Source: Ferruginibacter sp.
GTDB taxonomy: Bacteria > Bacteroidota > Bacteroidia > Chitinophagales > Chitinophagaceae
DNA: 64,000 nt
NCBI GenBank assembly: GCA_017983695.1
Contig: JAGOAX010000001.1
Location: 248,001 to 312,000 of the forward strand
Reading direction: 5' to 3'
The first letter of the stretch is position 1. Each line of letters opens with the position of its first letter. Shown in pieces: positions 1-64,000 of the stretch. The notes below the pieces were generated by a model that did not search any database, was not told the origin of the DNA, and saw nothing but the letters and a program-made list of their open reading frames with translations. Both the position numbers and the translations under genes were made by a program.

Positions 1-375
1 AGTAATTGCATCCCAGGCCAGCCGGTTACTTACGGGGGTATAGTTTAAAGAATCCGTATAAAACCTGCTTTCTTTACGGGTAAGTCCACGGGTAACAATA
101 ATCATGCGATTGCTACTATCCTTATAAAAATCTTTAAAACATTCTGCCTCGGGTTTGTAATGTGCTATGATATGTGCATCGGGGAAAGAACCCTCGTACA
201 CTTTTATGGCTTCTTCAATTACCGGGCGGAAGCTTTCATCCACACTGATATTGATAGTACCGCTGGTTGGTGTGTCGTTAACAACCTGTTTGTTTTTGCT
301 ATCGTTATTGCAGGCACTTAATAATATACTGCATACAAATACAAAAAGAAAGAACGTATTTATCTTGTGCTTCAT
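1..375 (-). CDS. PstS-like substrate-binding lipoprotein (partial, N-terminal part)
   Basis: An open frame runs from an ATG at 375 off the left edge of the window; 125 codons are visible. Residues 1-22 form a lipoprotein signal peptide ending in the lipobox LLSAC (Cys22). The next part, with GTINISVDESFRPVIEEAI, resembles the start of phosphate-type (PstS-like) periplasmic binding domains found beside tonB in Bacteroidota. The role as a solute-binding protein is inferred from this resemblance; the ligand cannot be told. The ATG overlaps the stop of the upstream 85-residue gene by one base (TAATG), which suggests translational coupling. The C-terminus lies outside the window. Confidence 0.7.
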   Translation of the reverse strand, partial: MKHKINTFFLFVFVCSILLSACNNDSKNKQVVNDTPTSGTINISVDESFRPVIEEAIKVYEGSFPDAHIIAHYKPEAECFKDFYKDSSNRMIIVTRGLTRKESRFYTDSLNYTPVSNRLAWDAIT

Positions 376-632
376 TAATTGCTGTAATAATTTTTCTTAT
401 AACCCCTATACAATCTGAACAAGCCATATACCCAACATAAGCCAGCAAATAATTTTATTACCAGCGGATCGTATTGATTAATATATTGAGCGGTATATTT
501 AGTTGGGAACATAAAGAAAAAACCAACCGCAATAAAAAACACGCCCATGGTATAATTGGTAATGCGGCGCATGCGTATTGCATTTTTTTCTCTGTCGCTT
601 ATCTGTTCTTTTTCAAATTCTTCGAGTGCCAT
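375..632 (-). CDS. small two-helix membrane protein, function unknown
   Basis: An 85-residue protein with a charged N-terminus (residues 1-24) followed by two probable membrane helices at about 27-43 and 57-75 and a short basic tail. I do not recognise a named family. It lies between tonB and the PstS-like lipoprotein gene, all on the minus strand, and its stop overlaps the lipoprotein start. A terminator hairpin separates it from tonB, so it may be transcribed apart from tonB. The context suggests an envelope role, but no function can be assigned from the sequence. Confidence 0.65.
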   Translation of the reverse strand: MALEEFEKEQISDREKNAIRMRRITNYTMGVFFIAVGFFFMFPTKYTAQYINQYDPLVIKLFAGLCWVYGLFRLYRGYKKNYYSN

Positions 633-650
633 AAAAGAGTTTTTAAAAAC

Positions 651-680
651 AACTGTAAGGTTTTGCCAAACCTTACAGTT
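651..680 (-). terminator. intrinsic terminator after tonB
   Basis: A 13-bp perfect inverted repeat (arms AACTGTAAGGTTT and its complement, four-base loop) followed on the minus strand by a GTTTTTAAAA stretch. It lies between the tonB stop (726) and the next gene start (632). Confidence 0.75.
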
Positions 681-725
681 AAAATATTTTTCGGACTGGC
701 AATTTACAAAAATTATGGCGTATAA

Positions 726-1538
726 TCAGTTGTACGAAACAAACTTTACAGGAATAACATAATAAACTGATACGTTTTGTCCTCTCGTTTTTCCAGGTAC
801 CCACTCCGGCATTTTTTTCAATACCCTTACCACCTCTTTATTAAATTCTTCGCCGCCATCCTGTACAGTGGTAAAGCCTTTTAATTTACCATCGTAGCCT
901 ACTACAAATTTTATTCTTACACTTACCATTTCACCATCTTCCAAATCCCTGGGGTTAGTTAAATTTCTTTGCAAAAATTTTTTTAATGCTTCCATACCGC
1001 CGGGGAAAGAAGGCATTTCTTCAGCAGTTTCTGTTGGCGTAACATTATCAACAGGTTCTGTCTTCACCGGCTCGGTAATAGTACCTTTACCATCACCATC
1101 GCCTGCAGGTGGCTGTACAATACCGGGGCCGCTGCCCGTCGCATCACTAGTTTTATTGGCGAACCTGTCATTGTCAGTAATTACATCAATAGGTGGAACA
1201 CTGTCCGTAGTAATTACAATATTTTTTACAAATATTTTTGTGCTTACCGGCGTTTGTGCTGCTGCAGGAGTCTCCTTTTTAACAACTGGTTCAACTTTTT
1301 TTTCGGGCTGGGTAAAAATGGTTGTTGTTATCAAATCTTCCTGCATTTCTACGGTCTTTTTTTTATCAGGCATAAAAGTAAAAGCCGATAACACCAGCAC
1401 AATACCCAGCATTGCTGCAAGCGATTTCATTAAACGGTTGTCGTAAAATTTACGCAGGTCGTAAGCGCCATAGGCTTTGTTGCGGTTTTCGAAAAGGATG
1501 TCCAGCACATCGCTTTTAAGTATTAATTCTGTTTTCAT
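726..1538 (-). CDS. tonB: TonB energy transducer
   Basis: A 270-residue TonB protein. The N-terminus with ILFENRNKAYGAYDLRKFY is typical of Bacteroidota TonB proteins. A single membrane helix lies at about 39-56, a Pro/Glu/Thr/Val-rich periplasmic linker at about 70-170, and the C-terminal TonB domain at about 172-270 (starts MPSFPGGMEALKKFL, ends with WVPGKTRGQNVSVYYVIPVKF). The family couples the inner-membrane proton motive force (through ExbB/ExbD) to outer-membrane receptors. exbB/exbD are not in the window; they could lie elsewhere or upstream. A terminator follows the gene. Confidence 0.92.
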   Translation of the reverse strand: MKTELILKSDVLDILFENRNKAYGAYDLRKFYDNRLMKSLAAMLGIVLVLSAFTFMPDKKKTVEMQEDLITTTIFTQPEKKVEPVVKKETPAAAQTPVSTKIFVKNIVITTDSVPPIDVITDNDRFANKTSDATGSGPGIVQPPAGDGDGKGTITEPVKTEPVDNVTPTETAEEMPSFPGGMEALKKFLQRNLTNPRDLEDGEMVSVRIKFVVGYDGKLKGFTTVQDGGEEFNKEVVRVLKKMPEWVPGKTRGQNVSVYYVIPVKFVSYN

Positions 1539-1653
1539 TTTTTTGTTTTGAAATGATGAATGGTTGTTTCAAAACAGGCGCTTGTTTGATATTAAGATGA
1601 GATTGCTTTAAGATTCCATAAAAGACATGACTAAAAGATACCCTCCGCACTAA

Positions 1654-1680
1654 CTTTCAACTTTGAACCTTTCAACTTTC
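1654..1680 (+). repeat. direct repeat CTTTCAACTTT x2 upstream of the phosphatase gene
   Basis: Two copies of CTTTCAACTTT begin at 1654 and 1669, just upstream of the -7 box at 1684. It is one of several intergenic short-word repeats in this window. Confidence 0.6.
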
Positions 1681-1683
1681 AAT

Positions 1684-1691
1684 TATCTTTG
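1684..1691 (+). promoter_or_regulatory. TAnnTTTG (-7) box, leaderless-type, for the phosphatase gene
   Basis: TATCTTTG ends four bases before the ATG (TTTGCGCCATG). A TTG at 1663-1665 lies 18 bases upstream, near the spacing usual for a Bacteroidota -33 element. The transcription start is expected at or next to the start codon. Confidence 0.65.
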
Positions 1692-1695
1692 CGCC

Positions 1696-2160
1696 ATGAA
1701 AATTTTGATGGTGTGCCTGGGCAATATTTGCAGGAGCCCGATGGCCGAAGGAATTTTACAACACAAAGCAGGGAAAGCAGGATTGAACTGGGAGGTGGAC
1801 AGTGCCGGAACCAATGGTTATCATACCGGGGAACCGCCGCATTATTTAAGCATTAAAGTAGCTTCGCAAAATGGTATCGATATCAGCTCACAAAGAAGCA
1901 GGAAATTTACAGCTGCAGATTTTGAACAGTATGATAAAATTTATGCCATGGCCGAAGATGTGCTTGATGATATGAAAATGATTGCAAAAAATAAATTCGA
2001 TACTAACAAAGTTGATCTGCTGCTGAATGAATTATATCCAGATCAAAACAGGGATGTTCCTGACCCATGGTCGGGACCGGAACATGGTTATCATGAAGTT
2101 TTTGCGATAATTGAAAAAGCATGCGAACAGATAATAAAACAACAAACAATAAATAGCTAA
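1696..2160 (+). CDS. low-molecular-weight protein-tyrosine phosphatase
   Basis: A 154-residue protein that starts MKILMVCLGNICRSP. The P-loop CX5R is at Cys7-Arg13 followed by Ser14, the signature of the low-molecular-weight phosphatase family. A DPW(S)G segment near residue 125 matches the general-acid aspartate loop. The family dephosphorylates phosphotyrosine, often on envelope or capsule proteins, but substrates cannot be told here. The longer frame from 1663 was not used: the ATG at 1696 gives the family-typical start and sits right after a -7 box. hisS begins nine bases after the stop, so the two genes probably form an operon. Confidence 0.9.
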   Translation: MKILMVCLGNICRSPMAEGILQHKAGKAGLNWEVDSAGTNGYHTGEPPHYLSIKVASQNGIDISSQRSRKFTAADFEQYDKIYAMAEDVLDDMKMIAKNKFDTNKVDLLLNELYPDQNRDVPDPWSGPEHGYHEVFAIIEKACEQIIKQQTINS

Positions 2161-2169
2161 CTACAACTC

Positions 2170-3684
2170 ATGAGCACTAAGCCATCGATACCACAGGGCA
2201 CCAGGGATTTTAATGCAGTAACACTTAGAAAAAGGAATCATATTCTTTCCACCATAAAAACTGTTTTTGAATTATACGGTTTTCAGCCATTGGAAACACC
2301 TGCCATGGAAAACCTGGAAACACTGATGGGTAAATATGGAGAAGAAGGAGATAAACTGATCTTTAGGATACTGGATTCTGGCAATCCATTTGACAAATCA
2401 TTTTATGAAGAAATATTTATCGGCTTACAAAAGTATATTAAAGATCAAAATGACTATTTAAAAGAAACTCTGGGTGACAATTCTGTTCCAATACCAACAG
2501 ACTTCCTAAAACTTAATCCTCCAGTTTTAGCTAACGTAATTGAAAAATTATTAACCGATGATATTTTTAAAAATTATTATCTACCTAAGCTTAAAAACGA
2601 GACATCAAGCAAAGCTTTGAAATACGACCTTACTATTCCTTTTGCAAGATACGTGGCGATGAACCACACCAAACTCACTTACCCTTTCCGCCGCTACCAG
2701 GTACAACCTGTATGGAGAGCTGACAGACCACAAAAAGGCCGCTACCGTGAGTTTACGCAATGCGATGCAGACATTGTTGGCAACCCATCTTTATTAAGCG
2801 ATGCAGAGTTTGCATTAATTTATGATGAAGTTTTTAACCGGTTGGGTTTAACCGGATATGAACTGCGGATCAACAGCCGTAAAATTTTAAGTGCACTTGC
2901 AACAGTGTGCAATGCGCCGGATAAATTGGTAGCCATTACAACTGCTATTGATAAACTGGATAAAATTGGCATTGACAAAGTAAAGGAAGAGCTTATCGAA
3001 AAAGGATTATCAGAACCGCAAATTGCGATTGTAGAAAAATACATCAGCATTGCCGGCAGCAACGAAGAAAAGATACAGCAATTAGTTACTATCACTGGCG
3101 GTAATGAAGAAGGCAACCGTGGCATTGAAGAAATTACAAACGTTTTAAAACACACCACCGGAAAAAATATTATTGTTGACTTTACGCTGGCCCGTGGCCT
3201 TAACTATTATACCGGAATTATTTACGAAGCAAAAGCGCCTGCCACCGTAAAAATGGGCAGCATCGGTGGCGGTGGACGCTACGATGATTTAACCGGTTTG
3301 TTTGGTGTGCCCGGTATCCCCGGTGTGGGTATTAGTTTTGGTGTAGACAGGATTTACGATGTGCTGGAAGAACTCAATCTCTTTCCCGAAAACCTGGAAG
3401 AAAGTACAAAAGCCATCTTTTTTAATATGGGGGTTGCAGAAAGCGCTGTTGCATTTAACATGATGCAGCAATTGCGTAAAGCCGGCATTGCCTGTATTTT
3501 ATTTCACGAAGAAACAAAAATTGCAAAACAATTTTCTTACGCTGAAAAATATAAAATACCTTACGCCATAATTATCGGCAGTAAAGAAATAGAACAGAAT
3601 TATTGCCAGGTAAAAAATTTAAACACAGGCGAACAGCATGTGGTTAAATTTGAAAACTTAGTTATTTTTTTTAACAGTTTATAA
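2170..3684 (+). CDS. hisS: histidyl-tRNA synthetase with extended insertion
   Basis: A 504-residue class II synthetase that charges tRNA-His. Recognisable parts in order: IPQGTRDF at the N-terminus, GDKLIFRI near 60-67, ALKYDLTIPFARYVAMN near 149, the motif 2 segment FRRYQVQPVWRADRPQKGRY, the HisA-type ARGLNYYTG and the motif 3 GGGGRYD with GISFGVDRI, then an anticodon-binding domain from about 410. It is longer than the roughly 450 residues usual in the phylum because about 77 residues, instead of about 30, lie between GDKLIFRI and ALKYDLT. It follows the phosphatase gene in a likely operon. Confidence 0.95.
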   Translation: MSTKPSIPQGTRDFNAVTLRKRNHILSTIKTVFELYGFQPLETPAMENLETLMGKYGEEGDKLIFRILDSGNPFDKSFYEEIFIGLQKYIKDQNDYLKETLGDNSVPIPTDFLKLNPPVLANVIEKLLTDDIFKNYYLPKLKNETSSKALKYDLTIPFARYVAMNHTKLTYPFRRYQVQPVWRADRPQKGRYREFTQCDADIVGNPSLLSDAEFALIYDEVFNRLGLTGYELRINSRKILSALATVCNAPDKLVAITTAIDKLDKIGIDKVKEELIEKGLSEPQIAIVEKYISIAGSNEEKIQQLVTITGGNEEGNRGIEEITNVLKHTTGKNIIVDFTLARGLNYYTGIIYEAKAPATVKMGSIGGGGRYDDLTGLFGVPGIPGVGISFGVDRIYDVLEELNLFPENLEESTKAIFFNMGVAESAVAFNMMQQLRKAGIACILFHEETKIAKQFSYAEKYKIPYAIIIGSKEIEQNYCQVKNLNTGEQHVVKFENLVIFFNSL

Positions 3685-3728
3685 AGGTTACCATTATATT
3701 ATTTTAGTATCAACAAAAAATCAATTTT

Positions 3729-5429
3729 ATGCAATTACGTTTTCGTATCCCGTTTTTAGCTGCTGTTGCAATTTTATTGCTGGCATCCTGCAGTAAAAAA
3801 AATAAAGAAGGAAAGTTTGTTCCAAAAGATGCAGCCGTTGTGGTGCATGTTAATGGTGCTTCTTTGTCATCCAAATTACCATGGGATGAAATAAAGAAGA
3901 ATGCTTTGTTTCAAAAGATGTATGCTGATAGTTCAATCCCTACTTTTATTAAAGGTGCTTTAGAGAATCCTGATAACAGCGGTATTGATACCAAAACCGA
4001 CATGATCTTCTTTATGCAAAAAGATTCTGTTGGCGGTATTATTGTTTTTACCGGTGCCATAAAAGATGCTGAAAAATTTAAACTCTTTTCGCTTGATATT
4101 ACAAAAGGCGGAACCGAAAGCGAAAAAGACGGTATTAAATTTATCACTAAATCACCTTTTTCTGTTGGCTGGAATAATGAAAAATTTGTTTGCCTGGTTA
4201 ATGCACCGGAATTAAGTATGAATGGATACAAACCCAGTTCATGGGGTGATTCTACATACACTGTTAAATCGAGAGATTTAAGTGCAGCATGCAAAACCAT
4301 ATTTGATTTAAAAGAAAGCAACTCCCTTGCAGAAGATGAAAAATTTACCGAACTGGTGAAGCAACCCGGCGACCTGCATTTTTGGATGAACAGTGAGGAA
4401 TTATACAAAGATGGTTTAGCCAATCCTGCAATGGCCATGTTAAACCTTACCACATTATACAAAGGAAGCCGTGCCGCTGCAACTTTAAATTTTGAAAACG
4501 GTAAAATTTTAATGGATATTAAAAGTTATGCCGGAAAGGAATTAACAGAGCTGTATAAAAAATACGGCGGCAAAAACATTGATGAGGAAATGATCAAACG
4601 CCTGCCATCAAAAGATGTAGCAGCAGTATTTGCCATGAGCTATAAGCCCGAAGGCATAAAAGAATTACTGAAACTGATGGGTGTGGAAGGTTACGCTAAC
4701 ATGGGCCTTGCATTTGCGGGTTTTAGTTTAGATGATTTTATTAAAGCTAATAAAGGCGATGTTCTTATAGCTTTAACCGAAATAAAACATAAAAAAGATT
4801 CTATAAAATTTAAAGGTGTAAATGGAGAAGATAAAAGTTTTGAAACCAATACGCCACAACCTGAATTTATTTTTGCAACCTCCATCGGCGATAAGGATGC
4901 TTTTAACCTGTTGATAAAAGCTGGAGAAAAGTTTGGGAAAAATGTTCCTGCAGAAATACCTGTTGCCTATAATTCAAACGGCAAATATTTTGCAATTGGT
5001 AATTCAAAAGAAAATATAGCGAAATATACTGGTACCAACAGCAATACCAGTTTTGATTTTTTAAGCAACATAAGTGGCGAACCTTTTGGCGGCTATATTA
5101 ACCTGCAATACATTATGAAGGCTTTTGAAAGTGAAGCTACTAAAGACAGTACTGCAAAAGCTGTTTATGATGCATCGCTTAAAATGTGGGATAATGTGTA
5201 CATGAAAGGTGGCTCCTATTCAGGCGGAGGCATTACGCAAACCATGGAAATAAATTTGATTGACAAAAACACCAACAGCCTTAAACAACTTAACCAGTAT
5301 TTAGGTACCCTTGGACAGCTAAAAATGGAAAGCGATAAAAAGATGGAAATGACAGATGTAATGATGGAAGAAGTAAAACCGGACTCAGCAAATAGTCCAA
5401 AATTACCGCCACCACCACCTGCTAAATAA
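3729..5429 (+). CDS. DUF4836 family lipoprotein
   Basis: A 566-residue protein with a lipoprotein signal peptide (lipobox LLASC, Cys21) and a start of the mature part, KKNKEGKFVPKDAAVVVHVN, typical of DUF4836 proteins of Bacteroidota. The remainder is a repeating alpha/beta surface-type protein with no catalytic motif visible. The C-terminus is Pro-rich (PKLPPPPPAK). It is expected to sit as a lipoprotein in the envelope; the function of the family is unknown. A strong terminator follows, so it is probably transcribed alone or with hisS 44 bases upstream. Confidence 0.8.
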   Translation: MQLRFRIPFLAAVAILLLASCSKKNKEGKFVPKDAAVVVHVNGASLSSKLPWDEIKKNALFQKMYADSSIPTFIKGALENPDNSGIDTKTDMIFFMQKDSVGGIIVFTGAIKDAEKFKLFSLDITKGGTESEKDGIKFITKSPFSVGWNNEKFVCLVNAPELSMNGYKPSSWGDSTYTVKSRDLSAACKTIFDLKESNSLAEDEKFTELVKQPGDLHFWMNSEELYKDGLANPAMAMLNLTTLYKGSRAAATLNFENGKILMDIKSYAGKELTELYKKYGGKNIDEEMIKRLPSKDVAAVFAMSYKPEGIKELLKLMGVEGYANMGLAFAGFSLDDFIKANKGDVLIALTEIKHKKDSIKFKGVNGEDKSFETNTPQPEFIFATSIGDKDAFNLLIKAGEKFGKNVPAEIPVAYNSNGKYFAIGNSKENIAKYTGTNSNTSFDFLSNISGEPFGGYINLQYIMKAFESEATKDSTAKAVYDASLKMWDNVYMKGGSYSGGGITQTMEINLIDKNTNSLKQLNQYLGTLGQLKMESDKKMEMTDVMMEEVKPDSANSPKLPPPPPAK

Positions 5430-5443
5430 AAAATAATTTATGG

Positions 5444-5474
5444 CCGCTGAAGTTTTTTGCTTCAGCGGTTTTTT
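5444..5474 (+). terminator. intrinsic terminator after the DUF4836 gene
   Basis: Stem CCGCTGAAG / CTTCAGCGG around a T-rich loop, followed by an uninterrupted T run. Confidence 0.9.
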
Positions 5475-5488
5475 AATGCACACAGGCT

Positions 5489-6130
5489 ATGCAAATACAA
5501 CTGCAAAAAGTAGTTCCCACATTTATTGAAGAAGAAAAAATTTCCCGGTCGCAGATATGGAACAGCAGTGTTATTTTTAATGAGGGAGAAAAAATTGAAA
5601 TTGTTGCACCAAGCGGCAGCGGCAAAACATCACTCATTCATTTTTTATACGGGTTAAGAAAAGATTATAACGGCACCATTGCTTACAATGCTAACTCCAT
5701 TGCAGCATTTAATGCTGAACATTTTGCCATTTACCGCCAGCAGCACATCAGTATTGTTTTCCAGGACCTGCGTTTGTTTGCAGAACAAACTGTTTTACAA
5801 AACCTGGAAATAAAACGGCAGCTGAATCCTTATCATACGGAAAGTAAAATTGCAGCAATGGCAAAAAGACTGGGTATTGAAAACAAGCTGAACAAGCTTT
5901 GTAAAACCTGCAGTTATGGCGAGCAGCAACGCATTGCCATTATCCGGGCATTACAACAACCATTTAATTTTTTATTGTTAGATGAACCTTTCAGCCATTT
6001 AGATGAAGCCAACCGCAAAAAAGCAATGGAACTGATGGAAGAAGAAGCTGCGATAAGAAAAGCTACTATCGTTTTAGCAGATTTAAAAGCAATAGAATAT
6101 TTTAACGCCGACAGAACCTTGCATTTATAA
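5489..6130 (+). CDS. ABC transporter ATP-binding protein
   Basis: A 213-residue ATPase. Walker A APSGSGKTS at about 40-48, Q-loop FQDLRLF at 91-97, signature SYGEQQRIA at 142-150, Walker B LLLDEP at 162-167 and the D-loop SHLDE. Its size and the adjacent FtsX-type permease place it with the LolD/FtsE/MacB class of ATPases, which power envelope or lipoprotein-related work rather than uptake. The permease gene follows 37 bases downstream. The gene starts 15 bases after the terminator of the DUF4836 gene. Confidence 0.88.
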   Translation: MQIQLQKVVPTFIEEEKISRSQIWNSSVIFNEGEKIEIVAPSGSGKTSLIHFLYGLRKDYNGTIAYNANSIAAFNAEHFAIYRQQHISIVFQDLRLFAEQTVLQNLEIKRQLNPYHTESKIAAMAKRLGIENKLNKLCKTCSYGEQQRIAIIRALQQPFNFLLLDEPFSHLDEANRKKAMELMEEEAAIRKATIVLADLKAIEYFNADRTLHL

Positions 6131-6167
6131 CCTTATTACCCAATCAACCAGTTAACCAATAAACTAA

Positions 6168-7352
6168 TTGATGCTTTCTTTTAAAAACATAGCGCCATTT
6201 TTAAGTACCGGCCAAAACAAAGCCTCACGCTGGCTGAGTTATGCAGGCCTTGGCATTGGTGTATTATTGCTGTTGTGCTCTATTCAAATGTACATCAACA
6301 TTAACCAGTTATTAAAAGACAGAAACCCTAAAAAAACCGGGTTCGATTTTATTTCGGTTACTAAAACCATTACCGACCAGAACATGGGTAAGGATAACCG
6401 GTTTACACCTGATGATTTAAAAAACATTCAGTCTCAAAAATTTATTGATGAAGCTGCGCCGCTTATTGCCAACCAGTTCAGGGTAAAAGCAAGTGCCGGC
6501 AATATCATCCCTTTCAGTACCGATCTTTTTTTAGAATCCATCAACGAAAAATTTATTGATACCGTTCCGCCAAACTTTACGTGGAAAGAAGGACAAACAG
6601 ATGTACCCATTATTTTTTCTTCTGATTTTTTAGAGATGTATAATGTATTTGCGCCCAGCCAGGATCTGCCACAGCTTTCGCAAAGCACTATCTCTTCTGT
6701 AAAAATAGTTTTAGAATGTTACGGACCAAGCGGCACACAAAATTTCAAGGGGCAGATAGTTGCCATCAGCGACAGGATAAATTCTATTTTAGTGCCAGAC
6801 AATTTTATGCAGATGGCCAATAAAAATTTTGGCGGTGTTACAGTTGTGCCTGCATCCAGAATTTATTTAAAAACAAAAGACGCCAACAATCCTGAGCTGC
6901 TGAATTTCTTACAGCAAAAAAATTACCACGTTAATAAAGACAAAACAAAATTCGGCCGCATTAAACAAATATTGCAGGCTATTGTAAGCGGCCTTGCCGG
7001 CTTTGGCGTATTGGTAATTTTATTGGCGATGGTATTATTTTCCTTCTACTTACAATTAATGATAGCCAGGAGCAAAGAGAATTTACAGTTGCTGTTAACC
7101 CTGGGTTACTCGCCTGACTGGCTTAGTAAAACGGTAGCAAAAAAATGGATTCCTATTTACATTGTTGTGGTGCTTATGGCTGTTGCCATTACCGCATTAC
7201 TGCATTTTAGTTTTCAGCATTTTGTTATGAATGACAGGGAGGAGCTATCTCCTTTTATTAACTGGATGGTAATTGTAGTTGCAGCAGTATTATTATTTTT
7301 ATCTGTAGCAGTTAATTACCGCCTGGTAAAAAAACTACTGCACAAATTATAA
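6168..7352 (+). CDS. FtsX-like ABC permease
   Basis: A 394-residue membrane protein with one helix near residues 23-43, a large extracytoplasmic domain (about 45-265) and three C-terminal helices near 272-297, 325-345 and 363-383, the layout of FtsX/MacB/LolC-type permeases. It pairs with the ATPase just upstream. The substrate is unknown. The stop overlaps the convergent thiolase stop within the 6-base palindrome TTATAA at 7347-7352, leaving no room for a terminator. Confidence 0.82.
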   Translation: MMLSFKNIAPFLSTGQNKASRWLSYAGLGIGVLLLLCSIQMYININQLLKDRNPKKTGFDFISVTKTITDQNMGKDNRFTPDDLKNIQSQKFIDEAAPLIANQFRVKASAGNIIPFSTDLFLESINEKFIDTVPPNFTWKEGQTDVPIIFSSDFLEMYNVFAPSQDLPQLSQSTISSVKIVLECYGPSGTQNFKGQIVAISDRINSILVPDNFMQMANKNFGGVTVVPASRIYLKTKDANNPELLNFLQQKNYHVNKDKTKFGRIKQILQAIVSGLAGFGVLVILLAMVLFSFYLQLMIARSKENLQLLLTLGYSPDWLSKTVAKKWIPIYIVVVLMAVAITALLHFSFQHFVMNDREELSPFINWMVIVVAAVLLFLSVAVNYRLVKKLLHKL

Positions 7353-8540
7353 TGCTTCGTAAACCACGGCTGCACCCTGCCCTACTCCAATACACATTGT
7401 TGCCAGGCCATACCTTCCTTTGCGGCGTTTTAATTCATACAGTAATGTAGTGGAAATTCTTACGCCGCTGCAACCCAATGGATGCCCCAATGCAATAGCC
7501 CCACCGTTTACATTTACTTTCTCCAGGTCAAGGCCAAGATCATGAATGCAGGCAATGGATTGCGATGCAAACGCTTCATTTAATTCTATCAGGTCAAGAT
7601 CGGCAGTAGTTATTCCTGCTCTTGCCAATGCTTTTTTACTTGCAGGCACAGGTCCAATACCCATAATTGAAGGATCGACCCCGGCCACAGCCATGCTTTT
7701 TATTTTTGCTATTGGCATCAGGTTAAATTTTAATACTGCTGCTTCGCTTGCCAATAACATTGCTGCTGCCCCATCATTAATGCCCGAAGAATTTCCAGCA
7801 GTAACGGTACCATCTTTTGCAAAGGCAGGCTTCAGTTGCCCCAGCTTTTCCATGCTCGACAGGCGGGGATGCTCATCTTTATCAAAATCAAAAACGTTAG
7901 TGCCAATCTGCACCTGTAAAGGAATAATTTCATCAGTCCATTTATTGGCGGCCAGTGCATTGGCATATTTTTTCTGGCTGGCTATTGCAAATTCATCCTG
8001 CGCATTACGGCTTATGTTCCATTGGCGGGCAACATTTTCTGCAGTTTCTCCCATACTGTAGGGATGATACAGTTCCGATAATTTTTTATTTACAAAGCGC
8101 CAGCCCAAAGTGGTATCGTATATCTGCGGATCTCTTGCAAAAGCGCTTGTACTCTTGGGCATAACAAATGGCGCCCTGCTCATACTTTCCACGCCACAGG
8201 CAATCATCAGGTCGCCATCGCCACAGGCAATTGCCCTTGCAGCATCCATTATAGCCTGCAGGCCGCTGGCACATAAACGGTTTACAGTATTGCCACTAAC
8301 AGTTACGGGGAGCCCAGCCAGTAATGCAGCCATCCGGGCTACATTGCGGTTATCTTCGCCGCTCTGGTTGGCATCACCTGCAATTACATCTTCTATAGCA
8401 TTTATATCAATAGAGGAATTACGTTTTACCAATGCTTTAATTACATAAGCCAGTAAATCATCCGGACGAACATTGCTTAACGCCCCGCCGTATTTTCCAA
8501 TGGGTGTTCTGATGGCATCAATTACATAAACTGTTTGCAT
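7347..8540 (-). CDS. pcaF: acetyl-CoA acyltransferase, 3-oxoadipyl-CoA thiolase-like
   Basis: A 397-residue thiolase. The nucleophile Cys90 lies in NRLCASG, the catalytic His353 in GHPLGCSG and the second Cys383 in CIGVGQG. The segments [25 protein letters not shown] and GIGPVPA match the 3-oxoadipyl-CoA thiolase (PcaF/PaaJ) branch better than the general acetyl-CoA acetyltransferase branch, so thiolytic cleavage of 3-oxoadipyl-CoA in aromatic catabolism is possible. No other pca or paa gene is in the window, so a broader beta-ketothiolase role in fatty-acid breakdown remains open. Confidence 0.85.
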
Positions 8541-8600
8541 AAGTAGTTTTTTATTTAGGGCTGCAACACTTTGTTCACCGTTAAATACAACAGCTGTTAT

Positions 8601-8624
8601 TTTTCTTCTTTATAAAGAAGAAAA
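8601..8624. terminator. 24-bp perfect palindrome, possible terminator
   Basis: A perfect palindrome with arms TTTTCTTCTTTA and its complement, about 135 bases beyond the stop of the GSDH gene and 60 bases upstream of the thiolase start. It may end minus-strand transcription from the GSDH gene. The stem is A/T-rich, so this is uncertain. Confidence 0.4.
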
Positions 8625-8758
8625 TAATCGCTGTTATACCCGATATTTTTATTGAACTTTTATCTAAGCATAGATTGATTTAACCGATAACTATCCGGGT
8701 TACACCAGCTTAGAACTTTTGTAAATGTAAAGAAAGAATATATAGTAATAAAACGTAG

Positions 8759-9859
8759 TTATGGTTTCGAAATCTCCACCAGCACATCTGCATTGCTGCC
8801 ATTGCCGGTACACAAATAAACCCTGCCGGCCGGAGAAATGCAAATATCCCGTATGCGGCCGTAGCGGTTTTTAAACAGGGTTTGCTGGCCGGTTATGCTT
8901 AAGCCGTCGCTGCTTAGTTTTAATACACGAAGGGTGGCGTCTTTTAGTGTTGCCATTAACAGGCTGTTTTGCCAGGCAGGTATGCGGCTGTTGTTGTAAT
9001 AATCTAAACCGCAAACGGCTATGGTGCTGCTGCCACTGCTCCATAAAGGTTCTTTGTTGCTGCCGGTGCAAAAAGGAGTTTCGCCTGCGTTATCGCAGGG
9101 GCCTTTTACATTAGGCCAGCCATAATTGCGGTTGCGTTCAATAATGTTTACCTCATCTTCAATATTATCGCCATGTTCGCTGGCGTATATTATGTTATTG
9201 TTAACCACAAGGCCTTGTGGGTTGCGGTGGCCGAGGCTCCACACAGGTGAGGTCGATGTTGGGTTATCAGAGGGAATCGTTCCATCTAAATTAAACCGTA
9301 ATACTTTGCCTGCGAGTGATGAGCTTGTTTGAGAAAGACTTGGCACGGCGGCATCCCCGGTTGTGGCAAACAGTTTATCTCCTAAAATCCATAAACGGCT
9401 TCCGTTGTGTATCCCCGAAGCTGGAATATTGGTGATGATATTTTTTACCACACTTAAGCTGTTATTAGAAAATTGCATCTGAACAATTTTTTCAAGATAA
9501 TTACCTCCGCTGTTATAATTGTACACAACATAAAAATTACCATTGTTTAAAAATTCAGGGTGCTGCACCATACCCAGCAAACCGCCTTCGCCATTACTAA
9601 CCACATCGGTAATTGAAGTGCTGAAAACAATATCCCCGGTTTTTGGATTTACTTTACTGATTTTTCCGCCCCTTTCCGTCATCCAGATAAAATCATCTTT
9701 GCCCCATAAAATTTCCCATGGAAAATTTAAGTTGTTCTTTAGTACCCTTACAGTATCAGTTGGCCAGTCATCGGGTACAACACCAATCTGATCATCTTTT
9801 GATTTACAGGAAAAAAAAATACCTAAAAGCAGGACTATAAGTAAGTGATTCGTACGCAT
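8759..9859 (-). CDS. glucose/sorbosone dehydrogenase family (PQQ-type) lipoprotein
   Basis: A 366-residue protein from the ATG at 9859. The signal peptide ends in the lipobox-like FFSC (Cys18). The rest matches the six-bladed propeller of soluble aldose sugar dehydrogenases: IWMTERGGKISKVN, GGLLGMVQHPEF, HNGSRLWILGDKLFATTGDA, VWSLGHRNPQGL, EDEVNIIERNRNYGWP. The family oxidises sugars with pyrroloquinoline quinone; many Bacteroidota members lack PQQ synthesis, so the true substrate and cofactor are uncertain. The longer frame from 9886 was rejected because the ATG at 9859 starts a clean signal peptide. Confidence 0.85.
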   Translation of the reverse strand: MRTNHLLIVLLLGIFFSCKSKDDQIGVVPDDWPTDTVRVLKNNLNFPWEILWGKDDFIWMTERGGKISKVNPKTGDIVFSTSITDVVSNGEGGLLGMVQHPEFLNNGNFYVVYNYNSGGNYLEKIVQMQFSNNSLSVVKNIITNIPASGIHNGSRLWILGDKLFATTGDAAVPSLSQTSSSLAGKVLRFNLDGTIPSDNPTSTSPVWSLGHRNPQGLVVNNNIIYASEHGDNIEDEVNIIERNRNYGWPNVKGPCDNAGETPFCTGSNKEPLWSSGSSTIAVCGLDYYNNSRIPAWQNSLLMATLKDATLRVLKLSSDGLSITGQQTLFKNRYGRIRDICISPAGRVYLCTGNGSNADVLVEISKP

Positions 9860-9943
9860 AGGAAGATGTTTACAGTTAGCCAGCAATTTTTCTGCCAGTT
9901 TTATTATAAAAGTTCATTATTAGCGAAATAGAGATTGTGATAG

Positions 9944-9951
9944 TACCTTTG
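9944..9951 (+). promoter_or_regulatory. TAnnTTTG (-7) box, leaderless-type, for rlmN
   Basis: TACCTTTG ends four bases before the rlmN ATG, giving the same TTTGCGCCATG junction as at 1688-1698. Confidence 0.65.
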
Positions 9952-9955
9952 CGCC

Positions 9956-11002
9956 ATGTCAGCAGGTAAAAATATACGTACACTTACGCTCCCTCAACTA
10001 AAGGAATACTTCGAATCCATCGGCGATAAAAAATTCAGGGCCATACAGGCCTATGAATGGCTATGGAAGAAAAATGCCCGCAGTTTTGATGATATGAGCA
10101 ATTTATCGCTTGAGCTGCGTAAAAAACTGGCTGAAGAGTTTGAATTGAATGCCATGACTGTGGATACCACCCAGCACAGCAGCGATGGCACTTTAAAGTC
10201 GAGGTTTAAAACATTTGACGGGCATTTGCTGGAAGGCGTAATCATTCCTACTGAAAAAAGAAATACGGCCTGCGTATCATCGCAGATAGGGTGCAGCCTT
10301 GCCTGTAAATTTTGTGCCACCGGTTTAATGGACCGCAAACGTAACCTGCATTTTGATGAGATATACGACCAGGTAGCCATATTGAATGAACAGAGCGAAA
10401 AAATGTATGGTACCGGGCTTACCAATATAGTTTACATGGGCATGGGTGAGCCTTTATTGAATTACAACAATGTTTTAAAATCTATAGAAAAAATTACTGC
10501 CAGCGACAGTATGGCGATGAGCCCCAAAAGAATTACCGTTTCCACTGCAGGTGTTGCAAAAATGATAAAACAACTGGGGGATGATAAAGTACGGTTTAAC
10601 CTGGCACTATCATTACATGCCGCTAACGATGAAAAGCGCAACACAATAATGGCTATTAACGAAACCAATAATATTGCCGCATTAACAGAAGCGCTCAATT
10701 ATTTTTACGAGCAAACCAAGAACGATATTACATTAGAATATGTGCTTTTAAAAGGCGTGAATGACAGTGTAGAAGATGCCGAAGAATTAGTAAAAGTTTA
10801 TCGCAAAATACCCACCCATTTAGTAAATGTAATTGAGTTTAATCCCGTTTCAGGCATCCCCTTCTTAAAATCGGATGAAGACACTACACAGGTGTTTACA
10901 GATTACCTTGCTAAAAACCGGGTTAATGTAAGGGTACGCCGCAGCCGTGGAAAAGATATCGATGCTGCCTGCGGACAACTGGCTAATAAAAAAAGTGCCT
11001 GA
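9956..11002 (+). CDS. rlmN: 23S rRNA (adenine-2503-C2)-methyltransferase
   Basis: A 348-residue radical SAM methyltransferase that methylates A2503 of 23S rRNA (and, in studied bacteria, A37 of some tRNAs). The iron-sulfur cluster motif CX3CX2C is at Cys113, Cys117 and Cys120 (IGCSLACKFCATG); the conserved C-terminal Cys339 (DAACGQL) is the position that carries the methyl group in the family, and Cys106 lies upstream of the cluster. GMGEPLLNYNNV is the SAM-binding segment. Length is normal. A -7 box abuts the start, so the mRNA is probably leaderless. Confidence 0.96.
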   Translation: MSAGKNIRTLTLPQLKEYFESIGDKKFRAIQAYEWLWKKNARSFDDMSNLSLELRKKLAEEFELNAMTVDTTQHSSDGTLKSRFKTFDGHLLEGVIIPTEKRNTACVSSQIGCSLACKFCATGLMDRKRNLHFDEIYDQVAILNEQSEKMYGTGLTNIVYMGMGEPLLNYNNVLKSIEKITASDSMAMSPKRITVSTAGVAKMIKQLGDDKVRFNLALSLHAANDEKRNTIMAINETNNIAALTEALNYFYEQTKNDITLEYVLLKGVNDSVEDAEELVKVYRKIPTHLVNVIEFNPVSGIPFLKSDEDTTQVFTDYLAKNRVNVRVRRSRGKDIDAACGQLANKKSA

Positions 11003-11066
11003 TTTTTCAGCGCTTTTAAACTCCCGTACTTTTTCGTGGTCTACAGCTTATAAAAAATTATAGGCC

Positions 11067-11342
11067 ATGAAAAAGATCATTTTAACCTTAGTTTTAATTG
11101 CAGGTATTTTTATTGTAACACAAGCGCAAACAAGGGGCGCTAATAGTCCAAGAAAATTTAAACAGGAAAGAAGGCTCCCTCAAAGGCTAAAACAACGACA
11201 TAAAATACGGCCGGTTGAAAGAAGGCAAAGGGCCGAATTGAGAAGAGTTCACCGCCGCCACAAGATGAGAAAACAATCGAGAACTGTAATGCTGCAAGAA
11301 CAGTTTAATCTATATAAAGTGAATGCTAAACAAGCAGCATAA
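11067..11342 (+). CDS. small polybasic secreted protein, function unknown
   Basis: A 91-residue protein with a signal peptide (cleavage likely after residue 20, TQA/QTR) and a mature part of about 71 residues with 16 Arg and 8 Lys, many as RR pairs or in RRVHRRHKMRK. No cysteine, no membrane helix after the signal and no family that I recognise. Such a basic exported protein could bind acidic envelope polymers, nucleic acid or lipid A, but this is speculation. It has its own strong terminator 40 bases downstream. Confidence 0.65.
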   Translation: MKKIILTLVLIAGIFIVTQAQTRGANSPRKFKQERRLPQRLKQRHKIRPVERRQRAELRRVHRRHKMRKQSRTVMLQEQFNLYKVNAKQAA

Positions 11343-11382
11343 AAAACAGCCGGCTATATAAATCATTAAATCCCTAGACTAA

Positions 11383-11414
11383 AAAGAGGTGCTTCAAAAA
11401 AAGCACCTCTTTCT
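11383..11414 (+). terminator. intrinsic terminator after the polybasic protein gene
   Basis: A 12-bp perfect stem (arms AAAGAGGTGCTT and complement) with an A-rich loop and TTTCTTATT downstream. Confidence 0.85.
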
Positions 11415-11464
11415 TATTAAGTTCGTCGTTTCAGCTACGACAAACGGCTTTAATTTTAAATGGT

Positions 11465-11472
11465 TACCTTTG
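11465..11472 (+). promoter_or_regulatory. TAnnTTTG (-7) box for the RluB-like gene
   Basis: TACCTTTG, 41 bases upstream of the ATG at 11514. Confidence 0.55.
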
Positions 11473-11513
11473 CCCTTCACTACTGTTGTAATAACAGCAA
11501 AAACTTCAACCAT

Positions 11514-12539
11514 ATGAGCCAGTCTCCGTTTCAAAAATTTGTAGCCCCAAAAAAGAATAGTGTAGTTAAAGAAGAGTTTCGCCAGGAAAAGAAAAAATAC
11601 CGTAAAGAGCGTAATGCCTTTTTTGAGGAGAAAAAGAAGGAGGAATACCTTGCACGCCAGGCAAAAAAAGGCGGTATGGCAACAAAAGCTGCCGATAATG
11701 CAAAAGGCAAAACTCCTGCAGCAGTAACTGAGAACAAACCCCGGGGAGCAGCAAAAACACCTCATCAAAAATCGGCTAAAGTAATTGCAGCTAACGACAA
11801 TGCACCAACCGGCGTAATGCCGCTTAATAAATACCTGGCGCATTGTGGCGTATGTAGCCGGCGTGATGCTGTAGGATTAATAAATACGGGTAAAATAAAA
11901 GTAAACGGCACCATTGCTACCGAGCCGGGCTATAAAGTAACCCCTTCGGATGAAGTAATATTTAATGGCAAAAAATTATTTGTTACTAAAAACCTGGTGT
12001 ATATCTTATTAAATAAACCTAAAGATTATATTACCACCACCGATGATCCGCAGGGCAGAAAAACAGTATTGCAACTGATACAGAAAGCCACCACTGAAAG
12101 AGTATATCCCATTGGCAGGTTAGACAGGAATACGTCTGGCGTATTGTTATTAACCAACGATGGTGACCTTACACAAAAATTATCGCACCCCAGCTACGAA
12201 ATAAAGAAAATTTACGAGGTTAAATTAGATAAGCCACTTACAAAAACTGACTTTGATAAAATTTTAAAAGGATTAAAACTGGAAGATGGCGAAATTAATG
12301 TTGACAGCTTGGCTTATGCAGACAGTAAAGACAAATCAATAATTGGTATTGAATTACATAGCGGCCGTAACAGAATTGTACGCCGCATATTTGAACATTT
12401 AGGTTACGATGTTAAAGGTCTTGACAGGGTGATGTACGCCAACCTTACCAAAAAGAATGTAGAGCGTAGCAAGTGGCGCTTTTTAAGCGAAAAAGAAATC
12501 CGCTTATTAAAATACATGAATGCTTCAAAAAAGAAATAA
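11514..12539 (+). CDS. rluB: RluB/RsuA-family rRNA pseudouridine synthase
   Basis: A 341-residue protein. Residues 1-100 are a low-complexity Lys/Glu/Ala-rich extension, 103-150 an S4 RNA-binding domain (PLNKYLAHCGVCSRR), and about 160-335 the catalytic domain with Asp204 in GRLDRNTSG. The family makes pseudouridine in 23S rRNA (RluB, position 2605 in E. coli) or related sites; the exact site is inferred. The start at 11514 was chosen because the frame from 11460 has no family-like sequence before MSQSPFQKF. A second pseudouridine synthase gene follows 11 bases downstream. Confidence 0.85.
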   Translation: MSQSPFQKFVAPKKNSVVKEEFRQEKKKYRKERNAFFEEKKKEEYLARQAKKGGMATKAADNAKGKTPAAVTENKPRGAAKTPHQKSAKVIAANDNAPTGVMPLNKYLAHCGVCSRRDAVGLINTGKIKVNGTIATEPGYKVTPSDEVIFNGKKLFVTKNLVYILLNKPKDYITTTDDPQGRKTVLQLIQKATTERVYPIGRLDRNTSGVLLLTNDGDLTQKLSHPSYEIKKIYEVKLDKPLTKTDFDKILKGLKLEDGEINVDSLAYADSKDKSIIGIELHSGRNRIVRRIFEHLGYDVKGLDRVMYANLTKKNVERSKWRFLSEKEIRLLKYMNASKKK

Positions 12540-12550
12540 GTTTTTCTCCA

Positions 12551-13330
12551 ATGAAATTTAGTATTCCAAATAACCAGGATGCTTCAAATGATAAAGCTGC
12601 CGGATCTCCTTTAAAAGGGGTAGGTAGCATCATTGTTTTTGAAAATGATGATTTTGTTGCTATAAATAAACCTGCAGGTTTATTATCTATCCCCGACAGA
12701 ACACAAAGTGCCCTTTCACTTAAAGATATGCTTATTGAAAAGTACGGCTCCATTTTTACCGTTCACCGTTTAGATAAGGATACCAGTGGAATGATCATAT
12801 TTGCAAAGCATGAGACTGCTCATAAATTTTTATCGCAGGCTTTTGAAGAAAGAAAGGTAGAAAAATATTACCGTGGTATTGTGCATGGCTCTCTTGCAGA
12901 AAAAAAAGGAACCATTGATGCACCAATAAGTGAACATCCATTACACAAAGGATTAATGACAGTGCACCGCAATGGCAAAGCTTCTGTAACAGATTACGAA
13001 GTAATTGAAGAACACAAATCATTTTCATTATTACAATTTCAATTACATACCGGCCGTACCCACCAGATAAGGGTGCATTGCAAAAACATTGGGCACCCAT
13101 TAGCCTGTGATGAATTGTATGGTGATGGAAAACCTGTTTTGCTTTCTGCAATAAAAAAGAAATTTAAACTAAGTAAACACGACGAAGAAGAACGGCCGAT
13201 GCTTAACCGCCTGGCTTTACATTCTTACTGCCTTAAGTTTACTGATGCCGGCGGCAATGAATTTAATTTAATTGCTGAATTGCCAAAAGATATGAGGGCT
13301 TTGCTGCAACAGTTGAAAAAAAATAATTGA
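12551..13330 (+). CDS. RluA-family pseudouridine synthase
   Basis: A 259-residue protein with the RluA-type catalytic motif HRLDKDTSG (Asp75) and the late motif HTGRTHQIRVH. It lacks an S4 domain at the N-terminus, unlike RluC/RluD, so it fits the RluA/YqcB-like single-domain class; the target (rRNA or tRNA) cannot be told. The longer frame starting at 12473 would overlap the upstream gene by 67 bases and adds a non-family sequence; the ATG at 12551 gives an 11-base spacing. Probably co-transcribed with the RluB-like gene. Confidence 0.85.
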   Translation: MKFSIPNNQDASNDKAAGSPLKGVGSIIVFENDDFVAINKPAGLLSIPDRTQSALSLKDMLIEKYGSIFTVHRLDKDTSGMIIFAKHETAHKFLSQAFEERKVEKYYRGIVHGSLAEKKGTIDAPISEHPLHKGLMTVHRNGKASVTDYEVIEEHKSFSLLQFQLHTGRTHQIRVHCKNIGHPLACDELYGDGKPVLLSAIKKKFKLSKHDEEERPMLNRLALHSYCLKFTDAGGNEFNLIAELPKDMRALLQQLKKNN

Positions 13331-13356
13331 TTCTTCAGGCTTCCGGAGTCTTGAAA

Positions 13357-13384
13357 ATAAAAAAGCCATTCATTACGAACGGCC
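13357..13384 (-). terminator. intrinsic terminator after the peroxiredoxin gene
   Basis: On the minus strand GCCGTTC, a five-base loop, GAATGGC (one G-U pair), then a T run. Confidence 0.75.
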
Positions 13385-13406
13385 ATAAAACTAAACCCCG
13401 GAAAAA

Positions 13407-14045
13407 TCAGTCAATATTTGGTTGCGGTGTATAACGCAAATAAGGTTTTACAATGTCAAGTCCTTTTGGAAATTTCTTTATTGCATCTTCGGTACTAACC
13501 GCAGGTACAACAATAACACGTTCGCCTGCTGTCCAGTTGGCCGGTGTGGCCACACTATAGTTTGCTGTAAGCTGTAAAGAATCTACCACACGTAATACTT
13601 CTACAAAATTTCTTCCGGTAGATGCAGGATAAGTGATGATTAATTTAACCGCTTTATCTGGCCCTATAACCACCAACGAACGAACAGTTGCTGTAGCAGA
13701 TGCATTAGGATGAATAAAATCGTACAGTGTTGATACTTCACGGCTGTCATCCGCTATAATTGGAAATTCTACTGAGCAATGCTGTGTTTCATTGATATCA
13801 CTGATCCAACTTAAATGTTTATCCACCGGATCAACACTTAATGCCAATACTTTTACATTGCGTTTTGCAAATTCATCTTTTAAAGCCGCTGTACGCCCCA
13901 GTTCGGTTGTACAAACCGGTGTATAATCTGCAGGATGGGAAAAAAGTATACCCCAGGAATCCCCTAAATATTCATAAAAATCAATTTCGCCTAAAGATGT
14001 TTTTGCTTTAAAGTTGGGCGCAATATCCCCTAATCGTAAACTCAT
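13407..14045 (-). CDS. 1-Cys peroxiredoxin (Prx6/AhpC-TSA family)
   Basis: A 212-residue peroxiredoxin that reduces hydrogen and organic peroxides. The peroxidatic Cys45 is in HPADYTPVCTTELGR. No resolving cysteine appears in the visible C-terminal domain, and the length and PNID-type end fit the 1-Cys Prx6 class. A start at 14066 would use a TTG that is part of the -7 box TATATTTG, so the ATG at 14045 (MSLRLGDIAPNF) is preferred. The gene is divergent from an Rrf2 regulator across about 90 bases, which suggests control by that regulator. Confidence 0.92.
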   Translation of the reverse strand: MSLRLGDIAPNFKAKTSLGEIDFYEYLGDSWGILFSHPADYTPVCTTELGRTAALKDEFAKRNVKVLALSVDPVDKHLSWISDINETQHCSVEFPIIADDSREVSTLYDFIHPNASATATVRSLVVIGPDKAVKLIITYPASTGRNFVEVLRVVDSLQLTANYSVATPANWTAGERVIVVPAVSTEDAIKKFPKGLDIVKPYLRYTPQPNID

Positions 14046-14063
14046 ATTGGTTGTTTTAGGCTG

Positions 14064-14071
14064 CAAATATA
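14064..14071 (-). promoter_or_regulatory. TAnnTTTG (-7) box of the peroxiredoxin gene
   Basis: TATATTTG on the minus strand, 18 bases upstream of the ATG at 14045. It overlaps a TTG that could be mistaken for a start codon. Confidence 0.6.
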
Positions 14072-14114
14072 ATTACTCTATCAAACAAATAGACTACTAT
14101 TATAAAATATTTTT

Positions 14115-14122
14115 TATCTTTG
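14115..14122 (+). promoter_or_regulatory. TAnnTTTG (-7) box of the Rrf2 gene
   Basis: TATCTTTG, 16 bases upstream of the ATG at 14139; the opposite-strand box of the peroxiredoxin promoter lies 43 bases away. Confidence 0.6.
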
Positions 14123-14138
14123 TTTATATTTAATTGCC

Positions 14139-14552
14139 ATGCTGAGTAAAAAAACACAATACGGATTAAAAGCGCTGGGTTACCTGGCCTCTAAATACGG
14201 CGAAGGGCCTGTATTAATTTCGGAAATTGCCCTAAGAAAAAAAATACCCATTAAATTTTTGGAAAGCATCCTTTTACAGTTAAAAAACAAAGGCGTGTTA
14301 GACAGTAAGAAGGGTAAGGGTGGCGGATATTTCCTGGCAAACTCTCCCAAAAAAACAACATTAGCATTTGCTATTCGTATTGTAGATGGGCCAATAGCCA
14401 TGATACCCTGTGTAAGTTTAAATTTTTATGAAAAGTGTAAGGACTGCAACGAGGCCACCTGCGGCTTAAATAAAGCCATGGCTTTTACAAGAGATGCCAC
14501 TTTAAAAATTTTAGAAAAGAAAACACTTTACGACTTAATAGATACGGAGTGA
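14139..14552 (+). CDS. Rrf2-family transcriptional regulator
   Basis: A 137-residue winged-helix regulator (MLSKKTQYGLKALGYLA, then ISEIALRKKIPIKFLESILLQL and GGGYFLA for the wing). The region 91-108 has four cysteines (Cys91, Cys100, Cys103, Cys108), the place where IscR/NsrR-type members bind an iron-sulfur cluster, so redox or NO sensing is plausible. It is divergent from a peroxiredoxin gene, which is the obvious candidate target besides its own promoter. Convergent with dinB, 10 bases apart. Confidence 0.88.
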   Translation: MLSKKTQYGLKALGYLASKYGEGPVLISEIALRKKIPIKFLESILLQLKNKGVLDSKKGKGGGYFLANSPKKTTLAFAIRIVDGPIAMIPCVSLNFYEKCKDCNEATCGLNKAMAFTRDATLKILEKKTLYDLIDTE

Positions 14553-14562
14553 TTGTGAAGTT

Positions 14563-15708
14563 TTAGTTTGAAGAGGCCCTTTTTACCGAAGCCTTTCCAA
14601 ACCGTTGCTTTACATTATCTATTGCTTTATACAAATCATTTTTTCGTTCCACATCATCAAACAAATTAGTTTGCACAGCATCATTGGTTAATTCACTTAG
14701 CCGTACACCGAGCAAACGTATCGGCTGGCCTTTTTTCCATAGCTTGTTAAACAATTCTTTTGCAACCGGGATAATTTCATCGTCGGCACAGGTGTAATCA
14801 ATGGTAGTTTGCCGGGATGTGGTTTCAAAATCGGGGTAACGTATTTTAACCGCCACGCATCCTGCCACTTTTCCATCCTGCCGTAATTCGTAGGCAATCC
14901 GTTCCACCATCCTTACCAATTCGCTCATTAAATAATTAATGTCGGTTTTATTTTCATCAAAAGTATGTTCTGTAGAAACTGATTTTGCTTCATGATATTG
15001 TGATACTTCACGGTCATGTATGCCATGGCTTTTATACCAGAGATCAACACCCCATTTACCCAAACGTTCTTCCAGCTCTTCCACCTTTCTTTCACTGATG
15101 TGTTTAATTAAAGTAATCCCCATTGCTTTCAACGCATCGTAGGTATGGTCCCCCACTCCCGGAATTTTGCTTACCGGCATCGGTGCTAAAAATTCTTTTT
15201 CTTTTCCAAAAGGCACCTGCAAATAACCATTGGGCTTGGCTTCATCGGTGGCAATTTTTGCCAACATTTTATTACTGGCCAATCCAAATGAAATGGGCAG
15301 TTTCGTTTCATCAATGATCTCCTGCCGCAGATCAATTGTCCATTGCAGCGGATTAAAAAATTTCTCCATCCCTGTAAGATCAATGTAAAACTCATCAACA
15401 GATGCTTTTTCAAACAGCGGTGCTTTTGCTGCAATAATCTGTGTAACCCAGCGGCTGTATTTACTGTACTCTCCCCTGCTGCCATTGGCCACAATTAAAT
15501 GGGGGCATAATTGAAAAGCTTTTTTTGATGGCATGCCGGAATGAATTCCAAATTTACGGGCTGCATAACTGCATGCTGCCACCACACCACGATCCCTGCC
15601 GCCAACAATTACGGGCTTATCTTTTAATGAGGGATTGTTCAGTATTTCTACCGATACAAAAAATGAATCGAGATCGAAATGGGCTATAATGCGTTGAAGA
15701 GAGTTCAC
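14563..15708 (-). CDS. dinB: DNA polymerase IV (Y family)
   Basis: A 381-residue translesion polymerase. Metal-binding acidic residues are visible at Asp12/Asp14 (HFDLDSFFVSVE) and Asp105/Glu106 (KASVDEFYID); CSYAARKFGIHSGMP is the finger segment; KIPGVGDHTYDALKAMGI is a helix-hairpin-helix; the little-finger domain lies at about 240-355. A canonical beta-clamp peptide is not clear, though QTNLFDD at about 349-355 fits a clamp-binding motif (QxxLF). Likely a damage-response gene, but no operator can be recognised. Confidence 0.93.
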   Translation of the reverse strand: MNSLQRIIAHFDLDSFFVSVEILNNPSLKDKPVIVGGRDRGVVAACSYAARKFGIHSGMPSKKAFQLCPHLIVANGSRGEYSKYSRWVTQIIAAKAPLFEKASVDEFYIDLTGMEKFFNPLQWTIDLRQEIIDETKLPISFGLASNKMLAKIATDEAKPNGYLQVPFGKEKEFLAPMPVSKIPGVGDHTYDALKAMGITLIKHISERKVEELEERLGKWGVDLWYKSHGIHDREVSQYHEAKSVSTEHTFDENKTDINYLMSELVRMVERIAYELRQDGKVAGCVAVKIRYPDFETTSRQTTIDYTCADDEIIPVAKELFNKLWKKGQPIRLLGVRLSELTNDAVQTNLFDDVERKNDLYKAIDNVKQRFGKASVKRASSN

Positions 15709-15755
15709 GCTACTAATTTACGAAATTTACATTGAGCATGAAGAAATGACATTGG

Positions 15756-15781
15756 CACGCAGTGGCGCAGAGAACGCAGAG
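15756..15781. repeat. short CGCAG-word repeat between dinB and rimM
   Basis: Three CGCAG words (CGCAGTGG, CGCAGAGAA, CGCAGAG) in the dinB-rimM spacer, much richer in G+C than its surroundings. Confidence 0.5.
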
Positions 15782-15784
15782 ATA

Positions 15785-16300
15785 TTATTTGTATATTTCC
15801 AGCAACCCATCGGGAAGTGTAACAAATACTTTCCTGTTTTTTTGATCAACTTTTTCCAGGCTGTCTTCGTGAATGGGAATCAAAGCCTCTTTACCGTTGT
15901 AAGTAATGCTGCAGAGTATCTGGTGCGGCTGTTCAATAACTTCTTCTATTATACCAATCTCTTCGCCATCATTTACCATCATAAAACCAAGCATGGCAAT
16001 GGGTGATGATTTGGCGGCAAATTTTTTAAAATCTTCATCGGTGATCCAAACTTCTTTGGGTGTAAGTTTACGTGCCACTTCTACAATATCAATACCTTCT
16101 AGTTTTATTACCGTTTCACTATCACTCCTGATTTTTGCAGCCTGGATAAAATACGGAATAAAATTATCTTTTTTATCTTCCAGAAAAATGGCTTCCAAAC
16201 CTTTGAGTGCTGTTTTTTTTCCCAGGTTATGCTGTAACACCAATTCACCTTTTAAACCGGTGCTTGCGGCTAATTTTCCTATTTTAAAGTATTCATTCAT
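15785..16300 (-). CDS. rimM: ribosome maturation factor RimM
   Basis: A 171-residue 30S assembly factor. The N-terminal domain starts FKIGKLAASTGLKGELVLQH and the PRC-barrel part (about 95-170) contains EIGIIEEVIEQPHQILCSI and ALIPIHEDSLEKVD. It binds S19 and helps maturation of 16S rRNA in the 30S head. rpsP lies upstream on the same strand, the usual partner, but a terminator and about 250 bases separate them here. Confidence 0.92.
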   Translation of the reverse strand: MNEYFKIGKLAASTGLKGELVLQHNLGKKTALKGLEAIFLEDKKDNFIPYFIQAAKIRSDSETVIKLEGIDIVEVARKLTPKEVWITDEDFKKFAAKSSPIAMLGFMMVNDGEEIGIIEEVIEQPHQILCSITYNGKEALIPIHEDSLEKVDQKNRKVFVTLPDGLLEIYK

Positions 16301-16446
16301 TAGAATGTTTGTTGTTTTGGGTTTGTATTTTTCAGTTTGTTCAAATCAACCAATTCTTAGTTTGTAAAAATAGTTTAATTGTTGATGGTGTTACCTGAAT
16401 AGATTTAGATGTGTAAAACATGATTAAAGACCAATAGAAATTTTCT

Positions 16447-16489
16447 GTACAAGAGTGCGACGCCAACGAAGATCAATAAAGAAATACAG
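16447..16489. repeat. dispersed repeat copy A
   Basis: GTACAAGAGTGCGACGCCAA, eight variable bases, then AATAAAGA-ATA-AG. The second copy is at 41446-41488 with the same order and spacing. Confidence 0.7.
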
Positions 16490-16497
16490 GCTGGCTC

Positions 16498-16531
16498 ATA
16501 AAAAAAGTTCCGCTAAAAAATAACGGAACTT
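16498..16531 (-). terminator. intrinsic terminator after rpsP
   Basis: Stem AAGTTCCG / CGGAACTT with a T-rich loop on the minus strand, followed by a T run. Confidence 0.85.
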
Positions 16532-16557
16532 AAAAGAATTAACGGAACAGAGGTTAC

Positions 16558-17037
16558 TTATTCTTCTGTTTTGGTTTCTTCTGCCGGTGCTTCTGCTGGG
16601 GTAGCTACTGCTACTGGGGCTTCGGCAACTTTGCGTACTATGGGAGTATTACGTTTGTCCATACGTGCCTTTTTATGTGCACCCTGGCGTTTTGCGATAT
16701 GAGCATCATGCTCTACGCTCCACTTTGTAAACTTCTCCATAGCTGCTGCTTCATCAAATAAACCGAGGCCAACACCACGCAGTAAATGCTTTAAGTACAG
16801 TACACCTTTAAACGAAAGGATACGGCGTACAGTATCGGTGGGTTGAGCACCTTTTTGCAGCCAGTCCAATGCTTTTTGACGATCTACCTGAATTGTAGCA
16901 GGAACAGTCAAAGGATTGTACGTACCTAATTTTTGAATGAATTTACCATCACGTGGGCTTCTGCCGTCTGCGATTACGATGAAATAGAATGGTCTCTTTT
17001 TTGAGCCATGTCTTTGCAGTCTCATTTTTACAGCCAT
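16558..17037 (-). CDS. rpsP: 30S ribosomal protein S16
   Basis: A 159-residue bS16. The first 80 residues are the standard fold ([35 protein letters not shown]-like, [19 protein letters not shown]). The C-terminal 70 residues are a Lys/Ala/Glu-rich extension ending in an acidic tail, longer than the 80-90 residues in E. coli but common in Bacteroidota. It has a -7 box 55 bases upstream and a terminator downstream, so it is a single-gene unit. Confidence 0.96.
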
Positions 17038-17092
17038 AAAATAGAAATTTTTGGTTGTTACTAAATAGGGTTTCTTCCTTAAAAAAGGTCTG

Positions 17093-17100
17093 CAAATATA
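17093..17100 (-). promoter_or_regulatory. TAnnTTTG (-7) box of rpsP
   Basis: TATATTTG on the minus strand; leader of about 50 bases to the rpsP ATG. Confidence 0.6.
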
Positions 17101-17222
17101 ATTACGAACATGGGATTAGCCAAATATTTGAAAATTAGTTACAATATATTTTTACAGACCGGGTGAAGTCCACAAAACCTGCTGCAGAGCAGTACCAGAA
17201 AGGGTTTACCGTTGCATATAAC

Positions 17223-17260
17223 TTAAAAGCCATGTTGCAATATTGCAACATGGCTTTTAA
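17223..17260 (-). terminator. 38-bp perfect palindrome, terminator after rplI
   Basis: Arms TTAAAAGCCATGTTGCAAT and exact complement without a spacer. It ends with CTTTTAA on either strand and could stop transcription both ways. It closes the rpsF-rpsR-rplI operon. Confidence 0.8.
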
Positions 17261-17279
17261 ATAACCTGAGGATTTGGTA

Positions 17280-17726
17280 TTACTCAGCTACTACTTCAAA
17301 TTCAACCTCAGTTTCGTTACCGTTACCAAAGTCAATTTTTGCTTTATAAGTACCCAATTCTTTTACTTCATCAATAATGCTGATGCGGCGGCGGTCAATT
17401 TCGTAGCCTTTTTGTTCTTTAATAGCTTTTGCTACCTGAACAGAAGTTACACTACCAAATATTTTACCACTTGTACCGGTTTTAGCACCCAGCTTTAAAG
17501 CGCCGTTTTGTAAAACAGCAATTACACTATTTAACTCAGCTAATAATTTAGCTTCCTTTTTAGCTTGTTGTTTTTTCTTCTCTTCCATCATTTTTACATT
17601 GGAAGGGCTTGCTTCAACAGCTAATTTTTGAGGGATAAGGTAGTTACGTCCGTAACCGTTTTTTACAGTTATCAATTCGTTTGTACCACCTAAATTATTT
17701 ACATCCTGTATTAATATTACCTGCAT
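17280..17726 (-). CDS. rplI: 50S ribosomal protein L9
   Basis: A 148-residue bL9: N-terminal domain MQVILIQDVNNLGGTNELITVKNGYGRNYLIPQKLA, long connecting helix rich in Lys/Glu (about 42-76), C-terminal domain ending in an acidic tail. It is the last gene of rpsF-rpsR-rplI, with 77 bases after rpsR. Confidence 0.96.
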   Translation of the reverse strand: MQVILIQDVNNLGGTNELITVKNGYGRNYLIPQKLAVEASPSNVKMMEEKKKQQAKKEAKLLAELNSVIAVLQNGALKLGAKTGTSGKIFGSVTSVQVAKAIKEQKGYEIDRRRISIIDEVKELGTYKAKIDFGNGNETEVEFEVVAE

Positions 17727-17803
17727 TGTTTTGCATTTTTACCCAACTCTTCGCCAAAGCTCAGAGCTTTCTCCATTAAAGGGTTAGGGTGGTGAAAAAA
17801 AAA

Positions 17804-18067
17804 TTATTTTAATAAATCTGTAACGTAAGGTAAAATAGCCATTTGACGGGCTTTTTTAACAGCATCCCCCACTTTACGCTGAAACTTTAAAGAGTTTCCG
17901 GTAATACGGCGTGGTAATAATCTGCCTTGTTCGTTAATGAACTTTTTCAAAAATTCAGCATCCTTATAATCAATATAATGGATACCCATTTTTTTAAAGC
18001 GGCAGTATTTTTTGGGGCGCTTCTCCTGCTTAATGGCAGTAAGATATTTTATTTCATTTTTTGCCAT
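17804..18067 (-). CDS. rpsR: 30S ribosomal protein S18
   Basis: An 87-residue bS18 with [20 protein letters not shown] and ISPRRITG-like [17 protein letters not shown]. It pairs with bS6 on the platform. In Bacteroidota ribosomes, bS6, bS18 and bS21 form the pocket that holds the anti-Shine-Dalgarno end of 16S rRNA; all three genes are in this window. It lies two bases after the rpsF stop. Confidence 0.96.
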
Positions 18068-18069
18068 GA

Positions 18070-18423
18070 TTATGCCTCCGCTTTTTCGTTAGTAAATTTA
18101 CCGCCACTTCTCTTTTTGTTATTGTAGTCGACGGCGTATTTATCGAGTACAGTGTACATGTGACGCATCTGTGATTCGTCACGCAAAAGTTGAATTTTCA
18201 ACTTTTCATTGAAGCTGGTTGGCGCTGTGTATTCCATTACCCAGTAAAGACCGGTGGTCTTTTTGGCAATTGGATAGGCCAGTGATTTTAGTCCCCAGGC
18301 ATTGCTGTGCACCACTTCTCCACCGTTATCTTTAACGAGGTCCATGTATTTTTTCTGAGCGGCTTTAAATTCCTCTTCAGATAGCACAGGGGTAAAAATC
18401 ACCATCAATTCGTAGTTGCTCAT
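18070..18423 (-). CDS. rpsF: 30S ribosomal protein S6
   Basis: A 117-residue bS6 ([42 protein letters not shown]). First gene of the rpsF-rpsR-rplI operon. The 5' leader of about 50 bases contains a CCCG/CGGG hairpin that may be the bS6:bS18 feedback site known from other bacteria; this is inference. Confidence 0.95.
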
Positions 18424-18439
18424 TTCCCTGATTTTTGTT

Positions 18440-18483
18440 TTAAATAAAATTGTTAACCCGCTTTTTAACGGGCAGCAAAGGTA
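18440..18483 (-). promoter_or_regulatory. rpsF promoter (-7 box) and leader hairpin
   Basis: TACCTTTG (18476-18483, minus) is the -7 box. Just downstream the leader folds as CCCG / CGGG around TTAAAAAG, at about 18456-18474, with a competing GTTAA/TTAAC pairing. Confidence 0.5.
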
Positions 18484-18631
18484 GGGGTTTTATAGTATAA
18501 TACAGAGTAATTTATACAGAAATTTTGCTGGTTTTCTAAATAGGGAAATAGATAGATTTTAAAGGGCATTTTCTCTGGTGTATAATCCATATAGGGTTGA
18601 AAGTCAATAATTTTACAAATCAAACTCTTAT

Positions 18632-19840
18632 ATGACAAAAAAAGAACGGGCTATCTTAGTACTGCTGGCAATTCTCAACTTTACTCATATTCTGGATTTT
18701 ATGATAATGATGCCACTGGGCAATTATTTGATGCCATACTTTAAAATATCGCCACAGCAATTTAGTTTTTTAGTGGCAAGCTATACCTTCAGTGCCAGCG
18801 CATCGGGCTTTGCAGCTATTTTTTTTGCCGATGGGTTTGACAGAAAACGTTTATTAATTACTGCTTACACCGGCTTTTTACTGGCCACACTGGCATGTGG
18901 TTTAGCACCCGGTTATACTTTTTTATTATTGGCAAGAGTTGTAGCCGGTTTATTTGGCGGCCTCATAGGCGCACAGGTTATTTCAATTATTGCCGATATA
19001 TTTCAATATGAAAGAAGAGGCAGGGCCATGGGAGCCGTTATGTCTGCATTTGCAGTAGCATCAACCATAGGCATTCCTTTGGGGTTGTATCTGGCAAATT
19101 TAATTAGCTGGCATGCACCATTTATTTTTATTGCAGCCACTGGCGCATTGCTTATTCCGCTTTTAATTTATTACCTGCCTGCAATGAACAAGCATTTACA
19201 ACAGGGCGAAAGGAAAAAAATTTCGTTTGAAGGATTTGTTGGTATTTTAAAAGATAAAAAACAATACACTGCATTAATTTTTTCGGGGCTTATCATGTTT
19301 GCCCATTTTGTTATTATACCTTTTATAAACCCTTACATGGAGTTTAATTTAGGGTACAGTAAAAAATTAACGCCTTTAATTTATTTGGTAGGTGGCATTA
19401 CCGCATTCATCGCCTCAAATTATCTCGGCAGGCTTTCTGATAAAATTGGCAAGCTTAAAATTTTTACGGTTTGCCTTTTAATATCGCTGCCATTAATGTT
19501 TATTATTACAAACCTTGTAACTATACCTTATTGGATTGTACTAGTTTTATTTGGTATGTGGTTTAGCGTAGCTACAGGCAGGGGCGTTACCTCCCAGGCA
19601 ATGATAAGTGGTGTGGTAAAACCGGAACACAGGGGAAGTTTTCAAAGTTTTAATAGCAGCGTACAGCAATTGGGCAGTGGGCTTGCCGCATTGGTTGCTG
19701 GCTTTGTAGTAACAAAAAATGCAAATGGCAGTATTGCACACTATGGTTGGCTGGGTGTTATTGGTGTTGCCGCCATGCTTATTACTTTTTTTATTGCAAG
19801 AATGACTTTTAGTACTGTTGACAAAAAAAGTATTTCGTAA
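18632..19840 (+). CDS. MFS transporter
   Basis: A 402-residue major facilitator with about 12 membrane helices. ADGFDRKRLLITAY between helices 2 and 3 fits the MFS loop motif, and GRLSDKIGKLKIF repeats it in the second half. The N-terminal part resembles the drug/sugar efflux (AraJ-like) branch. Substrate unknown. No regulator gene is adjacent; the next gene is convergent. Confidence 0.85.
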   Translation: MTKKERAILVLLAILNFTHILDFMIMMPLGNYLMPYFKISPQQFSFLVASYTFSASASGFAAIFFADGFDRKRLLITAYTGFLLATLACGLAPGYTFLLLARVVAGLFGGLIGAQVISIIADIFQYERRGRAMGAVMSAFAVASTIGIPLGLYLANLISWHAPFIFIAATGALLIPLLIYYLPAMNKHLQQGERKKISFEGFVGILKDKKQYTALIFSGLIMFAHFVIIPFINPYMEFNLGYSKKLTPLIYLVGGITAFIASNYLGRLSDKIGKLKIFTVCLLISLPLMFIITNLVTIPYWIVLVLFGMWFSVATGRGVTSQAMISGVVKPEHRGSFQSFNSSVQQLGSGLAALVAGFVVTKNANGSIAHYGWLGVIGVAAMLITFFIARMTFSTVDKKSIS

Positions 19841-19856
19841 ATAATAATTATAAAAG

Positions 19857-21596
19857 CTACTTAATTAACCTGTAAACCGGGTACCTGTTATGTCCTGGCT
19901 CATAATAGGGCGAATTTTTATAAATAAAATCCAGTTGGGCCGAATTACTGGCAGCAAATTTAGCATCTGCAGTCTTTTTCTCTTCTAATTTTTGTTTCAG
20001 AGCAGGGTTATTTTTTAATACTTCAGCTGCCAGGTCATCCCAGCGGTAATCGCTATATCCTTCTTTTTGCTGTAAAACAGCATCAAAAAAATTCCAGGCA
20101 AAAAAACTGTCATCTCCGGTTGGTTCCAGCATTTCAACAACATACCTGTTTGCACGTTGATTCATTGGAATAAAATAGTCGCCTTTCAGGAATTTTATTT
20201 TCTGTTTTATTACAGAAACCTTTACCCCGGAATTTTTATGATGTTTTTCATACGGACGGGGCGAAGATCTATAATCATCGATATGGTAGGCTTCCACTTC
20301 AATCATTGTATCATTAGCAAATTGCTTAAGTAGTACATTGTTCAACTTTAAAAGATCAATAACTGCATGCCATCCCTGCGGAATAATGTATGCCGAAGGA
20401 GCTGTTATAAGATTTGAGGGCTGAAATACATTGAAAAATTTTACCGGCTTTGTAAAAGGTTTATCATGATCGTAAAACATTCTTTTTAAACCCGTAGCAT
20501 CGCTCGGTTTAAAACCCTGTTCGTAGCCTTTAAAAGTTATGTTTGAGAATTTTGTGCTGTCAATATTCCAGCTTAATGGCCACGACTTTTCTTTTACAGT
20601 TGCTGCTTTAGCTTTATTACGTTGTACAATTAACTCATTGGCATTTACAGCAGTTTTTTCAATTACAGTTTGCATCAAAGCATAGGTAGAAAGCACCCTG
20701 TCTTTAAACGATTTAAGCATGTGTGTTTCGGGAACAAAACCTATAGTTTGAAATAACGCTGCATAGCCTGATGAATAGCGTGGGGGGTCATAAAACATTT
20801 CCATTCCTTTCCCAAAATCGGCAGTTTCAAAATTTACATAAGGCACCATATCCCATTTTTTTTCTGCCATGCCTTTATACAACTGGGGTTCAAATATATC
20901 TTTCAACCAACTACCTAAACCGGCCCCTAATTTATCATACTGCGTGGTAAGTAATGTCATCGTATGTTGGTAATCGGCCCCATCACTTACGTGGTTGTCA
21001 ATTAAAATATCAGGGTCGAGCAAATGAAAAATTTGTGCAAATGATTTTGCTTCTTTGCTGTCATTTTTTGTAAAATCACGGTTCAGGTCAAGGTTTTGTG
21101 CGTTACCACGAAAACCATACTCCTTAGGCCCATTTTGGTTTGCCCTTGAATAGGAATTCCGGTTTAAACAGCCGCCTATATTATAAACGGGAATAAAAGC
21201 CAGTACCACATTACCGGGCAATTTAATTTTGGAGTTAACTATATCTCTCACCAGCATCATACTAGCATCTATACCATCCGGTTCACCAGGATGAATACCA
21301 TTGTTAATAAGAATAACTGCCTTGTTCTGTTTGTGCCATTGCGCTGCATCAAATTTTCCGTCATTGCTTACTAAAATCAGGTGCAAAGGATAACCGGCAT
21401 CCGACATGCCCATTTCCTTTACTAAAACATTGGTTGATGCCTTATCTAAATTTTTATACCACTGTATTGCTTCAAAATAAGTAGCGCTTTCTTTGCCATT
21501 GCTTAATTCAAAGCGGCATTGCTGGGCAGCACAATATGCAGAAAAAGTAAAAAATATAACTGAGGTGAGCTGAATTCTTTGAAGAACCTTTTTCAT
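19857..21596 (-). CDS. M14-family zinc carboxypeptidase-like protein
   Basis: A 579-residue exported protein (signal peptide about 1-24, ends YCAAQ). The M14 zinc ligands are visible as His102 and Glu105 in GIHPGEPDG and His202 in DNHVSDG; Arg173 is in LNRDF, and Glu290 in PETHM could be the catalytic Glu. The family removes C-terminal residues or trims peptidoglycan stems. The C-terminal 250 residues form an extra domain found in Bacteroidota members. Periplasmic peptide processing is the likely role; substrate unknown. Confidence 0.85.
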   Translation of the reverse strand: MKKVLQRIQLTSVIFFTFSAYCAAQQCRFELSNGKESATYFEAIQWYKNLDKASTNVLVKEMGMSDAGYPLHLILVSNDGKFDAAQWHKQNKAVILINNGIHPGEPDGIDASMMLVRDIVNSKIKLPGNVVLAFIPVYNIGGCLNRNSYSRANQNGPKEYGFRGNAQNLDLNRDFTKNDSKEAKSFAQIFHLLDPDILIDNHVSDGADYQHTMTLLTTQYDKLGAGLGSWLKDIFEPQLYKGMAEKKWDMVPYVNFETADFGKGMEMFYDPPRYSSGYAALFQTIGFVPETHMLKSFKDRVLSTYALMQTVIEKTAVNANELIVQRNKAKAATVKEKSWPLSWNIDSTKFSNITFKGYEQGFKPSDATGLKRMFYDHDKPFTKPVKFFNVFQPSNLITAPSAYIIPQGWHAVIDLLKLNNVLLKQFANDTMIEVEAYHIDDYRSSPRPYEKHHKNSGVKVSVIKQKIKFLKGDYFIPMNQRANRYVVEMLEPTGDDSFFAWNFFDAVLQQKEGYSDYRWDDLAAEVLKNNPALKQKLEEKKTADAKFAASNSAQLDFIYKNSPYYEPGHNRYPVYRLIK

Positions 21597-21658
21597 TGCA
21601 GGTTTAAATTTTGCAGAAAGCTACAATTTTTTTGATTGAGAAGATGCTGTTGCAGAAA

Positions 21659-21684
21659 TGAAAAAAGGCTGCATTACTGCAACC
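21659..21684 (-). terminator. intrinsic terminator after rpsT
   Basis: GGTTGCA, four-base loop, TGCAGCC (one G-U pair), then six T on the minus strand. Confidence 0.85.
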
Positions 21685-21710
21685 TCCCTGTATAAATAAT
21701 TTCAATTAAT

Positions 21711-21965
21711 TTATTTTGCTAAAGCGTTAACCCTTTTAGCCAGTTTGCTTTTTAAATTAGCTGCTTTATTTTTATGGATAGTACCACGTTTTGCTAATTT
21801 ATCTAACATAGCAGCTACTTTTGGTAATTGCTCAGTTGCAACTGCTTTGTCACTTGCCTTTAAATCACGTATTGCATTACGGGTTGTTTTGCCATAATAG
21901 CGGTTACGTTCGTTACGTTTTGCACTCTGACGCACATCTTTCTTTGTTGCTGAATGGTTTGCCAT
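21711..21965 (-). CDS. rpsT: 30S ribosomal protein S20
   Basis: An 84-residue bS20 (MANHSATKKDVRQSAKRNERNRYYGKTTR and AAMLDKLAKRGTIHKNKAANLKSKLAKRVN in parts). Highly basic, helical and of normal length. It has its own promoter with a 7-bp tandem repeat across the expected -33 region and its own terminator. Confidence 0.96.
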   Translation of the reverse strand: MANHSATKKDVRQSAKRNERNRYYGKTTRNAIRDLKASDKAVATEQLPKVAAMLDKLAKRGTIHKNKAANLKSKLAKRVNALAK

Positions 21966-21986
21966 TTAAATCTAATTTTTGGGCTG

Positions 21987-21994
21987 CAAAGATA
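21987..21994 (-). promoter_or_regulatory. TAnnTTTG (-7) box of rpsT
   Basis: TATCTTTG on the minus strand, 21 bases upstream of the ATG. Confidence 0.65.
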
Positions 21995-22004
21995 GGGAGA
22001 ACAA

Positions 22005-22032
22005 ATGAATAATGAATAATGAATAATGAATA
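22005..22032. repeat. tandem repeat ATGAATA x4
   Basis: Four exact 7-bp units. With the -7 box at 21994-21987, a -33 element 19 bases upstream would fall at about 22014-22016, inside the array. Confidence 0.9.
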
Positions 22033-22102
22033 ATTTTTTGCCGACCCTGATTATTTCGGATAATAAAGCATTTTTGGACTATTTTACCTTTAAATATTTG
22101 CC

Positions 22103-22600
22103 ATGAATCGTTATATTTTGCTCAGCTTACACATTATTTCGCTTGTTTTACTGGGCTTTGGCTGGGTAAAAGATATGCTACATATTGACATCAGCGCTCA
22201 TTTTATAGTCAGCCTTACCCTGTTTAGTGAAAACAGGAGTGTGCTGGGTGTATTACAAACCCTGTGGCATAGTGCTAATTACTGGCCTTTCCTGCTCATT
22301 TTTTCATTTGGGATAATTGTACCGTTTGTAAAATCATTGGTTGTATTTTATCTTTTAGCAGCAAAACAGCCCGAAGCAGGCTGGTACAAGTTTGTAAATA
22401 CCATCAGCAAATGGGCTATGGCCGATGTATTTGCCATCAGCATACTGGTAGCTTTTTTAGGGGCTAATGCTATGGAAAACACCAAAGCCACATTAGAACC
22501 CGGATTTTATTTTTTTACCGGCTATGTACTATTAAGCAGTATAATAGTAATGCTGTTGGGAAAAATGGTTAACAGCCAGAAACTTTTAATGCATAATTGA
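22103..22600 (+). CDS. PqiA-like (paraquat-inducible protein A) membrane protein
   Basis: A 165-residue protein with four probable membrane helices (about 4-24, 67-88, 108-127, 133-155). FSFGIIVPFVKSLVVFYLL and ISKWAMADVFAISILVAFLG are typical of the PqiA domain (PF04403). It holds one PqiA domain, whereas E. coli PqiA has two. PqiA proteins act with MCE-type lipid transfer proteins; no MCE gene is adjacent. The start follows TACCTTTA at 22085-22092 closely, so the leader is very short. Confidence 0.8.
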   Translation: MNRYILLSLHIISLVLLGFGWVKDMLHIDISAHFIVSLTLFSENRSVLGVLQTLWHSANYWPFLLIFSFGIIVPFVKSLVVFYLLAAKQPEAGWYKFVNTISKWAMADVFAISILVAFLGANAMENTKATLEPGFYFFTGYVLLSSIIVMLLGKMVNSQKLLMHN

Positions 22601-22744
22601 ACGATATTTGCAACTCAGAAAATATCGGGAGTTTAGAATACCTGTTTAGTTTTTTGATGTAGAATCCCGGTAAAATCGGAACAACACAATAAAGCTAACC
22701 GGCCTTTCCAAAAACCAGTACAAAAATATTTACCCATTTTTATT

Positions 22745-25492
22745 ATGAAGGATTTCCAGTACATCACCAACTCTCACCCCAATTATATTGAAGGATTATA
22801 CAACGATTTTGTAAAAGACCCCAATAGTGTAGATGCAGAAATGCGCAAATTTTTTGAAGGATTTGATTTTGCAGTAAGCAGTAGTGCAAAATCAAATGGC
22901 GCTGTACCTGCAGCAACAGCATTAAATGCAGGAGGTATTGACTGGATGAGTGAGATAAGGGCATATCGCATGATTTTGGGATACAGGAACAAAGGGCATT
23001 TACTGGCTGACACCAATCCCATTCGTAAACGTAAAGACAGGGGTGCCAATATTGAATTAGGCTTTTACGGTTTTACCGAAGCTGACCTGGATAAAATTTT
23101 TAATGCTGGAAACCTTATTGGACTTGGTATCACTACATTAAAAAATATAATTGCCCATCTTGAAAAATGCTATACCGGGCCTTTAGGTATTGAATTTAAA
23201 TACATCAGTAATCAAACTAAAATAGACTGGCTGACCAATGCTGTTGAAAAAACAATGTTGCAGCCTGTAGCAATACCTCAAAAAAAACGTATTCTTCAAA
23301 AGCTGAATGAAGGCGTAATGTTTGAAAAATTTTTACATACCAAGTATATTGGCCAAAAACGTTTTAGCCTGGAAGGTGGAGAAACCACCATTGCCGCATT
23401 AGATGCTATAATAACCACTGCTGCTGATAATAATGTGCAGGAAGTGGTAATTGGTATGGCGCACAGAGGAAGGCTGAATGTGCTGGCAAATATTATGGGT
23501 AAAACCTACGAGCAGATTTTTAGTGAATTTGAAGGTGCCAGCACGCCTGACACCACAATGGGTAGTGGCGATGTAAAATACCACCTGGGTTTCAGCAGTG
23601 AAGTAGAAACCGGTAATGGAAAAAACATTCATTTAAAATTATGCCCCAATCCTTCGCACCTTGAAGCCGTGGATCCTGTAGTAGTTGGTTTTGCAAGGAG
23701 TAAAGCAGATATTTTATACAAAAGCGATTACGACAAGATTCTTCCAATACTTATCCATGGCGATGCTTCTATAGCCGGCCAGGGTATTGTATATGAACTT
23801 TTGCAGATGAGCGGATTACCGGGTTATTATACCGGTGGTACTATTCATTTTGTAATTAATAATCAAATTGGTTTTACTACCGATTTTGAAGATGCCCGTA
23901 CTGCAGATTATTGCACTTCCGTTGCTGCAATGGTGCAGGCACCGGTACTGCATGTGAATGGTGATAATGCTGAAGCTGTAATTAAAGCAGTTGAAATTGC
24001 CACTTTATTCCGCCAGGAGTTTAACAGCGATATTTTTATTGATATGGTTTGCTACCGCCGCCACGGACATAACGAAGGTGATGAGCCGAAGTTTACACAG
24101 CCGCAACTATATGCCATTATTGAAAAACATTTAAACCCACGTGAGGTTTATACACAATATTTAATTGAAAATGGTGAAGCTGATGCAAAAGAACTGGCAA
24201 AAGAAATGGAACAAAAATTTTTGGCCGACCTGCAGGAGCGTTTAGATGATGTTAAACAGAACCCTTTACCTTATCATTACCAGCAACCCGAACTGGATTG
24301 GAAAAGTTTACGTAAAGCCAAAGCCGAAGATTTTGATACCTCACCTGTAACAGCTATTAAAGAAGAGGAGTTTAAACAATTATTTGACGGACTGATGAAA
24401 TGGCCCGAAGGCTTTAAACCCCTGCGTAAAGTTGATAAACTGATACAGGATAAAATAAAACTATTTGCCGACGAGAAAAAAATTGATTGGGCCACAGGCG
24501 AATTAATGGCTTACGGAAGTTTACTAATTGAAGGCAAAGATGTACGTATGAGCGGACAGGATGTAAAGAGAGGAACATTTAGCCACAGGCATGCAGTTAT
24601 TTACGACGAAATAACCAATAAGGGATATAACAGGCTGAATCATTTTACAGACAAACAATCGCCATTCCGTATTTATAACTCTTTATTGAGCGAATATGCA
24701 GTGCTGGGTTTTGAATATGGTTATGGCATGGCTAACCCCAATGCATTAGTAATTTGGGAGGCACAGTTTGGCGATTTTTGTAATGGAGCACAAACTATGA
24801 TCGACCAGTTTATTGCTGCTGCGGAAACCAAATGGCAGCGTATGAATGGCATTGTAATGTTGTTGCCACATGGTTACGAAGGGCAGGGACCGGAACATAG
24901 CAGCGCCAGGATGGAACGCTTTTTACAGCAATGTGCTGAATTAAATATGTCGGTAACCAACGTTACCACCGCTGCAAATTTCTTTCATGTTTTAAGAAGA
25001 CAGCTTGCCAGGCCATTTAGAAAACCGTTGATCAATTTTTCGCCAAAAGCAAACCTGCGCCACCCGGGCAGCTATAGTTTAATTAGCGATTTTACCAGTG
25101 GCGGATTTAAAGAAGTAATTGATGATATTGCAGTGAAAGATGCTGGTACAATAAAAAAAGTATTACTCTGCAGCGGTAAAGTATATTTTGATCTGCTGGA
25201 AAAACAACAAAAAGAAAACATAACCGATGTTGCTATAATCCGTTTAGAACAAATTCATCCGTTACCACAAAAACAATTGGATGAATTGTATAAAAAATAC
25301 AGCAAAGCCATTTGGTATTGGGTACAGGAAGAACCATTGAATATGGGAGCTGCAACTTTTCTCCGGATGAATTTAAAGAATATTAATTTCTATATCATCA
25401 GCAGGCAAGCCAGTGCATCAACTGCAAGTGGTTATGGAAAAATTCATGCTAAGGAACAGGCACAGATTATTGACACTGCATTTAGTATTTAA
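22745..25492 (+). CDS. sucA: 2-oxoglutarate dehydrogenase E1 component
   Basis: A 915-residue thiamine-diphosphate enzyme of the TCA cycle. N-terminal segment SHPNYIEGLYNDFVKDPNSV; thiamine region with MAHRGRLNVLANIMGK, HGDASIAGQGIVYE and NNQIGFTT; late conserved HSSARMERFLQ and VVWVQEEPLNMG-like YWVQEEP. Length is normal. It decarboxylates 2-oxoglutarate and passes succinyl to E2. The E2 gene (sucB), often next in the order, is absent here: the convergent pdeM gene begins to overlap the space six bases downstream. Confidence 0.96.
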   Translation: MKDFQYITNSHPNYIEGLYNDFVKDPNSVDAEMRKFFEGFDFAVSSSAKSNGAVPAATALNAGGIDWMSEIRAYRMILGYRNKGHLLADTNPIRKRKDRGANIELGFYGFTEADLDKIFNAGNLIGLGITTLKNIIAHLEKCYTGPLGIEFKYISNQTKIDWLTNAVEKTMLQPVAIPQKKRILQKLNEGVMFEKFLHTKYIGQKRFSLEGGETTIAALDAIITTAADNNVQEVVIGMAHRGRLNVLANIMGKTYEQIFSEFEGASTPDTTMGSGDVKYHLGFSSEVETGNGKNIHLKLCPNPSHLEAVDPVVVGFARSKADILYKSDYDKILPILIHGDASIAGQGIVYELLQMSGLPGYYTGGTIHFVINNQIGFTTDFEDARTADYCTSVAAMVQAPVLHVNGDNAEAVIKAVEIATLFRQEFNSDIFIDMVCYRRHGHNEGDEPKFTQPQLYAIIEKHLNPREVYTQYLIENGEADAKELAKEMEQKFLADLQERLDDVKQNPLPYHYQQPELDWKSLRKAKAEDFDTSPVTAIKEEEFKQLFDGLMKWPEGFKPLRKVDKLIQDKIKLFADEKKIDWATGELMAYGSLLIEGKDVRMSGQDVKRGTFSHRHAVIYDEITNKGYNRLNHFTDKQSPFRIYNSLLSEYAVLGFEYGYGMANPNALVIWEAQFGDFCNGAQTMIDQFIAAAETKWQRMNGIVMLLPHGYEGQGPEHSSARMERFLQQCAELNMSVTNVTTAANFFHVLRRQLARPFRKPLINFSPKANLRHPGSYSLISDFTSGGFKEVIDDIAVKDAGTIKKVLLCSGKVYFDLLEKQQKENITDVAIIRLEQIHPLPQKQLDELYKKYSKAIWYWVQEEPLNMGAATFLRMNLKNINFYIISRQASASTASGYGKIHAKEQAQIIDTAFSI

Positions 25493-25498
25493 AAGAAA

Positions 25499-26161
25499 TT
25501 AAATACTGACAATACTGTTGTTTACAATTGCAAAAGCCTTCTCCTTTTTTGAAGGTTCCACTAAATAAGTGCCGGTAAATTTTCCAAAGGCTGGCAGTAC
25601 CGCATATTTTTGTGTGAAATAAAAACAGGGAAAGCGAAGCGACTGTTTCCCCAATCCTTTTATACTTACCGCAGGATGAATATGGCCACTGAAAAAATAA
25701 TCAGCATCATTTATTTCTTCCTCTGTCACATCTTCAATATGATGTACAAATAAAAAATTATTCCTGCGCCATATTCTTTCAGCAGTTTCAATACCTGCAT
25801 TTTTGTACCATGTTTCAGGAACAATATCATGATTACCTTTTACTAATAAAATAGGAACATGTTGCAGATCATTTCTCCATTTTAAAAATAATTCGTGTTC
25901 TTTATTTTCTACACTGTGAAAAAGATCACCTACAATTACTACCAACTCGGGTTTAAAAAACTGTAAAGCTGAAATCAATCGCTGCATATCTTCCTTCATC
26001 ACCGCATGAGGAATAGCAATACCACTTTTTCTAAAATGGCCGCTTTTACCTAAGTGTAAATCTGACAGTATTAATATTTTTTCCTGCTCCCAAAAAACAA
26101 TTTTATCACTGCTTAAAATAAAATCGTTTTGACTGATGGTATGTTTGATAAACGATGGCAT
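25499..26161 (-). CDS. pdeM: ligase-associated DNA damage response endonuclease PdeM
   Basis: A 220-residue metallophosphoesterase. Metal-binding motifs in order: LSDLHLGKSGHFRKSG (Asp34, His36), VGDLFHS (Asp79), GNHD and GHIHP. The GKSGHFRKSGIAIP part marks the PdeM branch that occurs with an Lhr-type helicase, an ATP-dependent ligase and an exonuclease. It starts one base after the helicase stop, so both are one operon. The ligase and exonuclease genes of the usual four-gene cluster are not next to them. Confidence 0.9.
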   Translation of the reverse strand: MPSFIKHTISQNDFILSSDKIVFWEQEKILILSDLHLGKSGHFRKSGIAIPHAVMKEDMQRLISALQFFKPELVVIVGDLFHSVENKEHELFLKWRNDLQHVPILLVKGNHDIVPETWYKNAGIETAERIWRRNNFLFVHHIEDVTEEEINDADYFFSGHIHPAVSIKGLGKQSLRFPCFYFTQKYAVLPAFGKFTGTYLVEPSKKEKAFAIVNNSIVSI

Positions 26162-26162
26162 T

Positions 26163-28631
26163 TTATTTCGTGTCTTTTCCTAATTGCTCCTGCATACGTT
26201 TTACCCTGTCTTCCAGTTTTTCCGACGAAATGTTTTCTCTCAGGCTATCTACTTTTAATGGGAAACAAAATGGTGTTAGCTGCTGTGGCCATGTAATTAC
26301 AATTTTGCTTTTTTGAATACGCTGCAACATATCTCTTAATCTGGCTTCTTCCATCTGCTGTTCAAACACTTCGTTATAGGCCTGCCGCAATAATATATTA
26401 TCCGGTTCATACTCTGCAAAAACTTTAAACAATAAAGATGCAGAAGATTGCAAATGCCTTGCCTTTTGTTTTTCTCCCGGCATTCCCTGGAAGATCAATC
26501 CGCCAATAACTGCAATATCCCTGAATTTTCTTTTTGCCATTTCTGTTGAGTTCACACTTTTCTGAATGTCTGCAAAAAGATTGTCTTCGGAAAATAGTTC
26601 GTACACATTACTATCATCCAGAGGTATGGGCTGGTCACTCAGTAATTCAAACCCATAATCATTCATGGCAAATGAAAAAGTAATGGGTGTTATTTTGCTG
26701 ATACGCCATGCTAAGATAGCTGCCATGGCTTCATGTACTAATCTTCCCTCAAACGGATAAACAAATAAATGAAACCCATCTTTTGTTTCAATATGCTCTA
26801 TCAGTAATTCATTTTGTAATGGCACATGCGATAAATCGTTTTGCAGGTCGAATAAAGGTTTTAGTATTTTTAACTCAGGAATATTATTTTGCTGCTGACT
26901 TGTATCAAAACTTTCTCTTAATTTTTTCCCCAGGTTAGAGCTGAGCGACATCCTGCCTCCCATCCAGCTGGGAATAATACTTTTTTTAGAAGTGGATTTT
27001 TTTACCAGCACAGTCATGTCTTTTATCATCACCAGTTCTAAATTTCTGCCGGCAATGGTAAACGAATCTCCCGGTTCCAGGCGTGAAATAAACCATTCTT
27101 CAATAACTCCAATATATCCGCCACTAAAAAATTTCACTTTCAGCATAGCATCGCTTACAATGGTGCCAATATGCAGGCGGTGGCGCATAGCAGTGCGGCG
27201 GCTGGTAATTTTATATAAACCACCTTCCAGTATCTCTACTTTTTTATACTCGTCATATTGGTTTAGTGCTTTGCCCCCCGCTGTAATATGCAGCAGCATT
27301 TCTTTGTATTCATCAGGTGTAATGTTTGAAAAACAAAAAGTATTTTTTATCTCCTGGTAAATTTTATCAGGATAAAAACCTTCCCCGGTTGCCAATGTAC
27401 ACAGGTATTGTATCAACACATCAAAGCAAAGCAGGAATGGTGTTTTACTTTCAATAAAATTTTCTTCCACCGCCTGTTTTAACGCAGCAGCTTCCACTAA
27501 CTCTAAACTATGTGTAGGCAAAAAATAAATTTTACTGGTAGCATCTGGGCTATGTCCACTGCGGCCGGCACGTTGTAAAAATCTTGCCACACCTTTTGGA
27601 GAACCAACCTGTATAATAGTTTCAACAGGACGAAAGTCGACACCCAGATCTAAACTTGCGGTACAAACCACTGCTTTTAATCTTCCGGTGTGTAAATTTT
27701 CTTCCACCCAAAACCGTAATTCCTGTTCTATACTTCCATGATGCAAAGCCACTGCACCAGCTAATTCTGGCGCAGCTGTTAGTAAAGCCTGATACCACAT
27801 TTCCGTCATACCCCGGGTGTTGATAAAAATTAAAGTAGTGCGACTGTTGTTAATGATAGGTAAAATTTTATCTACCAGTTTAATTCCCAAATGCCCGGCC
27901 CATGGATACTTTTCAATCTCGTCGGGAAAGATGGATTGAATTGCTGTTTTTTTATACAGATCAGCTTTTACGATTATGCCTTCGCTTTTTAACGGGCTTA
28001 ACAAAACCTGTTTCGCTTCTTCTAAATTTCCAATGGTTGCAGAGATGCCCCAGATTGAACACCTTTCTATTGGCAGGTTTATTATTCTTGATATGGCTAA
28101 CTCTGTCTGCACCCCTCTTTTACTTCCCAGCAATTCATGCCATTCATCTACTGCAATAATTTTTAAGTTTTTAAAAATGTGAGGATAGTTTTTTTGCGCC
28201 AGCAACAAATGCAAACTTTCCGGCGTAATAATGAGTACTTCGGGCATTTGTTTTTTTTGTTGCTCCCTTTCTTTTATTGCTGTATCGCCATTGCGTATTC
28301 CAATGCGCCAGTTCATGCCCAATGCTGCAATCACTTCTTCCATAGCACGAGCAATATCTTTTGCCAAAGCCCGGAGTGGTGTTATCCATAATAACTGTAA
28401 GTCATTATTTTTTTTAGATTGGTAGTCGTTTGGATGCTGGTTAATAAATTGAATGATAGCACCTAAAAAAACGGAGTATGTTTTTCCGCAGCCTGTGGGT
28501 GCATTTACTAATCCGCTATCCCCGTTTACAATATGCTGCCAGCTTTGTTGCTGAAAAGCAAAGGGAGTCCGCTCATTTTTTTTAAGCCAGTCTAAAATTA
28601 TTTTATACCCAGATGTTTGAAGAAGTTGCAT
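26163..28631 (-). CDS. ligase-associated DEXH-box DNA helicase (Lhr-like)
   Basis: An 822-residue superfamily 2 helicase. Walker A NAPTGCGKT at 43-51, motif Ia TPLRALAKD near 84-92, motif II VDEWH at 161-165, motif III SATIGN, motif VI QRAGRSGH near 354-361, followed by the winged-helix and Lhr core C-terminal domain (about 400-800). This family translocates on single-stranded DNA and unwinds hybrids in DNA repair. Operon with pdeM. Missing beside it are the ATP-dependent ligase and exonuclease seen in other Bacteroidota. Confidence 0.92.
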   Translation of the reverse strand: MQLLQTSGYKIILDWLKKNERTPFAFQQQSWQHIVNGDSGLVNAPTGCGKTYSVFLGAIIQFINQHPNDYQSKKNNDLQLLWITPLRALAKDIARAMEEVIAALGMNWRIGIRNGDTAIKEREQQKKQMPEVLIITPESLHLLLAQKNYPHIFKNLKIIAVDEWHELLGSKRGVQTELAISRIINLPIERCSIWGISATIGNLEEAKQVLLSPLKSEGIIVKADLYKKTAIQSIFPDEIEKYPWAGHLGIKLVDKILPIINNSRTTLIFINTRGMTEMWYQALLTAAPELAGAVALHHGSIEQELRFWVEENLHTGRLKAVVCTASLDLGVDFRPVETIIQVGSPKGVARFLQRAGRSGHSPDATSKIYFLPTHSLELVEAAALKQAVEENFIESKTPFLLCFDVLIQYLCTLATGEGFYPDKIYQEIKNTFCFSNITPDEYKEMLLHITAGGKALNQYDEYKKVEILEGGLYKITSRRTAMRHRLHIGTIVSDAMLKVKFFSGGYIGVIEEWFISRLEPGDSFTIAGRNLELVMIKDMTVLVKKSTSKKSIIPSWMGGRMSLSSNLGKKLRESFDTSQQQNNIPELKILKPLFDLQNDLSHVPLQNELLIEHIETKDGFHLFVYPFEGRLVHEAMAAILAWRISKITPITFSFAMNDYGFELLSDQPIPLDDSNVYELFSEDNLFADIQKSVNSTEMAKRKFRDIAVIGGLIFQGMPGEKQKARHLQSSASLLFKVFAEYEPDNILLRQAYNEVFEQQMEEARLRDMLQRIQKSKIVITWPQQLTPFCFPLKVDSLRENISSEKLEDRVKRMQEQLGKDTK

Positions 28632-28682
28632 TAGAAAGCAAATTGATTTTATCCCTTAGAGATAAATAAAAAAAGGAACTTG

Positions 28683-29396
28683 CTATTTTAGATTAAAAAG
28701 CCTGGACAAGAACCCTTGCTTTACTTTTTTCTCAATTACCCATATCGGATTATCATCAGGTCGAATTATTTTTGTATTTGGCCCAAATTTACCCCAGGAA
28801 AATCCATTTTTTATTGGCTCGTTTTTTAAATCTGCAATTAAAAATAATTCGGGAAGTTGAATTTGTCCAAAATCATATTCCTTATTGTTTTGCTCCATTA
28901 AACCAATCTTTTCATTCCAAATGTCCATTACTATCTTTTCATGTATTATACCTAAATTCGAATCAGCTCCCTTCTTACCAAACTCATCAACGTCTTCGAT
29001 AAACTCTGATAAATTTTCGGAGTGTTTAACTATTACAGCAGGGTCATGGCATACATAATAAATGCTTTTCCAGTTACCATTAGAATCTATGTCTAAAATC
29101 CAAAAATTTCCAGCCCCATCACCAGCTAACTGAATTGAATGAGGGAATATTTCATCAAATCCAAACGAATTGTAGGCATCAAATCGGACTTCTTCCAATC
29201 CTTCAAAATTAAACCCCTTGCTAAACTTTAATAATTCTTCAATCTCTGTAGGTAGATACTTTTTTGGCAATTGGCTTTTAAAATTCTCAATATCGGTATC
29301 GTTCAAGCCTTCCAATAACTCAATTTTATACGAATTCCCGTCTTCGGATATATACTGGTTATTAAGTATTGCTTTAAGTTTTTCGATTGCGGTCAT
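28683..29396 (-). CDS. SMI1/KNR4 family protein
   Basis: A 237-residue protein. Residues about 35-150 match the SMI1/KNR4 fold: LPKKYLPTEIEELLKFSKGF, then AGDGAGNFWILDIDSNGNW and a C-terminal LSEFIEDV helix. Many bacterial members are immunity proteins of contact-dependent or polymorphic toxins, while others are housekeeping. No toxin gene is seen beside it. The coding strand looks more A/T-rich than its neighbours, which may point to recent acquisition. A -7 box TATATTTG lies at 29428-29435. Confidence 0.75.
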   Translation of the reverse strand: MTAIEKLKAILNNQYISEDGNSYKIELLEGLNDTDIENFKSQLPKKYLPTEIEELLKFSKGFNFEGLEEVRFDAYNSFGFDEIFPHSIQLAGDGAGNFWILDIDSNGNWKSIYYVCHDPAVIVKHSENLSEFIEDVDEFGKKGADSNLGIIHEKIVMDIWNEKIGLMEQNNKEYDFGQIQLPELFLIADLKNEPIKNGFSWGKFGPNTKIIRPDDNPIWVIEKKVKQGFLSRLFNLK

Positions 29397-29427
29397 TTTT
29401 AAAATTTTGTTGTGTATTGATGAATAT

Positions 29428-29435
29428 CAAATATA
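29428..29435 (-). promoter_or_regulatory. TAnnTTTG (-7) box of the SMI1/KNR4 gene
   Basis: TATATTTG on the minus strand, 31 bases upstream of the ATG at 29396. Confidence 0.5.
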
Positions 29436-29607
29436 AATCTTTCAAGAGCGTCTTTCTTATAAATTGTTTTTTCAAATCTCTTAATTTTTAAATAATTAGC
29501 TAAATAATGTATTTAAGGTAATTTATAGAAAGCAGCTCCGTAATGGGCTGTAAAAAGTAGCCGAAAAGCCCAATAAAATTATTGATGCTTACAGACCCAT
29601 AATTTTA

Positions 29608-29615
29608 TACTTTTG
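29608..29615 (+). promoter_or_regulatory. TAnnTTTG (-7) box of ffh
   Basis: TACTTTTG, 24 bases upstream of the ATG at 29640. Confidence 0.5.
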
Positions 29616-29639
29616 CAGTCATTTTTAAATGATAATTAT

Positions 29640-30962
29640 ATGTTCAATTCGTTAAGTGAGAAATTAGAAGGTGCGTTTAAGAATCTTAAAGGCCAGGCCA
29701 GGATAAGTGAGCTCAATATAGCCAATACAGTAAAAGACATTCGCCGGGCATTGGTTGATGCCGATGTGAATTATAAAATAGCTAAAGAATTTACCGATAA
29801 GGTTAAAGAAAGTGCTTTAGGTAGTAAAGTGTTGCTGAGCGTTAACCCCGGCCAGCAAATGGTTAAAATTGTTCAGGATGAATTAACGGAATTAATGGGT
29901 GGTACGGAAAGTGAATTTGATATCAGCGGCAGCCCGGCCATTATTTTAATTGCAGGTTTACAGGGTAGTGGTAAAACAACATTTAGTGGTAAACTGGCCA
30001 ATTATCTTAAAACAAAAAAAGGCAAATCGCCTTTGCTGGTAGCTTGTGATATTTACAGGCCTGCGGCGATTGACCAGCTGGAAGTTTTAGGCGGCCAGAT
30101 TGGTGTTGATGTATATTCAGAAAGAGAAAATAAAGATGCAGTAAGTATTGCTTTAAATGCTATTAAAGAAGCAAAAAGCAAAAATAAAAATGTAATCATT
30201 ATTGATACTGCCGGCCGCCTTGCAGTGGATGAAGTGATGATGACAGAAGTAGCTAATGTAAAAAATGCTGTTAAGCCACAGGAAATATTATTTGTAGTAG
30301 ATAGTATGACTGGCCAGGATGCCGTAAACACTGCCGCTGCATTTAATGAAAGGCTGGATTTTAGCGGTGTGGTACTTACAAAATTAGATGGCGATACAAG
30401 AGGTGGTGCTGCGCTTTCTATTAAATACACAGTAAACAAACCTATTAAGTTTGCCAGCAGTGGCGAAAAGATGGATACGCTGGATGTGTTTTATCCCGAG
30501 CGTATGGCGCAACGTATTTTGGGCATGGGTGATATTGTGAGCCTGGTAGAAAAAGCGCAGGAACAATTTGATGAAGCCGAAGCAAAAAAACTGGAAAAGA
30601 AGATCCGGAAAAATCAATTTGATTTTGAAGATTTTAAAACCCAGTTGCAGCAGATAAAGAAAATGGGTAATCTTAAAGACCTGATGGGCATGATACCGGG
30701 AGTGGGTAAGCAAATAAAAGATGTTGATATTAATGATGATTCTTTTAAAGGTATTGAAGCCATGATAAACAGTATGACTTTAGAGGAACGGAGAAACCCT
30801 GATATTATAAATCCTAACCGTAAGTTGCGTATTGCCAAGGGTGCCGGAAAAGATATTGCCGAACTTAATGCCTTTTTAAAACAGTTTGAACAAATGAAAG
30901 GCATGATGAAGATGATGAACAAAATGCCGATGGGCAAGATGCCGGGCTTGGGAAAACGATAA
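29640..30962 (+). CDS. ffh: signal recognition particle protein Ffh
   Basis: A 440-residue SRP GTPase that binds signal sequences of nascent membrane proteins with 4.5S RNA and docks on FtsY. N domain about 1-85, G domain with GLQGSGKTTFSGKLA (106-120), DTAGR, and TKLDGDTRGGAA; M domain from about 300 with the Met-rich end MKGMMKMMNKMPMGKMPG. The start at 29640 (MFNSLSEKLEGAFKNLKGQ) is preferred to an upstream TTG-type extension because it gives the family start. Length is normal. Confidence 0.96.
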   Translation: MFNSLSEKLEGAFKNLKGQARISELNIANTVKDIRRALVDADVNYKIAKEFTDKVKESALGSKVLLSVNPGQQMVKIVQDELTELMGGTESEFDISGSPAIILIAGLQGSGKTTFSGKLANYLKTKKGKSPLLVACDIYRPAAIDQLEVLGGQIGVDVYSERENKDAVSIALNAIKEAKSKNKNVIIIDTAGRLAVDEVMMTEVANVKNAVKPQEILFVVDSMTGQDAVNTAAAFNERLDFSGVVLTKLDGDTRGGAALSIKYTVNKPIKFASSGEKMDTLDVFYPERMAQRILGMGDIVSLVEKAQEQFDEAEAKKLEKKIRKNQFDFEDFKTQLQQIKKMGNLKDLMGMIPGVGKQIKDVDINDDSFKGIEAMINSMTLEERRNPDIINPNRKLRIAKGAGKDIAELNAFLKQFEQMKGMMKMMNKMPMGKMPGLGKR

Positions 30963-31033
30963 GCTGGCAACATAATCCTACAGAAATTAACCCGGCTAAA
31001 TGCTTAATTTAAAACTACTTAACTGCAATTAAC

Positions 31034-31051
31034 CCAGCGGCATGCTGCTGG
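31034..31051. other. CCAGC/GCTGG hairpin in the ffh-RRM spacer
   Basis: CCAGCGGCATGCTGCTGG, a near-palindrome 72 bases after the ffh stop, followed by CATCTTTTA. A weak terminator for ffh is possible. The remaining spacer to 31241 holds an A/T-rich leader with TATCTTTA at about 31111-31118 as the best -7 candidate. Confidence 0.4.
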
Positions 31052-31241
31052 CATCTTTTAGGCGTATTTAAATTTCTTTGCTTTTATAGCAATTTGTGTA
31101 TAAAACCCCTATCTTTATAAAGATTTAATGGTTTTAGTTTTTTGCTATTGGCTGAAGTAGCTTTGTTCGAAGTCCGATTCAGTTCATTGTTACAACTAAG
31201 TCATTATCGTATTTTTATTTATTTATTTAAAAGTTTTTACA

Positions 31242-31670
31242 ATGAACATCTATGTAGGAAATCTTAGTTGGACAATGACCGACGATGATTTAATGAATCT
31301 CTTCACAGAGCATGGTACTGTAACAAGTGCTAAAATTTTAAAAGACAAAATGAACGGCCGCAGTAAAGGTTTTGGGTTTGTTGAAATGGAAGACGATGAA
31401 GCTGCTAAAGCTGCAATCGCTGCATTAAACGAAACTGAAGTTCAGGGTCGTAAATTAATTGTTAACGAATCTCAACCACGTCAGGAAGGCGGTGGTGGCG
31501 GCGGCTACAAGAAAAGTGGCGGCGGTGGTTACGGCGGCGGTGGTAGCAGAGGCGGTGGCGGCTACGGCGGCGGCGGTGGTAGCAGAGGCGGTGGCGGCGG
31601 CTACGGCGGTGGTGGCAGAAGCGGCGGCGGCGGCGGTAGAAGCGGCGGCGGTTACAACAGAGATTTTTAA
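31242..31670 (+). CDS. glycine-rich RRM RNA-binding protein
   Basis: A 142-residue protein. One RRM domain at 1-75 with RNP2 IYVGNL (3-8) and RNP1 KGFGFVEM (about 44-51), then a Gly/Tyr/Arg/Ser tail (about 85-142) built of GGGG, YGGGG and SRGGGG units. Bacterial RRM proteins of this kind are frequent in Bacteroidota and cyanobacteria and bind mRNAs, sometimes in cold response. The long Gly-rich tail resembles eukaryotic and cyanobacterial RGG-type tails that promote condensates. The leader may be about 115-120 bases long, which suggests post-transcriptional control. A strong terminator follows. Confidence 0.92.
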   Translation: MNIYVGNLSWTMTDDDLMNLFTEHGTVTSAKILKDKMNGRSKGFGFVEMEDDEAAKAAIAALNETEVQGRKLIVNESQPRQEGGGGGGYKKSGGGGYGGGGSRGGGGYGGGGGSRGGGGGYGGGGRSGGGGGRSGGGYNRDF

Positions 31671-31686
31671 TTTAAATCTTTATAAT

Positions 31687-31720
31687 AAAAAGTCCTTTCG
31701 TTATGAAAGGACTTTTTTTA
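31687..31720 (+). terminator. intrinsic terminator after the RRM gene
   Basis: Stem AAAAGTCCTTTC / GAAAGGACTTTT with a GTTAT loop and T run. Confidence 0.9.
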
Positions 31721-31865
31721 TGCGTTGAAATTGCAAGTATTTTAAAAATATACGAGATATACTTTGCTAAAAAGACCATTGTCAAAACACCTGGTTAATT
31801 TATTTATTAAAACCAGTGATAAGAATAATGAAAGGAAAGCCATACCATAAGATATTACTGCAAAT

Positions 31866-31902
31866 AAAAAATCCTGTAAACTTAACGTTTACAGGATTTT
31901 TT
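31866..31902. terminator. bidirectional terminator after the tRNA-Asp remnant
   Basis: Stem AAAAAATCCTGTAAAC and exact complement around TTAAC, with A/T runs on both sides. On the minus strand it follows the tRNA-Asp remnant, as the original terminator of a tRNA gene would. Confidence 0.85.
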
Positions 31903-31909
31903 ATTAATC

Positions 31910-31974
31910 TGCGGAGCGGACGGGACTCTAACCCGTCCCCAACCAGTTGGGGATGACAGGGGAGCATCCTAACC
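31910..31974 (-). pseudogene. 3' remnant of a second tRNA-Asp
   Basis: Read on the minus strand, the remnant starts at GGTTAG of the D-loop and ends at the acceptor 3' strand. The first 21 bases match the intact tRNA-Asp at 19 positions, including the anticodon GTC; the last 25 bases (T-arm plus acceptor) match at 24. Between them the anticodon stem is lost and replaced by a CCCCAACTGGTTGGGG hairpin. The 5' acceptor strand and 5' D-arm are missing. The T-loop TTCGAGT reads TTAGAGT; this C-to-A change makes the TAG stop of the GIY-YIG gene. Confidence 0.85.
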
Positions 31975-32248
31975 CTTGATATTTAATATCATGTTGTAGT
32001 TGATTTTTAAAGCTTTTAGATAGTGCTACTATTTGCTGGTGACTATACTTTTTAAGCACTATCTCTCTTTTTAATGCAGTTGTTTTATTGTCAAATATCT
32101 CGATATGGAAAAGCTGCCAGGGAATTTTAGCAGCAGTATATTTTGATTCTTTATTATTATGCTGTTGCAGTCGGGTTAATGGTTGCAAAGAAAACCCTTT
32201 GTAAAAAGAGCCATCCTTTTCACTTCGTATGATGTAAACGTAAAACAT
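31928..32248 (-). CDS. GIY-YIG nuclease family protein
   Basis: A 106-residue single-domain protein. FYVYIIRSE at 2-10 is the GIY-type strand and FYKGF at 15-19 the YIG-type strand; LTRLQQHN at about 24-31 holds the expected catalytic Arg and ALKREIVLKK at about 58-67 the expected Glu. Family members are small nucleases related to UvrC and homing enzymes. The last 15 or so residues are encoded by the tRNA-Asp remnant, and the stop lies in its T-loop. The start codon is 7 bases after the U-tract of the tRNA-Asp terminator. The open frame continues upstream through the tRNA, but the ATG at 32248 gives the domain start. Confidence 0.82.
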   Translation of the reverse strand: MFYVYIIRSEKDGSFYKGFSLQPLTRLQQHNNKESKYTAAKIPWQLFHIEIFDNKTTALKREIVLKKYSHQQIVALSKSFKNQLQHDIKYQGLGCSPVIPNWLGTG

Positions 32249-32254
32249 GGGTAA

Positions 32255-32284
32255 TAAAAAAGGCCGTCTTAAGAGACAGCCTTT
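32255..32284 (-). terminator. intrinsic terminator directly after tRNA-Asp
   Basis: On the minus strand AAGGCTGTCT, CTTA loop, AGACGGCCTT (one G-U pair), then TTTTT. The stem begins at the tRNA 3' end. Confidence 0.85.
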
Positions 32285-32285
32285 G

Positions 32286-32359
32286 CGGAGCGGACGGGAC
32301 TCGAACCCGCGACCTCTGCCGTGACAGGGCAGCATTCTAACCAACTGAACTACCGCTCC
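32286..32359 (-). tRNA. tRNA-Asp (GTC)
   Basis: A 74-base cloverleaf on the minus strand: acceptor GGAGCGG / CCGCTCC, D-loop AGTTGGTTAGA, anticodon loop CTGTCAC with GTC, T-arm CGGGTTCGAGTCCCG and discriminator G. CCA is not encoded. A -7 box TATCTTTG lies 59 bases upstream. A degenerate copy of its 3' part lies about 310 bases downstream. Confidence 0.95.
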
Positions 32360-32417
32360 AACTACCCAAGTGCTGAGTTCAAAATCAAAAATTGACCTTC
32401 ACTCTTTTTTGGGAGGG

Positions 32418-32425
32418 CAAAGATA
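32418..32425 (-). promoter_or_regulatory. TAnnTTTG (-7) box of tRNA-Asp
   Basis: TATCTTTG on the minus strand upstream of the tRNA gene. Confidence 0.55.
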
Positions 32426-32546
32426 GGTTTTTGATTTTCTCATTCCAAAACTTTTATTAAAATATTGTAATCACTAATTTTACAGCCTAACTTACACCAA
32501 AGTTTATTTTTAACATTGCAATTGTAAACCAAATAGTAACACTTAC

Positions 32547-33518
32547 ATGCCTGAACTTAAAAACAGACAGTTTCTTGACTTTGAAAAACCTATTAAAGAA
32601 CTGTACGACCAGATAGAAGTGCAACAGCAAAGTGCTGAAAAAAGTAAGATTGATTTGAGCGGCACTATAGCCCAACTGGAAGAACGCATTATAGAAACAA
32701 AAAAAGACCTTACCGCTAACCTTACGCCATGGCAAAAAGTACAATTAAGCCGCCACCCCGACAGACCTTATACCTTAAAGTACATAGAAAAAATGTGTAC
32801 CAATTTTATTGAACTGCATGGCGACCGAAATATAAAAGATGATAAAGCAATGGTTGGTGGGTTTGCCCAACTGAACGGAGAAACAGTAATGATAATTGGG
32901 CAACAAAAAGGTATTAATACCAAAATGAGACAATTGCGCAATTTTGGAATGGCAAACCCGGAGGGTTACCGAAAAGCATTACGCCTGATGAAGCTGGCTG
33001 AAAAATTTAACAAGCCTGTTATAACATTAATTGATACTCCCGGTGCTTATCCCGGTCTTGAAGCAGAAGAAAGAGGACAGGGAGAAGCCATTGCCCGGAA
33101 TATTTATGAAATGATAAGATTGAAAGTACCCGTGATATGCGTTATCATTGGCGAGGGTGCCAGTGGCGGTGCTTTAGGTATTGGTGTAGGAGATAAAGTG
33201 TTTATGCTTGAAAATACCTGGTATACGGTAATTTCCCCGGAAAGCTGTAGCAGTATTCTTTGGCGTACCTGGGATAAAAAAGAAACTGCAGCAGAACAAT
33301 TAAAATTAACCGGGGAGAATATGTTGCAATTTGGATTAGTTGATGGTGTGATACCTGAGCCATTGGGTGGATCTCACTGGGACTATGATGAAGCCGCTAC
33401 AATTTTAAAGAATTATCTGATACCGGTAATTGCTGCATTAAAAAAAATACCTGCCGAAGAAAGAATACAGCAACGCATTGAAAAGTTTGGGAAGATGGGT
33501 TTTTGGGAAGAAGTTTAA
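32547..33518 (+). CDS. accA: acetyl-CoA carboxylase carboxyltransferase subunit alpha
   Basis: A 323-residue carboxyltransferase subunit that moves the carboxyl group from biotin to acetyl-CoA, the first step of fatty-acid synthesis. N-terminal coiled segment [19 protein letters not shown], then [50 protein letters not shown] and [15 protein letters not shown], the oxyanion-hole region. The accD partner is not in the window. Length is normal. Confidence 0.96.
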
Positions 33519-33522
33519 CGTT

Positions 33523-33599
33523 AAGTCAAAAGTAAAAATTCAAAACTTCAAAGTTTTTGATTTTCCCTTTTGATTTTTTTGAATTTTTATTTTTGACTT
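33523..33599. repeat. A/T-rich inverted repeat between accA and the Gfo/Idh gene
   Basis: Arms of 23 bases (AAGTCAAAAGTAAAAATTCAAAA and its complement, one mismatch) around a spacer that itself contains smaller inverted words (CAAAACT/AGTTTTT). It can act as a terminator but has no clean G/C stem. Confidence 0.7.
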
Positions 33600-33621
33600 T
33601 TGAAACACAGCAAAAAATATC

Positions 33622-34593
33622 ATGCTTAAAATAGGAGTTATAGGTGCCGGTCATTTAGGAAAATTTCATTTAAACAATTGGGCAGAAATTGAAGGGGTAC
33701 AATTAATTGGCTTTTGTGATACTGATGATGCCAATGCAAAATTGGTTAGTGAAAAATATAATATTCCACGCTATACCGAAACAGAAAAACTGATTGATGC
33801 CTGCGATGCACTGGATATTGTTGCCCCTACCAGTTTTCACTTTGAATTATGCGAAGCTGCCATAAAAAAAGGGAAGCATGTATTTGTTGAAAAACCTTTG
33901 GCAAATACTATGGATGAGGCAAGAGCATTAGTAAAACTTGCAAAAGAAGCCAATATAAAATTCCAGGTAGGGCATGTAGAGCGGTTTAACCCTGCCTTCC
34001 TGTCGTTGAAAGAATACAACCTCTCTCCGATGTTTATAGAAGTACATCGCCTGGCACAGTTTAACCCAAGAGGCACAGATGTTAGTGTTATACTCGACCT
34101 TATGATTCATGACATTGACATTATTTTAAGCCTTGTAAAAAGCAGTGTTAATTATATCAGTGCCAATGGCGTGGCAGTAATGAGTGATACACCGGATATT
34201 GCCAACGTAAGGATTGAATTTGATAATGGCTGTGTTGCTAACCTTACCAGCAGCAGAATATCTATGAAGAAAATGCGGAAAATGCGGGTATTTCAAAAAG
34301 ATGCTTACATAGGTATTGATTTTTTAGAAAAGAAAACAGAAATTATTAAGCTGAATACCCCAGATGATAAAAATGTATTTACGTTTGATATTGAAACCAA
34401 CAGCGGCAAAAAAACAGTTGCTATTGCCAGCCCAAACATACCGGAAGTAAATGCAATAAAAATGGAGCTGGAAGAATTCCGTGATGCAATACTAAATAAT
34501 ACCGACACTCCGGTAAGTGTGGTGGATGGCTTCAGGGCAATGGATGTGGCACACCAGATACTGGAAAAAATAAGCAAGACAGGCCACAATTAA
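33622..34593 (+). CDS. Gfo/Idh/MocA-family oxidoreductase
   Basis: A 323-residue NAD(P)-dependent oxidoreductase. N-terminal Rossmann motif IGVIGAGHLGKFH (about 3-15); EKPLANTMDEA at about 93-103 is the cofactor/substrate lysine segment; MIHDIDI near 166-172 gives the conserved His/Asp. It may act on sugars or sugar nucleotides, in keeping with a sugar transferase gene just downstream (36 bases), but the substrate is unknown. Confidence 0.88.
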   Translation: MLKIGVIGAGHLGKFHLNNWAEIEGVQLIGFCDTDDANAKLVSEKYNIPRYTETEKLIDACDALDIVAPTSFHFELCEAAIKKGKHVFVEKPLANTMDEARALVKLAKEANIKFQVGHVERFNPAFLSLKEYNLSPMFIEVHRLAQFNPRGTDVSVILDLMIHDIDIILSLVKSSVNYISANGVAVMSDTPDIANVRIEFDNGCVANLTSSRISMKKMRKMRVFQKDAYIGIDFLEKKTEIIKLNTPDDKNVFTFDIETNSGKKTVAIASPNIPEVNAIKMELEEFRDAILNNTDTPVSVVDGFRAMDVAHQILEKISKTGHN

Positions 34594-34629
34594 TATGGTG
34601 TGCATTATTAAACTCATTCTTTAATTTAT

Positions 34630-36027
34630 TTGAATCAGCCAAGGATACATATACGATGGTATGCAACAGGTGACTTTATTGCTGCTGTAATTGCATGGGT
34701 ATGTTTTTATTTTGCCAGAAAAACAATCATTGGTGAGCTGCCACATGTTGGTAGTAAGTTTTATCTGGGCCTGTTCCTCTACCCGCTTGCATGGATCACA
34801 CTGTACCACCTTGGTGGCTGTTATAAAAACATTTATCTTAAATCCAGGTTAATAGAATTCATAAATACTTTCAATTACTCTTTTTTAGGCAGTATCCTCA
34901 TCCTCTTTCTTTTTATATTGTATGATGCCCCTGGTGATTATAGTATTTATTACAAAGAGTTTTTTTCGCTATGGGGTATCCAGGTGGTTGTTACTTTTAT
35001 TATCCGTTTATTTTTTTTAACCACAGTAAAAAAGCAATTGAAAAAGGGTCGTGTATTTTTTAACACTCTCATAATCGGCTCCAGTAAAAACGCAGCATCA
35101 TTATACAACACCATCATTAATAACAAAGAAAATCCCGGGTACCGGGTGTCCGGCTTTATCAATACAAACGGAAACCCCGGCAATGAACTGCCTGCAACTA
35201 TCACTAATTTTGGCAACACTGAAAATATTGCACCAATAATTACAGCAAATAATATTGAAGAAGTTATAATAGCAGTAGAAAAAAAAGAAAGGGAAAAAAT
35301 AGAAAAAATTTTACAACAGCTCAGCGATAAAGATGTAAACATAAAGATCACTCCGGATAATGTTGACATTTTAAGCGGCACCGTGCAGACCGATAATATT
35401 TTAGGCGTTCCGCTCATTGATATACACTCGGGCCTGTTATCATCGTGGCAGCAAAATATTAAACGCCTTGTAGATATTGTAATATCAATAAGTGCAGCTA
35501 TTATTCTTTTGCCACTGATTATTTATACAGCTGTAAGGGTTATACTATCTTCAAAAGGCCCGTTATTTTTTTTGCAGGAAAGAATTGGGTATAAAGGCAA
35601 GCCCTTTATCATGTATAAATTCAGAAGTATGATTGTTGATGCAGAAAAAGACGGCCCTCAATTAAGCTGTGATGATGACCCCAGAATAACCAAATGGGGT
35701 AAAGTAATACGTAAATGGCGCCTGGATGAATTACCACAGCTATGGAATATTATAAAAGGCGAAATGAGTTTGGTTGGCCCAAGACCAGAGAGAAAATTTT
35801 ACATCGACCAGATCATTCAGCAACACCCGGAATATAATTATTTATTTAAGGTTAAACCCGGCCTCAGCAGCTGGGGCATGGTTAAATTTGGTTATGCCTC
35901 ATCAGTAAAAGAAATAATTGAACGTATGCCGTACGATTTCATGTACATCGAAAACATATCATTGGCGTTGGATTTTAAGATCATGTTACATACAGTGCGT
36001 ATAATTTTTAGTGGAAAGGGCAAATAA
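34630..36027 (+). CDS. polyprenyl-phosphate sugar phosphotransferase (bacterial sugar transferase)
   Basis: A 465-residue enzyme that starts surface-polysaccharide synthesis by moving a sugar-phosphate onto undecaprenyl phosphate. Four N-terminal membrane helices lie at about 10-28, 44-62, 80-98 and 112-132, then a CoA-binding-like Rossmann domain (about 140-255) with [13 protein letters not shown]. The catalytic C-terminal part (about 275-465) has [18 protein letters not shown]-type [27 protein letters not shown] and SLVGPRPER. The likely start is TTG at 34630; no in-frame ATG lies upstream before a stop. Confidence 0.9.
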
Positions 36028-36106
36028 GTAACCAGAAGGTCTTTTGTACAAGTGCCCTTATTGCCTATTGCACCGATTTGTTTATTTTTGATAAAACCAT
36101 AGCGTC

Positions 36107-38959
36107 TTGAAAAGAACTCTCTTTTTACTTATACTTTTTTACTATCCACTCTTCATCAAAGCACAGGATAAAAATTACTGGCAACAACAGGTTAACTATA
36201 AAATTGACGTTACTTTAAATGATGCAGATCATACTTTAGATGGGTATGTAAAGATGGATTATTTCAACAACTCTCCCGATACCTTACGTTTCATCTGGAT
36301 ACATCTTTGGCCGAATGCCTATAAAAATGACCGTACTGCTTTCAGCGATCAAATGCTGGAAAATGGCAGCACCAGTTTTTATTTTTCCAACGAGGATAAA
36401 AAAGGATATATCAACCGGCTCGACTTTAAAGTAAACAACGCTACAGCAATAACAGCAGATCATCCGCAACACCAGGATATTATTAAATTGATTTTACCGC
36501 AACCATTAGCACCTAAAAGCAATTGCAAAATTGAAACACCTTTTCATGTAAAACTGCCTTATTATTTTTCAAGAGGTGGGCATATTGATCAATCGTATCA
36601 AATAGCGCAATGGTATCCTAAACCTGCAGTGTACGACAGAAAAGGCTGGCATCCTATGCCCTATTTAGACCAGGGCGAATTTTACAGTGAGTTTGGAAAT
36701 TTTGAAGTGCAGATAACATTACCAAAAAATTATGTGGTAGCGGCAACTGGCAATCTGCAGGAACAAAGTGAAAAAGACTGGTTGCAAAAACGAAAGGTTT
36801 TTAACAGGGACGACTATTTAAAAACAAAAAAGAAAAACGAAAAGGATAAAATAAAGGAGAGCGCCATTCCTTCGGTTGCTGCAACTAAAACACTGCATTA
36901 CACCCAAAACAATATACACGGCTTTGCATGGTTTGCAGATAAAACACTTTCTGTTAAAGCAGATACTTTACAATTGCCATCCGGCAAAACGATAACAGTA
37001 TATGCTTTTTATTTTGCTGAGAACGCAGCAATATGGGCAAAAAGCATTTCTTTTATTAAACAAGCCGTACTCTCAAAAAGTAAATGGCTTGGAGAATACC
37101 CTTATGATGTGGTAAGTGTAGTGGAGGATGAAAAAGCTGGTGGCGGCGGTATGGAGTATCCCACAATTACTTATTTATCATCCGGCGAAAGTGAAAAGGA
37201 CCTTGACTTTGTGATTAACCACGAAGTGGGGCACAATTGGTTTTATGGCATACTGGCCAGCCACGAACGTACGCATCCTTGGATGGATGAAGGTATGAAT
37301 ACCTATTATGACAACCGCTATGAACTTAAGTATTATCCTAATTCATCCAGCCCCGTAAAAAGTACTTTTATAAACAGCCGAATACCAGATGATGAGTCTA
37401 AAATGATATTACAATCAATTATAAAAGCGAAAAAAGATCAGCCGATAGAAACTGTTTCAGAAAAATTCAACGAAACCAACTACAATACTATTACTTATAC
37501 CAAGGCTGGCGAATGGCTAAGCCTTTTGGAAAAAGAATTAGGCAGAGATTTATTTGACAGTTGTATGAGGGAGTATTACCGGCGCTGGAGTTTTAAACAT
37601 CCTTACCCGGAAGATTTTAAAAAAGTAGTAGAGGAAGTAAGTGGTAAAAACTTAGATGCTGCTTTTACTTTATTAAACAAAAAAGGGAATCTGGTAAATA
37701 CTACAACAAAAAAAGACATCCGCTTTTCTACTTTTTTTAATTTTAAGGATACAGATAAACACAATTATATTTTTGCTGCGCCTGTTATAGGCACCAATAA
37801 ATACGACAGGTTAATGCTTGGTGTATTACTGCATAACTTTACTTTACCTGCGGCCAAATTTCAATTTTTTCTGGCGCCGTTATATGCTACAGGAAGCAGA
37901 CAATTCAATGGTATAGGTGCTTTAAATTATCATTGGTATCCTGATCATGTTTTTCAAAAGATTGAAATTGGTTTAAATGGTTCCCGCTTTTCAAGCAATC
38001 ACAGCCTGGATACAACAGGCAAAAAAATATTTGAAACTTTTTATAAAGCAGTGCCTTTTGTAAAATTTCATTTCAGGCAGGGTTATAAAAGCAGTTTATC
38101 CAGCTGGATAGATATCCGCCACTTTACAATAGGAGAAAAAGAGTTTACCAATTATAAATATAAAACCGGCAGCGACAGTGCTTTTACTTATCCTACAGCA
38201 TTTAAAAACAACTCCCGTTATATCAACCAGCTTACATTCAATATTAATAACAGCCGTGTATTATATCCATACAGTTTGCAATTACAGTTGCAGCAAGGCG
38301 AAGGATTTTACAGGATAAATGCTACAGGAAATTATTTTTTCAATTATGCCAAAGGCGGTGGCATGGAAGCAAGAGTATTTGCTGCAAAATTTGGATATGC
38401 CGGTGCTAAAAATTTTACTGCTTACTTATTTCAACCCAGGTTACTTGCCGGCACCGGGCAGGAAGATTATACCAACAGCAATTATTTTATGGGCCGTACC
38501 GCCTCCACGGCATTTGGCAATATTCCTGTAACCAATGGCGGTATTGCTGCACAGCAGGTATTGATACAAAACGGCGGAGGATTAAAACTAAGGTTAGATC
38601 CTTACAGCAGTGTGCAAGGCTATAGTGAAAACTGGATAGCCGCAGTAAATTTAAACAGCACTTTACCAGAAAAATTATTTCCTGTAAAGCTGCCGCTGAA
38701 AATATTTTTTGATGCCGGCACCTATGCCGAAGCCTGGAAAAAAAATGCAACTACACCGAGGTTGCTTTATGTTGGCGGTTTACAATTGTCGTTATTTAAA
38801 AATGTACTGAACATATACGCCCCGGTTATTTACAGTAAGATATTTAAAGAACAACTTAAAACTGACAAGGAAGCTAATAAGTTCATCAAAAAAATAACAT
38901 TCAGTATTGATCTACAAAGTTCATCAGTAAGAAAAATCACTTCTCAATTTCGTTTTTAA
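36107..38959 (+). CDS. M1-family metallopeptidase
   Basis: A 950-residue exported protease. Signal peptide about 1-20 (ends IKAQ). Zinc motif HEVGHNW with His372, Glu373, His376 and the third ligand Glu395 (WMDEGMN). GGGGMEYPTITY at 345-356 is the GAMEN-type exopeptidase motif. The C-terminal half (about 550-950) is beta-rich, as in Bacteroidota members. It removes N-terminal residues in the periplasm or outside. Start is a probable TTG at 36107, since no ATG gives a signal peptide. The stop overlaps the next start (TAATG). Confidence 0.88.
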   Translation: MKRTLFLLILFYYPLFIKAQDKNYWQQQVNYKIDVTLNDADHTLDGYVKMDYFNNSPDTLRFIWIHLWPNAYKNDRTAFSDQMLENGSTSFYFSNEDKKGYINRLDFKVNNATAITADHPQHQDIIKLILPQPLAPKSNCKIETPFHVKLPYYFSRGGHIDQSYQIAQWYPKPAVYDRKGWHPMPYLDQGEFYSEFGNFEVQITLPKNYVVAATGNLQEQSEKDWLQKRKVFNRDDYLKTKKKNEKDKIKESAIPSVAATKTLHYTQNNIHGFAWFADKTLSVKADTLQLPSGKTITVYAFYFAENAAIWAKSISFIKQAVLSKSKWLGEYPYDVVSVVEDEKAGGGGMEYPTITYLSSGESEKDLDFVINHEVGHNWFYGILASHERTHPWMDEGMNTYYDNRYELKYYPNSSSPVKSTFINSRIPDDESKMILQSIIKAKKDQPIETVSEKFNETNYNTITYTKAGEWLSLLEKELGRDLFDSCMREYYRRWSFKHPYPEDFKKVVEEVSGKNLDAAFTLLNKKGNLVNTTTKKDIRFSTFFNFKDTDKHNYIFAAPVIGTNKYDRLMLGVLLHNFTLPAAKFQFFLAPLYATGSRQFNGIGALNYHWYPDHVFQKIEIGLNGSRFSSNHSLDTTGKKIFETFYKAVPFVKFHFRQGYKSSLSSWIDIRHFTIGEKEFTNYKYKTGSDSAFTYPTAFKNNSRYINQLTFNINNSRVLYPYSLQLQLQQGEGFYRINATGNYFFNYAKGGGMEARVFAAKFGYAGAKNFTAYLFQPRLLAGTGQEDYTNSNYFMGRTASTAFGNIPVTNGGIAAQQVLIQNGGGLKLRLDPYSSVQGYSENWIAAVNLNSTLPEKLFPVKLPLKIFFDAGTYAEAWKKNATTPRLLYVGGLQLSLFKNVLNIYAPVIYSKIFKEQLKTDKEANKFIKKITFSIDLQSSSVRKITSQFRF

Positions 38960-39900
38960 TGGAAAGCATTCAATACTTTTCCTATCAGCAGATAGATAAA
39001 AAAAAATGGGATGACTGTATTCTAGCTGCAGGCAATGGTTTGCTGTACGCCTGCAGCAGTTATTTAGACAGTATGGCTGTACATTGGGATGCGTTGGTTT
39101 TAAACGATTACGAAATGGTGATGCCGCTGCCCTGCAGAAAAAAAATGGGCTTCAATTATTTATTTCAGCCTTCAATAACACCGGCATTGGGCATTTTTGG
39201 TAACAGGGTAACGCCTGACATTGTTACCAGCTTTATTAATGCCATTCCAGCTAAATTTAAATTATGGGATTTAAGTTTTAATAACAACAATGTAATCGGT
39301 GTTGGCAAAGGCACTATTGTAAAAAGAAGTAATTATGTTTTAGCATTAAATAAATCTTACGACCAGTTACAAAAAAATTACTCTGAAAATATACACCGCA
39401 ATATTGCCAGGGCAATTAAAACAGGTTGTGTTTTAAAAAAAGATATTGCGTTTGAAGATATTGCCGCCATCTGCAAAAGGGAATTTCCCAAATTTACAAC
39501 AGTTGAAAATGGGCTGTTTGAAAAACTACAGGCTGTTTATAAAATCCATAAGGCAGATGCTAAAAGTTACGGCGTATATTCCCCAAAAGGTGATTTAGTA
39601 GCCTCCTGTATTTTTCTCTTTTTTAAAAAAAGAGTGTATTACTGGCTGGTGGGTAACACACCCGAAAGCAAACAACTTGGTGCATCATCATTGCTTATTG
39701 ATAGTTTTATAAAAGACCATGCCGGCAAAGAGCTGATGCTTGATTTTGAAGGAAGTGATGCTGTGAGTGTTGCTGAGTTTTATAAAAAATTCGGGGCTTC
39801 GTTAGAAAAATACACTACTGTTTATTTAAATAAACTTCCTTTCCCTTTTAGTTTATTTAAACCCTTGCCTGAACATTACAGTTCACTTATTTCAGAATAG
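38959..39900 (+). CDS. FemAB/GNAT-like protein
   Basis: A 313-residue protein that resembles GNAT/FemAB-type acyl transferases: a first half with SIQYFSYQQIDKKKWDDCI and SITPALGIFG, the central NYSENIHRNIARAIKTG, then ASCIFLFFKKRVYYWLVGNTPESK and GASSLLIDSFIKD. Such proteins transfer amino-acyl or acetyl groups to cell-wall or lipid precursors. The start overlaps the M1 peptidase stop by one base, so the two are translated together. Its end overlaps the convergent methyltransferase end by 14 bases. Confidence 0.72.
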   Translation: MESIQYFSYQQIDKKKWDDCILAAGNGLLYACSSYLDSMAVHWDALVLNDYEMVMPLPCRKKMGFNYLFQPSITPALGIFGNRVTPDIVTSFINAIPAKFKLWDLSFNNNNVIGVGKGTIVKRSNYVLALNKSYDQLQKNYSENIHRNIARAIKTGCVLKKDIAFEDIAAICKREFPKFTTVENGLFEKLQAVYKIHKADAKSYGVYSPKGDLVASCIFLFFKKRVYYWLVGNTPESKQLGASSLLIDSFIKDHAGKELMLDFEGSDAVSVAEFYKKFGASLEKYTTVYLNKLPFPFSLFKPLPEHYSSLISE

Positions 39901-40720
39901 AAATAAAACATTCGTTGACTTGTATGGCATTTTTATAAAATGCAGCTAAGTCTTTATACTCAATAAGCGCTACATTAAAACCACAGCTTTGCAAGCGGCC
40001 AAGATAATTTTGTAACTGGTAAATCCGCACATGATCTTTTTGCCCAAACAAAGCAGCTTGTTTTTGAGGATCATTAATTCCACGTTCTTCAATTGTAGCA
40101 GAAAGAATTGCTGAATAAGGCACTTGTAAAATTGCCCTGGCACCGGGCTTAAGCACCCTGTATATTTCAGCCATTGCTTTTATATCGTTAGGTATGTGCT
40201 CCATGATGTGATTACCAATTACTACATCAAAACTATTATCAGCGTAAGATAAACAGGTGGCATCTTCATTTTTAATATTGCTGTCGATATTTTTATAAAA
40301 CAGGGGCTCTATGTCTGCTGTAATTACTTCGTTATTTACTTTTATAAACTGGTAAATATTTTTCTCAGGAGAAAAATGCAGGATTTTTTTACCAGTGATT
40401 TTGAATTGATTGTTGAGCAAAGCAATGATGAGGCGTTCCCGTGCCGTACTTAAACAGGCGGGGCATAAAATATTTTCGCCATACCCGGCAACTACCGCAT
40501 TTACTTTTAATGCATTTTCATTTTCTGCAGTTGGGTGGTCAGGTACAAACCTGCTATAGCTGGCACCACAACAGTTACATTCAAATCCTGCCCCTTTATA
40601 TTTGGCGTAGCTTATGCGGCAGCTGATTTTCTTTATAGCAAATAATAATTGCCTGTAATTGCTTTGTAATAAATGATATGCCCCTACCAGCTTCAACAGT
40701 TTTTTCAAGTATTGTTTCAA
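39887..40720 (-). CDS. class I SAM-dependent methyltransferase with zinc-ribbon-like segment
   Basis: A 277-residue protein. Residues 48-51 (CNCC) and the later CPAC resemble a zinc-binding knuckle pair. The methyltransferase part has DIEPLFYKNIDSNIKNEDAT, SFDVVIGNHIMEHI and EIYRVLKPGARAILQVPYS, the Methyltransf_11 pattern. The GARERL-type STARERL segment follows the second Cys pair. Substrate unknown; the zinc-ribbon plus methyltransferase layout also occurs in glycan-modifying enzymes. ispD lies 10 bases upstream in the same operon. Confidence 0.78.
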   Translation of the reverse strand: MKQYLKKLLKLVGAYHLLQSNYRQLLFAIKKISCRISYAKYKGAGFECNCCGASYSRFVPDHPTAENENALKVNAVVAGYGENILCPACLSTARERLIIALLNNQFKITGKKILHFSPEKNIYQFIKVNNEVITADIEPLFYKNIDSNIKNEDATCLSYADNSFDVVIGNHIMEHIPNDIKAMAEIYRVLKPGARAILQVPYSAILSATIEERGINDPQKQAALFGQKDHVRIYQLQNYLGRLQSCGFNVALIEYKDLAAFYKNAIQVNECFISILK

Positions 40721-40730
40721 CGCAATTATT

Positions 40731-41399
40731 TTATTGTTGAAGTAATAAGGATGCTGCCAATAACATATCCTGTGGCCGGGTAATTTTTATATTATTCTCT
40801 TCTCCTTTTACCAGGTGTACTTTTAATCCAAAGGCTTCAACCACAGTAGCCTCATCTGTAAACTTATCTTTATAATCAATATTAAAAGCAGGTAACAAAA
40901 TTTTGCTGTGAAAAGTTTGTGGCGTTTGCACCAGTTTAATATTTGTTCTTTCTAAAGCTGTATTATCATCCCCGTTAATCATCCTTACGCTGTCTTTGCT
41001 ATCTATCACAGGAATGGCAGCACCATATTCTACCGCTGCATCATAACAACGTGTAATTAAATCTGTACTTAATAAACAACGTACTGCATCATGTACAAAT
41101 ACAATACTTTCTTCTTCCACTAGTTGAAGGCCATTTTGTACAGAGTGAAATCTTGTTCTTCCTCCAATGGTAATTTTAATGCGGTTGTAATCAAAAAAGG
41201 CATCAATAATTTCCTGCCCTGCTGCAACATGCTCTTCGGGTAATACCAATATCACCTTCATATCTTCGTACGATTGTAAAAAGGTTTTGATGGTGTAAAA
41301 CAAAACGGGTTTGCCGTTCAATAATAAAAACTGTTTGGGAACTGTATTATTCATTCTTGTGCCGGTACCTCCGGCCACAATAACTGCAATTTTCTTCAT
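40731..41399 (-). CDS. ispD: 2-C-methyl-D-erythritol 4-phosphate cytidylyltransferase
   Basis: A 222-residue nucleotidyltransferase of the MEP isoprenoid pathway. N-terminal GGTGTRMNNTVPKQF (10-24, CTP-binding loop with the Lys), HDAVRCLLS near 104-112 and GAAIPVIDSKDSV. IETPQ-type LVQTPQTFHS is also present. Length is normal. It lies just upstream of the methyltransferase gene. Confidence 0.94.
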   Translation of the reverse strand: MKKIAVIVAGGTGTRMNNTVPKQFLLLNGKPVLFYTIKTFLQSYEDMKVILVLPEEHVAAGQEIIDAFFDYNRIKITIGGRTRFHSVQNGLQLVEEESIVFVHDAVRCLLSTDLITRCYDAAVEYGAAIPVIDSKDSVRMINGDDNTALERTNIKLVQTPQTFHSKILLPAFNIDYKDKFTDEATVVEAFGLKVHLVKGEENNIKITRPQDMLLAASLLLQQ

Positions 41400-41445
41400 C
41401 GGAATATATAAATAAATGGGCTGTAATGTTCAGCAAAGATATGAA

Positions 41446-41488
41446 GTACAAGAGTGCGACGCCAATACCGTTGAATAAAGATATAAAG
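41446..41488. repeat. dispersed repeat copy B
   Basis: GTACAAGAGTGCGACGCCAA identical to copy A at 16447, then eight variable bases and AATAAAGA-ATA-AG at the same distance. It lies between ispD and the asparaginase gene. Confidence 0.7.
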
Positions 41489-41502
41489 CCGGTAACAAAA
41501 AG

Positions 41503-42453
41503 TTAATCCTGGTAAATTCTTACATAGTTATCTCCGTCGCTGTTACGCATGCCCCTGTACATACCGGCACTGTTTAAAACCATTGCAACATTTCCGGTAG
41601 CATCAACGCCAATCATTCCACCTTCACCATTCATCTTAGGCAATTTGTTCATCACTACCTCTTCCATTGCCGCTTGTAAACTCAAGCCTTTATATTCCAT
41701 TAAACAACTTACATCATATGCTGCCACGGCACGTATAAACGGTTCGCCATGGCCCGTACAACTAATAGCGCAGGTTTTGTTATTGGCATAAGTACCGCAT
41801 CCAATTAAGGGACTGTCGCCAATGCGGCCATATTTTTTATTGGTCATACCGCCTGTGCTGGTTGCCGCTGCAATATTGCCATCTTTATCACATGCCACTG
41901 CGCCAACAGTTCCAAATTTTTTGTCTTTAAATAATTCTTCCAGGCCCTGGTGTGTATGATCGAGAGAATAATTGTCGCTGTCTCTTATTGCCTTCCACTG
42001 GTCGTAACGGAACTGAGAAAAAAAGAATTCATCGGGTTCTAATTTAATACCTTGTTTAATTGCAAAATCATTCGCCCCTTTTCCGCTCAGGAAAACATGG
42101 TTACTATTCTGCATTACTTCAGCTGCAAGCTCTATCGGGTTACGTACATTTCTTACGGCAGCTACAGCACCGGCACTTAAATCTTTTCCACTCATTATAG
42201 CGGCATCCATTTCCTGGACTCCTTTTTTTGTAAATACTGAACCCCGGCCGGCGTTAAACATAAGGTTATCTTCTAAAATAACAATGGCGGCTTTTACTGC
42301 ATTTATTGCCGTGCCTCCTTCTTCCAGTACTGCGTATGCAGCCGACAAAGAATCGTTGAGGCCTTTTAAATAAGCCGCTTCCAATTCAGGAGTCATATCT
42401 TCTTTTAAAATGGTTCCGGCTCCGCCGTGGATGGCAATCGATAATTTTTGCAT
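41503..42453 (-). CDS. isoaspartyl peptidase / plant-type L-asparaginase
   Basis: A 316-residue Ntn-hydrolase. HGGAG at 9-13 is in the N-terminal strand. The precursor is expected to self-cleave before Thr182 in GTVGAVACD, making that Thr the nucleophile. STGGMTNKKYGRIGDSPLIG and GTGHGE-type CTGHGEPFIR are the substrate pocket. Removes beta-aspartyl residues from dipeptides and hydrolyses Asn. No signal peptide, so cytoplasmic. Confidence 0.92.
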   Translation of the reverse strand: MQKLSIAIHGGAGTILKEDMTPELEAAYLKGLNDSLSAAYAVLEEGGTAINAVKAAIVILEDNLMFNAGRGSVFTKKGVQEMDAAIMSGKDLSAGAVAAVRNVRNPIELAAEVMQNSNHVFLSGKGANDFAIKQGIKLEPDEFFFSQFRYDQWKAIRDSDNYSLDHTHQGLEELFKDKKFGTVGAVACDKDGNIAAATSTGGMTNKKYGRIGDSPLIGCGTYANNKTCAISCTGHGEPFIRAVAAYDVSCLMEYKGLSLQAAMEEVVMNKLPKMNGEGGMIGVDATGNVAMVLNSAGMYRGMRNSDGDNYVRIYQD

Positions 42454-42528
42454 ACGTGTTGGTGGGTATTAAATAGTGCTTCAAAAGTATTTAATTTACT
42501 GCCATAAAACTTCTACAATTTTAAGGCA

Positions 42529-43209
42529 ATGTTTAAACGTAAGCTAACAATACCTGATTTCCTTTTAATACTTGTTAATCTCATCCCTTTATATGGTGTT
42601 TGGTTTGAGGGCTGGGATGCAAAAGAAATATTTATTGTGTATTGCCTGGAAACGGTAATTATTGGAATAATTAATGTGGTAAAGATGGCTTGCATCACCA
42701 TTTTTGTAAGAAAAAAAGATGTGTGGGAAAGTAATGGCAACACAATGCAAAGCGGTTGGTTTTTTATTTTCTTTTTTATCATTCATTATGGCTTTTTTGT
42801 TTTTGTACAAACGCAAATATTTTTTGGCGTAAGCCGTATGATACCTGATGGTTCGATGATAATGAATTATGCAAAAATTCCAGAGTTGTTAGGCCACGAT
42901 GGAAAACTAATGTTGCTGATATTTATTGCTTACTATACAGTGCAGAGTATTTTTGGTTTTTTTAGTTCGGGTGCTTACAAAACAGTTAGTTTGGGCAGGC
43001 AAATGTTTGAGCCCTACATGCGGATATTTGTGCAGCAATTTGTAGTAATACTGGGCAGTATGTTTTTAACCTTTGGTGCAGGCAAAATATTTATTTTGAT
43101 ATTTGTTATTGCAAAAATATTTTTTGAATTGTTTGTAAACTTCGACAGGTACCTGGCTGTGGCAGAAAAAAGGCAAAGGGAAAAAGCTGAAAGGGAAAAG
43201 AAAAGTTAG
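42529..43209 (+). CDS. DUF6498-like membrane protein
   Basis: A 226-residue protein with about five or six probable membrane helices (near 9-26, 33-56, 75-95, 118-140, 160-200) and a charged C-terminal tail. The N-terminal segment PDFLLILVNLIPLYGVWFEG resembles DUF6498 proteins; I am moderately sure. No function known. Its TAG stop overlaps the convergent heptose kinase stop (TTAG). Confidence 0.6.
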   Translation: MFKRKLTIPDFLLILVNLIPLYGVWFEGWDAKEIFIVYCLETVIIGIINVVKMACITIFVRKKDVWESNGNTMQSGWFFIFFFIIHYGFFVFVQTQIFFGVSRMIPDGSMIMNYAKIPELLGHDGKLMLLIFIAYYTVQSIFGFFSSGAYKTVSLGRQMFEPYMRIFVQQFVVILGSMFLTFGAGKIFILIFVIAKIFFELFVNFDRYLAVAEKRQREKAEREKKS

Positions 43210-44192
43210 CCTAGTAATTTTTTACACTCTTCCAGCAGCTTTTCTTTATCAATGGCAACAGTGCCCACTTCTTCGCAAACCAAACCTCCGGCTATATTAG
43301 CCATATCGGCCATTAATACTACATTTTTTGTAGTGGCATATACCAGCGATGCAACTGCAATTACAGTATCTCCTGCACCGCTTACGTCTGCTACATTGCG
43401 GATATGTGTAGGAATTACAGCAGCTGTTTTATCATCATTATAAAAAACACCTTTTTCTGATAAAGTGATAAATGATATTTGATGTTTCAACTTATCCTGC
43501 AACTGAACATGAATATCTTTTAATGCAGCCAGGCTTACTTCGTCTGATAAAAGATTTAATCCCTCCTTTACTTCTTTAAGGTTTGGTTTAAAAATATCAA
43601 CGCCTTTATAAGCAAAAAAGTTTTTGCGCTTGGGGTCTACTGTGGTAACTATTTTATGATGCCTGCAAAGTTCAATAATTTTAGCGATCACGTTTGCTGT
43701 AAGTACGCCTTTATTGTAATCCTCCAGCACCACTACATTGGGCATTTCTGCTGCAATAAAATTTTCAAAGGCATAAATAAGGCGGTCTTCATCTGCTTTG
43801 CTGATATCACTTGTCAGTTCAGCATCCAGCCGCATCATATGCTGGTTGCGGCTGATGATACGGATCTTATTAGTGGTTATCCTTTGTTCGCTGTGTACCA
43901 GGAATTTTGTATTGATATTATTTTCATCAAAAAGTTTTACTAACTGTGCGCCATCATCATCTTTACCCATAACACTTAATACAGTTACAGCTGCACCCAG
44001 CGATTGCAAATTGAGGGCAACATTACCTGCACCACCAATACGTTGTTCCTTTTTGCTGACTGCTACAACTGGCACCGGCGCTTCTGGAGATATACGATCT
44101 ACCTTTCCCCACCAATATGTATCCAGCATTACATCGCCGATAACTGCAACTTTTATTTGAGTAAACTGATGAAAGAGTTTTTCAAAATCCAT
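43206..44192 (-). CDS. rfaE1: D-glycero-beta-D-manno-heptose-7-phosphate kinase
   Basis: A 328-residue PfkB-type kinase. VAVIGDVMLDTYWWG at 15-29, RISPEAPVPVV, GGAGNVALNL and the catalytic DVSGAGDTVIAV near 265-276. It matches the kinase half of HldE; the adenylyltransferase half is not fused here, so it is a single-function RfaE1/HldA. It phosphorylates heptose-7-phosphate for LPS core or other heptose glycans. A hairpin (CCCC TTTA GGGG) lies 8 bases upstream of the ATG. Confidence 0.88.
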   Translation of the reverse strand: MDFEKLFHQFTQIKVAVIGDVMLDTYWWGKVDRISPEAPVPVVAVSKKEQRIGGAGNVALNLQSLGAAVTVLSVMGKDDDGAQLVKLFDENNINTKFLVHSEQRITTNKIRIISRNQHMMRLDAELTSDISKADEDRLIYAFENFIAAEMPNVVVLEDYNKGVLTANVIAKIIELCRHHKIVTTVDPKRKNFFAYKGVDIFKPNLKEVKEGLNLLSDEVSLAALKDIHVQLQDKLKHQISFITLSEKGVFYNDDKTAAVIPTHIRNVADVSGAGDTVIAVASLVYATTKNVVLMADMANIAGGLVCEEVGTVAIDKEKLLEECKKLLG

Positions 44193-44200
44193 ACCCCAAA

Positions 44201-44212
44201 CCCCTAAAGGGG
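44201..44212 (-). other. CCCCTTTAGGGG hairpin upstream of the heptose kinase
   Basis: A 12-bp palindrome, preceded on the minus strand by AAAAG and followed by TTTGGGGTATG. Its role is unknown. Confidence 0.4.
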
Positions 44213-44271
44213 CTTTTAGACCTCTGACTAAAAGTTTATTTATTTAGCAAGAGGGTAGTTAATAAATATTG

Positions 44272-45705
44272 TTATTCCGTTTTCTTATTAGCTATCGCAA
44301 TGTAATAAATTGGAATTCCCAATAACACAATCCCTAAACCTATTCCTGCATATAAAGGACTCATCTTTATTAAGAACACACAAAATATTAATGCCAGAAT
44401 GATATAAATGATTGGAAGCACAGGATATCCAAAAGCTTTGTAGGGTCTTTCGGCATCGGGCCTGTCTTTACGTAATTTAAATATGCCCATTATGGTAATG
44501 GCATAAAACAAAACCACTACAAAAGAAATCATATCGAGCAGTTTACCATAAGTACCACTTAAGCAAAGCAGGCATGCCATTACACATTGTGCCCACAATG
44601 CAAATTCGGGTACTGCATTTTTATTTAAGCCGGCTGCTTTTTTAAAGAACAACCCATCTTTTGCCATTGTGTTATATACTCTTGCTCCGGCAAGTATCAA
44701 TCCATTGTTACAACCAAAAGTAGATACCATAATCAGCACTGCAATTACATAAGTTCCGGCATCTCCAAAAATTCCTTTAGCTGCAGCTACGGCAACCCTG
44801 TCATTTTCAGCATTTACAATTCCGTTTAGCGGCAGCACATTTAAATACATCAGGTTGGCACAAACATAAATTACGGTTACAATCAAAGTGCCCAAAAATA
44901 AACTCAATCCAATATTTCTTTTAGGATTTTTTATTTCCCCAGCAATAAATGTCACATTGTTCCAGGCATCGCTGCTAAAAATAGACCCCGACATAGAAGC
45001 AGCTATTGCCCCCATCAATGCTACTCCTCCAATAGAAAACCAATTGCCATTGGGAATAAAACTACCTGCTGCATCTTTTTCCAGTTGTACCGCATTCATT
45101 CCCGTTGCCCAATTCTCGGCCCAAAAACTTTGCTTTGCTAAAAAGAACCCAAATACAATTAACCCAAACAGAGCCAGTAATTTTGCCGAAGTAAATACCC
45201 GTTGTATTAATTTCCCGCCCTGTATGCCTTTTGTATTGATATACGTAAGCAGGACAATTAAAAGAATGGAAACAATTTGTGCTGCAGATATGGTTACGAA
45301 ACCTAAATCTGCAATAATATTTTTTTCACTCAGTGCAGGAATTAAGTACGCTGCAAATTTACTAAACGCCACTCCCACGGCAGCAATAGTAGCCGTTTGT
45401 ATTACTGTAAAAAAACTCCAGCCATATAAAAATCCGGCCAGTGGATTAAAAGCTTCTTTTAAATAAACATACTGCCCCCCGGCTTTAGGAAACATTGCAC
45501 TTAATTCTCCATAACTTAAAGCTGCAGTCAATGTCATAAAACCGGTTATCAGCCAAACAGCAATCAACCATCCGGCACTGCCCACATTACGGGTAATATC
45601 TGCACTAACAATAAAAATGCCGGAGCCAATCATGCTTCCGGCTACAACCATTGTGGCATCAAACAATCCTAAGCTGGGTTTAAAAGTGTTGGTTTGTTCT
45701 GTCAT
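44272..45705 (-). CDS. APC-family amino acid permease
   Basis: A 477-residue transporter with about 12 membrane helices. FDATMVVAGSMIGSGIFIV at about 13-31 is the conserved first helix with the GSGIF substrate loop, and AMFPKAGGQYVYLKEAF the following conserved segment. Closest in style to LAT/cationic amino-acid or serine/threonine exchangers of Bacteroidota; substrate unknown. The ATG at 45705 follows the last T of a terminator without a gap. A start at 45735 would put the hairpin inside the coding region and adds sequence not seen in the family. Confidence 0.88.
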   Translation of the reverse strand: MTEQTNTFKPSLGLFDATMVVAGSMIGSGIFIVSADITRNVGSAGWLIAVWLITGFMTLTAALSYGELSAMFPKAGGQYVYLKEAFNPLAGFLYGWSFFTVIQTATIAAVGVAFSKFAAYLIPALSEKNIIADLGFVTISAAQIVSILLIVLLTYINTKGIQGGKLIQRVFTSAKLLALFGLIVFGFFLAKQSFWAENWATGMNAVQLEKDAAGSFIPNGNWFSIGGVALMGAIAASMSGSIFSSDAWNNVTFIAGEIKNPKRNIGLSLFLGTLIVTVIYVCANLMYLNVLPLNGIVNAENDRVAVAAAKGIFGDAGTYVIAVLIMVSTFGCNNGLILAGARVYNTMAKDGLFFKKAAGLNKNAVPEFALWAQCVMACLLCLSGTYGKLLDMISFVVVLFYAITIMGIFKLRKDRPDAERPYKAFGYPVLPIIYIILALIFCVFLIKMSPLYAGIGLGIVLLGIPIYYIAIANKKTE

Positions 45706-45731
45706 AAAAAAATCCGGTTTAGTTAACCGGA
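45706..45731 (-). terminator. terminator with U-tract running into the permease start codon
   Basis: TCCGGTT / AACCGGA stem (45713-45731), then seven T (45712-45706), then ATG at 45705. It follows the ompH stop by 28 bases. A TATCTTG box (45733-45739) lies just upstream. Confidence 0.8.
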
Positions 45732-45759
45732 ACAAGATAAATAATTTTATTGGATTGGC

Positions 45760-46374
45760 TTACTTATTGCCAGTTGGCTTCAGCTTTTCGTTCATTCCCT
45801 TTATTACATCCTTTGTTATGTCCAGGGTGCTGTCTTTTAAAATTATATAATCCATACCGCCGCCGGTTGTAAGTATATACTGGTATTTTTTTTCTTTATT
45901 ATATGCCTCAAGAAATTCTTTTAATTTTTTCTGAATGCTTTCCATTAACTCAAAACTTTTTTGATTAAGCATTTGGGTTTGGGTTTGCTTTTTTGTTTCA
46001 ATATCCTGTTGCCCCTGCGCTAACTGTACCCTTATATTCTGAATATCTTCCGGGCTGGCATTTGGGTTCTTTTGAATAAAATTATTTTGTTTCGCTTCCA
46101 GTGCTTTGTAATCATTTGTAATTTCTGCCTCTATTCCCTTTTGTTGCTGTTCCAGCTCTTTACGCTTCTGTTTAAAATAAACAATATTTTCATTCAGAGA
46201 GTCAAGTTCTACATACGCAATCCTTGGTTGGTTTAAACCAACTTCACCGGCCTTTGCCATATTGGCTGCATTAGGAATGACTTTTCCGGCTTTACTACCT
46301 GAAAAATTATAATAGTATAAATATCCTAAAGCCGCTATTAAAACTATATTTAGCACAATGGTCAAATTCTTCAT
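45760..46374 (-). CDS. OmpH/Skp-family protein
   Basis: A 204-residue protein: an N-terminal hydrophobic helix (about 3-22, which looks more like an uncleaved anchor than a cleaved signal), then a Gln/Lys/Glu-rich coiled region (about 55-170) of the Skp/OmpH type (YVELDSLNENIVYFKQKRKE). Such proteins hold unfolded outer-membrane proteins in the periplasm. The start at 46374 was chosen since the longer frame (46413) has an out-of-family N-terminus. Confidence 0.82.
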   Translation of the reverse strand: MKNLTIVLNIVLIAALGYLYYYNFSGSKAGKVIPNAANMAKAGEVGLNQPRIAYVELDSLNENIVYFKQKRKELEQQQKGIEAEITNDYKALEAKQNNFIQKNPNASPEDIQNIRVQLAQGQQDIETKKQTQTQMLNQKSFELMESIQKKLKEFLEAYNKEKKYQYILTTGGGMDYIILKDSTLDITKDVIKGMNEKLKPTGNK

Positions 46375-46394
46375 TTCACTGAAATTTAGTATGG

Positions 46395-46423
46395 CAAGAT
46401 AGCGACAAAACAAGATTTGACAA
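46395..46423 (-). promoter_or_regulatory. ompH promoter (TTG-N19-TATCTTG)
   Basis: On the minus strand TTG (46423-46421), 19 bases, then TATCTTG (46401-46395), a variant of the TAnnTTTG box one T shorter. Confidence 0.45.
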
Positions 46424-46644
46424 TAGTTTTAGCCAAAGTTTTAAGAAAGGGTTAACGGAACCAAACTGATAAAATAGTGTACTGAAAGTATATACAGCAA
46501 ATACCGTAATTTAAACAGTATTTTATACGTCTTTTATGATGAATAAGCTGGTGTTATAGCTACTCCATTAAAAGCCTGATTACAAGATTAATTTATTTCA
46601 GATAGTTTTATTTTTTATTAAAAAAAATGAACTTTTCTTTTGAA

Positions 46645-46678
46645 ACAAAAAAGGAGCAGGATTAAATCCTGCTCCTTA
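46645..46678 (-). terminator. intrinsic terminator after rpoC
   Basis: AAGGAGCAGGATT and complement, then CCTTTTTTG on the minus strand. It ends the rpoBC unit. Confidence 0.9.
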
Positions 46679-46699
46679 AGCATATTAAGTTAATTACAT

Positions 46700-49600
46700 T
46701 TACTCTTCGTCATCAAAGCTCATTGCTTCTTTTGTAGTCATCAACAGTTCGTATTCTTCTTTGCTTCCTACGATCATATTTTCAAATTCACGTAAACCTG
46801 TACCGGCTGGTATATGATGTCCTGTAATAACGTTTTCTTTCAGGCCAAGCATTAAATCTGTCTTACCTTGTATAGCAGCAGAAGACAATACTTTAGTTGT
46901 TTCCTGGAATGATGCAGCAGATATCCAGCTATGTGTACCCAATGATGCTTTTGTAATACCCAACAACAACGGTGAAGATGTTGCAGAAGATGCATCACGG
47001 TATTCCACTAATTTTTTATCCGCTCTTCTTAAGATAGAGTTTTCTTCACGTACATCACGTAGTGTAACGATCTGTCCTACTTTCAGTTTGCCGCTATCTC
47101 CTGCTTCGGTAATTACTTTCTTATCAAAGATGTAATCATTCTCTGCATTAAAGTCGTGGCGATCTTCTGTATCTCCTTCTAAGAATTTAGTATCTCCTGC
47201 ATCTTCTACAGTTACCTTACGCATCATCTGCCTAACAATAACCTCAATGTGCTTATCATTAATTCTTACACCCTGTAAACGATAAACTTCCTGAATTTCA
47301 TTTACCACATATTCCTGTACAGCAAACGGTCCTTTAATAGCTAAGATATCAGCCGGAGCAGTTTGTCCATCACTTAAGGCAGCACCTGCTTTTACAAAGT
47401 CACCATCCTGTACAAGGATCTGGCGGCTTAATGGAACCAGGTATTTTTTAATTACGCTGTCTTTAGCTTCAACAATGATCTCCCTGTTACCACGCTTGAT
47501 AGCACCAAAAGTAACCACACCGTCAATTTCACAAACAACCGCAGGGTTGCTTGGGTTTCTTGCTTCAAACAATTCGGTTACACGAGGCAGACCCCCTGTG
47601 ATATCTTTCAGTTTGCTTAATACCCTTGGAATTTTAACCAACACCTGTCCGCTTCTTACATCATCACCTTCTTCAACCACCACATGAGAACCTACCGGTA
47701 AGTTATAAGATTTTTTATCTTTCCCTTCTACAATAATGGTTGGTAATTTGGTTTTATCTTTTGTTTCAATAACCACTTTTTCACGGTGACCGGTTTGTTC
47801 ATCCGATTCATCACGATAAGTAATACCATCTAACAAAGATTCGAATTTAATTACACCACCCACTTCAGCAACAATTACGTTGTTGAACGGATCCCATGTA
47901 CAAATAACATCGCCTTTAGTTACTTTCTGTCCGTCTTTTACGTTAAGTGTAGCACCGTAAGGTATGTTGCTGGTAATTAATAAACGATCATTTTTAACAT
48001 CCATAATCCTTACCTCGCCGGTACGTCCTATTACTACATGAGCTTTTTTACCTTCATTGTCTTCTGTAACAACTGTACGTAAACCGTCAAACTGTATAGT
48101 ACCATCAAACTTAGCTGGTAAAGTAGATTCTACAGAAGCTGAACCTGCCACACCACCCACGTGGAAAGTACGTAATGTTAACTGTGTACCCGGCTCACCA
48201 ATTGATTGTGCTGCAATGATACCCACTGCATCACCACGTTGTGCCAGCATACCGCTTGCAAGGTTTTTACCATAGCATTTTACACAAACGCCACGTTTGC
48301 TTTCGCAGGTTAATACCGAACGTATTTCAACAGTTTCAATACCACTCTCATCAATTTTCTTAGCCATCTCTGCACTAATCTCTTCACCAGCTTCTATTAA
48401 CAATTCTTCAGTTAAAGGATGATATACATTATGTAATGACATACGTCCTTCAATCCTGTCGCTTAATCCTTCAATAATATCTTCATTATCTTTTAAAGCA
48501 GATGTTGCAATACCACGTAATGTGCCGCAATCTTCTTCATTGATAACTACATCCTGAGAAACGTCAACCAACCTACGTGTTAAGTAACCGGCATCCGCTG
48601 TTTTCAAAGCCGTATCCGCCAAACCTTTACGGGCACCATGCGTAGAGATAAAGTACTCCAATACACTTAAACCATCTTTAAAGTTTGCAAGGATTGGGTT
48701 TTCAATAATCTCACTTCCACTGCTACCAGATTTACGTGGCTTAGCCATCAATCCCCTTAAACCTGCCAGCTGCTTAATTTGCTGCTTACTACCACGGGCT
48801 CCACTATCCAACATCATATAAACAGAGTTAAAACCTTGCTTATCTGCTGCCAGTTCTCTAATTAATGTTTCAGTTACTTTAGTATCCACACGACTCCAGA
48901 TATCAATGATCTGGTTGTAACGCTCGTTATTGGTGATTAAACCCATATTGTAGTTCTCCCAAACCTCTGCAACTTCCGATTGAGCATTCTCAATCATCTG
49001 CTGTTTAATTTCAGGAATGATCAGATCATTAATGTTAAACGACAGACCACCTTTAAACGCCATACGATATCCCAGTGTCTTAATATCATCCAGGAATTTT
49101 GCAGTGGTAGGAACGTCGGTCCATTTAATAATATCACCAACAATCTCCCTCAATGATTTTTTAGTTAAAAGTGCATTTATAAAGCCTACGCTTTTGGGTA
49201 CATGCTGGTTAAATAGTACACGGCCAACTGTTGTTTCAATTAATTTATTGGTTAAAGTACCATCTGCATTACGCACATTTGCTTTTACTCTTATGTTAGC
49301 ATGAAGATCAACCTGCTTTTCGTTGAAAGCAATAATAACTTCATCGGCAGAGTAGAATGCTTTACCTTCTCCATTTACTTTTTCAGTTGCAGTAGATTTT
49401 CTACCCTTTGTAATATAATACAATCCAAGAACCATATCCTGAGAAGGAAGAGTGATTGGTGTACCATTTTGAGGATTCAAAATATTATGAGAAGAAAGCA
49501 TTAATAACTGGGCTTCCAAAATAGATGCACTGCTCAAAGGCACATGCACCGCCATCTGATCACCATCAAAATCGGCGTTGAAAGATGTGGTTACCAATGG

Positions 49601-50992
49601 ATGCAATTGTATCGCTTTACCTTCAATCAATTTTGGCTGGAAGGCCTGGATTGACAAACGGTGAAGTGTTGGAGCCCTGTTTAACATTACAGGGTGACCT
49701 TTCAAAATATTCTCTAAGATATCCCAGATGATCGCCTCTTTCTTATCAACAAGCTTACGGGCAGATTTTACTGTTTTAACGATACCTCTTTCAATTAATT
49801 TGCGAATAATAAATGGCTTAAACAATTCTGCAGCCATATCTTTTGGTAAACCGCACTCATGCATTTTCAATTCGGGCCCTACCACAATTACAGAACGACC
49901 TGAATAATCTACACGTTTACCTAATAAGTTCTGACGGAAACGTCCTTGTTTACCTTTCAGTACATCACTTAATGATTTCAATGCACGACCACCTTCTGCT
50001 TTTACTGCATTTGATTTACGGCTATTATCAAACAGTGAATCTATAGCTTCCTGCAGCATACGTTTTTCATTACGTAAGATCACTTCAGGAGCTTTAATTT
50101 CTAATAATCTTTTTAAACGGTTATTACGGATAATAACACGACGGTATAAATCATTCAGATCAGAAGATGCAAAACGACCACCATCCAATGGAACCAAGGG
50201 ACGTAATTCCGGTGGAATTACAGGAATATATTGCATTACCATCCATTCCGGACGGTTGTTGATCCTTGTATTAGCATCACGGAAGCCTTCCACCACACTC
50301 AATCTTTTTAAAGCATCTGCTTTACGTTGCTGAGATGTTTCGTTTGCCGCAGAGTGACGCAGATCAAAACTCAATTGATCAAGATCGATGCGCTGTAACA
50401 TATCATGCACAGCCTGTGCACCCATCTTTGCTATGAATTTGTTTGGATCTTCATCAGGCAGATGCTGGTTATCTTTTGGAAGTGTATCTAAAATATCTAA
50501 GTATTCTTCTTCCGTCAACAGGTCACCGTAGTTCTGTCCTTTATCTGCACGGATACCTGATTGAATTACCACAAACCTTTCATAATACACAATGCTCTCT
50601 AATTTCTTAGAGCTCATTCCTAATAAATAACCAATTTTATTTGGTAAAGATTTAAAGTACCAAATATGCACCACAGGTACCACCAATTTGATATGCCCCA
50701 TTCTTTCACGACGTACTTTTTTCTCTGTTACTTCCACACCGCAACGATCGCACACTATACCCTTGTAACGGATACGCTTATATTTTCCGCAGGCACATTC
50801 ATAATCCTTTACCGGTCCAAAAATCCTTTCGCAAAACAAACCATCTCTTTCAGGTTTGTAAGTACGATAATTAATTGTTTCCGGCTTTAAAATTTCGCCA
50901 TAGCTTTTTTCCAAAATGCTGTCCGGAGAAGCCAAACCAATAGTGATTTGTGAGAAAGTTGCCCTCGGACGGTTTTCTTTTTTGAATGCCAT
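46700..50992 (-). CDS. rpoC: RNA polymerase subunit beta'
   Basis: A 1430-residue large subunit. Zinc site 1 near the N-terminus ([20 protein letters not shown]), the active-site [12 protein letters not shown] with the three Asp that bind Mg2+, and zinc site 2 ([13 protein letters not shown]). The trigger loop region includes [16 protein letters not shown]. Length is normal for Bacteroidota. A 95-base gap with a hairpin separates it from rpoB. Confidence 0.98.
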
Positions 50993-51038
50993 ATTTCTAA
51001 TAATAATTGTAGTGTTAAATAATCGAATTCAAAAGACA

Positions 51039-51075
51039 AAATAAAGAAGCCAAAACTATTTCGACTTCTTTATTT
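51039..51075 (-). other. hairpin between rpoB and rpoC
   Basis: AAATAAAGAAG and exact complement around a 15-base loop, in the 95-base rpoB-rpoC spacer. It can act in partial termination, RNase processing or mRNA stability. Confidence 0.55.
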
Positions 51076-51087
51076 ATAATTATTTGA

Positions 51088-54000
51088 TTACTCGAATTTC
51101 AAATCAAGACCTAAACCTCTTAATTCATGTACCAGTACATTGAATGATTCAGGGATACCTGCTCTTGGAATGTTATCACCTTTTACAATTGCTTCGTATG
51201 TTTTAGCCCTTCCGATGATATCATCCGATTTAAGCGTTAACAATTCCTGCAGAATGTTAGATGCACCATAAGCTTCCAGTGCCCAAACCTCCATCTCACC
51301 AAATCTTTGTCCACCAAACTGCGCCTTACCACCTAAAGGTTGCTGCGTAATTAAACTGTATGGTCCGATTGAACGGGCATGCATTTTATCATCCACCATA
51401 TGGTGCAGCTTAATGATGTAGATGATACCCACGGTTGCTTTCTGATCGAAGCGTTCGCCGGTTTCTCCATCATACAAATAAGTGTGACCGAATTTAGGTA
51501 AGCCTGCTTTATCGATGTTTTCTGCAATTTCATCTACAGAAGCACCGTCGAAAATTGGTGTTGCAAAACGAACGCCTAGTTTTTCACCAGCCCAGCCTAA
51601 CGCTGTTTCATATATCTGTCCAAGGTTCATACGACTAGGTACACCCAATGGATTCAATACAATATCAACCGGTGTTCCGTCTTCAAGGAAAGGCATATCT
51701 TCCTGGCGAACGATCTTAGCAACAATACCTTTGTTACCGTGACGACCCGCCATTTTATCACCCACTTTAAGTTTACGTTTAACAGCTAAATAAACTTTAG
51801 CCAGTTTTAACACACCTGCTGGTAATTCATCACCAATGCTGATGTTGAATTTTTCTCTTTTATAACGACCCAACTCTTCATTAAATTTAATATTGAAGTT
51901 GTGCAGTAATATATTGATAAGTTCATCAACTTTAGCATCACCTGTCCATCCTAATGGGTTAACATTCTGATAGTCGATATTCGCTAAGTTTTTAGCATTG
52001 AATTTTGCGCCTTTACCAATCAACACTTCACCAAAGTTATTGCTAACACCTGCACTGCTCTTATCTTTCAATAAGGTCTGCAGTTTATTGATCAGCAATT
52101 CCATCAGGTCAGTTTCATTCTTCTCATGCGTTTTTTCAATCTTATCCAACTGAGCTTTTTCTCTAACTTTTGCGTTCTTATCTTTCTTAGCTCTCTGGAA
52201 TAATTTTTTATCAATAACCACACCTTCAGTACCGCTTGGTGCTTTTAATGAGGCATCTTTTGCATCGCCGGCTTTATCACCAAAGATGGCACGTAACAAC
52301 TTCTCTTCAGGAGTTGGATCGCTTTCTCCTTTTGGAGTTATTTTACCAATGATGATGTCGCCTTCTTTAATATGTGCGCCAATACGGATGATACCGTTTT
52401 GATCAAGATCTTTTGTTGCTTCTTCACTTACGTTCGGAATATCTGGTGTCAGTTCTTCTTCACCTAATTTAGTATCACGTACTTCAATTTCAAATTCGCT
52501 GATATGAATTGAAGTAAACAGATCTTCCTTAACTACTTTCTCACTGATTACGATCGCATCTTCAAAGTTGTACCCTTTCCATGGCATGAATGCTACTTTC
52601 ATGTTTCTACCTAAAGCTAATTCGCCGCCTTTGGTTGCATAACCTTCAGTTAAGAAATCACCTTCCCCAACTTTTTGTCCTTTAACTACAGCCGGACGTA
52701 AGTTGATAGTGGTTTCCTGGTTGGTACGAACGAATTTAGTTAAGCGATAAACCACTAAATCTTCTTCGAAAGAAACTAATTGCTGTGTTTCATTTCTCTT
52801 ATAGCGAACATGGATTTCGTTTGCATCTACATACTCAACCACACCATCTCCGTCTGCATGAATTTGAATCCTTGCATCACGGGCAGCTTTGCCTTCTAAA
52901 CCGGTACCAACAATAGGTACTTCTGGCTTAATTAATGGTACAGCCTGGCGTTGCATATTCGATCCCATCAAGGCACGATTAGCATCATCATGCTCAAGGA
53001 ACGGAATTAATGAAGCACTTAAACCAACGATCTGGTTTGGCGCCACGTCCATATATTCCACTTCGTTTTTATCTAAGATCGGGAAGTCACCGGTCTGGCG
53101 GCTTTTGATCCTGTCTTCAACAAAATTTCCTTTTGCATCAATATCAATATTTGCTTGTGCAATCTTCGCTGTATCTTCTTCCTCTGCACTCAGGAAAGTA
53201 ATTTTCTTCATATCCACTTTACCATCATCAACTTTATGATAAGGAGTTTCAATAAAGCCCATTTCATTGATCTTGGCATGTACACAAAGTGTAGATATCA
53301 AACCAATGTTTGGTCCTTCAGGAGTTTCAATAGTACATAAACGGCCGTAATGAGAATAGTGAACGTCACGAACCTCAAAACCAGCTCTTTCCCTGCTTAA
53401 ACCACCGGGTCCAAGTGCGGAGATACGACGCTTGTGCGTTATCTCACTCAAAGGATTGGTTTGATCTAAGAACTGGCTCAACTGAGACGTACCAAAGAAA
53501 GAATTGATAACAGAAGATAATGTTCTTGCATTGATCAGATCTACCGGAGTGAATACCTCGTTATCACGTACGTTCATTCTTTCACGGATGGTACGGGCCA
53601 TACGGGCCAAACCAACACCAAATTGAGCATATAATTGCTCACCCACTGTACGAACACGACGGTTACTTAAGTGATCAATATCATCCACTTCACTTTTGCC
53701 ATTGGTTAATAATACCAATGTTTTAATGATGGCGATAATGTCGTCTTTAGTTAATACTTTCTTCTCAATAGGGAAGTTTAAACCAAGGCGACGGTTAATT
53801 TTATAACGGCCTACTTCGCCTAAATCGTAACGCTTATCACTGAAGAATAATTTATCAATAATACCACGTGCAGTTTCATCATCCGGAGCATCGGCACCTC
53901 TTAATTGTTTATAGATATGCTGTACCGCTTCCAGTTCACTGTTAGAAGTATCTTTATTTAATGTATTGTAAATAATGGCATAATCACCACTCATTTCTTC

Positions 54001-54897
54001 TTTCTGAATAAATACGCTTTTAACATCCATTTCCAGGATTAAAGCAATGTTAGTCTCATCTAACAAAGTATCTCTTTCTAATACTATTTCATTTCTTTCG
54101 ATAGAAACTACTTCACCGGTATCTTCATCTACAAAATCTTCAACCCAGGTACGCAATACACGTGCAGCTAAACGCTTACCAATGCAGCCTGCCAAAGTCT
54201 TTTTATCAGCTTTAACTTCGTTGGCCATACCAAATAATTCAAGTATGTCCTTATCAGTTTCAAAGCCTATAGAGCGTAATAAAGTAGTAACAGGGAATTT
54301 TTTCTTACGATCAATGTAAGCAAACATAACGTTATTGATGTCTGTTGCAAATTCCATCCAGGCACCTTTGAAAGGTATTACTCTTGCTGAGTAAATTTTG
54401 GTACCGTTGGGGTGAATAGATTGACCGAAGAATACACCAGGTGAACGGTGTAACTGGCTAACCACAACCCTTTCTGCTCCGTTAATAACAAAAGTACCAC
54501 GTGGGGTCATGTAAGGAATGTTTCCTAAGAATACATCTTGAACAATGGTTTGAAAATCTACATGCTCTTCGTCATTACAACTTAAACGCAGTTTTGCTTT
54601 AAGCGGAACCGCATAGGTCAGCCCCCTTTCAATACATTCCTCAATAGTATAACGTGGGGGATCTACAAAGTAATCCAGGAATTCCAGTACGAAAATGTTA
54701 CGGGTATCTGTAATAGGAAAATTTTCCTTAAATACACGGAACAATCCTTCCACATTCCTTTTATCGGGGGTGGTTTCTAACTGGAAAAAATCTTTAAAAG
54801 ACTGAATCTGGATACCGAGCAAATCGGGGGTTTCTGCTAAATGTTCAATCTTTCCGAAATTGATACGCTTAGCAGCTGGTGTTTTTGTTGCAGACAT
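51088..54897 (-). CDS. rpoB: RNA polymerase subunit beta
   Basis: A 1269-residue subunit. The rifampicin region reads [21 protein letters not shown] with the His and Ser of sensitive enzymes kept; the only change from E. coli in DQNNPLS is Asn to Thr. The later [12 protein letters not shown] and [10 protein letters not shown] are the active-centre lysines. Length is normal. It has its own -7 box in a 259-base spacer after rplL. Confidence 0.98.
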
Positions 54898-54987
54898 ATT
54901 GTAATTAAGACGTTTAAGTGTGCAGAAGATCCTTTTAAAATAAGCCTAGATAACTATAAATGCCACTATGCCTAAATTAAAGGAGGG

Positions 54988-54995
54988 CAAAGGTA
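54988..54995 (-). promoter_or_regulatory. TAnnTTTG (-7) box of rpoB
   Basis: TACCTTTG on the minus strand, with a leader of about 90 bases to the rpoB ATG. Confidence 0.6.
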
Positions 54996-55101
54996 GGGGA
55001 ATATTTCCGATTTTTAAATTACTATATACGATTTTTTGGGGAACTGGAAGGGTTTTTGTGGATAACCCGTTTTTTTTACTTTTCTACAGCCCGAAGAAAG
55101 C

Positions 55102-55130
55102 AAAAAGCCGAAGATTTCTCCCCGGCTTTT
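55102..55130 (-). terminator. intrinsic terminator between rplL and rpoB
   Basis: AAAAGCCG / CGGCTTTT around a 12-base loop, 26 bases after the rplL stop. Partial termination would lower rpoBC relative to ribosomal proteins. Confidence 0.75.
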
Positions 55131-55156
55131 AAAGCTATTTTAGAAACTACTAAAAA

Positions 55157-55528
55157 TTAAGCAATTTCAACCTCAGCACCAGCTTCAGTTAATTTTACTT
55201 TTAATTCTTCGGCAGTTGCTTTATCAACACCTTCTTTAACTGGTTTTGGAGCGCCATCAACTAAGTCTTTAGCTTCTTTAAGTCCTAAACCGGTTAATTC
55301 TTTAACGATCTTAACAATCGCTAATTTGTTTGCGCCAGCAGCTTTCAAGATAACATTGAAAGATGTTTTCTCTTCAGCAGCAGCAGCTTCGCCACCACCA
55401 GCACTTACTACAACTGCAGCAGCAGCTGGTTCAATACCGTATTCTGATTTTAAAAATTCAGCTAATTCCTGAACTTCTTTTACTGTTAAGCCTACTAATG
55501 ATTCAGCTAATACTTTTACGTCTGCCAT
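55157..55528 (-). CDS. rplL: 50S ribosomal protein L7/L12
   Basis: A 123-residue stalk protein. N-terminal dimer domain (about 1-32), Ala/Gly-rich hinge (33-50), C-terminal factor-binding domain ([41 protein letters not shown] in parts). Present in several copies on the 50S stalk with L10. Follows rplJ by 119 bases; that spacer holds a small CTCCG/CGGAG hairpin. Confidence 0.97.
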
Positions 55529-55647
55529 AATAATTAAATTTTTTCCGCCTTCATTGTTTTTGACTCCGGCGGAGGTTTAAAAAAATTTGTTTTTGCCTTT
55601 TGTTTTACACCATCTGGCCAGGTAATATTTTAATTTTTTCAATGCAC

Positions 55648-56163
55648 TTATTCAGCAACTGCAACTTCAGCAGCAGCTTCGGGCCTGTTTTGCAAAGCGC
55701 CAATAACACGTTGTATTGGAGACTGCAATAAACCAATCACCTCACCGATCAATTCATTCTTGGTTTTGATCTTAGTTAACGCTACCAATTGGTTATCGCC
55801 AACAAATACATCACCATTAATGAAAGCCGCTTTAAGTTCAGGCTTTTCGCCTTTACTTTCTTTACGGAAACTGCTTAAAATAACAGCTGGGTCTTTTGGA
55901 TTTTCGCTGAATAATAAAGCCGTTACTTTATGTAAAGAATCATAAACACCTGCGTACTTTTCTGCATCAATACCTTCTAATGCTTTTTTAATTAAAGTGT
56001 TTTTAGCCACTTTCATTTCTACCTGCTTATCAAAGCAAACACGGCGCAGTTTGGTTACCTGTGCAACAGTTAAACTTTCTGTATCAGTAATGTAGAAGTT
56101 ATTATATTGACTGAATTTCTCTTTAAGAAAATCAATCACTTCATTTTTTTCCTGTTTTGTCAT
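55648..56163 (-). CDS. rplJ: 50S ribosomal protein L10
   Basis: A 171-residue uL10, the stalk base that binds 23S rRNA and L7/L12. MTKQEKNEVIDFLKEKFSQ then LRRVCFDKQVEMKVAKNTLIKKAL. It lies 38 bases after rplA, so there is no room for the long L10-L12 leader known from E. coli. Confidence 0.96.
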   Translation of the reverse strand: MTKQEKNEVIDFLKEKFSQYNNFYITDTESLTVAQVTKLRRVCFDKQVEMKVAKNTLIKKALEGIDAEKYAGVYDSLHKVTALLFSENPKDPAVILSSFRKESKGEKPELKAAFINGDVFVGDNQLVALTKIKTKNELIGEVIGLLQSPIQRVIGALQNRPEAAAEVAVAE

Positions 56164-56201
56164 AACAAATATTTTTTGTCAACCCTGGTATAAACCCAGG
56201 A

Positions 56202-56891
56202 TTAGTTTTGAACAGATTTAGTGTCGATTGCAATACCCGGGCTCATGGAACTAGCCATGCTTACGCCTCTTAAGTAAGTACCTTTTGATGAAGATGGTTT
56301 TAATTTAATGATAGCATTAATTAATTCCTGGCTGTTTTCAGCAATTTTTTCAGGTGCAAAACTTACACGGCCAATAGATGCATGGATGATACCCACTTTG
56401 TCTACCTTAAATGCAATTTTACCGCCTTTTAAATCATTGATAGCGCCGGTTACATCATTGGTAACAGTACCTGTTTTAGGGTTTGGCATTAAGTTACGTG
56501 GGCCTAATACTTTACCCAGTTTACCAATTTTAGGCATTACTGATGGTGTTGCCACAATAACGTCAATATCTGTCCAGCCACCTTCAATTTTGGTAATGAA
56601 TTCTTCTAATCCAACAAAATCAGCACCTGCAGCAGTTGCTTCAGCTACTTTATCGGGAGTACATAAAACCAACACTTTTTTGGTTTTTCCTGTACCGTGA
56701 GGTAATGAAACTGTACCACGTATAGCCTGATCAGCTTTCTTAGGATCTACCCCTAATTTAATATGCAGGTCAACAGAACTATCGAATTTGGTGGTGTTTA
56801 CTTCTTTAACTAAAGTTGATGCTTCCTTAAGGGAATAAGCTTTATTAGTATCAACCTTAGTATTTGCTACTTTTCTTTTTTTCGTAATCAT
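56202..56891 (-). CDS. rplA: 50S ribosomal protein L1
   Basis: A 229-residue uL1 with [28 protein letters not shown]-type [16 protein letters not shown], and [15 protein letters not shown]. It forms the L1 stalk that moves E-site tRNA and in many bacteria represses its own operon by binding the L11 leader or L1 mRNA. Confidence 0.97.
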
Positions 56892-56916
56892 TTCTTACAA
56901 ATTTTTCGGTTAATAA

Positions 56917-57360
56917 TTAATTTTCCCAAGGGGCTTTTCCATCAACAGTTAAACCCATACTGCGTGCAGTACCGGCAACCATGCTCATGGCGCTGTTTAA
57001 AGTAAAGGCGTTTAGATCGGCCATTTTATCTTTGGCAATCTCTTCTACCTGAGCCCAGGTAACTTTACCTACTTTAACACGGTTAGGTTCTTTACTACCG
57101 CTTTGTAATTTAGCAGCTTCTAATAACTGAACCGGTGCTGGTGGAGTTTTAATGATAAAGTCAAAAGACTTATCGGCATAAACTGTGATTAATACCGGGA
57201 GTACTTTCCCTGGTTTGTCCTGTGTACGTGCATTGAATTGCTTACAGAACTCCATGATGTTGACACCTTTAGAACCCAGTGCAGGTCCAATTGGCGGTGC
57301 CGGATTGGCTTGTCCTCCTTTACATTGGAGCTTAACATAGCCGGTAATTTCTTTTGCCAT
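56917..57360 (-). CDS. rplK: 50S ribosomal protein L11
   Basis: A 147-residue uL11. Starts [21 protein letters not shown], then [21 protein letters not shown] and the rRNA-binding C-terminal half ([19 protein letters not shown]). It is the first gene of rplKAJL and has its own promoter and a leader hairpin, after an inserted DUF4920 gene. Confidence 0.97.
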
Positions 57361-57383
57361 TGTTTAATTTTTTTGGTGATAGC

Positions 57384-57403
57384 GTGTCGCCATTTAGCGA
57401 CAC
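57384..57403 (-). promoter_or_regulatory. rplK leader hairpin
   Basis: GTGTCGC / GCGACAC around TAAATG, in the 84-base leader of rplK. It may be the L1 feedback site; this is inference from the general position in other bacteria. Confidence 0.4.
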
Positions 57404-57444
57404 TCCCAATACAATAAATTCCAATAAAGAACTATTTGGGGCGG

Positions 57445-57452
57445 CAAAGGTA
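57445..57452 (-). promoter_or_regulatory. TAnnTTTG (-7) box of rplK
   Basis: TACCTTTG on the minus strand, placed between the DUF4920 terminator and rplK. Confidence 0.6.
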
Positions 57453-57484
57453 AGGAAATGATGCCGGAAATATTACATTTTAAT

Positions 57485-57507
57485 AAAAAAATCCCGGAAA
57501 CCGGGAT
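57485..57507 (-). terminator. intrinsic terminator after the DUF4920 gene
   Basis: ATCCCGG, three-base loop, CCGGGAT, then six or more T on the minus strand. Confidence 0.9.
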
Positions 57508-57538
57508 ATAAATATCTATGTGCTATGGGCTGAGGGAA

Positions 57539-58006
57539 TCACAATACCAAAATTCCCTTTGCCTGTAAAACAATCTCTTTTTTAGGCTCTTTAATAGCAT
57601 CAATTTCCTCCTTGCTTTTGCCTGCATCTTCGGCATAATGCTTTAGCGTTTCCACAGATGTTTCTTTAAACGTTGCAGTGCCATCTGCTACAATGGTTTT
57701 TCCATTCATTGATAAAGGCACCGTAAAAGCATGATCCTTCATTTTTATCAGCATCGGCCCGCTGGCTGTTTCCATACGTATCCAGCAACCTTCGGATTTA
57801 CACACTTCAACTACTTTACCTTTTACTTTTATGTCGGCACTTTCTTTACCGGCAAGTACTGATGGTAATTCATTTGCAGTAACTGCCCCTGCTGCTGTAA
57901 TTTTAGCACCAAAGGTCATTCCTTTTTTAGCTGCGCCTTTGGGTGGCTGAGCCATTATTGTAGCTACTGTAAATAGAACTCCGGCCAATAACATTATCTT
58001 TTTCAT
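57539..58006 (-). CDS. DUF4920 domain-containing protein
   Basis: A 155-residue exported protein: signal peptide about 1-20 (ends IMAQ), then a compact domain with VEVCKSEGCWIRME, a typical DUF4920 segment with two Cys, and a C-terminal acidic/basic part ending IVLQAKGILVL. The function of the family is unknown; the two Cys and the beta-barrel-like pattern suggest binding of a metal or small ligand. It sits between nusG and rplK on the same strand, bracketed by two terminators. The start at 58006 gives the signal peptide. Confidence 0.8.
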   Translation of the reverse strand: MKKIMLLAGVLFTVATIMAQPPKGAAKKGMTFGAKITAAGAVTANELPSVLAGKESADIKVKGKVVEVCKSEGCWIRMETASGPMLIKMKDHAFTVPLSMNGKTIVADGTATFKETSVETLKHYAEDAGKSKEEIDAIKEPKKEIVLQAKGILVL

Positions 58007-58022
58007 ATGCTTTGTTTTAATA

Positions 58023-58049
58023 TTAAAAAAAGCCACTTTAAAGTGGCTT
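58023..58049 (-). terminator. intrinsic terminator after nusG
   Basis: A perfect 20-bp palindrome (arms AAGCCACTTT) followed by seven T on the minus strand, 8 bases after the nusG stop. The DUF4920 ATG is 17 bases past the T run. Confidence 0.9.
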
Positions 58050-58056
58050 AGTAAAT

Positions 58057-58668
58057 TTAGGCAATTTTTTCTACCTGCATATAGCTTAGTTCCACCGGAG
58101 TGGCACGGCCAAATATCTTAACCTGAACTTTCAATTTCTTCTTTTCGTCATTTACTTCTTCAATCACACCATTAAAATCGTTAAACGGTCCGTCGATGAT
58201 CTTCACAGTTTCTCCAATAATAAATGGTTCACTCATGGTAACTCCGCCAACATCACTCATTTCATCAACCTTACCCAGCATTTTATTTACTTCTGCTTTA
58301 CGCAAACAAATAATATTTCCCTTAGAGCCTTTTCCATCAGTTAAAAAATGCATTACATTACTCACATTGCTCATGCTCTGAATCATATCATCATGTAATT
58401 TGCCATCGGCTACTTCAATCATAATATAACCCGGATAAAAGTTCCTTTCCCTCATCACTTTTTTACCATTGGCTACTTTGTACACCTTTTCTACAGGTAA
58501 AAAAACCTGTTTTACAATATTGCTCCAGCCGTTGCGTACAATATCCTTATCAAGGTATTCCTTTACTTTACGCTCTTTGCCACTTACCACACGAAGCACA
58601 TACCATTTACTTTCTTTTTCAGGCTTCTCTACTTTTTCCACAACCGGAATTGGTGTTGTCTCTTCCAT
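58057..58668 (-). CDS. nusG: transcription antitermination factor NusG
   Basis: A 203-residue NusG. An acidic N-terminal tail (1-20) precedes the NGN domain (KWYVLRVVSGKERKVKEYL, FYPGYIMIEV), and the KOW domain is at about 145-200 (GETVKIIDGPFNDFNGVIEEV). It binds RNA polymerase beta' and raises elongation or couples it to translation. Starts two bases after secE. Confidence 0.96.
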   Translation of the reverse strand: MEETTPIPVVEKVEKPEKESKWYVLRVVSGKERKVKEYLDKDIVRNGWSNIVKQVFLPVEKVYKVANGKKVMRERNFYPGYIMIEVADGKLHDDMIQSMSNVSNVMHFLTDGKGSKGNIICLRKAEVNKMLGKVDEMSDVGGVTMSEPFIIGETVKIIDGPFNDFNGVIEEVNDEKKKLKVQVKIFGRATPVELSYMQVEKIA

Positions 58669-58670
58669 TA

Positions 58671-58871
58671 TTATGATTGCTTAAATAAAGAGTAAATAAA
58701 TTTTAATGTATTACTTGCTGCCAAATCCATAATTCCCACCATAGCAGTTATCACTAATGTAGCACCTAATACAATCATTGTGGATTGTTGTAACTGATCC
58801 CAAGTAGGCCAGGTTACCTTTTGCACCAATTCCGTGTAGGAATCCTTGATGTATGCTGTTAATTTATTCAT
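58671..58871 (-). CDS. secE: protein translocase subunit SecE
   Basis: A 66-residue SecE with the amphipathic segment AYIKDSYTELVQKVTWPTWDQLQQS and one membrane helix (about 31-58). Length is normal for the short bacterial form. It follows tRNA-Trp and precedes nusG. Confidence 0.94.
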   Translation of the reverse strand: MNKLTAYIKDSYTELVQKVTWPTWDQLQQSTMIVLGATLVITAMVGIMDLAASNTLKFIYSLFKQS

Positions 58872-58927
58872 GTTAATTTCTTAATTGGTTAATCTGCTAA
58901 TCTGTTCGTACTAATTAATGTTCTTAG

Positions 58928-58998
58928 CACGGGCACTAGGATTCGAACCCAGATCAAAGGTTTTGGAGACCCGTATGCTACCGTTGCACCATGCCCGT
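58928..58998 (-). tRNA. tRNA-Trp (CCA)
   Basis: A 71-base cloverleaf: acceptor ACGGGCA / TGCCCGT, anticodon loop CTCCAAA with CCA, T-arm TGGGTTCGAATCCTA. CCA end not encoded. It lies between tuf and secE, the usual place in many bacteria. Confidence 0.94.
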
Positions 58999-59005
58999 AT
59001 AAAAG

Positions 59006-59041
59006 CTAAAAGCTATTTCGTATTACCGAAACAGCTTTTAG
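59006..59041 (-). terminator. hairpin between tuf and tRNA-Trp
   Basis: A 15-bp stem (CTAAAAGCTGTTTCG and complement with one G-U pair, six-base loop), then CTTTTAT; tRNA-Trp begins 7 bases after the stem. Either a weak terminator or a processing site. Confidence 0.6.
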
Positions 59042-59099
59042 AATATGTTGCAAATATATAAATTATTTGCTTTAAAGCTAAAAGCTTTTGGCTTTTGGC

Positions 59100-60287
59100 T
59101 TATTTAATGATCTCTGTAACCTGACCAGCACCTACAGTACGGCCTCCTTCACGAATCGCAAATTTCAAACCTTTTTCCATTGCAATTGGCTGAATCAAAG
59201 TAACCTGTAAGTTAGTGTTATCGCCAGGCATAACCATTTCAGTACCTGCATTCAAAGTAACTTCTCCAGTTACGTCTGTAGTACGGAAATAGAACTGAGG
59301 ACGATATTTGTTGAAGAATGGAGTATGACGTCCGCCCTCTTCTTTGCTTAATACGTAAACCTCACCTTTAAAGTCGGTATGCGGAGTGATAGAACCTGGT
59401 TTGCAAAGCACCATACCACGACGGATCTGAGTTTTCTCAATACCACGTAATAAAAGACCTGCGTTATCACCAGCTTCGCCTTCGTCCAATAATTTTTTAA
59501 ACATTTCTACACCAGTACAAGTTGTAGTTAATGGTTTTTCCATCAAACCTACTACTTCAATACCTTCACCAACTTTGATACGACCTCTTTCGATACGACC
59601 AGTAGCAACAGTACCACGGCCAGTGATAGAGAATACATCCTCAACACTCATCAGGAATGGCAAATCAACTAAACGTGGAGGTAAAGGAATGTAGCTATCA
59701 ACTGCATCCATCAATTCATCAATTTTAGCAACCCATTTTTCTTCGCCAGCTAAAGCACCGGTTGCAGAACCTTGAATGATTGGCGTATTATCACCATCGA
59801 AACCGTAAGAAGTTAACAACTCACGAATTTCCATTTCTACTAATTCTAATAATTCAGGATCATCTACCAAATCAACTTTGTTCATAAAAACAACGATTTG
59901 AGGTACACCTACCTGGCGAGCCAACAAGATGTGCTCTTTAGTTTGTGGCATTGGACCATCAGTAGCCGCAACTACAAGGATTGCACCGTCCATCTGAGCA
60001 GCACCAGTGATCATGTTCTTCACATAATCGGCGTGACCCGGACAATCTACGTGAGCGTAGTGACGGGTAGCAGTTGCATACTCAACGTGAGCTGTATTGA
60101 TCGTAATACCCCTTTCTTTTTCTTCAGGAGCACCATCGATATCGTCATAATTCTTTTTCTCCGCTAAACCTTTTTTTGACAAAACATCGGTTATAGCGGC
60201 TGTAAGTGTTGTTTTACCATGATCCACGTGACCAATAGTACCAACGTTTAAATGGGGTTTATCCCTTTTGAATGTCTCTTTTGCCAT
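59100..60287 (-). CDS. tuf: elongation factor Tu
   Basis: A 395-residue GTPase that brings aminoacyl-tRNA to the ribosome. G1 [10 protein letters not shown] at 18-27, G3 DCPGH, G4 NKVD, domains 2 and 3 in order to the end ...[12 protein letters not shown]-type VGAGQVTEI. Length is normal. It lies in the cluster tRNA-Thr-Tyr-Gly-Thr-tuf, the same order as around tufB in E. coli. Confidence 0.98.
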
Positions 60288-60372
60288 TGTTATTTTTTTA
60301 AGTAATTGTTTTGAAATTGATTTTCATTTTAAGTCTGTAAATCATGGACTTTTTTAATTTAAATATTTTATG

Positions 60373-60444
60373 AGCCATAGGTGAGAATCGAACTCACGAC
60401 CCCTTCCCTACCAAGGAAGTGCTCTACCCCTGAGCTACCACGGC
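60373..60444 (-). tRNA. tRNA-Thr (GGT)
   Basis: A 72-base cloverleaf: acceptor GCCGTGG / CTATGGC (two G-U pairs), anticodon loop with GGT, T-arm GAGTTCGATTCTC. CCA not encoded. Confidence 0.93.
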
Positions 60445-60477
60445 TGATAAGCACCCCTCGTTTAAGGCACAATACTG

Positions 60478-60550
60478 AGCGGAAGACCGGGCTCGAACCG
60501 GCCACCTGAAGCTTGGAAGGCTACCGCTCTACCAAATGAGCTACTTCCGC
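60478..60550 (-). tRNA. tRNA-Gly (TCC)
   Basis: A 73-base cloverleaf: acceptor GCGGAAG / CTTCCGC, anticodon TCC, T-arm CCGGTTCGAGCCCGG. CCA not encoded. Confidence 0.94.
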
Positions 60551-60555
60551 TAATA

Positions 60556-60655
60556 CAATTTGCAAATGTGCAATTAAGCAAATATGCAAATAAAGAAAAG
60601 AACTAGTATTCAAATTTTGCATATTGGCACATTTGCCTGTTTGCATATTGAATTG
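60556..60655. repeat. GCAAAT-word inverted repeat between tRNA-Gly and tRNA-Tyr
   Basis: A 100-base A/T-rich spacer built from GCAAATGTGCAA, GCAAATATGCAAAT and their complements (TTTGCATATTG, GGCACATTTGCC), so it can fold back on itself. Confidence 0.5.
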
Positions 60656-60738
<83 letters not shown>

Positions 60739-60749
60739 TTGCAGTTTAC

Positions 60750-60817
60750 TAGTTTATTGGTTGCCTGGTTAATTAGGATTACACCTAACTTACTCAACTA
60801 TTTTAACCAATAAACTA
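60750..60817. repeat. inverted repeat TAGTTTATTGGTT between tRNA-Tyr and tRNA-Thr
   Basis: TAGTTTATTGGTT (60750-60762) and its exact complement at 60805-60817. The 18-base word TTAACCAATAAACTAATT at 60803 also occurs at 6152, in the ATPase-permease spacer. Confidence 0.6.
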
Positions 60818-60830
60818 ATTAACTACCCTG

Positions 60831-60903
60831 AGCCGAAGACTGGAGTCGAACCAGCGACCTGCTGATTACAAATCAGCTGCTCTACCAACTGAGCTACTTC
60901 GGC
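60831..60903 (-). tRNA. tRNA-Thr (TGT)
   Basis: A 73-base cloverleaf: acceptor GCCGAAG / CTTCGGC, anticodon loop TTTGTAA with TGT, T-arm TGGTTCGACTCCA. First gene of the tRNA-tuf unit. CCA not encoded. Confidence 0.93.
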
Positions 60904-60967
60904 ATTTTCAAAAGAACTTTCCCTGAAATTTGGCCAATACAAAACCAGCCCTATTTTTTTCGGAAGG

Positions 60968-60975
60968 CAAAGGTA
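60968..60975 (-). promoter_or_regulatory. TAnnTTTG (-7) box of the tRNA-tuf unit
   Basis: TACCTTTG on the minus strand with a TTG 17 bases upstream, 65 bases before tRNA-Thr. Confidence 0.6.
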
Positions 60976-61050
60976 AGAGAAAATGATTAATACAAAAAGT
61001 TTGAAAAAGAATTTTTTACAACTGTTTTTTAAAATGTGTATAACCTTAAA

Positions 61051-61077
61051 ATAAAAAATCCCGCCGATTGGCGGGAT
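61051..61077 (-). terminator. intrinsic terminator after hpf
   Basis: ATCCCGCC, four-base loop, GGCGGGAT, then a T run on the minus strand. Confidence 0.9.
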
Positions 61078-61086
61078 GCTGTAATA

Positions 61087-61386
61087 TTATGCTGCTTGTT
61101 TATCTTTTTTTCGTTTTATTTGGGTTATTACCGAATCCAGTGCGGTATCGAAACTTTCTTCAAATGATTTAGATGATTGTTTTACAAAAAATTCGTAGCG
61201 AGGGATGTGAACTTTTATTTCGGCAATTTTGTCTTTAATATTGTGTACTACATTGTCTAATTTCAAATACACATCAACCTTGGTAATCCTGTCGTGAAAC
61301 TGTGATAATTTAGAAACCTTTTTTTCAATATACTCTACCAATTTTGAATCTGCGTCAAAATGCACAGTTTGAATGTTTACGTTCAT
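61087..61386 (-). CDS. hpf: ribosome hibernation-promoting factor (HPF/RaiA)
   Basis: A 99-residue short-form HPF (MNVNIQTVHFDADSKLVEYI, DRITKVDVYLKLDN, QSSKSFEESFDTALDSVITQIKRKKDK). It binds the 30S decoding site in stationary phase and silences ribosomes. It lacks the C-terminal dimer domain of long HPF, so it would need a partner such as RMF to make 100S, or acts like RaiA. Lies after xerC, before the tRNA-tuf unit. Confidence 0.9.
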   Translation of the reverse strand: MNVNIQTVHFDADSKLVEYIEKKVSKLSQFHDRITKVDVYLKLDNVVHNIKDKIAEIKVHIPRYEFFVKQSSKSFEESFDTALDSVITQIKRKKDKQAA

Positions 61387-61596
61387 ACTTCTGTTTTTAA
61401 TCTGTGAAAAATAATGTGAAAGAACTAAAGTAGTAATTAATGCATAGGCTCATTTTGGGTGGGTGAAGCAATGGTTTTATTTATAAAATGAAGTTAATCT
61501 AACAAACGTAGTTTTCAAAATAAAATTTTATAAGTGGCCGTATTATATTTTATAGCTGCCAAACAAAAGTTAAAACAATAAAAACTGCAAAAAAGA

Positions 61597-62499
61597 TCAG
61601 GCCTTGGGATGGGCTTTTTTATGAATATCCTTAAGTTTTTCTATGGAATTGTGGGTATATATCTGGGTGGCAGCAAGGCTACTGTGACCCAATAATTCTT
61701 TTACTGCATTTAAATCGGCTCCATTATTCATTAAATGAGTTGCAAAGGTATGGCGCAATACGTGAGGACTCTTTTTACTGATGGTGGTAATCTTACTCAG
61801 GTATTTATTTACGGCAGTATACACATACCTGGGATAGAGCTTTTTACCTTTTGAATTTACTAATAAAACATCTCCATCATATTCTTCAAATAGCTTTCTT
61901 TTATCAGTCATGTAAACTTTAAGCAAATCCAGCAGCTCCAGGCTAATGGGAATTATCCTTTCTTTATTACCCTTTCCCAATACTTTTATTGATCTTTTAT
62001 ACCCGTCAACCTGGTTTTCTTTTAACCCAACCAGCTCGGCTTGTCTTATTCCGGTATTATAAAATAATTGCAATAAAACCCTGTCGGTTCTTCCCTGCCA
62101 GTCATCAGGAAATTCCACATAGCTAAACAATGTGTTTATATCAGTTTTGTCTACAAATTGCGGTAAGCGCTTACTGATTTTGGGTGAAATAATCGTCCCC
62201 ATTGGGCTTAAAGCAATTACCTGTTCTTTAAGCTGGTATTTAAAAAAAGATTTTAAAGTAGATATTTTCCGGGTAATGGATTTTGCCTCCATCCCCTGCT
62301 CTTTTAAACTGGCCAGCCAGCTACGTACAAATGTGGCTTTTATATCAGGCAGGGGCGTTTCTCCAAAGGTTAATTGTATAAAATCAAAAAAAGAAACCAG
62401 GTCGTTTTGGTAAGAAATAATAGTATGTTGGGAGTACCTTTTTTGAAATTTAAGGTAGTCGAGGAAATGCTGCAGTGCTTTTTGATAGGTTATGGGCAT
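61597..62499 (-). CDS. xerC: tyrosine recombinase XerC
   Basis: A 300-residue tyrosine recombinase. SAM-like core-binding domain about 1-90, catalytic domain about 105-300 with Arg152 (GIRQAEL), Lys176 (GKGNKER), His246/Arg249 (HVLRHTFATH), His272 (LGHSSL) and Tyr281 (QIYTH). This is the Xer dimer-resolution type rather than a phage integrase, judged by position and length. The ATG directly follows the T run of the rpsU terminator. Confidence 0.92.
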   Translation of the reverse strand: MPITYQKALQHFLDYLKFQKRYSQHTIISYQNDLVSFFDFIQLTFGETPLPDIKATFVRSWLASLKEQGMEAKSITRKISTLKSFFKYQLKEQVIALSPMGTIISPKISKRLPQFVDKTDINTLFSYVEFPDDWQGRTDRVLLQLFYNTGIRQAELVGLKENQVDGYKRSIKVLGKGNKERIIPISLELLDLLKVYMTDKRKLFEEYDGDVLLVNSKGKKLYPRYVYTAVNKYLSKITTISKKSPHVLRHTFATHLMNNGADLNAVKELLGHSSLAATQIYTHNSIEKLKDIHKKAHPKA

Positions 62500-62540
62500 A
62501 AAAAAACTGATACCCGAAGTTACGCTAACCGGGTATCAGT
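62500..62540 (-). terminator. rpsU terminator with U-tract running into the xerC start codon
   Basis: ACTGATACCCG and CGGGTATCAGT stem, then T run (62506-62500), then ATG at 62499. A TATATTG box (62542-62548) sits just upstream of the stem. Confidence 0.85.
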
Positions 62541-62567
62541 TCAATATAGAGTTTCTTGCTTTCTTAA

Positions 62568-62762
62568 TTAATCGAATTTGCCAGCAGTCAACTGATCTTT
62601 ATAGATCGCTTTTAACACTTCCTTTCTGCGTCTTACAGATGGTTTAGTGAAAGCCTGCCTATCTCTTAATTGCAACAATATCTTACTTTTCTCAAATTTC
62701 TTTTTATACTTTTTGAGTGCTTTGTCGATGTTTTCGCAATCTTTTGAATCAATAATTAACAT
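62568..62762 (-). CDS. rpsU: 30S ribosomal protein S21
   Basis: A 64-residue bS21 (MLIIDSKDCENIDKALKKYKKKF, RRRKEVLKAIYKDQLTAGKFD-type end). Very basic and helical. In Bacteroidota it helps sequester the 3' end of 16S rRNA, so most mRNAs do not use Shine-Dalgarno pairing. Unlike the other genes here, rpsU has a full AAAGGAGGT upstream, which fits autocontrol by ribosomes that lack bS21. Confidence 0.94.
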   Translation of the reverse strand: MLIIDSKDCENIDKALKKYKKKFEKSKILLQLRDRQAFTKPSVRRRKEVLKAIYKDQLTAGKFD

Positions 62763-62771
62763 ATAATATAT

Positions 62772-62780
62772 ACCTCCTTT
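62772..62780 (-). promoter_or_regulatory. strong Shine-Dalgarno of rpsU
   Basis: AAAGGAGGT on the minus strand, nine bases before the ATG at 62762. It is the only strong Shine-Dalgarno I noticed before a start codon in the window. Confidence 0.85.
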
Positions 62781-62817
62781 AGGTGATTTAAATATCCCGC
62801 TTTTACAAGTTGGGGCG

Positions 62818-62825
62818 CAAAGATA
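62818..62825 (-). promoter_or_regulatory. TAnnTTTG (-7) box of rpsU
   Basis: TATCTTTG on the minus strand, about 55 bases before the rpsU ATG. Confidence 0.6.
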
Positions 62826-62878
62826 GCAGAAATATTTAAAAAAGAGAAAATCTTAGAACAAATTCCGAAATTTGAGGA

Positions 62879-63475
62879 ATGTTTACAGGAATTATAGAAA
62901 ATACCGGGATAGTAAATAAAATAGTAACCAACGGCACTAACAAAACCTTTTGGATTACCTCCCCGCTTTCGACAGCACTAAAAATTGACCAGAGTCTTAG
63001 CCATAACGGGGTTTGCCTTACTGTGGAAGAAATAAAAGAAAGTATGCACCGTGTTACAGCAATAGCAGAAACGCTTGCAAAAACTAATCTTGGGCAGTGG
63101 GAACCCGGCACTGTTATAAACCTGGAAAGATGTATGCAAATGAATGGCAGGCTTGACGGGCATATTGTACAGGGACATGTAGATGCTGTTGCCGAATGCA
63201 CATCGGTAATTGAAAAAGATGGAAGCTGGGAATACAGTTTCAAATTTTCTGAAACTTTTGCAGGCCTTGTAATTGAAAAAGGGTCTATTACTTTAAATGG
63301 CACAAGCCTTACTTTATTTAATGTGGGTAAAGATAGTTTTACTGTTGCTATCATTCCATATACCTACCATCACACCAATATCAATACTATTACTAAGGGT
63401 AGCCTTGTAAATATCGAGTTTGATATTTTAGGCAAATATGTGCAACGTATGCTGCAACAGAAAACTTCTATCTGA
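62879..63475 (+). CDS. ribE: riboflavin synthase subunit alpha
   Basis: A 198-residue enzyme that makes riboflavin from two 6,7-dimethyl-8-ribityllumazine molecules. Two homologous lumazine-binding barrels: MFTGIIENTGIV with SHNGVCLTVEE in the first, GHIVQGHVDAVAE and GSITLNGTSLTL in the second. No FMN riboswitch is visible upstream, and no other rib gene is in the window. Its stop overlaps the convergent downstream gene by 8 bases. Confidence 0.95.
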   Translation: MFTGIIENTGIVNKIVTNGTNKTFWITSPLSTALKIDQSLSHNGVCLTVEEIKESMHRVTAIAETLAKTNLGQWEPGTVINLERCMQMNGRLDGHIVQGHVDAVAECTSVIEKDGSWEYSFKFSETFAGLVIEKGSITLNGTSLTLFNVGKDSFTVAIIPYTYHHTNINTITKGSLVNIEFDILGKYVQRMLQQKTSI

Positions 63476-64000
63476 AAAAATACAATACACTGTCTTTAAG
63501 AGCTACTACAACTGTATTACTTTTACTGTAAGGATAAGCTTGATTTTTATCAATGCTGATTTTCAATTGTTGTTGGTCAATTATTACTTCGGGAAACCAG
63601 CTTGCAATACTATCTATAGATTTTTTATTTACTGACACAGTTGTCGGCACCGTGTACAGCACCTTCGTGGAAAGAGTTACACACCGGTTACTTTTATTAT
63701 TGAGGTAACTTAAATATTCCTGCAGTATGCTTACATTATTATCGGTATTACCAGCTAGCCGGCTTTTTGCCCTAAACAGCAAAGCTCCTTCATATTGCGA
63801 TGGTATGTTGACTATAAAAACATTGTCATTATTTTTTACTTCTTTATCAAGTGCCGCTAAATATTGTTTAGAAAATGATCCTGCAGTGTCATAATAATTT
63901 ATAGTTTTAAAAAGGGTAACAGTGTACAACCCCGCCAATACTAAAACTATCCCGATTAACATTATCCTGTTCTTGATCAGTACTGTTAACAAAACAGCTA
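63468..64000 (-). CDS. unrecognised membrane-anchored protein (partial, 5' end may be outside)
   Basis: The open frame is at least 174 residues and stays open to the right edge, so the start may lie outside; a TTG at 63992 or ATG at 63962 are alternatives. A membrane helix lies at about residues 12-27 (counted from the TTG), followed by about 145 residues with Thr/Ser/Asn-rich strands and no known motif. It could be the C-terminal extracytoplasmic part of a larger membrane protein. The stop overlaps the ribE end. Confidence 0.55.
   Translation of the reverse strand, partial: AVLLTVLIKNRIMLIGIVLVLAGLYTVTLFKTINYYDTAGSFSKQYLAALDKEVKNNDNVFIVNIPSQYEGALLFRAKSRLAGNTDNNVSILQEYLSYLNNKSNRCVTLSTKVLYTVPTTVSVNKKSIDSIASWFPEVIIDQQQLKISIDKNQAYPYSKSNTVVVALKDSVLYFFR

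Follow-up and report, generated by a model that had tools for sequence, protein, structure and literature searches.

Small GIY-YIG nuclease genes between an intact tRNA and a hairpin-bearing tRNA copy as putative homing-like units of bacterial tRNA genes

How does a nuclease gene of 106 codons come to be flanked by an intact tRNA gene and a broken copy of the same tRNA, and does this arrangement reflect mobility? The question is raised by a locus in the window analysed here, a stretch of 64,000 nucleotides from Ferruginibacter sp. The preliminary description had read the minus strand as tRNA-Asp, terminator, GIY-YIG gene, tRNA 3' remnant and second terminator, an order confirmed by tRNA calls, a PF01541 match and repeats. 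The features are as follows, with tRNA* denoting the displaced tRNA-Asp copy:

32285-32359, minus strand: intact tRNA-Asp(gtc), called by ARAGORN and Rfam
32253-32284, minus strand: terminator-like hairpin and T-run (AAGGCTGTCTCTTAAGACGGCCTTTTTTA) between tRNA-Asp and the GIY-YIG reading frame, read from the sequence
31928-32248, minus strand: GIY-YIG nuclease reading frame, 106 aa, ATG at 32248-32246 (open reading frame listing, translation, PF01541 with E 5e-14, AlphaFold2)
31954-31974, minus strand: tRNA*, part from D-loop to anticodon loop, 19/21 bases by sequence alignment
31936-31953, minus strand: 18-nt hairpin TCCCCAACTGGTTGGGGA in tRNA*, composed of TCCCCAAC-TG-GTTGGGGA, read from the sequence
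31910-31935, minus strand: tRNA*, T-arm and 3' acceptor strand, 25/26 bases by repeat search
31863-31905, minus strand: second terminator, a perfect 19-bp inverted repeat followed by a T-run, by repeat search

The whole tRNA* spans 31974-31910 on the minus strand. Its likeness to tRNA-Asp had been put at 24 of the last 25 bases and 19 of 21 around the D-loop and anticodon; we recovered the latter and a match of 25/26, which comprises the tRNA-Asp 3' end plus the next base, at a repeat score of 24 (shuffled maximum 11). While the retained bases had been recognized, the hairpin had been overlooked, which stands in tRNA* in place of the 12 nt CGGCAGAGGTCG, that is, the 3' anticodon stem and variable loop. 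The nuclease reading frame runs through this hairpin and stops (TAG) inside tRNA*, with its final ~15 codons and the stop falling within the copy. The second terminator is presumably the original one of tRNA-Asp; in empty relatives, a terminator-like hairpin is found directly 3' of the tRNA. In a DNA search with the whole unit as query, only the window site was matched in the own genome, and hence no second tRNA-Asp was detected there. The locus adjoins an unrelated small RNA-binding protein (31242-31670) with an RRM-like N-terminus and a long repetitive Gly/Arg-rich tail.

A comparison of tRNA-Asp loci with and without the unit in related genomes had been proposed as a check. We retrieved the accA locus of 30 genomes and read the stretch past tRNA-Asp, a gene divergent from the adjoining accA throughout the genus; empty, occupied and scar forms were all found. 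Nineteen loci with enough sequence were empty, displaying tRNA-Asp and a terminator-like hairpin without GIY gene or remnant. Three of the 30 were occupied, by an intact gene in the window genome (G000) and by decayed genes in G018, where stops interrupt the frame, and in G003, where the layout is mirrored, with a hairpin-bearing 5' part upstream, the decayed GIY gene, and an intact tRNA-Asp downstream. The search for GIY genes yielded a further genome, G005, in which the gene is intact, the layout reversed and the hairpin-bearing 5' part upstream, the downstream tRNA-Asp copy being broken or cut off by the contig end. Finally, in G068 an intact tRNA-Asp and its terminator are followed by an ATG and then at once by a hairpin-bearing 3' remnant. 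A remnant without the nuclease gene had been named as a case that would refute insertion. It was met only this once, and the ATG and the hairpin-bearing remnant make the locus read as a scar from which the GIY gene was deleted.

The empty, decayed, reverse-layout and scar forms in relatives show the accA/tRNA-Asp unit to be an insertion polymorphism, and the two mirror layouts at one tRNA-Asp locus suggest independent insertions. Presence or absence at a fixed site among relatives, a criterion for homing endonuclease genes, is fulfilled at this locus, and a homing-type gene is expected to pass through just such gain, decay and loss at one site. The same loci, in conjunction with the tandem arrays described below, support the earlier proposal that an inserting element displaced the old 3' part with its terminator, but the insertion point lies inside tRNA-Asp, in the anticodon/variable region, and not at the tRNA 3' end as had been assumed. 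In two genomes, G010 and G019 (loci L105 and L108), the accA contig breaks off right at the 3' end of tRNA-Asp or a few bases from it, perhaps owing to repeated units that blocked assembly.

The notion of a minimal tRNA unit with a single nuclease gene holds, whereas that of an isolated, odd locus does not, as the unit belongs to a large family; spread by cleavage-driven homing remains an inference. The own genome carries three small GIY-YIG genes, each beside a tRNA (Leu(gag), Asp and Ser(tga)), and such adjacency is also seen in 40 relatives and in 150 genomes of the order Chitinophagales, 104 of which contain a profile match, although the profile also catches a few unlinked relatives. We examined 133 GIY-YIG genes of the order, of which 18 were uninformative owing to the end of the fetched stretch. 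Among the 115 informative stand-alone genes, 100 have a tRNA gene at most 350 nt away, all on the same strand, and no opposite-strand tRNA occurs within this distance. Several of the 15 unlinked genes represent a different small GIY-YIG clade or distal array members, and no tRNA was found near seven UvrC/exonuclease-type or six other-small-clade GIY-YIG genes (1.7-3.2 kb stretches). The linked genes of the order cover 22 identified anticodons. On the tree of 94 tRNA-linked nucleases, an unselected sample, tRNA type changes 42 times, compared to 71.9 with shuffled labels (minimum 66). The nuclease lineages follow tRNA type, which fulfils the target-specificity criterion of homing genes.

A scan of named genomes employed the tRNA-Met clade only as query, and the breadth for other tRNAs does not derive from it. 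It returned 80 loci, 61 of them with a tRNA within 350 nt, which is tRNA-Met(cat) in 52 of these. The linked loci belong to Bacteroidota, Balneolota, Ignavibacteriota, Cloacimonadota and KSB1, and a locus lacking a nearby tRNA call was found in Marinimicrobia. Units are present in Pedobacter, Niastella and Cyclobacterium, for example. Many of the genomes are fragmented metagenome assemblies, in which contigs often end at tRNA/GIY repeats. Horizontal transfer between phyla was considered and not upheld: the topology of the cross-phylum tree suggests mixing, but separation by phylum into one clade survives an AU test (p 0.20). A phage or plasmid vector was likewise discarded: viral contigs gave no match, and the GIY-YIG matches obtained from phages and plasmids were only distant (<60% identity).

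The anatomy of the units is uniform in that the order tRNA, GIY, tRNA is constant and the size about 0.35-0.45 kb. Layout A has the intact tRNA upstream and tRNA* downstream, layout B the opposite; the hairpin is located on the side of the displaced half, and the intact tRNA in occupied units is not visibly altered. We tested 150 GIY genes by alignment and located a tRNA* beyond 127 of them, with none detected for the other 23. Many tRNA* lack the 5' half, and several GIY-YIG copies are pseudogenes. Tandem arrays (tRNA, GIY, broken copy, GIY and so forth) contain up to three units, as in Longitalea luteola (L293), where the three are near-identical; the repeating unit of arrays of this type comprises T-arm/acceptor half, terminator, GIY and hairpin. 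In the tRNA-Met clade, the portion of tRNA* beyond the hairpin displays 94% identity to the tRNA-Met of its own host versus 65% to that of other hosts (35/35 loci), and its T-stem equals that of the host in 32/35 loci, against 5% expected for random pairing. This resemblance indicates that the part past the hairpin is host-derived, or homogenised with the host copy. Upstream of the intact tRNA, two loci (L024 and L051) harbor one more hairpin-bearing tRNA copy, older and decayed, which suggests that insertion has recurred in both directions. In three others (L003, L020 and L061), ATGCC(C/T).. follows the terminator 3' of tRNA* and looks like the beginning of a second GIY gene that was lost.

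The hairpin is a recurrent property of the displaced copy. A perfect hairpin with an arm of at least 6 is present in 102 of 122 distinct tRNA*, compared to 12 in shuffles and 20 in intact tRNAs. Enrichment was judged by this unbiased comparison with shuffled and intact tRNAs; an analysis of covariation by shuffled hairpin partners was set aside, being partly circular since the hairpins had been pre-chosen for perfect arms. The tRNA* hairpins are GC-rich, sit in the anticodon arm, the variable region or the D-/T-loop, and in 77 cases start with TCC and end with GGA. In the tRNA-Met clade the hairpin, TCCGCC/GGCGGA and sometimes TCCGTC/GACGGA, follows CTCATA, the former version being kept across phyla. 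Other tRNAs possess TCCCG(A/C).../...(T/G)CGGGA in the anticodon arm, and in a few tRNA* the D- or T-loop holds a palindrome of 20 nt of the CCTGCCTGCCGGCAGGCAGG type. Different perfect stems occupy about the same tRNA-Asp position as the window hairpin in G003, G005, G068, L164, L175 and L211; thus, position and pairing are kept in tRNA-Asp units while the sequence changes.

Palindromes of the TCCCGA/TCGGGA kind, with variable loops, are also dispersed outside tRNAs in the genus (e.g. L128, L129, L299 and L305). The window genome contains 13 (0 for the reversed pattern), and they are present in 36/40 relatives, reaching about 40 in some with the reversed-pattern control near 0. They may be REP-like elements forming a family akin to the tRNA* hairpin. 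Pure terminators were ruled out as an explanation, as several palindromes lack a T-run and are located elsewhere. The palindrome search also recovered two loci missed by the GIY search, with a TCCCGA...TCGGGA hairpin within tRNA-like sequence (L304, at about 197250 of contig C30 of the own genome, and L309, at about 1618 of contig C10 of G006), which are probably the scars that lost units left at other types of tRNA.

As regards the protein, its assignment to the GIY-YIG superfamily is secured by the PF01541 match (E 5e-14), the GIY, YIG, Arg and Glu motifs, and the fold. Residues Y16, G18, R26, E62 and K66 are invariant and Y5 and H30 nearly so, and the median dN/dS of 0.11 (11 pairs) indicates that the protein is under purifying selection where intact. 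The window protein consists of the GIY-YIG catalytic domain alone (about residues 1-70), and the family members, of ~80-100 aa, have no separate DNA-binding module; classical GIY-YIG homing endonucleases do possess one. An AlphaFold2 model of the window protein (mean pLDDT 93) has UPF0213 proteins and SLX1, a branched-DNA nuclease, as nearest solved structures, with I-TevI more distant, and UPF0213/SLX1-type proteins are the closest sequence matches as well.

Aggregated, we read these loci, with a probability of roughly 0.72, as homing-like units that invade tRNA genes, restore one tRNA and displace a hairpin-marked copy, a reading that rests on sequence comparison, with cleavage and the role of the hairpin inferred. 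The nuclease would act on, and possibly cut, an unoccupied tRNA gene near the anticodon/variable region, for which there are no cleavage data. Recombinational repair would then insert a half-tRNA, in some cases a terminator, the GIY gene and the hairpin, leaving one full tRNA and pushing the old half aside; the unit would bring a new 3' half in layout A and a new 5' half in layout B. The hairpin may serve as the cis-acting end of the unit, its structure being recognized by the SLX1/UPF0213-like nuclease, or alternatively as a mark protecting the displaced copy from cutting or reuse. Repeated cycles or unequal recombination could build the arrays, and units would be removed by decay and deletion. 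By analogy, the family may work like a homing endonuclease gene. Against the homing-like reading, it is unexplained why the intact tRNA in an occupied unit escapes recutting, neither cleavage, transposition nor transfer has been observed, and some loci lack a detectable tRNA*. How a protein without a separate DNA-binding module selects one tRNA type is also unexplained. It is conceivable, yet with somewhat less than even odds, that the units represent an undescribed class of mobile element, an autonomous, catalytic-only GIY-YIG cassette with a hairpin end that restores the tRNA from a host half-tRNA and forms arrays, in which the hairpin and not a DNA-binding domain defines the end, by a mechanism distinct from homing endonucleases, integrases and transposases. 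Because cleavage is only inferred, we leave this open and do not claim it.

Other explanations must be weighed against the homing-like unit. The hairpins could be independent REP-like palindromes invading useless tRNA copies, the unit then being merely a nuclease gene plus a tRNA duplication. The dispersed TCCCGA...TCGGGA elements, some outside any tRNA context, are compatible with this, as is the only modest correlation, within the genus, between their number and that of GIY units (Spearman 0.47, p 0.02, with hand-assigned GIY counts). We nevertheless regard it as unlikely, considering that the hairpin is present in most tRNA*, recurs at a roughly constant position when independent units share a tRNA, and retains TCCGCC/GGCGGA across phyla in the tRNA-Met clade. 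A further possibility is a tRNA-directed toxin/decoy pair, in which one type of tRNA is cut by the GIY-YIG protein and an RNA derived from tRNA*, hyperstable in its anticodon arm, serves as decoy or antidote. Isoacceptor-specific nuclease lineages would be expected here, and the hairpin, conserved in structure, often replaces exactly the anticodon arm; however, the location inside a tRNA gene, the empty/occupied polymorphism, the scar and the mirror layouts would be left unexplained, many tRNA* have no 5' half and some hairpins reside in the D- or T-loop, making such a system quite improbable.

A passenger gene carried along in ordinary duplications of host tRNAs, and spread by vertical descent with loss, appears very improbable. 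Tandem duplication of tRNA clusters happens anyway and the cross-phylum tree does not contradict separation by phylum, but vertical descent does not readily accommodate two mirror layouts at one tRNA-Asp/accA locus in one genus alongside 19 empty sites, nor the same nuclease type at 22 identified anticodons when other GIY-YIG genes lack the adjacency. A leftover of an integrase-type island that used tRNA attachment sites can practically be dismissed: a direct repeat of the tRNA 3' part is typical of such islands, but there is no integrase, the nuclease gene is the only one in a unit of about 0.4 kb at well over a hundred loci, and the repeat copy bears a hairpin. Congruent with this, the locus in the window fails the criterion of an adjacent integrase gene for such an island, the GIY-YIG frame being the only one between tRNA-Asp and remnant.

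The family shows that very small, common mobile units are housed in essential tRNA genes within a major bacterial phylum, and it suggests a function for many of the stand-alone proteins annotated as 'GIY-YIG nuclease family proteins'. The units also provide a source of the short palindromes and of the partial and duplicated tRNA genes of these genomes, and offer a testable case of a nuclease without DNA-binding domain finding 22 or more different tRNA genes.

We found no description of tRNA-linked bacterial GIY-YIG genes in the open-access literature, and no close phage or viral-contig copy of the family nuclease. Integron cassettes, IS200/IS605 and REP/RAYT elements are small units with a structured hairpin end and include arrays of reading frames and structured sites. 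The family, in contrast, is without tyrosine recombinase or Y1 transposase, and has an altered copy of the target tRNA as its structured site. Islands that integrate into tRNAs insert inside the gene, restore the tRNA and leave a direct-repeat remnant, all of which the family shares; it differs in the absence of an integrase, in the occurrence of both 3'- and 5'-restoring layouts and in the hairpin of the remnant. UPF0213 and SLX1 resemble it in their minimal GIY-YIG domain and are closest in sequence and fold, but are housekeeping or uncharacterised genes. A survey of the GIY-YIG superfamily reported no tRNA linkage for bacterial stand-alone genes (PMC1564403). The nearest described system is SegB of T-even phages, a free-standing GIY-YIG homing endonuclease whose gene lies between phage tRNA genes and which targets the tRNA region (PMC2988022), and which drives tandem amplification of the tRNA and segB segment, where the 5' end of the tRNA recombines with the 3' end of segB (PMC13096335). 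Thus, a GIY-YIG gene among tRNA genes, a targeted tRNA region and tandem amplification make up the likeness. SegB resides in phage, whereas the present family is found in the bacterial chromosome as a bare catalytic domain, with a duplicated target tRNA of which one copy is hairpin-marked, and with isoacceptor-specific lineages.
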